Below are positions 1-64,000 of a stretch of DNA of 64,000 bases, piece after piece (the first letter of the stretch is position 1; every line of letters begins with the position of its first letter). A model generated the notes under the pieces. That model saw nothing but the letters and a program-made list of their open reading frames with translations, was not told the DNA's origin and made no database searches. The DNA lies in assembly GCF_009829915.1 (NCBI RefSeq), contig NZ_SZZW01000001.1, positions 310,001 to 374,000 of the forward strand. Direction: 5' to 3'. The DNA comes from Pantoea sp. Nvir (GTDB lineage: Bacteria > Pseudomonadota > Gammaproteobacteria > Enterobacterales > Enterobacteriaceae). The translations under genes were made by a program, and so were the position numbers.

Positions 1-25
1 TCATTATTGTTATCAACAATAATGA
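1..25. repeat. Perfect 11-bp inverted repeat at window edge
   Basis: TCATTATTGTT and AACAATAATGA form a perfect 11-bp stem with a 3-base loop (ATC). No T-run follows on the plus strand, so it is not a textbook terminator, and the flanking gene on the left is outside the window. From here to 290 the sequence is AT-rich and must contain the cyoA promoter, but I do not see a convincing -35/-10 pair. Confidence 0.6.
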
Positions 26-290
26 CTCGGGTATTTTAAAGGAATTAAGTACTAAAATTATTGGTTGTTTTTTAAATTTCTTTAAAAAAAGACTTTTATC
101 TATTTTACTAAATTTTCACCAATTGCTTGTTATAGTTGATTATTTTTTGCTGCAAGCAACATCTATGCTGCCCTCAGTAAAAAGTATTAACACTAATCTC
201 AAACATACTTGTTCTGGTTTACACTGCATAAGTCTTCTCGTAAAATGCGTATACTTAAAAGAGAATCAGTCTTTTCATTGGGGTCGTTAA

Positions 291-1217
291 ATGATACTCA
301 AGAAATACAATAAAATTTTTAGAATTTTGTCATTAATTGCAGGCGTTTTTTTAATTAGTGGTTGCGATAGTGCGTTGTTAAATCCTAAAGGACAGGTTGC
401 GGTTGAGCAACGTTCATTAATTTTGACAGCCTTTGGATTAATGTTGATTGTTGTTATTCCTGCAATCTTAATGACTATAATATTTGCGTGGAAGTATCGT
501 GATTCCAACACTTCAGCAAAGTACACACCGAACTGGTCTCACTCCAACAAAGTGGAAGCTGTAGTCTGGACCGTTCCGATTCTTATTATTCTTTTTCTTA
601 GCGTGCTAACCTGGAAATCAACTCACTCACTGGAGCCAAGCAAACCGCTACTATCTGATGTGCAGCCGATTGAGATCAATGTTATTTCTCTGGACTGGAA
701 ATGGTTGTTTATTTACCCTAAACAGGGTATTGCTACTGTCAATCAGATTGTTTTCCCAGCTAACACGCCGTTGAACTTTAAAGTTACCTCTAATTCCGTT
801 ATGAACTCCTTCTTCATTCCGACGCTCGGAAGCCAGATCTACGCCATGGCAGGTATGCAAACTAAATTGCACTTAATAGCTAATGAGCCAGGCATATTTG
901 ACGGTATTTCTTCGAGCTTTAGTGGTCCAGGTTTTTCTGGTATGAAGTTTAAAGCAATTGCAACTAAGAATAATGCGGAATTTCAGCAGTGGGTTACCAA
1001 AGTTAAAAAATCACCTAATTTACTAATTACAATGGAAGATTTTGAAAAACTAGCTGTGCCAAGCCAAAACCATCCAGTGACATATTTCTCTGCAGCAAAT
1101 TCTAAAATATTCAAGCAAGTTATTGATAAATTTATGACTAGCCATAGTCAGATGGACATGATTCATCAAGAAGGCATGGATATGAGCAATACTAATTCCG
1201 CGAAAGTCGAGGGATAA
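291..1217 (+). CDS. cyoA: Cytochrome bo3 ubiquinol oxidase subunit II
   Basis: Subunit II of the proton-pumping ubiquinol oxidase of the inner membrane, the terminal enzyme of aerobic respiration. The 308-residue product follows E. coli CyoA (315) throughout. It begins with a lipoprotein signal whose lipobox LISGC puts the acylated cysteine at residue 25. Two membrane segments follow (about 45-67 and 90-110), then a periplasmic cupredoxin-like domain. As in E. coli the CuA ligands are absent, which fits a quinol rather than cytochrome c oxidase. It is the first gene of cyoABCDE; cyoB starts 4 bases after the stop. The ribosome-binding site is weak (GGGG before the ATG). Confidence 0.97.
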
Positions 1218-1221
1218 TACG

Positions 1222-3222
1222 ATGTTTGGAAAATTAACATTAAGTGCAGTACCGTACCATGAACCTATTATCATGATTACGGTTACTGGGATCATTATGG
1301 CTGGTCTGGTAATCATCGCTGCCCTCACCTATTTTGGTAAATGGCAATATTTATGGACTGAATGGCTGACATCTGTTGATCATAAAAAATTGGGCATCAT
1401 GTACATCATCACAGCGTTTATCATGCTGCTGCGTGGCTTTGCAGATGCGATTATGATGCGTACTCAACAGGTAATGGCTTCAGCTGGGGAAGCTGGTATA
1501 CTGCCGCCGCATCATTACGACCAGATCTTTACCGCACATGGCGTTATTATGATTTTTTTTGTAGCGATGCCTTTTGTGATAGGTCTGATGAATATTGTGG
1601 TACCTTTGCAAATTGGTGCGCGCGACGTTGCCTTCCCGTTTTTGAACAACCTAAGTTTCTGGTTTACCGTGAGCGGAGTAGTACTAGTTAACCTGTCGCT
1701 AGGCATAGGCGAGTTCGCACAAACCGGCTGGTTGGCCTATCCGCCGCTTTCAGGCACGGAGTACAGTCCTAGCGTCGGGGTCGATTACTGGATATGGAGC
1801 CTCCAACTTTCCGGTATTGGAACCACACTAACTGGCATCAACTTCTTTGTAACTATTTTGAAGATGCGTGCACCTGGCATGGAATTATTCAAAATGCCGG
1901 TATTTACTTGGGCTGCACTCTGCACTAACGTCCTAATTATCGCAGCTTTCCCAGTTCTAACAGTTACGTTATCTCTGTTAGCTCTTGATCGTTATCTTGG
2001 TTTCCATTTCTTTACCAATGATATGGGCGGTAACATGATGATGTACGTAAACCTGATATGGGTCTGGGGTCACCCAGAAGTGTACATCTTGGTTCTTCCA
2101 GTATTCAGCATTTTTTCTGAAGTTACAGCAACTTTCTCAAAAAAACGGCTATTTGGTTATACCTCTTTAGTTTGGGCTACTATCGCTATTACCGTACTAT
2201 CATTCATTGTTTGGCTGCACCATTTCTTTACTATGGGTGCTGGAGCAAATGTTAACGCTTTCTTTGGCATTATGACCATGATTATCGCAATTCCTACTGG
2301 AGTGAAAATCTTTAACTGGTTGTTTACTATGTACCAGGGTCGTATCGTGATGCATTCTATTATGTTATGGACTATAGGCTTCCTAGTGACCTTCTCTGTT
2401 GGTGGTATGACTGGTGTTCTGCTAGCGGTACCAGGTGCCGATTTCGTGCTACATAATAGCCTGTTCCTGATTGCTCACTTCCATAATGTAATTATAGGTG
2501 GCGTAGTATTCGGTTGTATGGCTGGCATTACTTACTGGTTCCCTAAAGCTTTTGGTTTCACTCTAAATGAAACATGGAGCCGATGTGCCTTCTGGTTCTG
2601 GATTATAGGCTTTTTCGTTGCATTCATGCCGCTTTATGCATTGGGCTTCATGGGCATGACTCGCCGTTTAAGTCAAGATATTGATCCGCATTTTCATGCC
2701 ATGCTAGTAGTTGCGGCTGTTGGTGCAGGTCTGATTGCTTGCGGCATCATTTGTCAGCTGATCATGTTCTGGATATCTGTGCGTGACCGCCACCATAATC
2801 GCGATCTAACGGGTGATCCGTGGTCCGGTCGTACGCTAGAATGGGCGACCTCTTCACCGCCGCCGTTTTATAACTTTGCCACTATCCCACATGTCCATGA
2901 CCGCGATGCATTTTGGGAAATGAAAGAAAAAGGCGAAGCGTACAAACGGCCAGAGAAATATGAAAAAATTCATATGCCGAAAAACAGTGGTGCGGCTATC
3001 GTTATCGCTGCCTTCGGTACGCTGCTAGGTTTCGCGCTAATCTGGCATGTATGGTGGCTAGCTAGCTTCACCTTCCTAGGTATGATTGTAACTTGGATTG
3101 TGAAGAGCTTCGACGAAGACGTGGGCTACTATGTTCCAGTTGCTGAGATCGAAAAGATCGAAAAGCAGCACTTTGAAGAAATTTACAAAGCAGGTCTAAA
3201 ACAATGTCAATTGAAACTTTGA
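1222..3222 (+). CDS. cyoB: Cytochrome bo3 ubiquinol oxidase subunit I
   Basis: Catalytic subunit carrying heme b, heme o3 and CuB, which reduces oxygen and pumps protons. The product has 666 residues (E. coli 663) and aligns end to end. Visible motifs are HPEVY (CuB histidine and the crosslinked tyrosine), HHFFTMG (two further CuB histidines) and HFHNVIIGG (the histidines binding heme o3 and heme b). About fifteen membrane segments are apparent. The last 19 bases overlap the start of cyoC, so the two are likely translationally coupled. Nothing suggests loss of function. Confidence 0.98.
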
Positions 3223-3794
3223 CAAGACACCACCAAGATGCAGGAGCAAATAAAATATTTGGCTTCTGGATTTATTTAATGAGCGACTGCATTATTTTCG
3301 CAACTCTTTTTGCGACTTATGCAGTGATGGTCAACAATACTGCGGGAGGTCCTGCAGGCAAAGATATTTTCAAATTGCCATTCATTTTTATTGAAACTAT
3401 GTCTCTGCTATTAAGTTCTATCACTTACGGTATGGCTGTTATCGCTATGGATAAAGAGAATAACAGTGCTGTTATCAGTTGTCTGATTTTGACCTTTCTA
3501 CTTGGTATTAGTTTTATCGGCATGGAAATTTATGAATTCCATCATCTGATCGCAGAAGGATTTGGCCCAAGCCGTAGTGGTTTTTTGTCTGGTTTCTTTA
3601 CTTTGGTGGGTACCCACGGTCTGCACGTTATTTCTGGTCTAATCTGGATGGCAGTACTTCTTTTCCAAATTGCGATTCGCGGTCTGACATCAGTGAACTG
3701 TACTAGGATCATGTGCCTGAGCCTGTTCTGGCACTTTTTAGATGTAGTGTGGATTTGTGTATTTACTGTCGTTTATCTAATGGGGACCATGTAA
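3204..3794 (+). CDS. cyoC: Cytochrome bo3 ubiquinol oxidase subunit III
   Basis: Five-helix membrane subunit III of the bo3 oxidase, needed for assembly and stability of the complex. It has 196 residues against 204 in E. coli; the shortening is in the histidine-rich N-terminus before [12 protein letters not shown]. The core motifs [18 protein letters not shown] and [10 protein letters not shown] are intact. It starts inside the 3' end of cyoB, and its TAA stop shares its last A with the ATG of cyoD (TAATG), an arrangement that favours re-initiation. Confidence 0.97.
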
Positions 3795-4126
3795 TGAGTC
3801 AGGTTATAACTAAACATGGTACTTCACACGGCAATATGAAGTCTTATATTATTGGCTTTATCATCTCTGTTATCCTAACGATAATCCCGTTCTTTATGGT
3901 AATGAAGAAAGGCAGCATATCTTACGGTATAACTCTAAGTGTAGTGTTAGTCTGTGCAATAGTGCAGATACTGGTCCACCTAATTTACTTCCTGCACCTT
4001 GATAGCAAATCTGAAGACGGTTGGAACATGGTGGCTATTGTTTTCTCAGCAATCATTATTTTGATAGTCGTAGTTGGCTCATTGTGGATCATGTGGAACC
4101 TCAACTACAACATGATGGCCCTCTAA
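3794..4126 (+). CDS. cyoD: Cytochrome bo3 ubiquinol oxidase subunit IV
   Basis: Small three-helix subunit IV of the oxidase, thought to help CuB insertion and assembly. The frame is open from 3713, but similarity to E. coli CyoD (109 residues) begins at [13 protein letters not shown], so the ATG at 3794 is chosen. This gives 110 residues and a one-base overlap with the cyoC stop. The C-terminus [14 protein letters not shown] is almost identical to E. coli. Confidence 0.95.
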
Positions 4127-4139
4127 AGAGTCATACCTA

Positions 4140-5018
4140 ATGGTCAAAAAATACCTGCAAGTAACAAAACCAGGAATTATTTTTGGAAATTTAATTTCTG
4201 TAATTGGTGGATTTCTACTAGCATCAAAAGGCAGCATCAACTACATCTTATTTTTCTTTTTGCTGATCGGAGTCTCTCTGGTGATCGCTTCAGGTTGTGT
4301 TTTTAACAACGTGATCGACCGAGATATTGATGTGAAGATGGAGCGGACCAAAAATAGGGTGCTAGCCAAAGGCTTGATCTCTTCTAAAGTGAGCTTGATT
4401 TATGCTGTTGTTCTAGATATTACCGGCCTTGCATTACTCTATGCTGGTACTAATCCTCTGGCTATGTGGCTAGCTGTCATGGGTTTCGTAGTTTACGTCG
4501 GTGTTTACAGCCTTTACATGAAGCGTCACTCGGTTTACGGGACGCTGATAGGTAGCCTCTCTGGCGCAGCACCGCCGGTAATTGGCTACTGCGCCGTCAC
4601 AAATGAGTTTGATATAGGTGCGCTCATCCTACTAGCTATTTTCGGCTTCTGGCAGATGCCTCACTCCTACGCGATTGCCATTTTCCGCTTTAAAGATTAC
4701 CAAGCGGCGAACATTCCCATTTTACCGGTAGTGAAAGGTATTTCTGTAGCGAAAAATCATATTGCACTCTATATTCTAGCATTTACGATGGCTACGCTTA
4801 TGTTGTCGCTAGGCGGTTACGCAGGCTATAAATATCTAATTGTTGCTACTGCTGTCAGTGTGTGGTGGTTGGGCATGGCCTTATCAGGCTATAAGACCGA
4901 AAACAATCGAGTCTGGGCACGTAACCTATTTCTTTTTTCAATTGTAGCCATCACTGTGTTGAGTGTGATGATGTCAGTGGACTTTATGTCCCCAATACCA
5001 AAAGCTATGCTAGCTTAA
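4140..5018 (+). CDS. cyoE: Protoheme IX farnesyltransferase (heme O synthase)
   Basis: Polytopic UbiA-family prenyltransferase that attaches a farnesyl group to heme b to make heme O, the cofactor required by CyoB. The product has 292 residues (E. coli 296). The Mg-prenyl-diphosphate motif NNVIDRDID near residue 60 and the conserved [13 protein letters not shown] loop are present. It lies 13 bases after cyoD and ends the operon. Farnesyl diphosphate would come from IspA, encoded in this same window. Confidence 0.96.
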
Positions 5019-5143
5019 GTATGGTACATCTATAAACCGTAAATCATAGACTACAAGTACGAAATCGTGTCCTTTTTTGTCAATTAGTATTGTACCCGCC
5101 CTGGCCTTCTCTCTAGAATAAGTGCAAACTGATAGAGGTTGGA

Positions 5144-6508
5144 ATGAATGATAATAAAATGACACCAGCTGAGCTTCGTGCCATATGGGGTTTAGGGACG
5201 GTATTTTCCCTCCGTATGCTAGGCATGTTTATGGTCTTACCGGTATTGACTACCTATGGCATGGCCTTGCAACATGCTAGTAAAACGCTTATTGGTTTGG
5301 CAATTGGTGTTTATGGACTGACTCAGGCAATATTTCAGATTCCTTTTGGTCTAATGTCTGATCGTATTGGGCGCAAGCCACTAATTATCTCTGGGTTGCT
5401 TTTATTTGTGCTGGGCAGCATAATCGCTGCTATTACAACATCAATCTGGGGTATTATTCTTGGCCGTGCTTTGCAGGGTTCCGGTGCCATTGCAGCAGCC
5501 GTGATGGCGCTGTTATCAGATTTAACTCGTGAGCAGAACCGTACCAAGGCAATGGCCTGCATCGGCTTTAGTTTTGGCGTTACCTTTGCTATTGCGATGG
5601 TAATCAGTCCAATTGTAACCCATGCATTCGGCCTGCACGCTCTGTTCTGGATAATCGCCATCCTCGTATTTTTGGGTATTCTAATCACTCTGCTAGTGGT
5701 ACCCAATACACCAAACCATCTACTGAACCGCGAATCTGGTATGGTAATAGGTGGCTTCTATAAAGTGCTAGCGAATGTACATCTGATTAAGCTTAACGTG
5801 AGCATTCTTTGCTTGCATACTTTGCTGATGTCGAGCTTCGTCGCATTGCCCGGACAATTCGAACAATTAGGCCTCCCTGCTGCCGAACATTGGAAAGTCT
5901 ATCTTGTGACCATGCTGATCGCCTTAATTGGCGTTATTCCTTTAATTATCTATGCAGAAGTAAAATACCGTATGAAGCAAGTATTCGTTGCATGCATTAG
6001 TTTAATTATTGTTGCGGAAATTATGCTGTGGAATGCAAAGTGCTACTTTTGGACTCTGGTGATCGGTGTACAGCTATTCTTCTTAGCCTTTAATCTGATA
6101 GAGGCAATTTTACCCTCACTAGTGAGTAAGGAGTCACCTACTGGCTATAAGGGAACCGCAATGGGAGTCTACTCTACCAGTCAGTTTATCGGTGTGGCAA
6201 TTGGTGGCAGCCTTAGCGGATGGATATTCGGACATTTTGATGCACGGACTATTTTCCTTGTCAGTGCAATCATTGCCATTATCTGGCTATTTGTCGCCGT
6301 GACCATGCAGGAACCACCCTATGTTAGTAGTCTAAGGATCGTATTGAGTGATAAAGCGTTATCAATACCAAACTTAGAACAGCATCTGAAAGCTCAGCCG
6401 GGCGTATCAGCAGTGCTGATTGTACCGGAAGAAAAAAGCGCCTATATCAAAATTGATAGCAAGGTGACCAGTCGCCCGGAACTAGAAACACTGCTATCTA
6501 GCACCTAA
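5144..6508 (+). CDS. yajR: MFS transporter YajR
   Basis: Twelve-helix major facilitator superfamily transporter of the inner membrane, identical in length to E. coli YajR (454). The signature GLMSDRIGRKP lies in the loop between helices 2 and 3. The last 65 or so residues form the soluble ferredoxin-like YAM domain (PYVSSLRI to the end). The natural substrate is unknown; the family is classed with drug/proton antiporters. It follows cyoE by 125 bases, as in E. coli, and converges on thiI. Keeping a non-essential efflux protein full length in a reduced genome is of mild note. Confidence 0.93.
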   Translation: MNDNKMTPAELRAIWGLGTVFSLRMLGMFMVLPVLTTYGMALQHASKTLIGLAIGVYGLTQAIFQIPFGLMSDRIGRKPLIISGLLLFVLGSIIAAITTSIWGIILGRALQGSGAIAAAVMALLSDLTREQNRTKAMACIGFSFGVTFAIAMVISPIVTHAFGLHALFWIIAILVFLGILITLLVVPNTPNHLLNRESGMVIGGFYKVLANVHLIKLNVSILCLHTLLMSSFVALPGQFEQLGLPAAEHWKVYLVTMLIALIGVIPLIIYAEVKYRMKQVFVACISLIIVAEIMLWNAKCYFWTLVIGVQLFFLAFNLIEAILPSLVSKESPTGYKGTAMGVYSTSQFIGVAIGGSLSGWIFGHFDARTIFLVSAIIAIIWLFVAVTMQEPPYVSSLRIVLSDKALSIPNLEQHLKAQPGVSAVLIVPEEKSAYIKIDSKVTSRPELETLLSST

Positions 6509-6616
6509 AATATTTTTTACAGGTAAAAAAGAAAATTATAGTTTCTTCAAATGGTGACAGCAGCGGGTATTTATGACTAGCGCAATAGTTGAATATACAC
6601 AAATAACTTCCACATT

Positions 6617-8077
6617 CTAGTGTCGTCCCACGTATGGCCTATAGACCCTGACGTTCTTAAAACCTTGAGCGCGTAGGTGCAGTGCTTGTAATTTACTCAT
6701 AATACCGTGTGTACAGTAAAGCAACCAATTTTTGCTTTGATCGAGTTCACTGAACTGAGTGCTGAGTCTGTAGAATGGTAGCGACTTTACCTGTGTATTC
6801 TCCAAGGTCAGCGGTTTTTCTTCCTGCTCCTCAATAGAACGAATGTCTAGCACGATATCATCTTTACTTAAAGAGTCCACTGTTTCCACCTCTATTACTT
6901 CTTCAGTTCGCTCGGCTATATCATGGATATCAATGTTATTTGCCTCTTCTACCACACGCTGTAAAACAGCATAATCCAAGTTCTGTTCTTGCGATTCAAT
7001 CGTTGTCTCCACTGCTTTCACTGTCGGGCTTTTAGAAAAAACTCCGCAATATTCCGGTATAGTAAGGGCAAAACCCTCCGTACCAATTTCACGAGCTACC
7101 TTGATGATATGCTCTTTATCGTAAGAAATCAAAGGACGCAGAATGAGAGTTTTGGATGCATTATCGATAATGCGTAAATTAGTTAGTGTCTGACTAGACA
7201 CTTGACCCAGTGCCTCGCCAGTTACCAGAGCTTGCACACCGTAACGCTCAGCTACCATTGAGGCAGCCCGCACCATCATACGCTTCAACACGACTCCCAT
7301 CTGTCCATCATCTACTTTTTCCATAATTTCTCTGACTACCGGCTCGAAGTTGATCGCCACAAAACGTACTCGATGCGAGCGTCCAAATCGATTCCAGAGA
7401 TAGTACGCTACCTGACGTACACTAATTTCATGTATCAAACCACCGAGGTTAAAGAAGCAGTAGTGAACACGGCAGCCACGGCGCAGCATCATATAACTAG
7501 AAACACTGGAGTCGAAGCCGCCGGAGATCAGAGATAGTACATCCTCTTGAGTACTGATTGGTAGTCCACCTAGCCCGGCATAACGACCAATTACTAATAG
7601 CAGGCGATTATCCTCGATTTTTAGATGTACAGTGACGTCGGGCTTTTTGAGTTGCACCTTTGCACTATCAATATGCTGATTTAAACCACCACCTACGTAT
7701 CGTTCTACGTCCTGCGAGCAAAATTCATGGCTACCTCTGCGCTTTACTCGTACGCAAAAAGTTTTGTTCTGTAGACTGTCGCCGTAAAGTGCTAGTGTTT
7801 GCTCAAAAATGTCATGTACATCGCTGTAGGGACGATCCTTTACCGATAGTATATGATGAATACCAGGAATACGCGTAAGTTCAGTGATAATTACACTGTA
7901 GAGACTTTTATCTTTTGAACAGACTTCAATATAATCCCAGTGGCACACCACAGAAAGATTGTTGCCAAAGTTTTTTAATATTTTACGGATATTACCATTC
8001 AGTATTTTAATAAAACGTAGTCTAACAGACTGACTTTTAATGGTTATTTCAGGGAATAACTTGATGATAAGCTTCAT
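6617..8077 (-). CDS. thiI: tRNA 4-thiouridine synthase / thiazole sulfur carrier ThiI
   Basis: Transfers persulfide sulfur for 4-thiouridine at tRNA position 8 and for the thiazole of thiamine. In order there are a ferredoxin-like/THUMP region (1-170), a PP-loop ATPase with [12 protein letters not shown], and a C-terminal rhodanese domain with the active loop CTHGIMS, which keeps the catalytic cysteine. The upstream ATG at 8083 is possible, but [19 protein letters not shown] matches the E. coli N-terminus, so 8077 is preferred (486 residues against 482). A few extra residues (YVGRH) extend the C-terminus. Confidence 0.95.
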
Positions 8078-8300
8078 AGTCATACGAATTAAGTGAGTAA
8101 ACTACGCGTTATTATTTAGCTATAAAAAACAATTGACATCATGTGCATCGCCTAATGCCGCACCTCAACTGTAAAAGTATATCACCTTATTGAATGACTA
8201 TTCCTACAAATACAGGCACATTGCTAATTTTACTAAGAAAATGCTCTTTATTACTATGATTAATTACCATATAAATTCTTATACATGAGTCAACTTAAAT

Positions 8301-8501
8301 ATGCAGAAAAAATCCGAATTAAACTTTAATTTTACAACCTTTTTACAGAGTCTAGAAAAGAGACTAAGTGTATTTGAATACGGTATACAACTTACGCAGA
8401 ATAACCAGCATATATTAAAACACATCAAGCTACACGTACATATTCTGTTCAGAAAAGATAAAAGTGCTGATATCAGCACTTTTAAGATGGGAAAAAGTTA
8501 A
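8301..8501 (+). CDS. xseB: Shrunken exodeoxyribonuclease VII small subunit
   Basis: The 66-residue frame begins MQKKSELNFNF and ends with a block (FEYGIQLTQNNQHILKHIK) alignable with E. coli XseB (80 residues). The middle part, corresponding to IVTRLESGDLPLEEALN, is missing, removing much of the first helix and its loop. XseB is the small subunit that multimerises on XseA to make exonuclease VII. The TAA stop shares its A with the ispA ATG (TAATG), so the frame may be kept for translational coupling even if the subunit is poor. It could be a functional minimal XseB or a pseudogene that remains open. No clear ribosome-binding site is seen. Confidence 0.7.
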   Translation: MQKKSELNFNFTTFLQSLEKRLSVFEYGIQLTQNNQHILKHIKLHVHILFRKDKSADISTFKMGKS

Positions 8502-9400
8502 TGAATTTTACTTCCCTTCTAAGCACTTATCTAGAAAGGGTAAACGCCGCTCTATCGCGCTTGTTAGATCAACTACCTTTTCAGAGTTCTCCTTTAGTTA
8601 ATGCCATACGCTACGGAACGCTATTAGGCGGGAAACGCCTACGCCCTTTTCTGGTGTATGCTATAGGCAATATGCTCAATGCGGATCCGGCTAGCCTTGA
8701 TGCTCCCGCCGCTGCTGTTGAATGTATACACGCCTATTCCTTAATTCACGACGACCTGCCTGCAATGGATGATGCTACATTACGCCGTGGTCAACCAACT
8801 TGCCATATTCAATACGGGGAAGATACCGCAATACTTGCTGGTGATGCACTACAGGCACTCGCTTTATCTATTTTGGCCAACGAGCCAATGCCTGGCGTCA
8901 GCGATACAAGTCGTATCGCAATGATTAATGAGTTGTCACACGCCAGCGGAGTAGCAGGTATGTGTGGTGGTCAGGCACTTGATTTAGCTGCAGAAGGTAA
9001 ACGTCTTGAGCTTGAACAACTGGAGCAGATTCATCGCCATAAAACTGGTGCGCTCATACGTGCTGCAGTTCGCCTCGGCTCTTTGACAGCAGGTGCGTGC
9101 GGACGTACCGCTCTACCGGCATTAGACCGCTATGCCGACGCCATTGGTCTCGCTTTTCAGGTACATGACGATATTCTTGATGTAATAGGCGTCAATGCAA
9201 TGACCGGTAAGAAACGGGGCGCTGATCAGAATTTGGGAAAAAATACTTATCCTTCACTGCTAGGACTGCAAAACGCCCGTGCTAAGGCTTGGGAGCTTTA
9301 CCGAGAAGCGCAGAGCGCACTGGATATTCTTGCAACACAATCTTTAGACACAACAGCATTGCAAGAGCTCGCAAGCTTCGTAATTGAACGCGATAAATAA
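8501..9400 (+). CDS. ispA: Farnesyl diphosphate synthase
   Basis: Condenses dimethylallyl and isopentenyl diphosphates to geranyl and farnesyl diphosphate, the precursor for ubiquinone, undecaprenyl phosphate and heme O. The product has 299 residues, the same as E. coli. The first aspartate-rich motif DDLPAMDD is at residues 84-91, the second is DDILDVIG, and the GGKRLRP substrate loop is at 43-49. It is coupled to the xseB stop and followed by dxs 19 bases later, so isoprenoid genes sit together. Confidence 0.97.
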
Positions 9401-9419
9401 CTTTTATAATGAGTTTCTA

Positions 9420-11285
9420 ATGATTTTTGATATTGCAAAATATCCGATACTAGCGCAAGCAAGTACTGTTGAGGAGCTACGTTGTCTCCAGAAAGAGAAG
9501 CTTTCGGCATTATGCGATGAACTTCGTCAATACCTATTGGAAAGCGTAAGCCGCTCCAGCGGCCATTTCGCTTCAGGTCTAGGCGTCGTTGAGCTGACTG
9601 TCGCACTTCATTACGTCTACAATACACCGTTTGATTATCTGTTGTGGGACGTTGGTCATCAAACTTATCCGCATAAAATTCTTACTGGACGCCGCGACCG
9701 CATTGGTACCATTCGTCAGAAAAACGGTCTGCATCCCTTCCCTTGGCGTGGCGAGAGTGAGCATGATGTTTTGAGCGTAGGCCATTCATCGACTTCTATC
9801 AGCGCTGGATTAGGCATAGCAGCTATGGCGGAACGAGAAGGTCTGAGTCGTCGAGTTGCCTGCATTATTGGCGACGGCGCAATTACCGCTGGGATAGCGT
9901 TTGAGGCAATGAATCATGCTGGCGACATCAAACCTGATATTTTAGTTATTCTGAACGACAATGAGATGTCCATATCTAAAAACGTCGGGGCACTGAATAA
10001 TCGTCTGGTGCAAATACTCTCTGGAAAAACTTATTTACGCCTACGTGAAGGCGGTAAACGTATGCTGGGTGGTCTACCCCCGATTAAGGAGTTAGTAAAG
10101 CGCACGGAAGAGCATCTGAAGGGTATGGTGGTTCCAGGCACGTTGTTTGAAGAATTAGGTTTTAATTATATCGGTCCGGTCGACGGACATGATGTGCTGA
10201 AGTTGGTCACCACGCTAAAGAATATGACTAATTTAAAAGGACCCCAGTTCCTGCACATCATAACTAAAAAGGGCAAAGGCTACGCGCCAGCAGAAGAGGA
10301 TCCAATTAAATGGCATGCAGTACCTAAGTTTGATCCTGCTAGTGGCGAACTACCAAAGAACACTGGAGAGCTTCCTACCTATTCCAAAATTTTTGGAAAT
10401 TGGCTATGTGAAATGGCACAGGATGATCCAAAGCTGATAGCGGTGACACCTGCAATGCGTGAAGGATCCGGGATGGTTGAGTTTTCCCAACGCTATCCAT
10501 CGCAGTATTTTGACGTGGCTATTGCCGAACAACACGCGGTTACCTTTGCAGCTGGTATAGCGATCGGCGGCTATAAACCTATTGTTGCCATCTATTCAAC
10601 TTTTCTACAGCGTGCATACGACCAAGTCATCCATGACGTAGCAATTCAGAAATTGCCTGTGTTATTCGCTATTGATCGTGGCGGCATCGTTGGTGCCGAT
10701 GGCCAGACCCACCAAGGCGCTTTCGACCTCTCCTATTTACGCTGCGTACCAGAGATGATGATCATGACGCCGAGCGATGAGAACGAATGCCGCCATATGC
10801 TGTATACTGGCTATAATTACCAGGACGGGCCAAGCGCGGTACGCTACCCGCGCGGCAATGCGATAGGTGTTGAGCTCACACCGCTGCAGAGCTTACCCCT
10901 GGGTAAAGGTGTGGTAAAACGTCAGGGAGAAAAGCTCGCGATCCTAAACTTCGGCACTCTGTTGCCTGCGGCCGCAATAGTAGCGGAAGTACTAAATGCT
11001 ACGCTGGTGGATATGCGTTTCGTAAAGCCACTAGACGATGTGCTGATTGCCGATCTAGCACAAAGCCACGAGTCGCTTGTCACACTAGAAGAAAGCGCCA
11101 TAAAAGGTGGTGCAGGAAGTGGTGTTAACGAGACAGTAATGGCAAAACGCCTAAGAGTACCGGTTCTTAATCTAGGACTACCGGATGAGTTTATTCCGCA
11201 GGGCACGCAAGATGAGGTGCGTCATGACTACCAGCTGGACGCGCAAGGAATTCAGCAGAGGATCCATGCCTGGTTATCCCAATAA
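9420..11285 (+). CDS. dxs: 1-deoxy-D-xylulose-5-phosphate synthase
   Basis: Thiamine-diphosphate enzyme that joins pyruvate and glyceraldehyde 3-phosphate in the first step of the MEP isoprenoid pathway; its product also feeds thiamine and pyridoxal synthesis. The frame opens at 9384, but MIFDIAKYP at 9420 matches the E. coli start, giving 621 residues (E. coli 620). The ThDP motif [18 protein letters not shown] and the transketolase central domain ([14 protein letters not shown]) are present. It is transcribed with ispA. Confidence 0.97.
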
Positions 11286-11309
11286 ACAAACTTTCTCATT
11301 CCATAGTAG

Positions 11310-11332
11310 GAGCATGTGTGCCTGCTATGCTC
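11310..11332 (+). terminator. Weak hairpin after dxs
   Basis: GAGCAT and ATGCTC pair across an 11-base loop, 24 bases after the dxs stop, followed by ATTTAACTT. The T-run is poor, so this is a weak or eroded Rho-independent terminator for xseB-ispA-dxs. Confidence 0.35.
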
Positions 11333-12009
11333 ATTTAACTTGAGTAATTTTTCAATTACAGAGAAGAAACTATTATGATAACCATGTAGCTATGGGAGCA
11401 ATGATATTATATTTTCCTCTACTTTATTAGAAGCAACCTCAACCTTTAGCTGCTTTGGTAAGTATTACAAACAGATTAATTATTTAAATCAATTCTTTAT
11501 CTATGTGCTAACTAACATAGATGATCGCAATTTTTAATATTGAGACTTATTAAAGTAAGAAAAAAAGCAAAAAGTAAAAAGCAAAAAGCAAGATGCATTC
11601 CCCGGTTTGTCTATCTAAAGTTATATTTATAATATTTTTAGATCTGCTAATTTCATTCAGAAGAGAAATCATTTTATTTACCAACTATGTTATAAACGTG
11701 CGGCAACAAAATCTTTGTGATAGCAAGATAGAAAAGAATGATGCAAGCTATCCCTCTTCTCCAGGTCATGATGATTATAAAGGCATTAGCCTGTAAGCTG
11801 AAAGAGTTCATATGGCTTTTAGTTAAAAGACTTTTTTCCGTTCTGTCTCTCGGTACGTTGTATGCCGCACAATGACCCTATCTAGGTCAGGCAAATAAAA
11901 AATAAAGTAGAACTAATCTTAGAGGGGAGAATTGATTAATCTGAAAATTAATTTTTAATTGCATCTGGTAGTAAAATTTGAGTAGTAATCAAGAAAAACT
12001 ATACGTCAA
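11333..12009. other. Gene-poor spacer between dxs and thiL
   Basis: In E. coli this interval holds yajO and pgpA. Here it is AT-rich with no credible coding region; the 67-codon frame at 11593-11796 resembles nothing I know. It includes a small tandem repeat listed separately. Confidence 0.6.
11562..11589. repeat. Four tandem copies of a 7-bp unit
   Basis: AAAAAGC, AAAAAGT, AAAAAGC and AAAAAGC run head to tail in the dxs-thiL spacer. It looks like a replication-slippage product in non-coding DNA. Confidence 0.8.
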
Positions 12010-12080
12010 TCACCATATAAGACATCTGACATTAACGTTTTCCGCAGTACCCTGAACATATTTGCAAGCACCATCAATCT
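12010..12080 (-). pseudogene. pgpA: Possible remnant of pgpA (phosphatidylglycerophosphatase A)
   Basis: Directly after the thiL stop on the minus strand, where pgpA lies in E. coli, the translation gives a tryptophan followed by LANMF in one frame, then GTAENVNVRCLIW in another. These recall the PgpA segment WHLLAVGFGSGLSP..PGTMGSLAAIPFWYL with a frameshift between. The match is short and rests on remembered E. coli sequence plus position. No downstream PgpA motif could be recognised, so this is tentative. Confidence 0.35.
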
Positions 12081-12102
12081 TCATAGATTGTGCAAGAGTA
12101 TG

Positions 12103-13086
12103 CTATCCTTCTTTTACTTTAAAGTGATTAAATTCTTTATAATTAAAGGCAACGCGTTGCCCATGCTCAAATAGCACTAACCCCTCTTTTTCTGGCAGAA
12201 TTTGGCCGATACACTTAAACGGCACATCAAGATGACCCAGTGTAATATCTAACGCACCACAATTCATCTCAGGTACGGTAAAGCAAAGTTCGTAATCCTC
12301 ACCACCGCTAAGTGCCCAACGTAACACCTGTTCGAATTCAAAGTTATCCTGCAGAACAGACGAGAGCGGCAGATCATCCAAATTAAGTCGAGCGCCACAA
12401 GAGCTCGCTTTAAGGATATGGCTAAGATCTGAAGTTAGTCCATCAGAAAGGTCAATTGCTGCTGATGCAATCGAACGTAGAGCCTGTCCTTGCATAATAC
12501 GCGGTACAGGACGCAGATGGCGTTTAATCAAAACTTCATGCACTACCGGATCCTCGATACAGCAATGATGCTGCAACAGCGCCAGCCCTGCAGCACTTTC
12601 GCCTAGAGTCCCTGTAACATAGATCCAGTCACCAGGATTTGCACCAGAACGCTTCAGCGCGTGGCCCTGCGGTACTAGGCCGTGAATACCAAATGTTAAG
12701 CTCATGGGGCCACATGTAGTATCTCCTCCTACGAGCTGTATATTGTAATATTCCATTATCTCGAACATACTTTTGCTAAAAGCTGCGAGCCAAGCTTCGT
12801 CTATTTCTGGTAATGTCAGTGCCAGCGTCAGCCATGCCGGATCTGCACCCATCGCTGCTAGATCACTGATGTTAACCGCTAACGCTTTATAAGCTAGATC
12901 GGTAGGATGAATGTCGTGTAAAAAGTGGACACCTGCCACGAGAGTATCGGTGCTAGTTGCTAGCATTTTTTTTTCTGGAACGACAAGCAATGCACAATCA
13001 TCACCAATACCGGTTTCTACATCTAGACGGCTGGGTGTTCTGCGATTGAAATAGCGTGAGATAAGTTCAAATTCATTGCATGACAT
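12103..13086 (-). CDS. thiL: Thiamine-monophosphate kinase
   Basis: Phosphorylates thiamine monophosphate to the active cofactor thiamine diphosphate. The product has 327 residues (E. coli 325). PurM-like kinase motifs [32 protein letters not shown] and GGDTT are all present, as is the C-terminal LSGGEDYEL. It is the last gene of a minus-strand group ribD-ribH-nusB-thiL, 48 bases after nusB. ThDP made here would serve Dxs encoded just beyond. Confidence 0.97.
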
Positions 13087-13134
13087 AGTTATATTCCGCT
13101 TATAGAAGTAAAGATCGGCTTGTTAGGTTGAACT

Positions 13135-13557
13135 TTACTTGCGGTGGGGTCGAATTTGTGGTGCTGCTTTGTCCAGCACACCATTAATGAACTTATGGCT
13201 TGCTTCAGCACCAAAAACCTTAGCTAGCTCAATTCCCTCATTGATGGCTACTTTATAGGGCACATCATCACGTTTGATGAGCTCATATAGCGAAATACGC
13301 AAAATAGCTTTTTCTACCTGTCCCAACTCTTCCAACTGGCGTGACAACAGATAAGATTTTATTAGCCCATCGAGATACACGTTGTTGGTTGCCACACCGT
13401 AGAATAATTCACGAAAATAGGTAATATCGGTGTCTTTGACGTCCTGCTCTGCCAGAAATTGGTATTCCACATCGGTAATATCGTTTTTGGACAACTGCCA
13501 AGAGTATAGCGCTTGGACAGCACACGCGCGAGCGCGACGGCGAGCAGCAAGTTTCAC
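13135..13557 (-). CDS. nusB: Transcription antitermination factor NusB
   Basis: All-helical RNA-binding protein that forms a complex with NusE (ribosomal protein S10) on boxA to allow antitermination of rRNA operons. It has 140 residues (E. coli 139) and begins [20 protein letters not shown], the arginine-rich segment that contacts boxA. The C-terminal segment [19 protein letters not shown] is conserved. The gene starts 19 bases after ribH. Confidence 0.97.
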
Positions 13558-13576
13558 AAAATTCCCCTTATAAAAA

Positions 13577-14047
13577 TCAGAATTTTATAGCTTTTAATAC
13601 GTTAATCATTTCTAGAGCGGTAAGGGCCGCTTCAGTACCTTTATTACCTTTTTTTGTTCCAGCTCGCTCAATAGCTTGCTCAATATTTTCAGTTGTCAGT
13701 ATTCCAAAGGTCACAGGGACCTCGCTGGTTATCGCCAAGTTGGCAATACTAGAGCTAGCTTCTCCAGCAACATATTTAAAGTGATCAGTACCGCCACGGA
13801 TCACAGTGCCCAATACTACTATAGCGTCATACTTGCCACTATTCGTCAGTATACGGGCTGCTAGAGGCAGCTCGTAGGCACCAGGTACCCATATAATAGT
13901 AATATTTTCATCTTTTACCTGACCGATACGTTTTAAAGCATCGATTGCGCCGTCTAGAAGGCTGTTATTTATAAAATTGTTAAAACGCGCAATAACAATG
14001 CCAACATTGGCCTCAGGTGCAGCAACACTAGCTTGAATAATTTTCAT
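13577..14047 (-). CDS. ribH: 6,7-dimethyl-8-ribityllumazine synthase
   Basis: Penultimate enzyme of riboflavin synthesis (called ribE in E. coli), assembling into icosahedral shells. The product has 156 residues, the same as E. coli. Motifs seen are [27 protein letters not shown] and [13 protein letters not shown] (the catalytic histidine follows the GGT). It lies between nusB and ribD, 89 bases after ribD. No FMN riboswitch precedes this group. Confidence 0.97.
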
Positions 14048-14136
14048 ATTGAATCCTTGCGGGTTTTTATAATAGCCCAGCAGGGGTGGGAGTCTATCAC
14101 ATTTTTTAGAAGAGTATGCTTACTTTTCCATGGTAA

Positions 14137-15240
14137 TTAGCATGGAGTTAAAGTCAGGCGTATATCAGGACCGATTTGACGTACATCATAGAATGAAAAG
14201 TATGGTGCATCAGACAGTTGCTGTAGACCAGGCAGCTGGCACAGACCGCGTGCAGCATCACCTAATAACATCGGTGCCATATATACGATCAGCTCATCTA
14301 CCACGCTGGCCTGCAGAAGTGCACCGGCCAGTGATGCACCTGCCTCAACCCATAAGCTGCTTACCTGACGTTTACCCAAAAGAAGTAGTAGCTCCACTAG
14401 GTCAAGTTTTTCGCCGTGCGATGGTATGGCTATTTGTGTCACAGTCTCCGGCCAAGCCTGGTCATCAAACGCAGTACGCATCAACCAAGTTTCGCCTGGT
14501 TGAGTAATAATTTTATGTTGTGGTGTCACCCTATTCCGGGTATCTATAATCACTCGCCAAGGCTGGCGTAATGCTGTTTCGTCCAGCAGCGACTTTGTTT
14601 CACTATCTAGTTCATTCCAACGCACGGTCAGCGAGGGATCGTCCAAAAGAACAGTAGAACTGCTACTGAGTATAGCAGAACTTTGAGCACGAAGACGCTG
14701 TACATCGCGACGCGAGTCTTCTGAGGTAATCCACTGGCTTTCACCGCTGGCCATGGCGGTGCGGCCATCTAGTGACGCGCCAAGCTTAAGCTGGACCCAG
14801 GGAAAACCAGTACGCATCAACCTTATAAAACTGCGGTTCAGCATTTCTGCTTCACACATCATCATGCCATGACTAACTTCAATACCTGCCTGCTGTAACC
14901 GATAGAACCCACGTCCAGCAACCTGCGGATTAGGATCTTTCATCGCCGCTACAACACGGCTAATACCGGCAGCAATAAGTGCGTCGCAGCATGGCGGTGT
15001 TCTGCCATGATGGCTACAGGGCTCTAGTGTCACGTAGGCGGTCGAGCCATGTGCTTTGTAGCCCGCCATGTGTAATGCACGCACTTCAGCGTGCGGTTCA
15101 CCTGCGCGCTGATGCCAGCCTTCACCAATCACATTGCCATCGTTCACGAGTACGCAACCTACATTAGGGTTAGGCATTGTGGTAAAACGACCGCGGCGCG
15201 CCAGCTCCATTGCTCTAGCCATATAGAATTCATCGGTCAT
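14137..15240 (-). CDS. ribD: Bifunctional riboflavin deaminase/reductase RibD
   Basis: Deaminates the GTP-derived pyrimidine and then reduces the ribose side chain, steps 2 and 3 of riboflavin synthesis. It has 367 residues, the same as E. coli. The N-terminal zinc deaminase shows HAEVRAL and EPCSHHGRTPPCC; the C-terminal reductase shows KLGASLDGRTAMASGESQWI and EAGASLAGALL. It is the first surviving gene of this minus-strand group. The gene that precedes it in E. coli, nrdR, is here a pseudogene only 3 bases upstream. Confidence 0.97.
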   Translation of the reverse strand: MTDEFYMARAMELARRGRFTTMPNPNVGCVLVNDGNVIGEGWHQRAGEPHAEVRALHMAGYKAHGSTAYVTLEPCSHHGRTPPCCDALIAAGISRVVAAMKDPNPQVAGRGFYRLQQAGIEVSHGMMMCEAEMLNRSFIRLMRTGFPWVQLKLGASLDGRTAMASGESQWITSEDSRRDVQRLRAQSSAILSSSSTVLLDDPSLTVRWNELDSETKSLLDETALRQPWRVIIDTRNRVTPQHKIITQPGETWLMRTAFDDQAWPETVTQIAIPSHGEKLDLVELLLLLGKRQVSSLWVEAGASLAGALLQASVVDELIVYMAPMLLGDAARGLCQLPGLQQLSDAPYFSFYDVRQIGPDIRLTLTPC

Positions 15241-15242
15241 GA

Positions 15243-15491
15243 TTAATCCTATAACTTAAAGATCTTTTCACCAAAATTTTGCATATCTTCAAAGCTTCAA
15301 TAGACCAAAACGAAGTTTATATAAGCACTCTTATCGAGTTTTTTGAATTTTTTCATCAATAGATTACAAGAATCTCGCTACGTATCTCCCTCTCTCCTCT
15401 CCGGTGGTTAGTCATTAGATGTTAATGTGTTAATAACTGCACCACTTTTGACCTCATCAGAGCTAACAGAAAGCTTTTCAATACCAGTGGG
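15243..15491 (-). pseudogene. nrdR: Pseudogene of transcriptional repressor NrdR
   Basis: Immediately upstream of ribD on the minus strand, as in E. coli, the C-terminal half of NrdR can be read through stops and a frameshift. One frame gives IEKLSVSSDEVKSGAV (E. coli LEKRPVSSDDVEMAI), then PPERRE near the conserved GEREVPS. Another frame gives LLMKKFKKLDKSAYINFVLV and, after a TAG, SFEDMQNFGEKIFKL (E. coli [39 protein letters not shown]). The zinc-ribbon N-terminus was not found. NrdR represses ribonucleotide reductase genes with ATP/dATP as signal; its loss implies unregulated nrd expression unless another copy exists. Confidence 0.85.
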
Positions 15492-15884
15492 ATTTTAGAG
15501 TAAAACTGGCAATAAAATGTATATCAAAAATAAGTTTTCCGTGTGATTAAAAGGCGTGAAGATTAAAGCAAATGGTGCCATATTATTGTTATAATGAGTA
15601 GTGATAATGTTGGTATTTTGAGAAACATCGGGAAAATTTGTATCTATAGGTAAGATGAGTGCTCAGTAATGAGCGGGCATGTTACTAACATGCCCTAGTT
15701 GAGGATGTAACTTTAAAATTACAATTCTACGTTCTAGCAAGCTAAGTTGTAGTCGAGCAATTTCTATCGAATTTAAGGGTAATTGATTATAACTTATAAT
15801 AAGTTCTCGACCTTCATTTAAATATTTTTATAAAAAAATAGAGTGATCTATAAGATAGATTGTCCATGTATTACTTAAAATATG
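15492..15884. other. Spacer between nrdR remnant and secF
   Basis: No gene is visible. The upstream part may once have held the N-terminal third of nrdR, but I cannot recognise it. The paired hairpins at 15661-15695 are listed separately; the rest is AT-rich. Confidence 0.6.
15661..15695. repeat. Two adjacent perfect hairpins
   Basis: GCTCA/TGAGC (loop GTAA, 15661-15674) is followed at once by GGGCATGTTA/TAACATGCCC with a single-base centre (15675-15695). They lie about 190 bases beyond the secF stop. Neither strand has a following T-run, so they may be an eroded terminator of the sec operon or a protein-binding palindrome. Confidence 0.6.
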
Positions 15885-16853
15885 TTAAAACATAATAGAA
15901 GTTTGATCAGCTCCCTCTTTTTCTACTTTCTGAACTAGCATATGTTCACGCTTCATACCTAGTTTTATAGCTAGAGCGGAAGATACATAAATCGAAGAGA
16001 CAGTCCCAATAAAAACTCCGATTAGCATCGTGAGTGAAAATCCTTTTAACATCGTACCTCCGAATATGTATAAAATTAAGATCATTACTATTGTAGTCAG
16101 AGAAGTAACCAAAGTGCGGCTTAGAATTTGAGTCAGCGATACATTAGTGATATCACGGGGAGAACCGATGTTTATTTTGCGAAAATTTTCACGAATACGG
16201 TCGAAAACCACGATTTTATCGTTAAGAGAATAACCAATCACCGACAGCAGAGATGCAACTATAGTCAAATCGATCTCAATGTGTGCTAATGATAAAACGC
16301 CACAAGTGATGATCACATCATGTGCTAATGCTAGCACAGTGCCAAGTGCTAGACGCCACTCAAACCGAAAACCTATATATAGCAAAATTGCAATAAGTGA
16401 TGCTAGCAGCGCCATCGCCCCAGCCTGCGCTAAATCGCTGCCCACACCTGGACCAACGAATTCAATACGTTTTATTGTTGCATTTTGTCGGGCGGTCTGG
16501 TTTATAATAGTAACGATGTTGTTACTTAGCTCTTGACTCATCAGATTGTCCGTGGGAGCCATGCGCACAATCAAATCATGACTGCTGCCGAAGTTCTGCA
16601 CAATAGGATCGAAATAACCTGCTTTTTCTAACTCGGTACGTAGCGTACCGATCTCGATAGGCTTCTTTAGGTGAATCTCAATCACTGTGCCACCTATAAA
16701 ATCTTGACCCCAGTTGAAACGGCGCACAGAAATTATAACGATAGAAGCCAAGATCAAAAAACTGGAGATAATAAATGCCATCTTCTCCCAGTACATAAAG
16801 TTGATAACTTTACGTCCATAGTTAAGGTTTTTAATTTTATATTCTTGTGCCAT
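15885..16853 (-). CDS. secF: Protein translocase subunit SecF
   Basis: RND-like membrane partner of SecD that uses the proton-motive force to pull exported proteins through SecYEG. An upstream ATG at 16898 overlaps secD, but [15 protein letters not shown] at 16853 matches the E. coli start and has GAGGA just before it. This gives 322 residues (E. coli 323). Six membrane segments flank a periplasmic P4 domain. The conserved [25 protein letters not shown] and the helix with [12 protein letters not shown] are present. The gene starts 10 bases after secD. Confidence 0.96.
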
Positions 16854-16863
16854 AATGCACTCC

Positions 16864-18537
16864 TCAGATAGATAACTTCTGAATGCATTTACTGCCATAT
16901 AATAAGTTCACGATAGCACGAGTCCCAACGATTGCAGTACACATAGAAGTGGCAATACCAATTAAAGTAGTAATCGCAAAGCCTTTAATGGAACCCGTAC
17001 CAACTGTGTACAGGATAATGACCTTAATTAGGGTGGTAACGTTTGCATCTACAATACTACAGAAAGCGCCTTTGTAACCTTCGTGAATTGCCTTCTGTAC
17101 GGAACGCCCGTTTCTTATCTCTTCCTTAATACGTTCGTTAATTAATACATTCGCATCCACCGCTACTGCTAACGTTAATAGTATACCTGCGATACCTGGC
17201 ATGGTAAGTGTGGCACCGGGTATCAGTGACATAATGCCGATAATCAATATTAAATTACACAGCAGTGCGCTAGTCGCAATCAGACCAAACTTTTTATAGC
17301 GTACCACCATAAACAAAATCGAGGCGATCAACCCCCATAAACAAGCTTCAAGACCTTGCTTAATATTTTGTGTGCCCATAGTTGGGCCGATGATGCGCTC
17401 TTCCACAATCCGAATCGGAGCAATTAGTGCGCCCGCGCGTAGTAACATCGAAAGCTGACGAGCTTCATTCAGATTATTGATCCCGGTAATACGGAAGCTA
17501 TTGCTAAAGCGAGACTGGATATTGGCAATATTAATCACTTTTTCATGTTTTACTAGTACCGTACGACCATTAGTATCTTTCTTACCAATATCTCTATATT
17601 CTACGAACAAAGTCGCTATCAATTTGCCGATATTGTGCTCGGTAAAATTAGACATAATTTTACCGCCCTTGCTATCTAGCATGATATTTACCTGGGGCTG
17701 ATTATAATCATCAATGCTGTAAGTGGAATCTGTAATATGGTCACCGCTTAGGATTACATGTTTATAAAGTACGACCTGCTGCCCTTCTTGCGTCTTTTTC
17801 ACTTCTGAATCGTTTGGTACGTTGCCATTGGAGACAGATGTAGGATCAATACCAGTGTTTACTAAAAGGAACTCCAGTGTTGCGGTTGCACCGAGAATCT
17901 CTTTGGCTCTTGCAGTATCTTGAATACCTGGTAGTTCTACTACGATGCGATCATAGCCCTGACGTTGTACCAAAGGTTCTGCGACTCCGAGTTGGTTAAC
18001 GCGGTTACGAAGGATATTGATGTTCTGCTCAATAGCATATTCACGCACTTCACTAAGATGCAAGTCATGGTGCAGAGGGCTATCGCTATTCTGCTTCTGT
18101 AATTTATCTAGCATAGTGTCTATATCTACTTCCATCAGAAAATGCACTCCGCCGCGTAGATCAAGACCGAGTTTCATTGGCTCAGCTGATAGCATTCTGA
18201 GCCAGTGTGGTGTAGTGGGAGCGAGGTTGAGTGCAACAACATACTCTTTGCCCAATTTATTCATTATCGCTTCACGAGCGCGCAGCTGCACATCTATATT
18301 AGCAAAGCGTGCCAGAATGGTTCCATTCTCCAGAATGAGGGATTTGCTCTGGATATTCTCTTGTTTTAATATATTATGAATCTGATCTAACGTTTGATCA
18401 CTGGCGCTACCACCGCGTGCGCCGGTGATCTGAACAGCCAGGTCCTCACTATACAGGTTAGGAAGTGCGTAAAGTAAGCCGAAGAAAATCACAATGACTA
18501 ACATCACATACTTCCACAAAGGATAATGATTTAACAA
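16864..18537 (-). CDS. secD: Protein translocase subunit SecD (internally shortened)
   Basis: Large subunit of the SecDF translocation motor. It has 557 residues against 615 in E. coli, and the whole difference is one clean in-frame gap. After [11 protein letters not shown] (about residue 153) the protein passes through PLHHDLH straight to LSEVREYA, skipping about 58 residues of the periplasmic P1 domain near codons at 18058-18082. N-terminal helix (10-26), [25 protein letters not shown], the P1 head and five C-terminal helices with [18 protein letters not shown] are intact. A working but trimmed SecD is the likely reading; P1 damage could also impair it. Confidence 0.93.
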
Positions 18538-18563
18538 ACTAGCTTCCTTAAGAGATTAAAAAA

Positions 18564-18896
18564 TCACAGCGCTTTCATCGTACCTTTCGGCAAGACTGCA
18601 GCCACGAAATCACGTTTAATAACTACTTCAGTAGTTTCGTTTAGCTCTAAAGCTAGATAGTCGGTTTCAGCTACTTTCGTTACACGACCTACTAAACCAC
18701 CGTTCGTAAGTACTTCGTCACCTTTTGAGATGGAATCCATCATTTTTTTGTGCTCTTTTGCACGTTTCTGTTGCGGACGCAATATTATGAAATAAAAAAT
18801 CAGCCCAAATACGACCAGCATGATTATTAAAGAATACGGACTTCCCTGAGACGGCGTGCCTGAGACTGCAGCGGCGTCAGAAATGAAAAATCTCAT
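18564..18896 (-). CDS. yajC: Sec translocon accessory subunit YajC
   Basis: Small inner-membrane protein co-purifying with SecDF-YidC. It has 110 residues, the same as E. coli. One membrane segment (about 20-38) ends in ILRPQQKRAKEHKKMM, followed by a cytoplasmic domain with GDEVLTNGGLVGRVTKV. It lies 26 bases before secD and 37 bases after tgt in the same minus-strand operon. Confidence 0.97.
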   Translation of the reverse strand: MRFFISDAAAVSGTPSQGSPYSLIIMLVVFGLIFYFIILRPQQKRAKEHKKMMDSISKGDEVLTNGGLVGRVTKVAETDYLALELNETTEVVIKRDFVAAVLPKGTMKAL

Positions 18897-18933
18897 TTAA
18901 TTTCCCTCAGTAATAATGATTTTATTAAATACT

Positions 18934-20085
<1,152 letters not shown>

Positions 20086-20127
20086 TTAAAATAAGTAATC
20101 TACAGCATAGCTATAAACCGGACGTCG

Positions 20128-21198
20128 TCAGTCTCTCACTTTTTCTTGCGGAGCATGCGGATTTTTAGTAATAAACATAGCGTCCCCATAGCTGAAGAAG
20201 CGATACGACTCGATAATGGCAGCCCGATAGGCTGCCATTGTGTGCTGATAGCCGGCGAATGCCGATACCAACATAATTAAAGTAGATTGCGGTAGATGGA
20301 AATTAGTAATTAAAGCATCTATAATTTGATACTCATAGCCAGGATAAATAAAGAGCTGCGTATTATCGAAGAATGGTGCAATTAAAGCCTCTTTACTCGC
20401 ATGTGCGGCACTCTCTAGAGAACGTACAGAAGTAGTGCCCACTGCGACAACTCTGTTACGGCGTGCTTTACACGCTAGTACAGCATCGACTACCCTCTGT
20501 GACACTTCAGTATATTCAGAGTGCATCACATGCTCTTTAATACTGTTGACACGTACTGCCTGGAAAGTACCTGCACCTACATGGAGAGTAAGGAACACCA
20601 TTTCAATGCCTTTTTCTTCCAGTGCTGCCAACAGAGTATCGTCAAAATGGAGACCAGCGGTTGGCGCTGCCACAGCACCTGGATTCGTGCTATAGACAGT
20701 CTGGTAAAGCTCACGGTCGACCTCTTCATCGGGACGACAAATATAAGGTGGTAGAGGAATATGGCCGATATTATTAAGGATATCTAGCACGGAGCGATCG
20801 TCTTCAAAAACTATCTCAAATAGTAGGTTATGACGAGCTACCATGATAGCATTTACACTTTCATCGTCGCCTAGGAGCAGTGGTGTACCAGGCTTCAGCG
20901 ATTTGGAAGCTCGGACATGAGCCATCACACGCTTCCCATCCAGCATACGTTCTACCAGAATTTCAATTTTACCTCCACTAGCCTTACGGCCGTAGACACG
21001 CGCCGGGATTACTCGTGTATCATTAAATACCAGTAAATCACCAGCATCTAATTTATCCAGTAAATCAGTAAAAACTCCGTGCTTCAGCTGCCCGTTTAAT
21101 CCGTCCAGGGAAAGTAAGCAACAACTGCTGCGTTGCGACTTCGGATAATGGGCGATTAAAGATTCTGGTAATTTAAAAGCAAAATCAGCAACACGCAT
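20128..21198 (-). CDS. queA: S-adenosylmethionine:tRNA ribosyltransferase-isomerase
   Basis: Transfers and isomerises the ribosyl group of SAM onto preQ1-34 tRNA to form epoxyqueuosine. A TTG two codons upstream is possible, but the ATG at 21198 begins [19 protein letters not shown], matching E. coli, and gives 356 residues as in E. coli. Motifs [31 protein letters not shown] and [11 protein letters not shown] are intact. It is the first gene of the minus-strand queA-tgt-yajC-secD-secF group. Confidence 0.97.
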
Positions 21199-21204
21199 AG
21201 CCAA

Positions 21205-22092
21205 TTTTTTTACTCATGTAAAAAAGGAGAGGGGTAATAGTTTAGCGAAAAAGTAGCCTATGTTGAATAAATACCTACGTATCCTCCATACTCCTGGCTA
21301 TTATAAAGGTCTTTGTTACATAACATGCTAATCTAATTTTTTTAGAACAACATAAGCATAACACTAGTGATCGACTACCTTGGAAAGATTCAGGTACTAC
21401 ATCTAGTGCAACATCCTAAAGCATAAACAGTATCTCCGATATTACGTCCGTCATTCCACATTAGACTCTGAATATGGTTCAAACTGTCTATCTTCTTAAG
21501 ATGTCAGTGTATCACTTTAGCACTTTTCTGAATATTAACCATTAAGTAGCATAAATATTCGCTTTATCAGTAATCACACTGCTTATCGACACTGTTTAGG
21601 ACTTTTTTTTAAGAACAAATTTTTAATATGTGCTACAATAAGTAAAAAATTATTCCTTGAGCACGAATAGAATATGACTACACAAATGTGTACGAAAACT
21701 ATTTTTAATAGAGAAACTCGTAAAGTAAAAGGGCAATCCTGCTCCGCTCCATATAGAGCGGAATGTTTATATTCCAAAAATCAATCGATCAGAGAAGCCT
21801 ATATTATCCTCGGGTATAAGATTAACAGGACTTAAAACATTTGTACCTGATCTTTAGGGTTTATCCTGCGGTGATATATATCTCTTTAATGTGACTATAG
21901 GAGAATAAAACATTGTTTTAAACAACGTTGTATTTTACTACAACCATACCTTGTGTAAAAAAACTGCCGTTGCTGATAGAAAATCATGAAGAAAAAGGAC
22001 TAGCTGTTACGATTGATGATAATCACTTTCCTTAAAATTATTTATTGAATAATAGAGTGAATTAGACGATCTACGTAGAGATTACAAAGAGA
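21205..22092. other. Spacer between queA and brnQ
   Basis: In E. coli acpH and several other genes separate queA and brnQ; here nothing codes. Short plus-strand snippets near 21270 (KYLRILH) and 21365 (SDRLP) faintly recall AcpH, but this is too weak to call. A 7-bp hairpin TCCGCTC/GAGCGGA with loop CATATA (about 21750-21771) precedes a T/A-rich stretch and may be an eroded terminator. Confidence 0.5.
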
Positions 22093-23415
22093 TTACAAAT
22101 GAGTTGTAACCTGCTTGCGTCCTTTAATGCGATCGACAACCGCAGCTATTAGCATCATTATCATTGCAGGTGGTAACCAGGCAAGTCCCCGATTTGCCAA
22201 AGGTAAATGCTGACTAAATACTGGCAATATATCCTTAAAACTAGTAGTTTTGACTCCGTCAATCACCCCAAAAATCAAGCTAACTATCATCGTAGGCGCA
22301 ATCAGACGGCTACTCTTATTCCACCATCTTAAAGTAAAACTCAACATAATCAGTACAATGCATGGAGGGTAGATTGCTGTTAGCACCGGAATTGAAATTT
22401 GAATTAGATGGTTCAGACCGAGGTTTGACACCACCATAGAGAAAATACTTAGAATAAAGACTAGTGATTTATACGATAAGGGCACATGTTGTGCAAAAAA
22501 TTCTGCACAGGCACAAGTTAGACCCACTGCCGTTACTACACAAGCGAAGAAGATTAGTGCCGCAAGGAAGAAGCTCCCCATACTTCCAAAGGTCCACTGG
22601 ACGTAAGCGTGTAAAATAGCTGCACCGTTTGCGCTCTGTGCCACCAGCGCGCTACTGCCGTTACCTAGCTTAAATAGACTGAGATAAACTAGCGTCAAAC
22701 CGACTCCAGCAATTAAACCCGCCAGTATAGTGTAACGCGTTAACAGTTTAATGCTTTCCACGCCGCGTAACCGTGCTGCATTAACGATAACTATGCCAAA
22801 GACCAACGCACCGAGGGTATCCATAGTAAGATAACCGTTAACAAAACCGTTAGAGAAGGCTGCGCGCTGATAATCAGCCGTTGCAATCGGAATAGTCCCC
22901 GCTGGACAAAACAGTGCCGCGATTCCCAGAACTGCTAGAGCAGCAACTTTTAGAGGTCCAAGAAAGTGACCAACAGTATCCAATAAATTGCCAGGATAAA
23001 GGGATATGCTCACTACCACTGCAAAATATACAAGACTGTAAAAAAACAATGGCAGTGTGCCGTCGCCAATCAAAGGGACGATACCCACTTCAAAAGACAT
23101 AGTAGCAGTACGCGGCGTGGCAAATAGAGGCCCGACTACTATATAACAGACAGTCGCTAGAAATAAACTAGAGGATTTACCAATGAGCGAGCCGAGAAGT
23201 GCGTCAATTCCCCCACCAACGCGCGCTAGTGCAATAATGGTTATGACCGGTAGACCAACGGCACTGAGTAAGAATCCAACAGCAGCCGTCCAGATGTATT
23301 CACCTGACTGAATCCCGACCATTGGTGGGAAAATAATATTCCCAGCGCCAACGAATAGGGCAAAAGTCATAAAGCCCAGCGCGAGGATATCCTTAGAAGT
23401 TAAATGATGCTTCAT
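22093..23415 (-). CDS. brnQ: Branched-chain amino acid transporter BrnQ
   Basis: LIV-II type cation-coupled symporter importing leucine, isoleucine and valine through the inner membrane. It has 440 residues (E. coli 439) and about twelve membrane helices. The start [20 protein letters not shown], the [11 protein letters not shown] motif and [14 protein letters not shown] all match. It stands alone with long spacers on both sides, so it must carry its own promoter. Import of branched-chain amino acids would suit a symbiont fed by its host. Confidence 0.95.
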
Positions 23416-23799
23416 ACCACTGTGTTGCCTGTTACAAATGTTGCAGTGAAAGTTAGGTTTTCGATGTAAAAACCATTATTTAACAAAATTTTACTACAAA
23501 TATCGGAGAAGTATACTTTTAGATTAGATATACTTCTGGTGATGAAATCCGTTTCTTCATAAATAATCATGATGTGAAACTGTCGTAATTAGACAGTTTC
23601 TAACGAAAAAAGGCAATACAGAATCAGAAAAGAGTGATCTTTTTTTGTAAGCAAATAAAAATTAGCTAAAAATCTTTAACACAAATCATAAAATGCTATT
23701 TTTATATATCTACATGCATGATTTTACGATATTAGCCGCGATACCTGACTAGCAAGGATCTCAGGAAAGGAAAATCGTGAAACTTATATAGCTGTAGCT
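23416..23799. other. Spacer between brnQ and aroL remnant
   Basis: AT-rich, no open frame of note. It holds the hairpin at 23576-23600 and presumably the brnQ promoter. Confidence 0.6.
23576..23600. repeat. Perfect 9-bp inverted repeat
   Basis: GAAACTGTC and GACAGTTTC flank the loop GTAATTA. It sits downstream of the aroL remnant and 160 bases upstream of brnQ, so it could be the left-over terminator of aroL or an operator for brnQ. No T-run follows on the minus strand. Confidence 0.55.
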
Positions 23800-24265
23800 C
23801 TAGATAATTTTAGCTAGAGAGAGCAAATTAAGAATTTCGTCAACTATATTAACTTCGTAATGAGCAGTATCGCGATAGAGTGAACGCTCTTACTAAGAAT
23901 GTTTCTCATTTCTTCTGCAATAGGGATGACCAGTCAAAGTAAAACTCTACTCCTCTTTCGGCTGACCTTCTAGACGTTGGGATAGAACACGAGATGGAGC
24001 ACTAAGCCAGATAGCCTACTACTTTTCACGCATACAACGACTAACGACGATTATGTTCAGCCAGTACCATACCACCGCCTGTATGCAATTACCGTATCAA
24101 GCGCGGGGGTTGCCTTCGAATCCTTCGTCAAAAACAATCTGCGGAATACTGCACTGTGTGATGCATTTCAAATGAAAATGAGTATTACTAAAGACTTAGG
24201 TAAATACATACTGGGGCAAGTTCTTAGCCGTGGTAACCCATATATATCACTATAAGAGGTCAAAT
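23800..24265 (-). pseudogene. aroL: Pseudogene of shikimate kinase II
   Basis: Read on the minus strand through several frameshifts, the segment shows AroL blocks in the right order. GYHG sits at the P-loop position (E. coli GPRGCGKTT), then IVFDEGFEG (EIVEREEWAGF), LDTVIA and GMVLAEHNRR (STVIATGGGIILTEFNRH). TLTGHP with IAEEM follows (TLTGKPLSEEV), then ERSLYRDTAHYEVNIVDEILNLL ([31 protein letters not shown]). Stops and frameshifts separate these blocks. AroL phosphorylates shikimate; E. coli also has aroL close to proC. Loss is tolerable if aroK remains elsewhere. Confidence 0.82.
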
Positions 24266-24579
24266 CTTGATTATCTTAACTAGAATTTAGAAAATTACAA
24301 ATACTCTACAAATACTAAATTAATTTTGCACGAATTAACCGTGCATATTTTGCAAAGAATAAGGTTAGATAACAATGGCAAATGTGCGTAACTGGTGGAT
24401 TTTACTTGATTATTCAGATGTTCGTCTAGTTATGAGCTGTGTAGAGCGATGCCACAAGTCTTATTGTTCTACTATCTATTAGTTTCATCCAATGTGATAT
24501 TTTGCTACTCTAATTAGCTGAAACATTAGAATTCACGTCTAAAAGTATTTTTTTAAAAAATTTTATTAAAGAGAAAAAA
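24266..24579. other. Spacer upstream of proC
   Basis: AT-rich stretch of 314 bases with no gene seen. It must carry the proC promoter; the ribosome-binding site is AAAGAG, about 8 bases before the proC ATG. Confidence 0.55.
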
Positions 24580-25398
24580 ATGCTACAGAAAGAAGTTGGT
24601 TTTATTGGTGGCGGTAATATGGCCAATGCGATTATTGGGGGGCTGGTAAAAAGTAGCTACATTGCACCAAAGAATATCTGGGTTTTTGACCACAAGCCAG
24701 AAATTAACCAATTACTAGTAGACAAGTATGGCGTCAATGCAGTTAATAACGCTAACGCACTTGCGTGCAAGGTCGATATCCTTTTTGGTACAGTAAAACC
24801 CAATGTGATACTAAAAGTGCTAAAAGACTTAGCACATCAGCTGAAAAAAGATGTATTGGTTGTGTCAATTGCTGCCGGTATTACACTCGACTCGTTGACT
24901 ACAGTATTAGGCCATAATCGCAAGATTATGCGTGTAATGACTAATATAGCAGTACTAGTCAACGAAGGCATGTCTTCATTAACACCAAACGCTCTGGTTA
25001 AGCAACCGGAAATTGACCAAATAGTGGCAATGTTTGAAAGCTTTGGTAAAGCAGCGGTAGTAAATGAAAGTCTCATTCATTCTGTAGTAGGCGTGAGTGG
25101 TTCAGCACCTGCTTACGTCTTTATACTGATCGAAGCCATGGCAGATGCCGCTGTGCTTGGCGGTATGCCACGCGCACAAGCTTACCAATTTGCCGCACAG
25201 TCGGTAAAAGGCTCCGCCCAGATGATATTGGAAACCTGTAAACATCCTGGCGAGCTAAAAGATATAATCTGCTCACCAGGTGGAACTACTATTGAAGCAG
25301 TAAAAGTCCTTGAAGAGAAATGCTTTCGTGGAGCTGTGATTGAAGCTATGATGCAGTGCATGGCCAAATCTGAAGCTATAGTAAAAATGCACAGATGA
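24580..25398 (+). CDS. proC: Pyrroline-5-carboxylate reductase
   Basis: NADPH-dependent last step of proline synthesis. The product has 272 residues (E. coli 269). The Rossmann motif VGFIGGGNMANAIIGGL opens the protein, and the C-terminal helical domain has the signature GVSGSAPAYVFILIEAMADAAVLGGMPR. SPGGTTIEAVKVLEE is conserved near the end. It stands alone; the neighbouring aroL is dead. The retained gene means proline, or at least its last step, is still made. Confidence 0.96.
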   Translation: MLQKEVGFIGGGNMANAIIGGLVKSSYIAPKNIWVFDHKPEINQLLVDKYGVNAVNNANALACKVDILFGTVKPNVILKVLKDLAHQLKKDVLVVSIAAGITLDSLTTVLGHNRKIMRVMTNIAVLVNEGMSSLTPNALVKQPEIDQIVAMFESFGKAAVVNESLIHSVVGVSGSAPAYVFILIEAMADAAVLGGMPRAQAYQFAAQSVKGSAQMILETCKHPGELKDIICSPGGTTIEAVKVLEEKCFRGAVIEAMMQCMAKSEAIVKMHR

Positions 25399-25886
25399 AC
25401 TTCTCATAAAAGATCCATTTTTTTAGCAAAACATTATACCTGTTACTAGATTTCTACCATATTCATTATTAGAATTTTCTCTATAATCATTTACTGCTAT
25501 TGCATTAGCATCAATATATTAAGGAATGGATAAATAGTGAAGAATTCATAACCGTAAATGGCAAAGAGTAACTTAAAAATAAGTACACATGATCTGCTAT
25601 ATCTCTAGGGGTCTTTTATCACGTATAATCAAAAGTCGTGCTCTGTAATCTGTAAATAGACAACTTTACTTTTGAGTTAATAGGCTGAAAACTTAAGTAA
25701 ATATGCTAAGGCAACACCGTAATAATGATTTATTACTTTGATTTTTTCTCTTTGTTATTATCGTAATATTATTCGGTAACATGCATCTACTTATAAAAAT
25801 AAGTATAATAAAAACATAATGTTAAGTCTTATGCAGAACATAAAGTTAATTATTTCCCATATTTAAAAATTTACACAAGTACGAAT
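25399..25886. other. Spacer between proC and lpxO
   Basis: Very AT-rich and convergent (proC plus, lpxO minus). I see no coding frame and no clear terminator. Confidence 0.6.
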
Positions 25887-26798
25887 TTAGAATAATATAC
25901 TAGGCACTATAACTAAAGCGAATATTACAAAAATGAGAGTGCGCTTTACACAGTAGTAAAGTTTACGGTTATATTTTTTCAAATTCTGACCAGTAGTGTG
26001 TATGACATAAATATATTTAAAAATGCGGTTGATAAAGCCGGTACGATCGTTTTCATCGTTTGGCGCAGCTGCTGCTGCCATCAGCCAACTGCCTACCCAA
26101 TGATTAATTAACTGAGCCCAATGCCATTTCATAGGACGTTCAATATCACAAAATAAAATAATTCGTGTTTGGTTGCTCTTGTTTTGCGCCCAGTGTACAT
26201 AAGTTTCGTCAAAAATTACAGCTTCACCGTCGCGCCAGCTGTAGCGCTGATTATCCACTTCGATAAAGCAGCGATCGTCATTGGGTGTTTGCAGTCCTAG
26301 ATGATAACGAATAGATCCCGCATAGGGATCGCGATGTTTACCTAAATGGCTACCTGCAGGCAATTCAGCGAACATTGCCGCCTTCACTGAAGGGATACGA
26401 TTAACTAGATTAGTAGTGATCGGACAAAGCTCTTGTGCAGAGGGATACGCACTACCATACCATTTTAGATAAAAACGTTTCCATCCACGTTTAAAGAATG
26501 TATTAAAGCCGGCATCGTTATTACGCTGTGCTGCTTTAATATGATCCTGTAAACGTATTGCCTCCTCGCGAATTACGTGCCAATTATCGGTAAGCTGTTG
26601 TAGCTCAGGAAAATCCTTTACTGGGAAATATGGTTGGTTGCCTGGCAAGCTTGAAAAGCTGACCATAAACATATTGATAGGTGCCATAAACGTTGAGTGA
26701 TCAAAAAGTTGTCGCGACAATGATTGTTTTTCAACGCCACGAGAATGAGCATAAACAACGCTAAGAATAAAAATGCTGACAATAATTGTAGCCACCAT
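25887..26798 (-). CDS. lpxO: Fe(II)/2-oxoglutarate-dependent lipid A 2-hydroxylase
   Basis: Similar along its length to Salmonella LpxO (about 302 residues; 303 here), which adds a 2-hydroxyl to the secondary myristate of lipid A at the inner membrane. An N-terminal membrane anchor (4-17) is followed by the HSTFMAPINMFM segment. The aspartyl/asparaginyl-hydroxylase fold keeps the iron ligands H155, D157 (HRDPYAG) and H202 (ETYVHWAQN) and the 2-oxoglutarate arginine R212. A C-terminal helix follows. AAGGAG sits 8 bases before the ATG. E. coli K-12 lacks this gene, so it is not from the shared E. coli backbone. Confidence 0.88.
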   Translation of the reverse strand: MVATIIVSIFILSVVYAHSRGVEKQSLSRQLFDHSTFMAPINMFMVSFSSLPGNQPYFPVKDFPELQQLTDNWHVIREEAIRLQDHIKAAQRNNDAGFNTFFKRGWKRFYLKWYGSAYPSAQELCPITTNLVNRIPSVKAAMFAELPAGSHLGKHRDPYAGSIRYHLGLQTPNDDRCFIEVDNQRYSWRDGEAVIFDETYVHWAQNKSNQTRIILFCDIERPMKWHWAQLINHWVGSWLMAAAAAPNDENDRTGFINRIFKYIYVIHTTGQNLKKYNRKLYYCVKRTLIFVIFALVIVPSILF

Positions 26799-27356
26799 AC
26801 ATCGGGCTCCTTATGTTGACATAAAACGTTCCTATCACAGGGAGAACAATGAGATAGAAAAAATTCAATATTCATTGAAAAATTTTAATAATTTTTTAGC
26901 AGAAACTCATTCATCAATCAATAAAGTATCAATTTTGACACGAGATCAATAAAACGGTAAAATTTTGCGCAAATTTGCAACGGCGATCGCACTACCTTGC
27001 ATGACAACAAAAAAGGTCACTAGTTGATTGAATAACCGTAGCAGAGAACCGTCTATGTTGATATCCCTATGGCTAACTACACCACTACTAACATTAGTAG
27101 TTTGAATTTTGTTGCAACCCCTATGCCTAGTTTTTCTTCTGAAATGTATCACCGCCCGGGTTGATAATGTTGAACAGTAAGTATATTTACTTACACCAGA
27201 TAAAAAAACACTTAGAGAGCATATTCATACTAGAGAATATCCTATAATGTATTGTTAATAATCATCTGTAGTGGCAATGGTCCTTAAATTCTCTACCGAT
27301 ACACCGACACCAGAATCCATTTTCCTCATTATTTAAAATAGGGTGTGAAACGATAG
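26799..27356. other. Spacer upstream of lpxO
   Basis: AT-rich. A minus-strand frame of 68 codons at 26946-27152 ends in a hydrophobic stretch (LLRLFNQLVTFFVVM) and may be the tail of a lost membrane protein, but I do not recognise the family. Confidence 0.45.
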
Positions 27357-27492
27357 AAGATTTCCTCTAAAAGGGAAACCTTGACATAGGCTCCGTGTTA
27401 GAGGAAATTTTTCTTAAATGCATTTTTTAAGAAAAGATCTTTTAAATCTTAATATTATAAATAAGAGCCTCTTTGGACAAAGAGGCTTGTTT
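27357..27492. ncRNA. Candidate structured RNA with intrinsic terminator
   Basis: Four nested or consecutive inverted repeats fill 136 bases with no protein frame. A 14-bp helix (27357-27370 with 27398-27411, one G-U) encloses a GAAA tetraloop hairpin AAGG/CCTT at 27371-27382. A perfect 10-bp pair TTTTCTTAAA/TTTAAGAAAA spans 27409-27435. A 9-bp GC-rich stem GCCTCTTTG/CAAAGAGGC (27467-27486) is followed by TTGTTTT. The last is a good Rho-independent terminator on the plus strand, though no plus-strand gene precedes it. I do not recognise a known RNA family, and a promoter is not obvious. It could instead be the remains of a lost operon end. Confidence 0.4.
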
Positions 27493-27993
27493 TGAATTAT
27501 TTGCGTTGTGAACCATATGAAAGTAAAGTATTCCTAATATTGCAGCGTAACTATTATGCAATGAGTCGTAACGCTGAGATATCTGATGGCTATACCTTTA
27601 ATTTTTTTTCAAATTTTATATTATCTTAAGTGATCTAGCTAAGAGCGTTCTTCTCTTGATAGGAGAAACATATAACACTGGTCAGGTAAAATCTGTTCCG
27701 ATTGTAATGAGATCAATTCATAATTAGGTGAATTGATCCCAACAGCTCCACTAATGAAAATACCTTAACTACACAACTAAAAAATCATCTAGCCCTTTAG
27801 AGCTATACACCATCTATCAAATAGGCAGTAAAAGCCAATAGCAGCATAGTAACATAATTTTTATTTTTCCGGTAGATACTAATGAAGATCACTCTTTTCG
27901 TATAATTAAAAAAATACACATCATCCGGCTGTATCCACTGTTGCATTTTGCTGAAAATGCAACGACGTTTCCCTCAACTGGCAACAGGCTAAA
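27493..27993. other. Spacer between terminator and osmC
   Basis: No gene visible. Sequence is mixed AT-rich with short inverted repeats and no open frame worth calling. Confidence 0.6.
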
Positions 27994-28422
27994 TCAATTA
28001 TTCAAAATATAATTGAGGGTTATGTCAGTATGGAGCACACGTGAAACCGGACAACTTAGTTTTGCTTTTTGGATTATTTCATCAAATTTGACTTTGTCAA
28101 CGCCTGGCAAGTTAATGGTGCTGTTTAGCGCAACTTTAGTAATAGCAAATCCTTCACTTTTTTTATCCAGCGACACTTCAGCAGTAGTATCAATACTTTC
28201 AGGCTTATACCCTGCCTTACCAAGCATTAGTGACAACGCCATCGAGAAACAGGCAGCATGAGCAGCACCTATTAGTTCTTCCGGATTGGTACCCTTAACT
28301 CCTTCAAAACGTGTATCAAAACCGTAAGCAGTCTGGCTTAGTACACAGCTTTCAGTGCTGACAGTACCTTTGCCTTTAATATCTCCTTCCCAGCGCGCCG
28401 ATCCTTTTCTATAAATGGTCAT
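27994..28422 (-). CDS. osmC: Peroxiredoxin OsmC
   Basis: Osmotically inducible thiol peroxidase that reduces organic hydroperoxides. The product has 142 residues (E. coli 143) and is clearly homologous over the whole length (MTIYRKGSARWEGDIKGKGTVSTES). Both redox cysteines are present: C58 in AAHAACFSMALSL and C124 in KLSCPVSRVLH. It stands alone between long spacers. In E. coli it is not near proC, so gene order differs here. Confidence 0.95.
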   Translation of the reverse strand: MTIYRKGSARWEGDIKGKGTVSTESCVLSQTAYGFDTRFEGVKGTNPEELIGAAHAACFSMALSLMLGKAGYKPESIDTTAEVSLDKKSEGFAITKVALNSTINLPGVDKVKFDEIIQKAKLSCPVSRVLHTDITLNYILNN

Positions 28423-28899
28423 TTTTTATTAACTTCTTTTAGTCGAGAATCAAGTTAGTATAGACGGTTCAACTAATGGTACAAGAACATATTGCTTTTA
28501 CACCGTTACACGATGTAGTTTCTACCCAAGGTTTCGTGAGTGTTATGTTATAGGTAATGAATTTGATAGCATTTGATATCAGTATAATACATATCACGTT
28601 CTCAACCAGTTAGAGTGAATAATTATTCAAAACCGTATTCACTATATTTTTACAATATAACTCATTATTATATACATTTATTTTTAATATCCATACTCTG
28701 TAATTCTTATCACAAGAAGAGTGATAGGTAGACTCCTCCATATTGCAGGCCTATTGAAGATCTTGTAACGTCTTAAAAAATAAGATATATTATCACTAAT
28801 ATTAATGCTTTCAATTATCTAAGTATCTTTAAATGAAAAATAAATTTAAGTTAATTTAATATGAACTTTGAGAAGTTTATACTGTAAGTTACTAAAAAT

Positions 28900-28938
28900 C
28901 TTGTAGTTGCTCTAATTTTTAATCAGGGCAACTACAAG
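28900..28938 (-). terminator. Orphan 11-bp terminator-like hairpin
   Basis: CTTGTAGTTGC and GCAACTACAAG pair perfectly across a 17-base loop. Read on the minus strand the stem is followed by ATTTTTAG, as in a Rho-independent terminator. The only minus-strand gene upstream is tRNA-Thr, 1 kb away, so the transcript it served is probably gone. Confidence 0.5.
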
Positions 28939-29167
28939 ACAAGGCGCTGAAATAAAATATAGCAAAGTGATTTTTCTTCTTTTTTTTATATTATAAAAAA
29001 TACGCTCAGTAATCTTGAATGAGGATCAGGGTAAAGAAGGGCTAGAAAGATAAAATAATTTTTTTATATGTAGTATCTTTTTTATATAAAAGACAATATT
29101 ATTACTTCTTAATAATAAGTTCTATTGCAGAACTTATTACATATTTAATGGTGAAACACACATCGAT

Positions 29168-29187
29168 TATGGAATATATATTCCATA
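29168..29187. repeat. Perfect 20-bp palindrome
   Basis: TATGGAATAT is followed directly by its own reverse complement ATATTCCATA. In such AT-rich DNA it may be chance, but the GGAA/TTCC cores make it a possible protein-binding site. Confidence 0.5.
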
Positions 29188-29980
29188 GTATATAATATAT
29201 ATAGTTATCCCATAACTAGATAGTACATCTATACCTGCTTTTATATTAAAAATATTCATAAAAAGTAATTTTATGTAAAGTGATGAACGAAAGTTCATTC
29301 AGTTACCCTTTACCTAAAACCAAGCAATCAAGCTATAAGAAAGATAAAAACCTGATATTAATCCTACATTTTTATCATTAATATGATATTCTAAAAATTA
29401 GAATAATCTATCATTTAATTCATATTGAATGACTTATTTTGATTAAAAACCTATTATAATTTAATTATTCACCAAATATCATATTGTATATATGAAAGAT
29501 AATATTTATATTTAAAATATTATTTAACTATAAACAAATATAGTAAATGATATTTACTTATTTAAAATAACCGACCTATACTAATGAATAATAGCCAATC
29601 CATTACATTAGAAAAATTATTTCTTACAAAGAGACAAGCATGTTGATTTTTATCCTAGGAGTAAAATTAATCCTAATTAAGGTAGTTAACTGCTAAAATT
29701 AATTAATATAGGTATATGGTATATTCTAATTAGTGAGGTTCCACTTTATACCTCCATAGAATTATTTATGGCACAATTATTTTAATGAGCTTTCTTTTAT
29801 ATTATATTAAAAGTATAGGAATTTATCTATTAGAATACTACTCTAAACTGATAACGGCAAGCATTCTTAATTTTTTGTTAAAAAAATTTATTCAAAAGTG
29901 AATGAATTACATGGGAACAATTTTAGTAATGTGTTTTAGAAAAAACCTTTTATACTAAAGCAAGAATAAATATTGATTGA

Positions 29981-30053
29981 TGCCGGAAGCAGGAGTTGAA
30001 CCTACGACCTTCGCATTACGAATGCGCTGCTCTACCAATTGAGCTATACCGGC
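29981..30053 (-). tRNA. thrW: tRNA-Thr(CGU)
   Basis: The reverse complement folds as a 73-base cloverleaf closely matching E. coli thrW. It has acceptor GCCGGTA, D-arm GCTC..GAGC, anticodon loop TTCGTAA with anticodon CGT, and T-arm GTAGG TTCAACT CCTGC. Two oddities are visible. Position 6 and 67 are both T, giving a mismatch inside the acceptor stem where E. coli has a T-A pair. The base after discriminator A is T, so the gene encodes ATCA, not ACCA, and CCA must be added enzymatically. It reads ACG codons. Confidence 0.92.
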
Positions 30054-31698
30054 GTTTTGATAGAAACTATAAAGAACATCTAATTTAGTAACATGCTAAA
30101 TTAAAACATATTTATCATCCTACTGTATTACACACAGTCCTAATAGAGTATGTAACACAGCTATTTTACACTTTAGTGCTAGTACGTACACTACTTCCAC
30201 ACCTAATTACGGTGCAGTACCGTACCTAAGAAAGATCTCCAATCCAACATCTACTTTAAAATGATATTTGTAGCATTATCTTAATATTTAAGACCACCAA
30301 CATGGAGAATCTTTCATACAACAAGTGATAAAGCTGAAAAATAGGTATTAAGCACTACATTGGAACCATAATCACCGCTCATAGTTGCTGGTATTACCTG
30401 CTAAATTATCACGTTAATTAAATAGATCATCAAGATACGCTCAGAGAGCATAGCTATACTGTTATGCGCTTTAATTTTACTCCTTATAGGAGCTGTCCTT
30501 TTGTATATATACCTTAAAAATTAGGGCAATTGGCGCTTAATCCTAGTAATTACTAACAGGTAACCAAACGATCCAGCTCTCATTATACCATAATGAACAA
30601 CCTTAATAAAATAGGGAAATATATTGCTTATATGGATAAAAATATAAAGCAAAAGAATAATTTTACTACATAGGTCCCTATTAAATAAGCACTTTAACTT
30701 AAAAATACTCTTTAAAAGAGATAACACAGAACTGTAATACTCCTTTAAGTCTTTTCTTTTAAAAAAAACTTAAGATATACTGCACTACCTATCACTATTA
30801 TACTAAGAGCTCTTACATCCGTCCTTAAAAAGCAGGATAAAGAGTTTTATTTAGAACAGGTATAGACAGAAAGCAAATCTAGTTATGCTTGATGTTCAAT
30901 AGCAACAGGCATGAAATTTAGTAGTTCAAAGAAACCTGTGACCTAGTATCATCTCCAAGCGTAAATCCTTTAACAGTACTTTTAGAGTGATATAAAATTA
31001 CGTAGTTTTATATTTCCCTCACTGATATACAATTACCAACTCGGTTAAGCCGTTAAGTAGACGGATTCCAGTAGAACTACTCAGTAACGCCACACTAGTT
31101 CTACATAAAGTTTCATTAATTAATAATAACCTAATGTGATAACCCAGTACTAGGTAATATTAAATGTTTTACGTAGTAACCACAAACTTGATTCAAGAGT
31201 ACCCAAAATTAGGTAGTTTCAGACAGTAATAATACATAGTTGTTTAATTTCAATGAAGAAGTATAATTCAGAACATATCTTCTTCCATTCAAAAGAAATT
31301 ATACCGCTAGAGTAACTAGCTAACATTACTTGTAGGTTGCAACGACGCATTATGTTACTTTACATAGTAGCCGTTAAATTTTATGCAACTGTAAGCGATG
31401 TGATATTTCTCTCTACAGAGATTTCATATAAATCTTCAGATTGGATTCAACTTCAAGCCTTACACGAGATTATTACTAGCATAATTTAAATTAATATCAA
31501 CTAAATCCTAATACCTACGGCGATGGTACGATGGAATAAGTTATTTCGCAACTCAGAACGTCGCTCCTAAAGCTTGTCATAGGCTGATTAGTGTGAAATT
31601 TGCACCCAGTTGTAATTGTTCAATTGGGTGCTGGTTCTGGTTACCTAATATAATAATAGTACGTACATAAATTATTTAGTTGTAAGATAGTAAATAAT
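30054..31698. other. Gene desert between tRNA-Thr and yqcA
   Basis: No recognisable gene in 1.6 kb. The largest frame (30521-30727, minus, 68 codons) has a biased lysine/leucine/isoleucine composition and no known similarity. The only clear structure is the inverted repeat at 31602-31631. Confidence 0.65.
31602..31631 (-). terminator. Hairpin downstream of yqcA
   Basis: GCACCCAGTTG and CAATTGGGTGC pair over 11 positions across an 8-base loop. One pair is G-U on the plus strand, which becomes a C-A mismatch on the minus strand. It lies about 70 bases after the yqcA stop and is followed on the minus strand by AAATTTC, so it may be an eroded yqcA terminator. Confidence 0.4.
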
Positions 31699-32145
31699 TT
31701 AAAGTTGTTTGCCCCATGCTTCAACCCAAGGTGAAGAGATCAACTCCGGTTCAGGATCCTCTACAACATCTAAGAGCAGTATGTTGCCGATACGCTGAGC
31801 ACGTTGCTGCTGCAATAGCGCATCAAAAGTCTTGCCCGCTCCACAGAAGTTGGAGTAGCTGCTGTCGCCTAGTGCTATGACGCCGTAACGTAAATTGAGC
31901 TGATAGTCAATCTTACCTTTTACATCCTGATAAAGCCTAGCGATGGTATCAGGAAAATCACCCTGACCCGTAGTGGACGTAATCACTAAGGCTACATCGC
32001 TGACGTAGTCCTGCCATTGATCTAACGTTGGATCATCGAATACCGCAACTTCATGCCCTTGCCTCTGTAGAATTAGCTGCGCCTCTTCTGCTACCAACAA
32101 TGCATTGCCATATACTGTGCCCACAAAAATGCCAATTTTTTCCAT
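31699..32145 (-). CDS. yqcA: Flavodoxin YqcA
   Basis: Short-chain flavodoxin, 148 residues against 149 in E. coli YqcA. It starts [22 protein letters not shown], the FMN phosphate loop, and contains [11 protein letters not shown] and [22 protein letters not shown], the two isoalloxazine loops. It matches YqcA better than MioC. The physiological partner is not established. In E. coli truC, yqcC and syd follow upstream before queF; here queF is the next gene, so those have been lost. Confidence 0.93.
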
Positions 32146-33456
32146 TTTATCTGCCTTTTAAACTGAAATTCTATTATTGACTATCGCTTCAGTATACCCA
32201 AACACTGCAGCAGCAACCGCTGCTAGAAAGCGGAGTTTGCTGGGTTCTAATTTTTAGTCCTGGTGCAAATATCTGGCAGATTGCCAATGAATGGATGTCT
32301 ATCAATGCTAAGACCCTAAAGGGCACGATCAAAAGCTCTATGCCACAATATTTCACCGTGCCAGTGATACTTACGCCAGTGAATGAAAAAACCGTGGTCA
32401 AATCGATACAGTTATTTTCCTCCAACCTAACCTTATTTATAATAAATAATATGAATTCACTGTGCTTGCTAGTGATGTATGCTATTCGTGCGCTACTGTG
32501 TAAATAGACGCCTAAATGCATTATATAATACCCATTAGATAAAACTAGTTGAGGTCAGGGTAATCAAGGTGCTATAGAACTGTAAAAATTTTCTAATTAA
32601 TTTAGTCGCGCATGACGTACATTACAATTTTTTCATTACGAGCTAATTCGGCTCTTGTTAAACCAGCTATTAGTCTTAATAAATAAGCTCTAGTATGGGA
32701 CGAAGATCTTCAAAATTATACGAAAGAAAGTTATTATATAGGATGGCGACATGGCTCTGGGTGGTAGGTTATAAACGAGCCTCCTTTAAAAAATTTTGAA
32801 TAATAGATTTAGATTTAGATTTAGATTGTAGTGCTGCTCCAGCAAAAAAAAGCCGCTTCTAACCACCGTAGCGTACTCATTAACTAGAGGCTCCACCAGG
32901 CGAAGGTACGCATTAATAAAAACTTTTTACAACCCCTGTAAAAATAGTAAGGGATGAACCATATTCCTACAATTAGGAACAAACTGCACGATAAGGGTAT
33001 TATACTCGGGACACAAAAAGAAGACACACAATTAAAATAATGTCACGAGTTCTCCTGTGACTTTCTTGCTACGCAGCTGCTCTCTACTCTTCCTGTCTCC
33101 TCTCCTGTCCAGTTTTTCCTATATGTCATATAAAAAAAATGATAATTACTTTAGAATGCGGTGCTGAGGATAGGCACGTACCATGTATGATCTTCACTCT
33201 TATTGTGAAGAGATACCTATCACTTCTTTTTTTGAAATATATATTAAGGGCGGTGGGGTCACAATTGATAAAGATATTAGAGTACGGAACACCATAAAGC
33301 ATCTAGCTAGACTAGTCTTTTCAGATAAAATGCTGAATAATAATATTTATTCAGATAATCAATTCACGTGAAAGTGTTTATTATCTATCGCATAATCATT
33401 TTCTCACTTCTGATTACAGTACACGTATAAAATTTGTCTCAAAGGAAACCGCTATT
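32146..33456. other. Spacer between yqcA and queF
   Basis: Position predicts truC, yqcC and syd, but I could not read any of them. At 32189-32521 long open frames overlap on both strands with higher GC than the surroundings. The plus-strand one includes ANIWQIANEWMSINAK and TPVNEKTVVKS, which look protein-like but are not recognised. A strongly pyrimidine-rich tract lies at 33050-33120. The queF promoter must lie at the right end. Confidence 0.5.
32806..32827. repeat. GATTTA tandem repeat
   Basis: Three full copies of GATTTA plus GATT in a row within non-coding DNA; a likely slippage product. Confidence 0.8.
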
Positions 33457-34317
33457 ATGCCCTTACATGAAAACAATCAATTGCTGAGCAACCTTACTTT
33501 GGGGAAAAAAATAACTTCTTATCATAATAAATACAACCCTAGCCTGCTGCAAGCAGTACAGCGCAGCCTAGGCCGTACGTCGCTGGACTTTACGTTAGAC
33601 TTACTTCCCTTTTTTACAGGCGCGGATATCTGGACTCTTTACGAACTCTCCTGGCTCAATAGTAAAGGGGTACCGCAGATTGCGGTAGGTGAAGTGGTAC
33701 TAGAGGCCACTAGTGAATACTTTATTGAGTCAAAGAGCTTTAAGCTTTATCTAAATAGCTTTAACCAGACATGTTTTGATAACTGGAGCAAAGTCCGTAA
33801 AATTCTGGAACGTGATTTAAGCACTTGTGCACAGGATAAAGTCAGAGTAACTCTGTTTCACTTAAGCGAAGTGGAAAATCAGCATATTTGCAAATTTAGC
33901 GGCTCCTGTATCGACGAACAGGATCTTACGATTACTGACTATAACTTAAAATCACGGTATCTCGCCGATGCTGTAGCAGAACTCGAGATAGTTGAGGAAA
34001 CGCTATTCAGCAATCTGTTAAAATCTAATTGTCCAATTACCCAGCAGCCTGACTGGGGTTCAGTGATGATCCACTACAAAGGTATGCGCATCAATCGTGA
34101 GGCGCTGCTGCGATATCTGGTTTCCTTCCGTCTACATAATGAATTTCATGAACAGTGCGTAGAGCGTATCTTTACTGATGTGCTTCACTTCTGCCAACCG
34201 GAATACCTCACGGTTTATGCACGTTACACACGACGTGGTGGTCTGGATATCAATCCATGGCGTAGTAATAGCAATGTTCCTTTTACCCCAGGGTTGTCGC
34301 GGTTAGCACGTCAGTAA
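33457..34317 (+). CDS. queF: NADPH-dependent 7-cyano-7-deazaguanine reductase
   Basis: Reduces preQ0 to preQ1, the only known nitrile-to-amine enzymatic reduction, supplying the base inserted by Tgt. The product has 286 residues (E. coli 282; long two-domain form). The catalytic cysteine is C192 in LLKSNCPIT and the proton donor is D199 in QPDWGS. The NADPH-binding motif [15 protein letters not shown] is at 91-105, and the C-terminus [20 protein letters not shown] is almost invariant. It stands alone between spacers, with argA downstream on the same strand. Confidence 0.97.
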
Positions 34318-35170
34318 CTTTTTAAAATCTTCTTACAACTTATATGTTAGAGGTTTTTTAAATGTCACCTTGGTTGAAAAGTTATTACAATAGATTAATC
34401 CTATCTAATACCATTATATCAAAAAAACTTTTGAGCATTTGTGCATATTAGCACAGTATTTCATCTTTACGGATTAGTATCGTCGACATAACGAAAAATC
34501 TAGTTTACCTGTCGGGTATTATAATGAATCCGTAGAACTATAAATAGGTGCTCCCCATGATCTCTATTGGACCGTTAGAGAAAGTTAACTCCTTATATAT
34601 GCTTAACTATTTTATCGTCCACATATATGATAAAATAACACGCAAATATTATCATCAAACCAGCATTAACAATCCGTTCGTTGCAGGGAAAAGCCTAATA
34701 AAAAAGTTATATTCTAAGAAGTTATATTCTAAGAAAAGAAAACATCCTGGCAAAGCTGGTGGTAGTAGTGCCCACAGATTTAAATGTTAAATTTAGCATT
34801 TTTGTCAAATCTATATAGGCTGTACTTTATGCGGCATCTATTGAATTGACATATTTCAGAATTTAGCGTCTCATTTGAATAAATCCATGAGTACCTAACG
34901 CGAATAGCTTCAACATATTTTTTACTGCTAAAACAAGCGTGGCTGATGGTCAGTTAGAGTATAATAAATTACTCCATACATACATTTATTTTTTTGTCTA
35001 AAAAACACTATGTAATAAATTACAGTGGGAATTTTAGCCTATCAATTCTAGTGCATTCATCCGGAAAAAATAAGTGCAATTTATTGTCATATTTTACATC
35101 AAAAAAACTTAAAGTTACATCAGGTTTATTTCTTGCAAAGAGTGTCTTAAAAAAATAAAAATATACAAAT
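34318..35170. other. Spacer between queF and argA
   Basis: amiC and mltA, next to argA in E. coli, are not recognisable here. The 80-codon frame at 34548-34790 is low-complexity and is interrupted by a tandem repeat. One Chi octamer GCTGGTGG is at 34755-34762. The argA promoter should lie near the right end. Confidence 0.55.
34704..34733. repeat. Two tandem copies of a 15-bp unit
   Basis: AAGTTATATTCTAAG is repeated twice without a gap in the queF-argA spacer. Confidence 0.85.
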
Positions 35171-35188
35171 TATGAATAATAATTTATT
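35171..35188 (+). promoter_or_regulatory. Candidate ArgR operator (ARG box) before argA
   Basis: TGAATAATAATTTA at 35173-35186 matches the ARG-box pattern TGAAT-4-ATTCA with one mismatch (ATTTA). It lies about 13 bases before the argA GTG and touches the GAGG ribosome-binding site, closer to the start codon than typical E. coli boxes. In such AT-rich DNA a chance match is possible. Confidence 0.4.
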
Positions 35189-35199
35189 GAGGATTTACC

Positions 35200-36528
35200 G
35201 TGAAGGAACGTAGTACTGAGTTGGTGGACGGTTTCCGCCATACCGTTCCCTATATCAATGCCCATCGGGATAAAACTTTTGTTATTATGTTGAGTGGCGA
35301 GGCCATTGAACACGAGAATTTTTCTAGTATTATTAATGATATCGGCCTATTACACAGCCTAAGTATTCGTCTGGTAGTAGTTTACGGCGCACGCCCACAA
35401 ATCGATGCCATCCTAGCTGATCATGGGCTTGATCGAAGATATCATAAATATACTCGCGTTACCAACGCGCAGTCTTTAGAGCTGGTAAAACAAGCAGCAG
35501 GTAGACTACAGCTTGATATTACAGCGCGTCTTTCAATGAGCCTTAATAATACCCCACTGCAGGGCGCCCATATCAACGTCGTCAGTGGCAACTTTGTTAT
35601 CGCGCAGCCGCTTGGTGTAGATGACGGCGTTGATTATTGCCACAGCGGGCGCATTCGCCGTATTGACGAAGGTGCAATCCATCAGCAACTGGATAATAAT
35701 ATGATTATTCTGCTAGGTCCGGTGGCGGTTTCTGTAACTGGTGAGAGTTTTAATCTGACATCAGAAGAGGTGGCGACCCAGATTGCAATTAAGCTAAAAG
35801 CGGAAAAAATGATTGGCTTTTGCTCTGAGCAAGGTGTTATTCGCCACGACGGCACAATTATTTCTGAGTTGTTTCCTAAGGAAGCACAGGCTTACATAGA
35901 GGAAATGGAAAACAACATCGACTCCCTGACCGCCACAGTGCGCTTCTTGCGTGGTGCTGTAAAAGCATGCCGCCACGGCGTACGCCGTAGCCATCTCATC
36001 AGCTATCGGGAGGATGGTACGTTACTACAGGAGCTCTTTTCGCGCGACGGTATTGGTACGCAAATTGTAATGGAATCAAGTGAACAAATCCGCCGCGCTA
36101 CCATAAACGATATTGGTGGTATACTAGAGTTGATTCGTCCATTAGAGCGGCAAGGAATTCTGGTCCGCCGGTCGCGTGAGCAACTGGAGATGGAAATTGA
36201 TAAGTTCACCATTATTATACGTGATAATCTTACCATAGCTTGTGCTGCACTTTATCCTTTTACGGATGAGAAAATTGGTGAGATGGCCTGCGTAGCGGTT
36301 CACCCTGACTATCGTAACTCGTCGCACGGTGATATACTTCTGCAGCGCATCGTGCTACAGGCACGTAGAATGGGATTAAAGAAGCTCTTCGTGCTAACAA
36401 CACGTAGCATCCACTGGTTTCAGGAGCGTGGATTTACGCCGGTAGACATCGAGTTACTGCCGGAAAGTAAAAAGAAAATGTACAACTATCAACGTCGCTC
36501 CAAAATATTAATGACTGAGCTAGTTTAA
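35200..36528 (+). CDS. argA: N-acetylglutamate synthase
   Basis: First step of arginine synthesis: acetyl-CoA plus glutamate gives N-acetylglutamate. The product has 442 residues (E. coli 443). An amino-acid-kinase-like regulatory domain (about 1-280, [23 protein letters not shown]) precedes a GNAT acetyltransferase domain ([38 protein letters not shown]). Translation starts at GTG with GAGG 7 bases upstream; E. coli also begins near this point (VKERKTELVEGFRH). The gene converges on recD, with 221 non-coding bases between. Confidence 0.96.
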
Positions 36529-36749
36529 TGTAAAAAAAACTCTGAAATTTAAAGGATTAAATTTGCTGTAGCTACAGACGTGGCTTGTATAGTCTTGTTG
36601 CATACATGCAGACGCCGTCTTATTCACATCAGCTCAGCTTACGATCAACTTAAACTCTATAAGACAAGATATGATTTGTTCTACAACACATACTATATCC
36701 TGATATAATACTATATCGTATAGTAGTAGCCAGTCTAGAATGTTAAAGA

Positions 36750-38594
36750 TTAAGTTGCAGCAGTCAGTCTTTCTACTAGACCGCTACGTCGCTGCACTTT
36801 CAGCTGTAATGCCCGTTGAAGTACTACGGGCTCGCTGTAGAGAGTGAGCCTGTTACGCGCGCGCGTAACAGCAGTGTAAACTAGCTCGCGTGTCAAAAGA
36901 GGAGAGAACTGTACAGGCATCACTAGTACAGCGTGATCAAACTCTGAACCCTGTGATTTATGCACAGTCATCGCCCATACGGTATTATAAGACGGTAATC
37001 TACTCGGATGTACCGCTTTAACCGTTCCATCTGGCAGAGAGAAAAAAACCTTTATCTGATTTTCCATATCGTGTAGAGTAATGCCAATATCACCATTAGA
37101 GAGCCCTAGTACACTGTCATTGCGAATAACCATTATTGGCCTTCCTGCATACCAGCTACTGTCGCCAACAGGGCGACGAATGCATTTTAGTTGTAACAGA
37201 CGCTGTTCAATACGCTGATTTAGTCCCTGCACGCCGAACTGACCGTCCCGTAGAACGCAAAGCAACTGATACTGGCTAAATGCTAGTAGGATCTCCTTAA
37301 TCGAAGCACGAGACTGCACTAATGACAAAAAGGGCCGATAACCTTCCGCCACCGCATCAAGCATTTCCTGATAGGCTTCGCCATTTTGCAGCCTTTGAAA
37401 CGTTATATCATCAAATTTTGCGTTAAACATCTCCTTTACTTCGCGAATATCGCCTAAATTGACTGCACGTGCCAACTGGCTAATACCAGATTTTACATTG
37501 AAGCGGTAACTTTTACGTAAAAGACAGATGCTGTCACGCAAGTCAGGTGCGCTCATATCATCAACTCCCTGAATCATGCACTTCGTTAGCTTGTTCAGTT
37601 GCTGTGCACGTACCAAGCTGTATCCCATTTCAGCAAAATGGCAAATATCACTTAGCACTGTTCCCGCTTCTACCGATCCTAATTGATCGCGATCACCTAG
37701 AAAAATAACGCGTGCATGATCGGGCAATGCTGCGATTAGCTTTGCCATCATTGAGATATCAATCATTGAGGTCTCATCCACTACTAGCACGTCTAAATGC
37801 AGGCGGTTAGTAGTATGGTAACGTAGGCGCTGTGTATCGAATTGTGCACCTAACAAGCGATGCAGTGTCGTAGCTTCGTTGGGAAATCGAGCACGTTCGG
37901 TACTGCTCACTGATAGAACCTGAAGAGCCTTACTGAGTGATTCTGTCAGGCGCGCCGCTGCTTTACCAGTTGGTGCAGCTAGTTGGATACGCAAACTACT
38001 ATGACTCATGCGAATCATTGCTGTTAGTAATTTCGCCACAATAGTAGTTTTTCCAGTACCAGGACCGCCCGAAATAACCGCTATTTTACTAGTCAACGCT
38101 ACAGCTGCTGCAATTTTTTGCCAGTCATCTGGACAATGATCCCCAAACAAGATGCTAAGCACATTCTGAGCAGCCACACAGTCTATTTCCTCTATATCCG
38201 TTTTCAAGGTAAAAAACCGTACAACTTGACCCTCACTTTGCCAGAGGCGGTGTAGATAGAGCCTATTATGATCTAGTACCAAGGGCGTAGCAATCCTGCC
38301 GTTGCTTAGTGCTGGCCAATCTGATAATACAGTTTGCCAGCACGGTGGGGCACCCGCTGCACGCCACAGAGCTTTTGCCAGCTCTGGATCGCGCGCGCCT
38401 AAAAGGCTTTCAGTATTAAGGTGTGCTATCGGAAGACAAACATGTCCGTCACCCGCCTCGGAGCTAACGCAGGCGGCCGCTAGTAACCATGCTGGATGTG
38501 AATTATCAGTTAGTAAACGAGCAAACTGTAGATCAAGTGGTCGTAACAGACGTTTTTCTACCGCTTGATTGAGCAATGACATGATTTCAGTCAT
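36750..38594 (-). CDS. recD: RecBCD enzyme subunit RecD
   Basis: The 5'-3' helicase motor of RecBCD and the subunit that responds to Chi. It has 614 residues (E. coli 608). Superfamily 1B motifs are complete: Walker A GGPGTGKTT, QLAAPTGKAAARL, Walker B VVDETSMID, LGDRDQLGSVEAG and VHKSQGSEFDHAVLV with a terminal TRARNRL. It starts 8 bases after recB and ends the recB-recD unit. It converges with argA, matching E. coli gene order. Confidence 0.97.
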   Translation of the reverse strand: MTEIMSLLNQAVEKRLLRPLDLQFARLLTDNSHPAWLLAAACVSSEAGDGHVCLPIAHLNTESLLGARDPELAKALWRAAGAPPCWQTVLSDWPALSNGRIATPLVLDHNRLYLHRLWQSEGQVVRFFTLKTDIEEIDCVAAQNVLSILFGDHCPDDWQKIAAAVALTSKIAVISGGPGTGKTTIVAKLLTAMIRMSHSSLRIQLAAPTGKAAARLTESLSKALQVLSVSSTERARFPNEATTLHRLLGAQFDTQRLRYHTTNRLHLDVLVVDETSMIDISMMAKLIAALPDHARVIFLGDRDQLGSVEAGTVLSDICHFAEMGYSLVRAQQLNKLTKCMIQGVDDMSAPDLRDSICLLRKSYRFNVKSGISQLARAVNLGDIREVKEMFNAKFDDITFQRLQNGEAYQEMLDAVAEGYRPFLSLVQSRASIKEILLAFSQYQLLCVLRDGQFGVQGLNQRIEQRLLQLKCIRRPVGDSSWYAGRPIMVIRNDSVLGLSNGDIGITLHDMENQIKVFFSLPDGTVKAVHPSRLPSYNTVWAMTVHKSQGSEFDHAVLVMPVQFSPLLTRELVYTAVTRARNRLTLYSEPVVLQRALQLKVQRRSGLVERLTAAT

Positions 38595-38602
38595 GTATCC
38601 TC

Positions 38603-41600
38603 CTATCCTGAATAACGAAACAGTTCATCCAGTTCAGTGACACATCTCACGGATGGCCGAGCGGTAAAAATGCCGGTTTCCAAGTTATTAACTTCAATAC
38701 CGCGTAAAAACAAATAAAAAATACCGCCAAAATGGCGATGGTAATCGTAACTTCTACGCAGGCGGTGCTGAAGATAGCGATGCAACGCTAAAGTATAGAG
38801 CTGATATTGTAAGTCGTAGCGATGATCGATCATTGCCTGTGCCATTACTTCAGAAGTATAGGAGGCTTGGCTATCACCTAACCAGTTAGATTTATAATCC
38901 AGAAGATAATATTTGTCTTTCCAGCGAAATATTAGATCAATAAATCCTTTTAACATGCCATGTACTTGACGAAATTCAAGTTGTGGGGCACGCGTAGAAA
39001 GCGCGTCATGCGTTCGTAGTAAAGCATCTAGATCTGCCGTATTGAGCTTGCGATTTAATGGCAAATAAAATTCCATTTCTACCAACCGGTCGCAATTTTT
39101 CAGTACCCCCAGCATCAAACCATCGTCATTAAGCGGTGTATGCAGTACCCGACTAATCCAATCTTCTAACACTAACAACCAGTGCATGGGATATCCATTT
39201 TGCTCAAGCTGAGTTTTCAGCATGTTTTTGTCAGGTGGTTGAGTAAAATCCAAAGATTCAAATAGACTATGTAGAAAATTACCGGGCGCTACGCCGCGCG
39301 GAAAGTCATGTGGTGTTAGCGTTTTTTTCACTTCGTCGCTTTCTCTGTCCGTAGCATCGGTATCAAAGGAAGTCGGCATCACCTCAATTAGAGGAGTACT
39401 ACTGTACTGACATAGCTCGGAATAGCTGCTAATACGCCAAGCATCGTCGCGCATGTCACGCGTAAAATTTCGGCTACTGAGCATATGATTACATACCGGT
39501 TGCTCATGCCAATTTTCTCCGGGTATAAGCCCCTGAATCACTACCTCGGTATCAGAATCGACCAGCATCTCAAGTTTGGCGCGCAATCGGTTAGAGTCGT
39601 CGTTTTTCCCCTGTTGCAAAAGGTAACCCAGTGCACTTTTGCTCAAGTCGCTGTTACCTTTTTTTTTGTATATGCCTTTAAACAGTGGCGCAATACCGAC
39701 GCTACAATGAAATACTGAGCGCGTTAAGGCCACGTAAAGCAGACGTAGATCCTCTGCTAAGCGCTCTTGCTCGGCTAACTCCATACTTTCCTTGTCGCCT
39801 TGTACATCAAGCAGCGGTGCAAAGCTTTGCTGATCGTGATAGAGGGCACTAGATACCTCTCGGAATCCGGCGGCAAAAGGCAGCCACACAATCGGATATT
39901 GTAGTCCTTTGGACTTATGAATAGTAACAATTTGCACCAGATGTCGATCGCTCTCTAGACGAAGCTGCTGGTCTGGCGACTGGCTATCCGGCCGTGATAT
40001 CTTTTGGGTAAGAAAACGAAGTAGCGCATGACGGCTGCAGAACTGCATCGATGCCTCTTGTAACAGTTCACCAAGATGCATTAGGTTCGTTAACCTGCGC
40101 TCGCCATTCTCCGAAATCAGCATATTTTCTGCTAAATTTCTCTGATGCATTATATTACGCATCATCGGTAGTACACCACGCTGACGCCAAATCTTCTGCC
40201 ATGTAGCAAACTGTTCTATCAGCTCATCCCATTCGCATTCATTTTGACTTAATCTATCAAGCGTAGTAGTGTCAAGGGCAAAGATAGAGGTGGCCATCGC
40301 GCGACGCAGCAAGCGTTCTTGTTCCGGTGCATGTACTGCCTGAAGTATCCACAAAAGCTCGCGCGCCTCCGAAGTGGTATAAACACTGTCGCGATTGGAG
40401 AGATAAACCGAAGGAATTGATAGCTTGTTCAATGCATCGCGGATTAGTCCAGCCTCATTGCGGCTACGTACCAGTACCGTAATATCTGACGCATAAACTG
40501 GGCGTAGATTTTCGCATTTACCCAGGAACGCTCGTCCCTTTTGTCCCGCAACAAGCCACCGACTGATGTCGGCGGCGCACTGCTGTGACATGAATTGTTG
40601 ATAATCACTTACACTCACGCCATCGCCAGGCTGTAGCCAAAAGCGTAGCGCTGCCTGTGATTGCGAGTCTTTTAATAGTCTTAAATGTTGGTTAGACACG
40701 GCCGAATTAACTGGTAAAAATGGTATTGCTGAAAAGAGAAACGGTGATTTTATACAAGAGAATAGATGGTTAACACTCTGTACCATACCGGGAGTAGAGC
40801 GCCAGTTAGTATAGAGCGTATAGTGTGCGCTGATTTCTCTACGAGCACGAAGATAAGTAAAAATATCGGCGCCGCGGAATGCATAGATAGCCTGTTTAGG
40901 ATCACCTATAAGCAACAGTAACAGTTCTGGCTGATTAAGGTAGAGCTTGCGAAAAATACGGTATTGCTGAGGATCAGTATCCTGAAATTCATCAATCAGT
41001 GCCACTGGAAAACGGTTGCGGATAGTATCAGCTAGCAGTGCACCGCCTGGTTTCTGCAGTGCTTCATCCATACGACTTAGAAGGTCATCAAAACCAAGAA
41101 GCGCGCGTTGTCGCTTCTCTTTATGCACGGCTTCTCGTACTTCGACCAGTGCTTTGGCAATGACTACGTCGCGTAGCGACAATGATAAAGCGAGAAAGGT
41201 CTCTACTGCCTGAAATAGCGGGTGTAGTGGCGGAGATCCCTCTTTAGTTTTCTGTACCAGCACACACTGAGCAAAACGCTTCAGTTCTATAGGAAAGAGA
41301 TAATCCACAGTTTTGCTGTTAGCCCACTGTGTAATCTTAGCTATCCAAATTGGAAGGTATTTGCTATTATAAGTTCGTTTATCGATGCCTGATCGGCTGA
41401 TGATCTCTTTAATTTTATTGCTGTCTGCGCGCCACTGTTGCTTGAGTACAGCGATATGATCTAAATTAGCAAGATGACGTGCAGCTAAAGTTTCGTTAGC
41501 TGCGGGTGGATTTTTCAGTAGTGGGGCGTTGCCCTGCAACAAGGGCCTTAGTGTGCTTAATAAGCTTTCCGGCCCGTCCCACTCAGTAATGATGGCACGG

Positions 41601-42124
41601 GCCATATCCAGCGTTAATGGATAGCAGTGACGCCGCCAAAAGTCCTCCGTCGCCTGCTTGAATAATGGGGTTTCATCCTCTATTAATTCCTGTTTGAATA
41701 GCAACCCAGATTCAAAGGCATGCAAGTTGAGCATGCGTTGACAAAAACCGTGGATAGTAAATATTGCCGCTTCATCCATCTGCCGTTCAGCTGCTAGAAG
41801 CAGCGAAGCAGCTTGGGAGAGATCATCAATCTGTGCTAGTATCGGGCCACCACCAGAGCCACGCACGCAGGCGATACGCAGCTCATGGATATTTTCGCGG
41901 ATACGTCCGCGCAGTTCCGCAGTAGCAGACTCTGTAAAGGTTACAACTAAAATTTCTTCAACCGACAACGGGCGGCTATAAGCATTTTCACCGCCTAGTC
42001 CCAGCAGCAACCGTAGATAAATTATACCAATGGTAAAAGTTTTACCAGTGCCTGCCGAAGCCTCAATTAGACGATTGCCGTGTAGTGGCAATGTCAGAGA
42101 ATTTAGCAATTCGGGATTATTCAT
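38603..42124 (-). CDS. recB: RecBCD enzyme subunit RecB
   Basis: 3'-5' helicase and the only nuclease of RecBCD, which resects double-strand ends and loads RecA after Chi. It has 1173 residues (E. coli 1180). Walker A is EASAGTGKTF near residue 22, helicase motifs ALIDEFQDTD, GDPKQAIYAFRGAD and TIHKSKGLQYPIVWLPF follow. The C-terminal nuclease keeps GFIDLIFRWKDKYYLLDYKSNWLG, including the two aspartates and the lysine of the active site. In E. coli ptrA separates it from recC; ptrA is missing here. Confidence 0.97.
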   Translation of the reverse strand: MNNPELLNSLTLPLHGNRLIEASAGTGKTFTIGIIYLRLLLGLGGENAYSRPLSVEEILVVTFTESATAELRGRIRENIHELRIACVRGSGGGPILAQIDDLSQAASLLLAAERQMDEAAIFTIHGFCQRMLNLHAFESGLLFKQELIEDETPLFKQATEDFWRRHCYPLTLDMARAIITEWDGPESLLSTLRPLLQGNAPLLKNPPAANETLAARHLANLDHIAVLKQQWRADSNKIKEIISRSGIDKRTYNSKYLPIWIAKITQWANSKTVDYLFPIELKRFAQCVLVQKTKEGSPPLHPLFQAVETFLALSLSLRDVVIAKALVEVREAVHKEKRQRALLGFDDLLSRMDEALQKPGGALLADTIRNRFPVALIDEFQDTDPQQYRIFRKLYLNQPELLLLLIGDPKQAIYAFRGADIFTYLRARREISAHYTLYTNWRSTPGMVQSVNHLFSCIKSPFLFSAIPFLPVNSAVSNQHLRLLKDSQSQAALRFWLQPGDGVSVSDYQQFMSQQCAADISRWLVAGQKGRAFLGKCENLRPVYASDITVLVRSRNEAGLIRDALNKLSIPSVYLSNRDSVYTTSEARELLWILQAVHAPEQERLLRRAMATSIFALDTTTLDRLSQNECEWDELIEQFATWQKIWRQRGVLPMMRNIMHQRNLAENMLISENGERRLTNLMHLGELLQEASMQFCSRHALLRFLTQKISRPDSQSPDQQLRLESDRHLVQIVTIHKSKGLQYPIVWLPFAAGFREVSSALYHDQQSFAPLLDVQGDKESMELAEQERLAEDLRLLYVALTRSVFHCSVGIAPLFKGIYKKKGNSDLSKSALGYLLQQGKNDDSNRLRAKLEMLVDSDTEVVIQGLIPGENWHEQPVCNHMLSSRNFTRDMRDDAWRISSYSELCQYSSTPLIEVMPTSFDTDATDRESDEVKKTLTPHDFPRGVAPGNFLHSLFESLDFTQPPDKNMLKTQLEQNGYPMHWLLVLEDWISRVLHTPLNDDGLMLGVLKNCDRLVEMEFYLPLNRKLNTADLDALLRTHDALSTRAPQLEFRQVHGMLKGFIDLIFRWKDKYYLLDYKSNWLGDSQASYTSEVMAQAMIDHRYDLQYQLYTLALHRYLQHRLRRSYDYHRHFGGIFYLFLRGIEVNNLETGIFTARPSVRCVTELDELFRYSG

Positions 42125-43459
42125 TATGTCTTACTCATAACCAGTAGCGACTAGAGCATTTTGACTATTTTATTTTTTAATTCAAAAAGGCGTCAAAATT
42201 TAAATTCATTCAATAACTTTTTGAAGCCTAACGAAGGCATCTTTCCGATATTTAACGTTTCGACTATAACTTACTACTTCTGCTCTACTTCTTCATTGGG
42301 AGACAGAATAGTCCTATAACCAATTTTCCCACGTATCACAAACCTGCTGATAGAATTAAGACAGGAAGGAAGTTTTTATTGTTATTCTTTGTAAACTAAT
42401 GTCTTGCTGAAACCGTATCAGCATTTAAAAAACAAATACTGTACAAAAATAGGTTCTTAGTGAGTAGTTGGTTGATAGTACTTACTAGAACTACATTATC
42501 TATGTTTAGCATAATGTTTTCACTATGCTCTAATGTTCGCGTGAGCCCAGATAATCGTATAGAACCACCACTAGTATAAAATAGGTTCTGCTGCCCACCT
42601 TTTGCAGTTTGCATTTTACTATTTTGTATAAATAAATGTTATGAGATGTTATGAGAAAGATGTGTTTTTTACGTTTTCATATTATGCTATTTAAATTACA
42701 ACAAAGATATAATTTTATTATTGAAGCGTCGCATTATGGATCATATTGTTGAAATACGCCGTTACTTTATAAAACGACATCAACTTTATCAGCTATATAG
42801 TATTAGACTGTGTATCAGCTGAATAGAGAAACTTCCAAATCACAACCCTTATTTTTTATATATCGCATCTAGCTATATACTTTCTAGGCTGTAGAGCATC
42901 ATAAGCACTATCAGGAGTTTCTTCCACAAAGCAGAATATTATCTATGTAAAACTGCTAGCACTGAACATACTCCCTAATTTTTCATTGCAGGGGAGGGGG
43001 GAGATTTTAATATCATTTAGCGAAGTTAGCGCTTTAAGCTTATGTAATACCTACCTTCAGCAATTAAATTATTCAGGTTAATTAACTCAAGTTGCTAGGA
43101 GTATACTGATTCGAAGTTCTAGGATGATTGAAGTTTGCTCATTATTTTTGTAGAAACAGCTGGATATTCAGTAGGACTGTATGTAATAAAATTTAATTAG
43201 TTCTATTTAGAAGAGGTTTTTAGTATCTTGTAGGACTTCAGTGTGAAGTCATCGTGAATATAGGAAATGACGGTGGAATTAAAAGTTGAGTTTAGATGAT
43301 ATGTCTGTTGGTGTATTAAGCAAGTTTGTTCACTGACGTAGCTAACCCCTGATGGGACGAGAACTAACAGCAGTAACATTATAACCTACCAACCTGATAA
43401 GATATACTAACATATCATTTACTAGTATACATATATAAATATTTTGAGACTGGTAGATA
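42125..43459. other. Spacer replacing ptrA between recC and recB
   Basis: ptrA (pitrilysin, almost 3 kb) fills this place in E. coli. Only 1.3 kb remains, with no readable ptrA motif such as the HxxEH zinc site. The 72-codon frame at 42396-42614 is unrecognised. Because recC ends and recB begins on either side, recB must either be read through this spacer or have its own promoter within it. Confidence 0.6.
42636..42655. repeat. Two tandem copies of a 10-bp unit
   Basis: ATGTTATGAG is repeated twice head to tail within the former ptrA interval. Confidence 0.8.
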
Positions 43460-46400
43460 TTACCTTTCATCATCTTGATGAGCCTGTATGACCGGTAGAT
43501 ACCAAAGTTTCGCAGCTTCGGTGATTTGTGTTATCCAAGCTTTATTCAATCCACGGCACAGGCGTTGTAGGTAGGGATCACCGCTCTCTCCTTCTTGATC
43601 ATATCTCCCCGCCCAAGCCTGTAGAATACGATTTCTTGCCTTGATTTGTGTAACTTCATCTAGCAAAAGCTGCTGTGTTTTCACATCGTAACTTGTGGTC
43701 AACCAAGCACCACCGCTCTTATTTAACAATAGTAACGGCCGTGAAATTCCCTGCTTATAGCCCTGCATATAACGCGTTAATATTATAGCAGCTTCCTGAC
43801 TTGCAATGGCTGGAAATCGCCAGTGACTATTTTCTCTGCCAATCATACGGCTCTCACCACTACCGCATAGTACGCAGTAGATCAGATGTTCTAACCAGAG
43901 CTGTAACCCATCGTTTATATTGAGTATTCCGGGACGCCAGCGTAGCAGACCATCGTATTGTACCTGCATTATCCAGCCGGTCAACTCAACGCCGTTGAGT
44001 TGTAAATTCACTTCCCATGTCTCGCTTTTGTTACGCCGTTCGATAACCGCTGCTGCGATCTCCTGCATTTTCTTCTGTTGCGCTTGCCAGAATAGTTCGC
44101 CGAATGCGCCATAAGGCAAGTTACCCGCCGCACGATATAGTGTGAAAAGATGTTGTGTATCCTTACCCTCCACTAATGCATTCAGCAATTTGGTATTAAT
44201 ATGGTAACGTTCCAGACCATCAAGCACGAAAGGTTCGTTATCTGATAGCTCATACTCCTTTCCCCCAAAAGTGACGCCAAGCCTATGATGGAACCACTCT
44301 CTAACTGGATGAGACCAGAAGCGTAAGAATTGCTCACATGATACAGATTTCAGTACTGGTTCCGGCAAAGGCTGCATGAAATCTACCTGTACTTCACCTT
44401 TTCCCTGCGCAGCTGGGAGCCATTCTCGGGCAAAGCTATGGTATTTTCTTTGCGGTTGGAAGTTTTCGGCAGCAAATGGCATGCGGCTATTTAGGTACTG
44501 AATATACTGCTGCACGTTTTGTGCACTTTCATCTAGTTCTTTTCCTTCATCACCGGGTAGACAGAAACTTTGTCCGATATAATCTAGCAACTCTGTGACC
44601 AGCACAGAGGGATAACGTTTAGTATTATCCTGAATTGCACAACCAATATAGCTAATATAGAAACAATCATTTGCTGAGAGTAGAGCCTCCAGAAAGAGGT
44701 AGCGATCGTCATCCCGACGGCTGCGGTCGCCTTTACGTGCCTGTTGCTGCATTAGATCGAAGCTCGGTACTGGCAACGTGCGAGGATAAATACCATCGTT
44801 CATTCCCAGTAGACAGACTACTCGAAAGGGAATAGATCGCATTGGCATCAATGTACAAAAATTAATCTGCCCAGCGATGAAGCGCTGGCTGATACGCTGC
44901 TGATCAAGACGTGCGAGCAAATCGTCACGCAGCAACGTTATAGATACAGCATCCTGATAGCACGCACCCTGCCCATATTTGATATTCTGATTCCAATGTT
45001 CTTCCAATAGTAACAATGCGGCTTCTGCTTCCATGTCACCGTGGAAAAAATCATTGATCATATCCCGGCAGAGTGGTAGCCAAGCTTCTAGCGGTCTGGG
45101 TTGTTTAAGTCTGGTGCACCAGTAGTCTAGTCGCATAATCAGTTCTGCTAGATGACCGACTAATTCGCCTACTAGTCCACTTGATTCGTCATAGGGTAGG
45201 ATGCCTTGCCAATCACCGTAATGACTTTCCATAGCATAACCTAGTAGCATGCGTTCCAATCCAAAACGCCAAGTATGCTGTCCTGTAACCGGTAATATCA
45301 GTTCTTCTACGCTGTCATCACCCAGTCCCCAACGCACACCAGATTCTTTTACCCAGCGGCGTAGCAATCGCAAAGCATGCTCGCCCACTGAAAAACGATT
45401 TGCTATTGCAGGCAGCTGAAGAAGTTCGAGTACATCTTCTGCAACAAAGCGGCTATTAGGTAGCTCTAGAAGGTTCAAAAAAGTTAAGATAGCCGGGTGT
45501 GTGTGGCTGGCACGGCGATCGGAAATAGAGAATGGCAGAAAACGATCGGCAGGAGCATTAGCGAATACTGCTTGAATAAAAGGCGCATAATTGTCGATGT
45601 CAGCCACCATCACGATAATGTCGTTCGGCTTAAGCGATGGATCTGCTTCTAGCATCTCCAGTAGGTGGTCTTGTAGCACCTCCACTTCACGTTGTACACT
45701 GTGGCAGATTTGTACTCTGATAGAACGATCATTAGTGTCTAGAGAACGTTTTCTGCCGCTACATGCCGACACTTCTTCTGCGTTCAAACCTATCACCGCC
45801 CTGTTTTGTAAAAATAGCATATCGTGCTGTATTGCATGAAGTAAGTTATCTTCTTTCACATCAACAAAGGCTTCCACTTCATCTATCTCATCAATTTCAC
45901 TAAGTAGGAAGAGGTTATCTCGACCCAGTTTACCCCAGGAAGCAAGTAGCGGATTACTGATCTGTTGTTCACCTTGGGTACTGAACAGTGTATATGTCTG
46001 TAGTGGATTGTAAAAAAGGTCTTTTACCTCTTCACTGTTATGGTAGCGACGTTGATGGTTTTGTAGTTTAGTCAGAAAGGTATAATTCTGAATATCGCCC
46101 CAATAATCTCTACAGGGGTTAGTCACTAACAGATAAATATCGATATGGCGACCTAGTGACTGTAGTAATTGTAGATAAATCGGCGGTAAGGCAGAAATAC
46201 CGCAAATAAAGACGCGCTTTGGCAAGTTAGGCAGTGTTTGTTTCGCACGATCTAATTTCTGGATAAACTGTGCATAGAGATTAGCGCGATGCCATCTCGA
46301 TTGTCCCAGTAATTCAGTGTAGTTCACTAGATCACGCCATAATAAGGACTGAGAAAGTTGTGCATCTCCTAATCCCTTAATAAGTTCGCCCTGTTCCCAG

Positions 46401-46843
46401 CGATTTAACCAGTCGGCTCGGTAGACCAGATACTGGTCAAAGAGATCAGCAAGGCGTGAACAGAGCTGGAATAATTTGCGCTTGTCGATATCATCGTGTA
46501 AATAGTGGCGCAAAGACACAAACGCTTCCTGTGTTAGCAGCTGAGGCAAACGGTGCATTAATTTCCATTGCATACTCGATTTATTAAAAAAACTTTCAGC
46601 TGGAATATCTGGTAGCACTCGCATGAACATATTCCAGATAAAAGAGGCTGGTAACGGAAATTCAATATTAGCGACAATGTTAAAAATTTGCGCCAGTTCT
46701 ATCCGTAGCCACTGTGCCATTCCAGGACTTTGTACTAGTATAATTTCGGGGGAAAGTGGATCATTAAGCGGTTCATGTTCTATCACTGCTGCCGCGAGGA
46801 TTTTTAGAACGTCAAGCTTGTTTGAGTGATAAACATGGAGCAT
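43460..46843 (-). CDS. recC: RecBCD enzyme subunit RecC
   Basis: Scaffold of RecBCD that splits the duplex and scans single strands for Chi. It has 1127 residues (E. coli 1122). The start MLHVYHSNKLDVLKILAAAVIE, the inactive helicase-like segment LMPMRSIPFRVVCLLGMNDGIYPR and the nuclease-like C-terminus are all present without gaps. With recB and recD intact, the full heterotrimer can be made. Loss of ptrA and the ppd pilin-like genes leaves recC flanked by spacers. Confidence 0.97.
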   Translation of the reverse strand: MLHVYHSNKLDVLKILAAAVIEHEPLNDPLSPEIILVQSPGMAQWLRIELAQIFNIVANIEFPLPASFIWNMFMRVLPDIPAESFFNKSSMQWKLMHRLPQLLTQEAFVSLRHYLHDDIDKRKLFQLCSRLADLFDQYLVYRADWLNRWEQGELIKGLGDAQLSQSLLWRDLVNYTELLGQSRWHRANLYAQFIQKLDRAKQTLPNLPKRVFICGISALPPIYLQLLQSLGRHIDIYLLVTNPCRDYWGDIQNYTFLTKLQNHQRRYHNSEEVKDLFYNPLQTYTLFSTQGEQQISNPLLASWGKLGRDNLFLLSEIDEIDEVEAFVDVKEDNLLHAIQHDMLFLQNRAVIGLNAEEVSACSGRKRSLDTNDRSIRVQICHSVQREVEVLQDHLLEMLEADPSLKPNDIIVMVADIDNYAPFIQAVFANAPADRFLPFSISDRRASHTHPAILTFLNLLELPNSRFVAEDVLELLQLPAIANRFSVGEHALRLLRRWVKESGVRWGLGDDSVEELILPVTGQHTWRFGLERMLLGYAMESHYGDWQGILPYDESSGLVGELVGHLAELIMRLDYWCTRLKQPRPLEAWLPLCRDMINDFFHGDMEAEAALLLLEEHWNQNIKYGQGACYQDAVSITLLRDDLLARLDQQRISQRFIAGQINFCTLMPMRSIPFRVVCLLGMNDGIYPRTLPVPSFDLMQQQARKGDRSRRDDDRYLFLEALLSANDCFYISYIGCAIQDNTKRYPSVLVTELLDYIGQSFCLPGDEGKELDESAQNVQQYIQYLNSRMPFAAENFQPQRKYHSFAREWLPAAQGKGEVQVDFMQPLPEPVLKSVSCEQFLRFWSHPVREWFHHRLGVTFGGKEYELSDNEPFVLDGLERYHINTKLLNALVEGKDTQHLFTLYRAAGNLPYGAFGELFWQAQQKKMQEIAAAVIERRNKSETWEVNLQLNGVELTGWIMQVQYDGLLRWRPGILNINDGLQLWLEHLIYCVLCGSGESRMIGRENSHWRFPAIASQEAAIILTRYMQGYKQGISRPLLLLNKSGGAWLTTSYDVKTQQLLLDEVTQIKARNRILQAWAGRYDQEGESGDPYLQRLCRGLNKAWITQITEAAKLWYLPVIQAHQDDER

Positions 46844-47004
46844 GGAAATTCCTGTGAGGATACTTACTGTGGCATTTCTAGTATCATGAATATATCATTT
46901 CTCTACTCCATTTCCATTTCGTAGTTTGAGAATCATCGTTGTTTCAGCACACAAAAACAAAGGAGCGCCCAAGTTTAGTAAGGGTTTTCGAACCAATTAG
47001 TGCA

Positions 47005-47799
47005 TTATACCGCGACTGGTGCCTTGATAGAAGGATGGGGATCGTAGCCTACGATCTCAAAATCTTCAAAGCGATAATCAAAAATAGAGTTGGGCTTACG
47101 TTTAATTGCTAATGTCGGCAACAGTAGTGGCTCACGCATCAGCTGTAAATGCGCCTGCTGTAGATGGTTACCGTAGAGATGAGTGTCGCCTCCGGTCCAA
47201 ACAAAATCACCGATATGCAGATTGCACTGCTGTGCTACCATATTCACTAGTAAGGCATAACTAGCAATATTAAAAGGCAAGCCAAGAAAAATATCACACG
47301 AACGCTGATAAAGCTGGCAAGAGAGCTTACCCTCTACAACGTAGAATTGAAACAAAGCGTGGCACGGCGCGAGTGCCATCTTATCTAGATCTCCAACGTT
47401 CCACGCCGAGACGATGAGACGGCGTGAATCGGGATTGAATTTCAGCTGCTCAACAACTTTCGCGATTTGGTCAATCTGGTCGCCGCTTGCGGTTTCCCAA
47501 CTGCGCCACTGTTTGCTGTATACTGGGCCAAGCTCACCGTTTTTATCGGCCCATTTGTCCCAGATTGTGACATTGTTCTCTTTAAGGTAACCGATATTGG
47601 TTTCTCCCTTTAAAAACCAGAGCAGCTCATGAATAATTGAGCGTATATGTAATTTTTTCGTAGTAACCAGGGGAAACCCTTCTCGCAGGTTAAAACGCAT
47701 CTGGTAGCCGAACACCGACAGTGTCCCTGTGCCTGTACGGTCAGCTTTCGGTGTGCCGTTTTTCAGTACATGTTGTATCAGGTCCAGATACTGTCTCAT
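47005..47799 (-). CDS. thyA: Thymidylate synthase
   Basis: Methylates dUMP to dTMP using methylenetetrahydrofolate. An upstream ATG at 47844 lies inside lgt, but [15 protein letters not shown] at 47799 matches the E. coli start and gives 264 residues, the same length. The nucleophile is C146 in [28 protein letters not shown] and the C-terminal IKAPVAV are present. Its ATG overlaps the lgt stop (ATGA), so the two are translationally coupled. Confidence 0.97.
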
Positions 47800-48677
47800 T
47801 TGAATTCTCGATTTTGATACTGAGGGAAACGACGATACGCCCAAAACATTATTATAATTCCAATTAAAATCATCGGCATGGAGAGAATCTGCCCCATGCT
47901 AATACCTCCTTTAAAGAGGCCAAGCTGCGCATCAGGCTGCCGGAAAAGTTCAACGATAGAGCGAAATATTCCATAGCCTATTAAGAACAGACCAGAGATA
48001 CTACCCATCGGGCGCACTTTGCGGATAAATAAGTTAAGAATAATAAATAGTACCACACCTTCCATCATTAGCTCATAAAGCTGAGAGGGATGACGCGGGA
48101 GCGCACCGTACGTATTCAGTAGTTCCTGATAGGTAGGATTATGTGCCGCAAGCACCATGTCTTCACTGCGTGAACTGGGAAATAACATAGCGAATTTAAA
48201 GTTGGGCGCAACGCGCCCCCATAGCTCACCGTTAATAAAATTACCGAGACGGCCTGCACCGAGTCCGAACGGGATCAGCGGTGCTACAAAATCAGAAACT
48301 TGGAAAAAAGGACGTTTAGTACGTCTTGCGAAAATTATCATTGCTACAATGACGCCAATGAGGCCGCCGTGAAACGACATACCACCATTCCAAACTTTAA
48401 ATAAGTAAAGTGGATTCTCCAAAAATAGTAAAAAATTATAGAAAAGCACATAGCCAATACGGCCACCGAGAAAGACTCCTAGGAAACTAGCATAAAGTAA
48501 GTTCTCAACTTCCTCTTTTTTCCAATTACTATTAGGTTTATGGGCTCGGCGGGCCGCCAGCCACATGGCAAAAATAAAACCAATAAGGTACATCAATCCA
48601 TACCAATGCACTGAAACCGGTCCAATGAAAAAGATTACTTGATTAAACTGCGGAAGTGCGATATACTGATTATTCAT
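47796..48677 (-). CDS. lgt: Phosphatidylglycerol-prolipoprotein diacylglyceryl transferase
   Basis: Adds diacylglycerol to the lipobox cysteine of prolipoproteins in the inner membrane. It has 293 residues (E. coli 291) and about seven membrane segments. The essential histidine lies in [11 protein letters not shown] and the signature [16 protein letters not shown] is intact. CyoA, with its lipobox, is one expected substrate in this window. The TGA stop overlaps the thyA start codon by four bases. Confidence 0.97.
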
Positions 48678-48786
48678 AATTCAATTTTCAGCCCCGAAAA
48701 GGGTAGTTCAAAAAATAACTTATAAGTTAAGATCATATCAAAGCGCAATTTTATACAGAGAAGGAACATAGAACTGAGTATATCAA

Positions 48787-50883
48787 TCAACGTCCTCCTC
48801 GGATCAGGCCCCCTAGCCCACGCTGCTCCATAAAAGTAGTCACCTTGTGGCGTACTTCTTTAGCAGTATACGCGTTGAGAGCTTGGTTACTTAACTTCTG
48901 TGCCTCCTCATTATCTAGATGACGGAGCAAATATTTCACATGCGGCACATTCTTACCGTTCATACTGAGGTGATGATAGCCAAGCCCTACCAATAACGCT
49001 ACACACATCGGGTCGCCAGCCATTTCACCACAAAGGCAGAATTCTAGATTCGCCATATGTGCTTCAGCAGCAAAAGCACGTAGAGCACGCAACATCGCTG
49101 GATGTAATGGATCGTAAAGTTTGGCAACGCGCGTATTATTTCGGTCCACCGCCATTAAATACTGAATTAAATCATTGGTGCCGACCGAGACGAAATCAAC
49201 ACGTGGTTGCAAGTGTTGGATCATAAACAGCATCGACGGAACTTCAATCATTATGCCTACACGTGGCTTTGGAATTACATAGCCCAACATCTCTTCCACT
49301 TCACGCCCAGCACGTCGAATAAGACACATTGCATCGTCAATCTCGTCAATATGGCTGATCATTGGTAACAGTATGCTGAGATTACCAGAAGAGGCATTAG
49401 CACGTAGCATAGCTCGCACCTGCACTAGAAAAATTTCCGTTTGATCTAGGGTAAGGCGGATGCCACGCCAGCCAAGGCAAGGATTCTCTTCGCTAATTGG
49501 CATGTAGGGCAGCTGCTTATCAGCGCCTATATCCAGAGTGCGTAACGTTACAGGTTTATTATGAATAAGCATCACCTGAATACGCTCTCCGCTTTTCAGT
49601 TCTCCCAGTTGGTCGACTGTATTTTCCGCTATTTTACTCAGTGCATTCCCTTCTTTTATTAGACGCTTATATTCCTTCACTACCATAGGTCCAGGATTAA
49701 TTAACAGCTCGCCGTGATAACCGTCTACAATCAACAAACTCTGGTCAAGTTGTGCAGGCAAGATATCCGCACCCATCACCGTGGGAATACCCATAGCACG
49801 CGTCAATATAGCGGCGTGCGAGTTAATGGCACCGTTGCGTACTACGATCCCTGCTAACCTCTCGCGCGGTAGTTCTGCCAACATGGTAGCATTAAGCTCG
49901 TCTGCCACAAGTATGAAGCGTTTCGGCCAAGCGTTCATGTTGACGATAGAATCATCGAGATGGAATAACAGGCGCTGTCCTAGCACACGTAGGTCATCCG
50001 CTCGCTCACGTAGATAGTTATTATTCAACGTAGTAAATTGAACGGCAAATTTTTCAATAACTTTCTTGACTGCCCATTCCGCCACCGATCCCTTTTCAAT
50101 TTCTTCGAATAAGTCTTTTTTCAGACGTGCGTCAGCTAACAAATGAGAGTAGAGATCAAAGATTGCTGAGCTCTCTTTTTGTACACCGGAGACGAAACGC
50201 TTACTAAAGCGACGAAACTCGCTAGTAGCTTCGTTCATCGCGATTAGTAGTCGTTCACGTTCGCTCTGAACGTCAAGAGTCGAGGCGGCAGAAACTTGAT
50301 CTAGTAGATGCTTGCTTTCTTCCACCCAGCCAAGAGCTACAGCCACTCCTGGTGAAGTGGCAATAGCACGCACACGCATTTGACGAAATTGCCCGAATAG
50401 ATGACCGAGTTGTAACTGTGATAGTAATGTCGCCATCTGCGTTGCTAGTGTAACTAGAAAAGACTCTTCACTTTTGTTAAATTGGCAGTGTTCGTGCTGT
50501 TGTACCACCAGCACACCTAGCAGATGCCGCAGATTGATGATCGGCACGCCAAGAAAGGAACGGTAGCGCTCTTCTTTTACCGCAGGAATATATTTGAAGC
50601 TAGGGTGACTTTGTGCGTCTGCGAGGTTAACTGGTTCAGCAAGTCGTCTTACCAGTCCCACGATCCCTTCGTCGAAAGCTAGTGTAATAACACGTCTACG
50701 TGGCTTTTTTAAGCCTTGCGTAGCCATTAAGTAGTAGCAATGATGGGCGTGATCTGCAATATAAATAGAGCATACTTCGGTGTGCATCGATAAGCAGATC
50801 TCATGTACTAAAATGTCAAGTGCTTCGTTGAGGCGACGCGCTCTCGCCACTTTTTCTACTATTTCGCGCAATTGAGTGAGCAT
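48787..50883 (-). CDS. ptsP: Nitrogen-PTS enzyme I (EI-Ntr) with deleted PEP-binding motif
   Basis: EI-Ntr normally takes phosphate from PEP on a histidine and passes it to NPr and EIIA-Ntr in a regulatory cascade. An N-terminal GAF domain (1-160) and the phosphohistidine H356 in NSHAAILTRAMGIPTVMG are present. The protein has 698 residues against 748 in E. coli, and the missing 50 form one in-frame gap. SGERIQVML (about residue 439) runs directly into NKPVTLRTLDIGADK, near bases 49558-49572. The lost segment contains GIGLYRTEIPFM with the PEP-binding arginine. C-terminal residues such as the active cysteine in FCLCGEMAGDP remain. Activity as a PEP phosphotransferase is doubtful. Confidence 0.93.
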   Translation of the reverse strand: MLTQLREIVEKVARARRLNEALDILVHEICLSMHTEVCSIYIADHAHHCYYLMATQGLKKPRRRVITLAFDEGIVGLVRRLAEPVNLADAQSHPSFKYIPAVKEERYRSFLGVPIINLRHLLGVLVVQQHEHCQFNKSEESFLVTLATQMATLLSQLQLGHLFGQFRQMRVRAIATSPGVAVALGWVEESKHLLDQVSAASTLDVQSERERLLIAMNEATSEFRRFSKRFVSGVQKESSAIFDLYSHLLADARLKKDLFEEIEKGSVAEWAVKKVIEKFAVQFTTLNNNYLRERADDLRVLGQRLLFHLDDSIVNMNAWPKRFILVADELNATMLAELPRERLAGIVVRNGAINSHAAILTRAMGIPTVMGADILPAQLDQSLLIVDGYHGELLINPGPMVVKEYKRLIKEGNALSKIAENTVDQLGELKSGERIQVMLIHNKPVTLRTLDIGADKQLPYMPISEENPCLGWRGIRLTLDQTEIFLVQVRAMLRANASSGNLSILLPMISHIDEIDDAMCLIRRAGREVEEMLGYVIPKPRVGIMIEVPSMLFMIQHLQPRVDFVSVGTNDLIQYLMAVDRNNTRVAKLYDPLHPAMLRALRAFAAEAHMANLEFCLCGEMAGDPMCVALLVGLGYHHLSMNGKNVPHVKYLLRHLDNEEAQKLSNQALNAYTAKEVRHKVTTFMEQRGLGGLIRGGR

Positions 50884-50932
50884 ACAGTACGTAAGACTAT
50901 CCTCTTTTCCGTCAATAGGATGACGCGTTGTG

Positions 50933-51427
50933 CTACTGCTTTGAACTGTCCTGCATTAACATTACTACACCAGCGAACTCCTTCATTACACGGCGATAGA
51001 CATCTCGCTTAAAAGCAATAACTTGACGCACTGGATACCAAAAGCTTACCCAGCGCCAGCTGTCGAACTCTGGTGTACTGCTGTGTTGCATATTAATATC
51101 CGCTTCATGGCACATCAACTGCAGAAGAAACCACTTTTGTTTCTGGCCGATGCACACTGGATTTGTATCCCCACGCACCAAACGTTTTGGCAATTTGTAG
51201 CGTAACCAGTTACGGGTAGATGTAAGTATTTGTACATCTTTATGGCATAAACCCACTTCTTCGAACAGTTCACGATACATCGCTTGTTCAGCAGTTTCAC
51301 CCAGATTAATACCCCCCTGAGGAAATTGCCAAGAGTGCTGCCCAAAGCGTCTGGCCCATAACACTTGTCCCTGCCTATTACAGATTACGATACCAACATT
51401 CGGGCGGTAGCCATTATCATCGATCAC
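50933..51427 (-). CDS. rppH: RNA pyrophosphohydrolase
   Basis: Nudix hydrolase that removes pyrophosphate from 5'-triphosphate mRNA ends and starts RNase E-dependent decay. It has 164 residues against 176 in E. coli; only the variable C-terminal tail is shorter. The Nudix box is [23 protein letters not shown] with all catalytic glutamates (positions given by the GX5EX7REVXEEXG pattern). It lies 49 bases before ptsP, as in E. coli, and is the first gene of rppH-ptsP-lgt-thyA. Confidence 0.96.
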
Positions 51428-52053
51428 TAGACTACCTCAAAAAAACTAAATTTGAATGGCCTAATTGTTTCATACTACTTACAGGGGGTAAATACTGATG
51501 TATGGCAAGAATGTTGAATAAAACTTAAATAAATCCATAGTTGCTCTGATTCATGAAAATCAGCTTGATTATTAATTCATTTCATCAGTTTTTTTGATAG
51601 TTCTAAATAAAACACGGTAATTACTCTAACAAATTTTTGTGAGTTGGTAAGGATTAAAGCACATGGCACTAATGGCATTTTTACGATAAAATTTTTCATA
51701 TCAAATAAAATTGAAATAGAAAGAACAAAAATACCTTTTATGGGTAGAGACCTTTAATGTTAGTAAATGTCCAGTAGATATAGGTTTCCCCTCGTGAAGT
51801 ACATAAAAACCTGCTCATCAGCGAGCGAAAAGCTACCTTATCAATATAGATAACTTAATTTTAAATTTTCTTCATTATTGCCTTTACTTTGAGTTAATCC
51901 GGAATGACATTATACTAATGTGGTTATACAAGAAGAGATCAGTAGAACACTCCTCACAGATTATACACGATAGTACTACTCTGTTCTTTTGGTACAGATA
52001 TGGAGATGCAGCAGAAATAGGGATATATAATTTTTACAACACAAGAATTCGCC
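51428..52053. other. Divergent spacer between rppH and mutH
   Basis: About 0.6 kb of AT-rich DNA separating divergent genes, so it must hold promoters for both. I see no additional gene. Confidence 0.6.
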
Positions 52054-52728
52054 ATGATCCCTCTACAAGTACCACCTGAAAATGAATCAATATTGATAGC
52101 TCGCGCCCGTGCTTTAGCAGGCCTTCCTTTAGAAGCCCTAGCAAAGGGATTGACGATGCCGGCCGATCTTAAACGCGATAAAGGCTGGGTCGGCATATTA
52201 CTGGAGCGCCACCTAGGTGCCAATGCTGGCAGCAAAGCAAAGCAAGATTTTGCGCATCTCGGCATTGAGCTTAAAACGATTCCGATTGACGCAAAAAAAG
52301 GTAAACCACTGGAGACCACCTTTGTATGTTTTGCACAGCTGACTGGTAACAGCGGTATTACTTGGGAAACTAGCTATGTGCGCCGCAAGCTAGCACGGGT
52401 ACTCTGGATCCCAGTAGAAGGCGACCGTAACCTTCCAATAGCTCAGCGACACGTTGGCTCCCCGCTGTTTTGGAGCCCAAACAAAAAAGAGGAGCAGATG
52501 TTGCGTCAAGATTGGGAAGAACTGATGGATATGATTGTCCTAGGCCAAGTGAAAAGCATTACTGCCCACCATGGTTGTTGTCTACAGATAAGGCCAAAAG
52601 CGGCTAATAGCCGTGCTTTAACTAAAGGAGTTGGTGAACACGGAGAACCGATTATGACACTACCTCTTGGTTTTTATTTGAGAAAAAGCTTTACTGCCTC
52701 TCTTCTGGCGAGTCATTTTAATTTGTAA
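52054..52728 (+). CDS. mutH: DNA mismatch repair endonuclease MutH
   Basis: Cuts the unmethylated strand at hemimethylated GATC sites when activated by MutL, giving strand choice to mismatch repair. The product has 224 residues (E. coli 229). Active-site residues D65, E72 and K74 are kept in [20 protein letters not shown]-like [15 protein letters not shown] and the C-terminal [15 protein letters not shown] block are also present. Its use requires Dam methylation and MutS/MutL, which are not in this window. The ribosome-binding site is weak. Confidence 0.96.
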
Positions 52729-53905
52729 CTTACTCGCTAATCTAGAAGCAGAAGCATGCTAAAATAGTATTTTTAATTTTCTTACAAAAATAAAAAAAAC
52801 ATTTAAGAGACATATCTTTAAAAAATTAACTATTTGTAATATACAGATTTTACATAATTTTTTTACATTTAATTATATGATTAAGATCATAATGAGACTG
52901 CAGCCGCGTGTTATTATAATTTTCCGGCGTACCCACTCCATGTTTTAGCGTTTAACTTCAGGAGATACTAAGTGCTCTTATCGGAGGTATTGATATGGAT
53001 GTGGTAGTAATATAAATAGGCGTCTACTCAATGACGCTGCGTTTAAACGGTATGGTAAGTAGGAACAAAGCCCAGTGAGCTATCCTACCCGATAGTAATA
53101 ATCCAGTTAAAAAAAGTAAGTTTAGTAGGGATGTAGTCATTATCTGACTAATTCTATAGTCCATTGTCTTATGGTATAAAATTAATATGAAAATCTCGAA
53201 CAACGCCAGATTGCTTATTCCCGTTTTGATAATTTGCACACTGTACTACGTATGAAGACGACGATTTTTTTTGCGGAAAATTTTACCCACATACTTTCCA
53301 GTATGTACTTTATGCACAATGCCCAATCGTTGATGTATACACTGAGATTAATTGTGCATCACCACAGTCATTTATTCAAAATAATAAAAAGTCAATGTGT
53401 CATTCAATATAAACATTATCAAAAGAACATTCTAATGGAATGTTCTTTATAATTTACTAGCAGATTTCTTTTTTAAAAAGAAAAAGAAAAATATCTTTTA
53501 TGAGTGTTTAAATGACTCTTTTAATTAAACAGTTACACTGTATTTTTAGATAAAAAATTTAATAAATTTAATATGAGAAAATTTACTTATAGATAATTTC
53601 ATTAAATATTAAACAAGTTTTTTTAAAAAAACTATTTTAGTTCTATTTTTAAAGATAGATAGTACACTACCATTACCCTATTTCATCAAATAAAGGCTTT
53701 TATCTAAAATACTTCTAGGGCATAGTGGCCATTACATCAGAATTGTATGAAATAGTACCGCTTTATACAGTGCCTAATCATTATTAGCATGCTTATGTAT
53801 CAAATACATAATTTCTAAGCCGCAGGAAAACTAAAGCCAGATAGAAAAAGTTTTTCCTTCCCTTGAAGGATTTTTTGAGTAAATACTTACTCTGGTATAA
53901 TATAT
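52729..53905. other. Gene-poor spacer between mutH and tRNA-Leu
   Basis: No confident gene. A minus-strand frame at 53024-53239 (71 codons) has a transmembrane-like stretch (LLNLLFLTGLLLSG) followed by IAHWALFLLTIPFKRS and may be the tail of a dead membrane protein; family unknown. The right half is extremely AT-rich. Confidence 0.5.
53422..53448. repeat. Perfect 11-bp hairpin
   Basis: AAAGAACATTC and GAATGTTCTTT flank a 5-base loop (TAATG), with ATAATTT following. It is terminator-like but weakly so, and no gene immediately precedes it on either strand. Confidence 0.5.
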
Positions 53906-53990
53906 TGGTGCCGAAGGCCGGATTTGAACCGGCAAGTATTTCTACGGTTGATTTTGAGTCAACTGCGTTTACCGATTTCGCCACTTCGGC
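53906..53990 (-). tRNA. leuX: tRNA-Leu(CAA)
   Basis: The reverse complement gives an 85-base class II tRNA almost identical to E. coli leuX. It shows acceptor GCCGAAG with GCCTTCGGCACCA at the 3' end, a long variable arm, and anticodon loop CTCAAAA with anticodon CAA. CCA is encoded. It reads UUG codons. leuX is a known integration site for genomic islands in enterobacteria, and the next plus-strand gene is transposase-like. Confidence 0.97.
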
Positions 53991-54829
53991 ACGTGGGGAA
54001 ATTCAGTTAATATACTATTAACTATTAATTATGCAACTGAAAATCACTAAATCTAGAAGATACAACTATTTTTCCCACTGTACATTTCGTGTATATCGCA
54101 TCTTTATTCCCTTCTTTTATTATTCTCACAGAAAGGGAACGGGAGGGGAATGGTCGTTTCGTCCTCTCTTCAATGTTTCTACCTTCTTATTTTGCCCTAT
54201 AAACTGAAATTTTCTAATTTCAAACCTCCACACATATCCACCACTAAAATTTTCTATATATCATATTCTCTTTAAAAGAAAATAAAGAAAAACAAAGTAC
54301 AGGCTTACCTAAACATAATCAGAGTACGAAAAATAAGTTAATCCCAGTCTGAGTATGCTATACTTCCCTTAGGAAGGGATTCAACCATACTTCTGGCAGA
54401 AGTTAGTACGTTTTAAGTTAATTTCAAATTAAACTATGCTTAGTATCCTTGGCAGTCAAAAACTAAAAGAGAAAATAATAGTACACTGAATAACGGTAAA
54501 GACTAATAGCTTAACTTGTAAAACCCAGGTAATAAAAGGTGGATGAAAAGCTAAAAGCCAAAGCTTGTAAGGTACTACCGAAGATATGACAAAAACATAT
54601 TTATGTATAGTGTGATATGGTGCGGATTTCAAGATAAGTTGTCTATCTTTCTCCCCTAAATCATCTGCTACTTTTATTTTATTCCCTGATTACCCCTGTT
54701 TTTTGATACTAGTTTTGAACGTCATTAGGCATTTCACATGAGTCTATTCTCTTGTAAAGTGCCTAGGCACATTTCCACCACCAATCTAACAGCGCTATAG
54801 TGAAGATTTACGCCAACAGGACAGAGCGC
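53991..54829. other. Spacer between tRNA-Leu and the IS110-like ORF
   Basis: About 0.8 kb, AT-rich, divergent genes on the two sides. Apart from the tRNA promoter at its left end I see no feature and no attachment-site-like direct repeat of the tRNA 3' end. Confidence 0.55.
54009..54036 (-). promoter_or_regulatory. Sigma-70-like promoter of tRNA-Leu
   Basis: On the minus strand TTGCAT (54031-54036) and TATATT (54009-54014) are spaced by 16 bases, and the tRNA begins 18 bases after the -10. Spacing and position fit a tRNA promoter. Confidence 0.5.
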
Positions 54830-55465
54830 ATGCAAGATATCAACATTTCGATTTACTTTGATCCTAATCTAATTTTTGCAATTGTACATCAACCAAATAA
54901 CATCTATCTTAGCAAAAAATTCCAGTACGACGATGCGGTTATAGAAGAAATCTATCAGTGGCTCGAACAGTTTACTCCAAACCGTACTCATATTTGCCTA
55001 CTTAAGCACGATACTGCTGATATCCTCGCCGACGAATTAGTGGATAACGGCTACTGCGTCCATCACGTCAGTACCCATCAACTGCTTGAGTGGTTTACCG
55101 CTACTCCCCCTGCTACACCGGATGGCTCACCAGTACGCGCATTACTGCGCTATCTAGAAGAGGAGAATCCAGAGCAATACGTCTCACGCACCCCACAGAT
55201 TGAAACTCTCCTTAATCTATTCGATAATCTAGATGCGCTGGAAGCAGTAGAAGATTGTGACGATGAGGACAGTCTACCAAAAGATGTATTAAGACTGGTA
55301 AAGCAGAGAAAGATTTCTGCGCTTACCGGGGCTCAGAGCCTAATCCCAGCACTCAGTGAACGCATCCGTGAACATCTAATGCGTTATCCGGAATTAATGA
55401 CACCCGAACTTATGGAAGATTTCTTCCCTGAGCTTCTAGAAGCGATAGATCGTCCCAAACACTAA
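54830..55465 (+). CDS. Unrecognised protein resembling the N-terminal domain of IS110-type transposases
   Basis: A GTG at 54800 is possible, but the ATG at 54830 has AGGA 8 bases upstream, giving 211 residues. Pattern by eye: INISIYFDPN at the first catalytic Asp of an IS110 DEDD (RuvC-like) fold, a beta strand LSKKF, helix IEEIYQWLEQF, strand HICLLKHDT, helix ILADELVDNGYCVHHVS, then TPDGSPVRALLRYL and PEQYVSRTPQIETLLNLFDNLDALE. IS110 proteins have equivalents of these (EATG, TDxxDA, LARY, PEIRELRALLxRLDALE). The second and fourth acidic positions look lost (KHDT, TPDGSPV). The frame ends after IREHLMRYPEL, before the SIPGIG domain and catalytic serine. Likely inactive or repurposed; another family is possible. 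Confidence 0.45.
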   Translation: MQDINISIYFDPNLIFAIVHQPNNIYLSKKFQYDDAVIEEIYQWLEQFTPNRTHICLLKHDTADILADELVDNGYCVHHVSTHQLLEWFTATPPATPDGSPVRALLRYLEEENPEQYVSRTPQIETLLNLFDNLDALEAVEDCDDEDSLPKDVLRLVKQRKISALTGAQSLIPALSERIREHLMRYPELMTPELMEDFFPELLEAIDRPKH

Positions 55466-55829
55466 TCTTTATTTGCTATTTCTATACATAGCGCATGATT
55501 AGCCAACAAAAAATCATGCGTTGTAGGTCGCACTCAATCCAGATTTACCAGCATAATGATTCAATACTGATAAAATGAATGTAGGCTTATAAGAAGCTCC
55601 ATGCTAAGAGTACTATACTAGTGCAGTTGTACGGTGCTTGCTAGTACAGCATCAAGATGTTCATATTTCCCGACATCAGCACCTAGTAGGTGCTGAAAGA
55701 ATGAGTGCTGTATCCCCACTACAAGGGGATCATCCCTTACATACCTCTCCATCGCGGAGGAAGAGTGCTGATGGTGGTAACTGTAACTAATGCAAATATG
55801 GACATAAAGTAGTCATTGAAGATGCATTT
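55466..55829. other. Spacer with short hairpins before the tsaE remnant
   Basis: Contains CAGCACCTA/TAGGTGCTG (55677-55695), ATCCCC/GGGGAT (55712-55730) and CCTC/GAGG (55744-55760). GGGGATCATCCC and GGAAGAGTGCTGATGGTGG recall the KGDHGRLVIIGG block of NnrD, which precedes tsaE in E. coli, but the match is too short to call. Confidence 0.4.
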
Positions 55830-56095
55830 CAAAACCAGACGGGAGCGCTGTTCTCCTAATCGGAGACTTAGTTTGAGTTTTAGGAAAAATATACGGTTGT
55901 GATATTCACTTAGGGGAAACTAATATTATCGATTTAAATACTAACATTAGCATCTTTCTTCTAGAATGACCCGGGTTTTCTAAAATTCTGGAAAAGGACG
56001 TGGTCTAGTAGATCTCGATCTAAACATTAAGACGTGCGAGGAAGCTAATTCTCAGAATGCACTGTATAGAGGAACTCTTATTTATTGCCCTTTAG
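55830..56095 (+). pseudogene. tsaE: Pseudogene of t6A synthesis ATPase TsaE
   Basis: One reading frame, broken by in-frame stops, gives PDGSAVLLIGDLV (E. coli CDGATVIYLYGDLG), then a damaged P-loop LGKIYG. A large central part is missing. IFLLE-stop-P follows, where E. coli has ICLVEWP (TGG to TGA), then ILEKDVV and ISI (VLPDPDVEIHI), and finally RRARKLILRMHCIEELLFIAL with a stop ([21 protein letters not shown]). TsaE is the ATPase helper of TsaBD in forming N6-threonylcarbamoyladenosine on tRNA and is normally essential, so a second copy or a bypass is expected elsewhere. Confidence 0.68.
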
Positions 56096-56562
56096 AGAAA
56101 TTGCAGAAGATGATAGTGCGTAAGAAATTTAGCACCATGCAACCAATATGGCATCAACGTCAGATCAGCTCTTAAACCTTCACCATCTACAGCATAAATT
56201 AACTATCATACAATGGGATTTTATCCATCATACAGATTTGTAGGATCAACCTAAAATATAGCATCTCAGCGTGGTTTGGAGTTATAGTACAAAGATGATA
56301 CGGAGCTTGGTAGTCAAATACTCTAAATTCCACCAATTCCTGACGCGTATTAAGTCTTTTAGTATCATGAACTACAGTTCTTACGTGCAACCCTACTTCG
56401 CACGATGAAGAACTAGGAGTACAGGATATTTTTTTAGCTACTTAAGCTGAATTATCGATAATGATTTAAATTCATATAGTTACTTATTAAATAAGTGCCA
56501 ATAAAGTAATCTTTATGGGAATGCTTTTTTAGCAATTACCACAGCTTTTAGCGCTATTTCTT
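56096..56562. other. Spacer between tsaE remnant and lptG
   Basis: No readable gene; amiB or mutL, which follow tsaE in E. coli, were not recognised. Sequence is AT-rich near the lptG end and holds no evident terminator. Confidence 0.55.
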
Positions 56563-57639
56563 TTAACATCGCTTAATTAGCACAAATACACTTATAATGA
56601 AAAATAAGGCACTGGGCATTATTGCTCCCAATATCGCAGGCATACCGTAAACTAGACTCAGTGGTCCAAAGATCTGGTCCAACACGTAGAATAGAAAGCC
56701 AAAGCTGATGCCAATTACTACACGCAATCCCATTGACACCCCTCGCAATGGCCCAAAGACAAAAGAAATTGCCATTAGCATCATCACTGTTACTGATAGC
56801 GGTTGAAAAATTTTATTCCACATATTAAGCCAATAAATATTTGACTCCTGGCCACTCTGCATTAGGTATTTGATGTAATTATAGAGGCCGAGAATCGATA
56901 GAGCAGCGGGATTAAGCATTACTACACTGAGCTTGTCTGGCGTAAGATTGGTTATCCACTCGTCTCTCAATATTACCGAACTAGTAATTTGCTCCGGATC
57001 ATTGAGATTGGATGCATTGACCTGCACTAAATTCCAACGCTTGTTGTTCTGGTTCCAAGTAGCATGAGCAGCGTAACGTATGCTTTTTAGGCGATGATCA
57101 TCACCGACATTGTAAATAATTAAGCCATCAAGATGATAGTTGCTATGCACTCGCTCTATATAAATGAAGTTATTACCGTCTTTCTCCCATATACCGTGCT
57201 GGGTCGAAATCAACTCGCCACCGTAAAGCTGATGTGCACGGTAGTTGCGTGCCAACTGCTCACCCCTAGGCGCGACAAACTCACCGATTGCCATGGTTAA
57301 TAGCACTAGCGGAATTGCGGTTTTCATCACCGATATAGCCAATTGAATGCGTAGGAAGCCTACTGCCTGCATTACTACCAGCTCGCTGCGCTGTGCCAGA
57401 GTTCCCAGACCAAGTAGCGTGCCGAGCAATACTGCCATAGGGAAAAAAATCTCAATATCTTTTGGTATGCTTAGTAACGTGTAGTAACCGGCAGCCAGAG
57501 CGGTGTAGGTGCCTTGCCCAGTTTTACGTAACTGATCGACGAATTTAATGACGCCGGAGAGCGAGACCAGCATGAAGAGCGTTAATATAATAGTATTGAA
57601 AATAGTTTTTCCAATATAACGGTCAAGAATACGAAACAT
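56563..57639 (-). CDS. lptG: LPS export ABC transporter permease LptG
   Basis: One of two permeases that, with LptB and LptC, extract lipopolysaccharide from the inner membrane. The frame is open from 57672 inside lptF, but MFRILDRYIGKTIFNTI at 57639 matches the E. coli start. This gives 358 residues (E. coli 360). Six membrane segments surround a periplasmic beta-jellyroll. The start codon follows the lptF stop by one base. Together with lpxO this indicates that the cell still makes and exports LPS. Confidence 0.96.
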   Translation of the reverse strand: MFRILDRYIGKTIFNTIILTLFMLVSLSGVIKFVDQLRKTGQGTYTALAAGYYTLLSIPKDIEIFFPMAVLLGTLLGLGTLAQRSELVVMQAVGFLRIQLAISVMKTAIPLVLLTMAIGEFVAPRGEQLARNYRAHQLYGGELISTQHGIWEKDGNNFIYIERVHSNYHLDGLIIYNVGDDHRLKSIRYAAHATWNQNNKRWNLVQVNASNLNDPEQITSSVILRDEWITNLTPDKLSVVMLNPAALSILGLYNYIKYLMQSGQESNIYWLNMWNKIFQPLSVTVMMLMAISFVFGPLRGVSMGLRVVIGISFGFLFYVLDQIFGPLSLVYGMPAILGAIMPSALFFIISVFVLIKRC

Positions 57640-57640
57640 A

Positions 57641-58741
57641 TCAGACAGAAAATATGTGGCTAAATTTTGCATATACGTAACGCATCAGCACGGTATCCCA
57701 TAAGTTAAGCACTATGGCTAGCAACAAATAGCCGATATTAATCGCCCACATCCAGTATGCCGGATCGAGATGCCCTTTTGCCCCATTCAACTTTAGCGAA
57801 CTCTGCACTAGAAAAAAAATTAGATAAAGTAGCATAGCAGGTAACATTGATAGTATGCGCTCTTGACGCAAGTTGACCGTGCTGAGTGGTAGCACAATAA
57901 GCGCCATTACCAGAACTGAGAAAATTAGCGTCAAGCGCCAATGAAACTCAGCACGAAACGCCGGTGTATTTTTGCTCAAAAGTGTAGTGAGATCAGACTT
58001 TTCGGCGTTATTCGGATCGTATATTATTTCTTTATGGCTTATGAGGGCCTGGTAGTTAGTGAAATCGGTGATACGAAAGTAACGCGACATTGCCGAGCCT
58101 TCAAAACGCGCACCTTGATACAAAGTAATAACTTGAAAACCATCTTTATTCCGTTCTATATGGCCGCTATCCGCCAGCACTACTGATGAACGTGCATTTC
58201 CTGTGGGATGAAGCTGTGCCAAGAAAACGTTGTTGAAGTGTCTACCCTTGACGTTTTCAATGAACAGTACTGTGTTACCATCGTCAGAAGTCTGAAACTG
58301 GCCGGGCGCCAGCATAGTTGCGCTAGCATTAGCTTTTACGTTTTGCATCACCTCATCCTGATAACGCGAGGACCAAGGCACCAGCCAAATAACATTGACC
58401 ATAGCCACGATAGAAGTCAAGAAAATTAACAAAATCGCTGCTTTCATCAACATACTCTTACCCAAACCACAAGCGTGCATCACGGTGATTTCGCTTTCAG
58501 TATAAAGCTTACCTAATGTCATTAACATTGCCAGGAATAGGCTTAACGGCAAGATAAGTTGTGCCATTTCAGGCACTCTTAACCCCAACAGGGTTATAAT
58601 AAGATTTGTTGGAATTTCTCTGTCCACCGCAGCCCCTAAAATTCGCACTATCTTTTGGCAAGAAAAGATAAGCAAGAGGATGAAAAGGATGGCCAGTTGG
58701 CTTTTGAGTGTTTCCCGCACTAGATATCTGATGATGATCAT
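57641..58741 (-). CDS. lptF: LPS export ABC transporter permease LptF
   Basis: Partner permease of LptG in the LptB2FG complex. It has 366 residues, the same as E. coli, and starts MIIIRYLVRETLKSQLAILFILLLIF. The coupling-helix region LYTESEITVMHACGLGKSML and the jellyroll domain with DSGHIERNKDGFQV are intact. It is divergently transcribed from pepA; promoters for both should lie in 58742-59004. Confidence 0.97.
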   Translation of the reverse strand: MIIIRYLVRETLKSQLAILFILLLIFSCQKIVRILGAAVDREIPTNLIITLLGLRVPEMAQLILPLSLFLAMLMTLGKLYTESEITVMHACGLGKSMLMKAAILLIFLTSIVAMVNVIWLVPWSSRYQDEVMQNVKANASATMLAPGQFQTSDDGNTVLFIENVKGRHFNNVFLAQLHPTGNARSSVVLADSGHIERNKDGFQVITLYQGARFEGSAMSRYFRITDFTNYQALISHKEIIYDPNNAEKSDLTTLLSKNTPAFRAEFHWRLTLIFSVLVMALIVLPLSTVNLRQERILSMLPAMLLYLIFFLVQSSLKLNGAKGHLDPAYWMWAINIGYLLLAIVLNLWDTVLMRYVYAKFSHIFSV

Positions 58742-59004
58742 GTTTAGTATACTTGTAATAAGTTGTCTTTTTGCAGAAAAATAGCTATTTTCAATACTTA
58801 TTGGTTCCTTTCTACATCAGTAGCTCTTGTAGTGACTAAAATGGTATAGCAAAATGTGTCGCCCGAGGGGCAACCTTATACGTTATACGTTGCTATTATT
58901 AAAATTAATACTAAAGCTGATTAACAGAAAATTTAACCTATGAGTAATAGGCGGACTATCCTAGCAACAGCTGAGGTTGTTGTCTGAAAAATTCAGGAGA
59001 GTGC

Positions 59005-60516
59005 ATGGAGTTCAGTATAAAAAGCGGCAGCCCGGAAAAACAGCGTAGTGCTTGCATTGTTGTAGGTGTTTTTGAGCCGCGTCGTTTGTCACCTATCGCA
59101 GAGCAGTTAGATAAGATCAGTGATGGTTATATTAGTGCACTGCTACGCCGTGGCGAGCTGGAAGGAAAGGTAGGCCAAGCACTACTGCTTCATCATGTAC
59201 CCAATATTCTTTCTGAACGCATTTTACTGATTGGATGCGGGAAAGAACGGGAACTAGATGAACGTCAGTATAAACAGGTAATTCAGAAAACTATCAATAC
59301 ATTGAATGATACTGGGTCTATGGAAGCAATCTGTTTCCTGACTGAGCTGCATGTGAAAAGCCGTAATATTTACTGGAAAGTTCGTCAGGCGGTTGAGACC
59401 TCAAAAGAGGCTTGTTATAATTTTGATGAGCTAAAAAGTAATAAGACTGAGCCGCGGCGTCCGATGCGAAAACTTGTGTTTAATGTGCCAACGCGCCGCG
59501 AGCTAACTAGCGGTGAACGCGCCATCCAGCACGGTCTAGCAATCTCTTCCGGTGTGAAGGTTGCAAAAGATCTTAGTAATATGCCGCCGAATATCTGTAA
59601 CGCGCATTACCTTTCCCTACAAGCGAGCAAGCTGGCTAAAGTCTTTAGCAACAAAGTCACCGCAAGTGTTATCAACGAACAGCAAATGAAAGAGCTTGGC
59701 ATGAACGCGTACCTTGCCGTAAGTGCTGGTTCGCAAAACGATGCTCTAATGTCAGTCATTGAGTATAAAGGTAATCCAGATCCTGAAGTACGCCCCATTG
59801 TATTAGTGGGTAAAGGTCTCACGTTCGATTCAGGCGGAATTTCCATTAAGCATGCCGAATCTATGGATGAAATGAAATACGACATGTGCGGTGCGGCATC
59901 GGTCTACGGCGTGATGTGTATAGTGGCTGAGCTGAATCTACCACTTAATGTAGTAGGCGTGCTGGCAGGCTGTGAAAATATGCCGGATGGTAGCTCCATG
60001 CGTCCCGGTGATATCCTGACCACTATGTCGGGCCAAACTGTAGAAGTGTTGAACACTGATGCAGAAGGCCGTTTGGTGCTGTGCGATACGCTTACTTATG
60101 TTGAACGCTTTGAACCCGAAGTAGTAATTGACGTGGCGACACTAACTGGGGCATGCGTGATCGCACTAGGCCATCATATCAGTGGCCTGTTGTCCAATCA
60201 TAACCCTCTGGTGCATGAGCTAATCATCGCTTCTGAACAATCTAGTGACCGTGCTTGGCGTTTGCCTATGGGGGATGAGTACCAAGAACAGCTGGAATCT
60301 AACTTCGCCGATATTGCGAATGTCGGCGGCCGTCCCGGCGGTGTTATTACTGCAGCTTGTTTCTTGTCGCGTTTCACACGCAAATATAACTGGGCGCACT
60401 TAGATATCGCTGGTACTGCTTGGCGTTCCGGTACAGCAAAAGGCGCCACTGGTCGTCCAGTGCCAATGCTATCCCAGTTCCTTCTAAACCGCGCTGGTAT
60501 GAACTATGACGACTGA
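59005..60516 (+). CDS. pepA: Leucine aminopeptidase PepA
   Basis: Hexameric two-metal M17 aminopeptidase; in E. coli it also binds DNA (XerA) at cer recombination sites and the carAB promoter. The product has 503 residues, the same as E. coli. Metal and catalytic residues are all at E. coli positions: K270, D275 and K282 in [16 protein letters not shown]293, and D352, E354 and R356 in [15 protein letters not shown] precedes the ATG. It is followed by holC and valS as in E. coli. Confidence 0.97.
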
Positions 60517-60586
60517 GTGTGGTCATAGTGTACCGCCCCTTGAGAATTAGTACGCATACGGTAGATTGCTGTAAAATGCCACCTAT

Positions 60587-60614
60587 CGGCTCTTCCTTTT
60601 TATAGGAAGAGCCG
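60587..60614 (+). repeat. Perfect 11-bp hairpin between pepA and holC
   Basis: CGGCTCTTCCT and AGGAAGAGCCG flank TTTTAT, 70 bases after the pepA stop and 50 before holC. The stem is GC-rich and terminator-like but no T-run follows, so it may stabilise the pepA message end or attenuate read-through into holC-valS. Confidence 0.65.
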
Positions 60615-60664
60615 TCACGAACCTGAGCTAGTAATATCTTCACTCTTGTTCATAAGGCATTCTC

Positions 60665-61123
60665 ATGAAACATGCAACCTTTTACTTAATGGAATCAAAT
60701 TTGCACAACAAGGCACTGAGCGCGATTGAGACTCTGGTATGCTATTTAGCGGCAACGCACTGGCGGGCAGGTAAAAGTATTCTAATCGCCTGTGAAACCG
60801 AACAGCAAGCTATTCGTTTAGACGAGGCATTGTGGCAAAATCCAGCTAACTCTTTTATACCTCACAATCTAGCAGGAGAAGGAGAAGGTCCACGCTATGG
60901 CGCACCGGTAGAACTCTCCTGGCTGCAATATCGCAGTAACTTGCCTCGCGATCTACTCATAAACCTCCTGCTATACTTTACAAATTTTTCTACTGACTTT
61001 AATGAAGTAATAGATTTCGTACCTTACAAAGAGTGCCAAAAACAGCTAGCGCGTGATCGGTATAAAGCTTATCGCAGCGTTGGTTTTCAACTGAATATGG
61101 CTAAACCGCCGCAAACGATGTGA
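60665..61123 (+). CDS. holC: DNA polymerase III chi subunit
   Basis: Chi links the clamp loader to single-strand-binding protein through its psi partner. The product has 152 residues (E. coli 147) and keeps the start [27 protein letters not shown] and [17 protein letters not shown]. The last part, [17 protein letters not shown], is also close to E. coli. valS begins 5 bases after the stop. Reduced genomes often drop holC, so its retention shows a nearly complete replisome. Confidence 0.96.
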
Positions 61124-61128
61124 TAGTA

Positions 61129-63987
61129 ATGGAAAAAACATACAATCCACAAGATATCGAGCAACCTCTTTACGAGCACTGGGAAGCACAAGGCTATTTT
61201 AAACCTCACGGAGACACTAACCAAGAAAGTTTCTGCATCATGCTTCCACCGCCGAACGTCACCGGCAGCCTACATATGGGACACGCTTTCCAGCAAACCA
61301 TTATGGATATCATGATTCGCTACCAGCGAATGCAAGGTAAAAACACACTATGGCAAGTAGGGACTGATCATGCCGGCATAGCCACCCAAATGGTGGTAGA
61401 GCGCAAAATCGCCTCCGAAGAGGGCAAATCTCGTAAAGATTATAGCCGTGATGCCTTTATCGAAAAAATTTGGCAGTGGAAAGAAAAATTCGGTGGTACC
61501 ATTACTTACCAAATGCGCAGGCTTGGTAACTCCGTGGACTGGGAGCGTGAACGCTTTACCATGGATAAGGGAATTTCCAATGCAGTAAAAGAGGTTTTCA
61601 TCCGTCTCTATGAAGATAATCTGATTTACCGCGGTAAACGCCTAGTGAATTGGGATCCGAAATTATGCACTGCAATCTCCGATCTTGAAGTGGAAAACCG
61701 CGAAATCAAAGGATCAATGTGGTATATCCGTTATCCGTTGGCAAACGGCGTAAAAACAGCCGAAGGTAATAATTATTTAGTTATTGCTACGACGCGCCCA
61801 GAAACCCTCATAGGCGATACCGGCGTGGCAGTCAACCCTGCCGATCCTCGCTACAAAGACTTAATCGGAAAACAAGTCATCCTACCACTGGTTAACCGTC
61901 GAATCCCAATTGTGGGCGATGCACACGCTGATATGGGAAAAGGCACTGGCTGTGTAAAAATTACTCCAGCACATGATTTTAACGACTATGAAGTGGGTCG
62001 TCGTCATAAGCTGCCCATGGTTAATATTCTCACTTTTAACGGTTCTATCCGTGAACGAGCCGAAGTCTATGATACCAACGGTAAAGTCAGTGATACCTAT
62101 TCAGACAAGATTCCAGAGCAGTTTCAGAAGATGGAGCGCTTTTCCGCGCGCGAGGCGATAGTCACTGCCGTTGATGAGCTAGGTCTGCTAGACGATATCA
62201 AACCACACGATCTAACCGTTCCTTACAGTGATAGAGGGTGTGTGGTAATAGAGCCAATGCTGACTGATCAGTGGTACGTGCGCACAGCGCCGCTAGCGAA
62301 AGTTGCGGTCAATGCTGTGAAAAACGACGAGATCCAATTTGTATCGAAGCAGTATAAAAAAATGTACTTCTCTTGGATGCGCGATATTCAAGACTGGTGT
62401 ATCTCTCGCCAGCTCTGTTGGGGCCACCGCATTCCAGCATGGTACGATAATGAGGGAAGGGTCTACGTTGGCCGAAGCGAAGAGGAAATACGCAACAAGA
62501 ATAATTTGGGTGCGCACATAGTGTTGCGCCAAGACGACGATGTGCTCGATACTTGGTTCTCTTCTAGCCTATGGACCTTCTCTACACTCGGATGGCCGGA
62601 AGAAAATACCGAGGCACTGCATCAATTCCATCCAACCAACGTACTAGTGAGTGGATTTGATATCATATTTTTCTGGATTGCTCGCATGATTATGTTAACC
62701 ATGCATTTCATCAAAGATGATAGAGGCAGGTCGCAGATACCGTTTAAAACCGTTTATGTAACTGGTCTAATCCGCGATGAAGAAGGTCATAAAATGTCGA
62801 AATCCAAGGGGAATGTCATTGATCCCCTGGATGTAATTGAGGGTATTTCGCTGGAAGATTTACTGAAAAAACGCACTAGTAATATGATGCAGCCACAGTT
62901 AGCAGAGAAGATCCGTAAACGCACTAAGAAGCATTTTCCAGAAGGGATAGAGCCATCAGGTACCGATGCATTGCGTTTTACATTAGCAGCACTTGCTTCA
63001 ACTAGTCGTGATATCAATTGGGATATGAAGCGCCTCGAAGGTTACCGTAACTTCTGCAATAAGCTATGGAATGCTAGTCGTTTTGTGCTGATTCACACTG
63101 AAGCTCAGGATTGCGGCCAGAAAGGCGGTCAAATCATTCCATCACTAGCTGATCGCTGGATCCTTGCCAAATTCAATAACACAGTGAAGGGTTACCGTGA
63201 GGCATTGGATAGTTATCGTTTTGACATAGCCGCTAATTTACTTTACGACTTTACGTGGAATCAGTTCTGTGACTGGTACCTTGAAATGACTAAGCAGGTA
63301 ATAAAAAACGGTAGCGAAATAGAATTACTCAGTACACGCAATACTCTGGTAACGTTGTTAGAAGCGTTGCTACGCCTTGCCCATCCGGTTATTCCGTTTA
63401 TAACTGAAACTATCTGGCAACGTGTGAAAGTGCTGAAAAATATAACTACTGATACTATCATGCTACAGCCTTTCCCACAGTTCGAAGTGGATAAAGAAGA
63501 TGTAGAAGCGATAGAGAATATTGAGTGGATGAAGCAAACAATTGTCGCAGTCCGTAATATAAGAGCCGAAATGAATATTCCGCTGAACAAGCCGCTTCAC
63601 GTTTTTCTGCGCAACTGTTCGTTGGTGACAGTGCGTCGTGTAGAAGAGAATCGCAATTTTTTATCGCACTTGGCGCATCTTGATCATTTGACTATTTTGC
63701 AGACTGGTAAAAAGAGTCCACCTTCTGTGACTAAAATTATCGAAGGTGCTGAATTATTAATTCCGATGGCAGGACTAGTAGATAAAACAGCGGAGCTGGA
63801 ACGTTTGGCAAAAGAGTTTAGTAAGGTCGACGTTGCAATAAAGAAAACTCAGGTCAAGCTTGCTAACAAAGTCTTTGTAGACCGTGCACCAAAAGCAGTG
63901 GTGACAAAAGAACGCATGCGATTGGATAAGTTGGAAACATTAAAATCAAAAATCATTGAACAACAGTTAATGATTAAGACGTTGTAA
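61129..63987 (+). CDS. valS: Valyl-tRNA synthetase
   Basis: Class I synthetase charging tRNA-Val, with an editing domain that removes threonyl adducts. The frame opens at a GTG (61120), but [18 protein letters not shown] at 61129 matches E. coli and gives 952 residues (E. coli 951). Signatures are the HIGH-type [15 protein letters not shown], editing motif [17 protein letters not shown] and [14 protein letters not shown]; a coiled coil ends the protein. One unusual change is RQLCWGHR at residue 430, where E. coli and most relatives have RQLWWGHR. The stop codon lies within a hairpin. Confidence 0.98.
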
Positions 63988-63998
63988 ACGTCTTAATC
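63972..63998 (+). terminator. Hairpin overlapping the valS stop codon
   Basis: GATTAAGACGTT and AACGTCTTAATC pair perfectly over 12 bp with a 3-base loop, and the TAA stop of valS lies across loop and right arm. The window ends before any T-run could be seen. Confidence 0.55.
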
Positions 63999-64000
63999 TG

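What the first reader, a model, noticed from the sequence alone, without database searches (positions are those of the whole stretch)
54830..55465. Isolated intact ORF resembling a C-terminally truncated IS110 transposase beside tRNA-Leu(CAA)
Seen: a 211-codon frame with a good ribosome-binding site survives in a 3.7-kb region otherwise without protein genes, next to leuX, a common island integration site. By eye its segment order follows the DEDD domain of IS110 enzymes, with two acidic residues changed and the serine-containing C-terminal domain absent. Inference: a decayed mobile element with one open half, or a RuvC-like domain taken over for a host role. IS110 enzymes work with a bridge RNA, so any retained function could be RNA-related.
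Basis: inference. Interest (0 to 1): 0.55.

Follow-up and report, generated by a model that had tools for sequence, protein, structure and literature searches.

The report
Domesticated half of a bridge recombinase
What looked like a dead piece of a mobile element is a gene that was found in every Pantoea genome examined and is intact in nearly all of them: it keeps the fold of the front part of an RNA-guided recombinase but has lost most of the cutting machinery, so the bacteria appear to have taken it over for a job of their own.

Summary
The ORF (54830-55465, +, 211 aa) is a gene, not debris. All 61 held genomes of its genus (Pantoea, by named relatives) carry it; it is broken in one. It lies between DUF2501 and marC genes (41 and 40 of 43 loci), with TATAGT 34-48 nt before the ATG in 43 of 43 members. 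dN/dS is 0.043-0.066 in six pairs. In the window it stayed intact while neighbours decayed: 32 of 89 branch changes are nonsynonymous, 63.3 ± 3.5 expected.

AlphaFold (pLDDT 90.3) gives a RuvC-coiled-coil fold; all 11 Foldseek PDB hits under E 1e-3 are the IS110-family recombinases IS621 and ISCro4, as are both PDB sequence hits under 1e-3. hhalign to 12 IS110 proteins: E 4e-8; column shuffles give nothing.

Three of four DEDD positions are non-acidic family-wide, the Tnp/serine domain is absent, the protein is strongly acidic, no conserved RNA-sized block was seen beside it, and 7 of 7 sister-genus loci lack it. Best reading: a domesticated, catalytically dead, probably dimeric protein-binding scaffold; partner unknown.

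The parts
54830..55465 (+). Intact 211-aa gene: dead RuvC-like domain (about 1-118), coiled-coil hairpin (about 121-185), conserved C-terminal tail (about 186-211)
   Evidence: ORF; orthologues; AlphaFold elements; fold matches to IS621/ISCro4; domain limits are mine
54796..54801 (+). TATAGT, -10-like box; present upstream of the ATG in 43 of 43 family members at 34-48 nt (34 here)
   Evidence: promoter role inferred
54818..54821 (+). AGGA, likely ribosome-binding site, present in 43 of 43
54486..54649 (+). Decayed trace of the upstream DUF2501 gene region (DNA similarity only, 63-65%)
   Evidence: blastn against L021 (E 5e-7) and, over 54486-54595, L022 (E 7e-5); DUF2501 name from Pfam
53906..53990 (-). 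tRNA-Leu(CAA), leuX (gene name recalled); also near this gene in L021 and L022
55467..56562 (.). Stretch where marC and the cytochrome c/GMC oxidoreductase genes lie in most relatives; no remnant detected here
   Evidence: (tblastn of neighbours from L021, L022, L025 and blastn of L021, L022 against the window)

Best explanation
The ORF is a host gene that arose from the N-terminal part (RuvC plus coiled coil) of an IS110-group bridge recombinase and became fixed at the base of the genus Pantoea between a DUF2501 gene and marC. Shown: kinship to IS110 recombinases, retention across the genus, purifying selection, absence of the Tnp domain, loss of most of the catalytic site. Inferred: it descends from an IS110 element rather than the reverse, is made from its own promoter, dimerises through the coiled coil as IS621 does, does not cut or rejoin DNA, and works as a stand-alone acidic scaffold that binds one or more host proteins through its RuvC face and its highly conserved tail. 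The partner and the process are not known. My odds: domestication about 0.9; catalytically dead about 0.85; protein-binding dimeric scaffold rather than nucleic-acid binder about 0.45.
For: 61 of 61 held genus genomes; 36 of 36 in an overlapping earlier sample. Neighbours: DUF2501 in 41 and MarC in 40 of 43 named loci. TATAGT box 43 of 43. dN/dS 0.043-0.066 in six pairs, inside the range of four neighbouring genes (0.009-0.145). Window branch: 32 nonsynonymous of 89 against 63.3 +- 3.5 expected; no stop, where 97.8% of 2000 neutral runs gained at least one. Kinship: all 11 Foldseek PDB hits under 1e-3 are IS621 or ISCro4, E 1.3e-9 to 3e-8; VIA-align Z 16.4 over 182 residues; hmmsearch 6.2e-7 and 3.3e-6, next chain 0.22; hhalign 4.2e-8 to 12 IS110 proteins, 1.1e-7 to all 22 frames at hand; 20 column shuffles at E 0.49 or worse; the profile also found a true IS110 recombinase at 7e-8. 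Dead site: IS621 D11, E60, D105 correspond to Y9 (43 of 43), I/L58 (35 + 8 of 43), P101 (42 of 43, T in one); D102 to D98, kept in 43 of 43. Mutating any of the four abolished IS621 recombination (PMC11208158, passages). pI 4.16-4.55 in 43 members against 6.24-10.23 for the first 205 aa of 22 IS110 frames. Gene absent in 7 of 7 sister-genus loci; in two of them (L156, L159) the flanking genes stand side by side.
Against: No functional, expression or interaction data. No member reaches PF01548 in Pfam (0 of 16 at E up to 10), so kinship rests on profiles and a predicted fold. The ten IS110-family frames that I had left out of the first comparison, tested alone, give only E 0.021, probability 2.2%: the likeness is to IS110-group proteins near IS621, not to every branch. 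The reversed profile scored E 0.0066, probability 2.5%, so E-values of that size mean nothing here. The fold match has a large rmsd (11.5 A), so the two domains are probably oriented differently. Acidic residues lie next to two lost positions (D11 in 42 of 43, E59 in 42 of 43), so a rearranged metal site is not strictly excluded. Dimerisation is inferred from IS621 only. The window copy has K at the otherwise invariant E59.
Confidence: 0.6

Rival explanations
1. A decaying IS110 element whose N-terminal half happens still to be open in this symbiont.
For: The surroundings are decayed and the C-terminal domain is missing.
Against: The gene is unbroken in 60 of 61 genus genomes, has fixed neighbours and dN/dS near 0.05. 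The window genome has no PF01548 match.
Confidence: 0.02
2. A dominant-negative regulator: it pairs with IS110 recombinases through the coiled coil and poisons transposition.
For: It keeps the coiled coil that dimerises IS621 (PMC11208158, passages) and lacks catalytic residues; truncated transposase inhibitors are a recalled analogy. 12 of 35 other genus genomes have PF01548 matches.
Against: 24 of 36 genus genomes, the window's included, show no PF01548 match at E 1e-3 and still carry the gene. Identity to IS621/ISCro4 is only 17-19%.
Confidence: 0.08
3. An RNA-guided or RNA-binding role kept from the bridge recombinase, with an RNA encoded elsewhere.
For: IS621 works with a bridge RNA (PMC11208158, passages); Nop5 is a precedent of an inactive RuvC in an RNA-protein machine (PMC12045711, passages).
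Against: No conserved RNA-sized block upstream or downstream (41 loci; 23 intergenic stretches); the Tnp/Nop-like part is absent; net charge -21 to -36. An RNA encoded elsewhere was not searched for.
Confidence: 0.08
4. A working nuclease whose metal site was rebuilt from D11, E59 and D98.
For: D11 in 42, E59 in 42 and D98 in 43 of 43 members.
Against: Both profile alignments put Y9 and I/L58 at the catalytic positions; P101 replaces the fourth acid; the window copy, under selection, has K59.
Confidence: 0.07
5. An already domesticated gene acquired by the Pantoea ancestor from an unsampled lineage, not made in Pantoea.
For: No intermediate between IS110 and this protein was found.
Against: No homologue was found outside the genus, apart from a true IS110 in one genome, in 387 other family genomes, nor in 368 other class genomes, phage or plasmid records. 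These are samples; other phyla were covered only by the pattern-based genome-contig scan, whose 43 loci are all of this group.
Confidence: 0.15

Closest known systems
IS621 / ISCro4 bridge recombinases (IS110 family)
   Same: RuvC fold followed by a coiled-coil hairpin over residues 2-202 of the model (8wt6_A, Z 16.4, rmsd 11.5, 182 residues); only sequence relatives in the PDB under 1e-3.
   Different: No Tnp domain with its catalytic serine, three of four DEDD positions lost, acidic, one place per genome, no flanking RNA-sized conserved block.
Nop5 of box C/D snoRNPs
   Same: Inactive RuvC-like domain used to recruit another protein (fibrillarin), in a protein of the same overall architecture as IS110 (PMC12045711, passages).
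   Different: Nop proteins keep the RNA-binding Nop domain; nothing like it is present here. The likeness is one of principle, not membership, and no comparison with Nop5 was run.
TasR of TIGR-Tas
   Same: RuvC plus helical part; 9mty_B at Z 10.2, rmsd 8.9, 144 residues.
   Different: TasR is an RNA-guided nuclease (PMC12045711, abstract and passages); its Z is far below that for IS621.
RuvC, MOC1 and YqgF/RuvX resolvase-like proteins
   Same: RNase H-like core over about 98-114 residues of the model's first 117 (Z 9-10.7).
   Different: The alignments stop before the coiled coil; Foldseek E-values are worse than 1e-3.

Membership tests
IS110 family recombinase | RuvC-like domain followed by coiled coil | tested here: met
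IS110 family recombinase | DEDD catalytic residues | tested here: not met
   Y9, I/L58, D98, P101 at the four positions by the HMMER alignment
IS110 family recombinase | C-terminal Tnp (Transposase_20) domain with catalytic serine | tested here: not met
   protein ends at 211 aa; no credible Tnp remnant within 2 kb in 44 loci, best E 0.11
IS110 family recombinase | PF01548 match above cut-off | tested here: not met
   0 of 16 members
IS110 family recombinase | flanking bridge RNA | tested here: inconclusive
   no conserved RNA-sized block; no bridge-RNA covariance model was run
IS110 family recombinase | mobility: several copies or varied sites | tested here: not met
   one place per genome in 61 genomes, the broken copy in two adjoining pieces; fixed neighbours
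Domesticated (exapted) host gene | retention at one locus across a clade | tested here: met
   61 of 61 genomes; neighbours in 43 loci
Domesticated (exapted) host gene | purifying selection | tested here: met
Domesticated (exapted) host gene | empty site in sister lineages | tested here: met
   gene absent in 7 of 7 loci examined, flanking genes side by side in two of them
Domesticated (exapted) host gene | a demonstrated host function | not testable with these tools
   needs deletion and interaction experiments
Anti-phage defence protein | match to PADLOC models | tested here: not met
   no match for 3 members at E up to 1; unknown defence proteins are not excluded

The most novel reading that the evidence does not exclude
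A bridge-recombinase body was turned into an important host protein by discarding its cutting and RNA-handling parts and turning acidic: a dimeric RuvC-fold decoy or scaffold, perhaps mimicking nucleic acid to control a DNA- or RNA-handling machine of the cell, and useful enough to survive genome reduction to 1.4 Mb.
Probability: 0.15. Interest if true: 0.8.

Novelty: new variant of a known kind. Interest (0 to 1): 0.55.

Why it matters
Domestication of transposases is well known (recalled), but searches of the held open-licence library for IS110 together with 'domesticated' and 'bridge RNA' (no paper), 'exaptation' (two papers, titles unrelated) and 'domesticated transposase' (no paper) gave no report for IS110, the family behind bridge-RNA editing. 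Box C/D proteins show that an inactive RuvC body can become part of a core cellular machine; this gene looks like an independent and much younger step of that kind, in a genus that can be grown and altered in the laboratory. It also shows that a lone ORF in a decayed symbiont region can be a conserved gene that Pfam does not recognise.

Tried and rejected
Pfam, PHROGs, NCBIfam and PADLOC scans gave only chance-level hits or none. The most frequent Pfam hit, HTH_32 in 5 of 16 members (best E 0.002), does not fit the predicted fold and was not pursued. No match in phage or plasmid records at E up to 1. The G055 hit (E 0.003, 28% over residues 142-210) falls inside a 327-aa frame that looks MoxR-like by eye and was taken as chance; it was not tested further.

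A conserved RNA beside the gene was sought. In 41 loci the upstream alignment shows partial conservation further out, but the intergenic stretch alone (23 loci with DUF2501 within 260 nt) is well conserved only around the TATAGT box and the ribosome-binding site. Remnants of the IS110 C-terminal domain were sought within 2 kb and not found (best of four hits E 0.11), while the same queries gave 64 cross hits in a positive control. A partnership with marC was considered: the two genes are 16-60 nt apart in 23 of 40 loci, but unbroken copies stand without marC in L080 and L081 and in the window, whose genome keeps only paralogues at 35% and 26% identity. So marC is not an obligate partner.

The viral fold library gave generic RNase H/RuvC-like matches, three under E 1e-3. 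Paper searches that led nowhere: (listings only); two searches gave listings from which I read passages of PMC8032781, PMC11208158, PMC12045711 and PMC11208160.

Dropped rows: L079 (broken copy) was left out of the 43-member counts (window plus 42 loci); L048 and L079 were left out of the flank alignment. Alignment A3 holds 12 of the 22 IS110 frames, picked by eye from their N-terminal pattern; one (L098) is shortened. The other ten were tested afterwards, and that result is against a general likeness. In one search I used 7 sister-genus genomes out of the 20 loci returned. My scripts and notes call the upstream gene DUF2780; Pfam says DUF2501. Note 2 gives '23 of 36' for genomes without PF01548; the recount is 24 of 36.

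Full report
What was checked. The frame at 54830-55465 is present, opens with ATG and codes 211 aa. It lies 0.84 kb from tRNA-Leu(CAA) at 53906-53990, minus strand, in a 3.8-kb stretch between a MutH-family ORF and two LptF/LptG-family ORFs (Pfam), where the only other frames of 60 aa or more are four of 63-72 aa. The genome (1,425,354 bases, 11 contigs) has the size and contig number given for SoNv, the Pantoea symbiont of the stink bug Nezara viridula (table passage of PMC8032781); that identification is an inference.

It is a conserved gene. A protein search found it in all 36 genomes of its genus in the sample (own genome included) and, apart from one chance-level hit, in none of 24 genomes of 24 other genera. 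A profile search of the held genus genomes found it in 61 of 61; in 60 one unbroken match covers at least residues 3-211, and in one (G465) it lies in two pieces. By contig coordinates G465 corresponds to L079, a Euschistus servus symbiont. The 43 named loci are mostly Pantoea, with a few records labelled Mixta, Erwinia, Enterobacter or Enterobacteriaceae. In a family-wide sample 6 of 392 genomes matched: five of this genus, and one other (G393) with three matches, of which I read two (L039, L041) as 319-aa frames; L039 carries both IS110 Pfam domains. In a class-wide sample only the own genome of 369 matched.

It sits at one place. In the 43 named loci DUF2501 lies upstream in 41, MarC downstream in 40, cytochrome c and GMC oxidoreductase genes in 38 each within the stretch held (gene names by Pfam). 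leuX is in the same neighbourhood in the two relatives compared, L021 and L022, so it is an older neighbour and not a landing site of this symbiont's copy. From the 20 loci returned with a DUF2501 homologue I chose 7 sister-genus genomes: all 7 stretches have a tRNA-Leu(CAA) and DUF2501, none has this gene; in L159 DUF2501 and MarC, and in L156 DUF2501 and the cytochrome c gene, stand side by side. By their handles these seven genomes were in the sample and without a match there.

It is under selection. dN/dS (NG86) in six Pantoea pairs is 0.043-0.066; four neighbouring genes in five pairs give 0.009-0.145. Window to relatives is saturated at synonymous sites (dS 3.2 in one pair, not computable in the others), so I polarised: of 89 changes on the window branch, at sites where six relatives agree, 32 are nonsynonymous against 63.3 +- 3.5 if the same changes fall at random (minimum of 2000 runs 52); 2.2% of the runs were free of stops, the real gene has none. 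In the window the DUF2501 region survives only as a DNA trace at 54486-54649, and marC and the dehydrogenase genes were not detected. TATAGT and AGGA survive; they are found in 43 of 43 members, the box 34-48 nt before the ATG.

Kinship. The AlphaFold model from 16 sequences has mean pLDDT 90.3 and pTM 0.75, with five strands between residues 4 and 80, long helices at 121-142 and 164-185 and short C-terminal helices. Foldseek against the PDB returns 11 chains under E 1e-3, all IS621 or ISCro4 (1.3e-9 to 3e-8); the next is a YqgF at 2.2e-3. VIA-align gives Z 16.4 (rmsd 11.5, 182 residues) for IS621 and 16.2 for ISCro4, then 10.7 for resolvases over the first 117 residues alone. By sequence the profile finds IS621 at 6.2e-7 and ISCro4 at 3.3e-6, the next chain at 0.22. 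Profile-profile comparison with 12 IS110 proteins gives E 4.2e-8, probability 95%; in a script with other settings 1.2e-9, against 0.0066 (probability 2.5%) for the reversed profile and 0.49 or worse for 20 column shuffles. With all 22 IS110 frames at hand it is 1.1e-7; with the ten frames left out of the first set alone it is 0.021, probability 2.2%. So the likeness is to IS110-group proteins near IS621, not to the family at large. No member matches PF01548 in Pfam.

What was lost. IS621 has RuvC 1-122, a dimerising coiled coil 123-188, Tnp 189-326, catalytic D11, E60, D102, D105 and S241; mutating any of these abolished recombination (PMC11208158, passages). Mapped through the HMMER alignment (I take the chain, 328 aa against 326, to carry two extra N-terminal residues), the four acids fall on Y9, I/L58, D98 and P101. 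In 43 members these are Y 43; I 35 and L 8; D 43; P 42 and T 1. D11 and E59 stand beside two of the lost positions, in 42 of 43 each; the window has K59, the only otherwise invariant residue it breaks. No Tnp domain follows and no credible remnant lies within 2 kb in 44 loci (best E 0.11). The proteins are acidic (pI 4.16-4.55, net -21 to -36), whereas the first 205 aa of 22 IS110 frames have pI 6.24-10.23 and net -3 to +18. The tail is strongly conserved: IREHL, LMTP, FFP and the final H are invariant in 43.

How it may work. Shown: kinship, retention, selection, loss of catalytic residues and of the Tnp domain. Inferred: dimerisation by the coiled coil, no cutting, and binding of host proteins by the RuvC face and tail. 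Nop5 is a precedent of an inactive RuvC that recruits another protein (PMC12045711, passages). The gene needs neither marC (no orthologue found here) nor resident IS110 elements: 24 of 36 genus genomes, the window's included, have no PF01548 match. No RNA-sized conserved block was seen beside it.

Verdict. The finding is real, and its better reading is not a decayed element but a domesticated, catalytically dead part of an IS110 bridge recombinase that every Pantoea genome examined carries. My searches of the held library (listings only) showed no such case for IS110; most subscription papers and preprints are not in that library.

Noticed in passing
window 59563-59757 (-): Rfam match to Yersinia sRNA Ysr276 (106.8 bits against a cut-off of 100).
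   Followed up: no
L079 (Euschistus servus symbiont) and G465:C25:66871-67502: The only broken copy among 61 genus genomes: the gene is in two pieces in a 3.9-Mb symbiont genome, while it is intact in the 1.4-Mb window genome.
   Followed up: partly
L021 about 7510-8690 and L022 13199-14455: In these relatives the leuX side of the locus carries integrase-like frames (by eye), as expected of a tRNA island site; in the window no such frame is seen there.
   Followed up: no
L039, L040, L041 (G393): Three matches to an IS110 recombinase, the only non-Pantoea hits of the family-wide profile search; L039 and L041 read as almost identical 319-aa frames, L040 not read.
   Followed up: partly
window 52054-52728 (+): MutH-family ORF of 224 aa whose Pfam match covers residues 54-153, next to the decayed stretch.
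   Followed up: no
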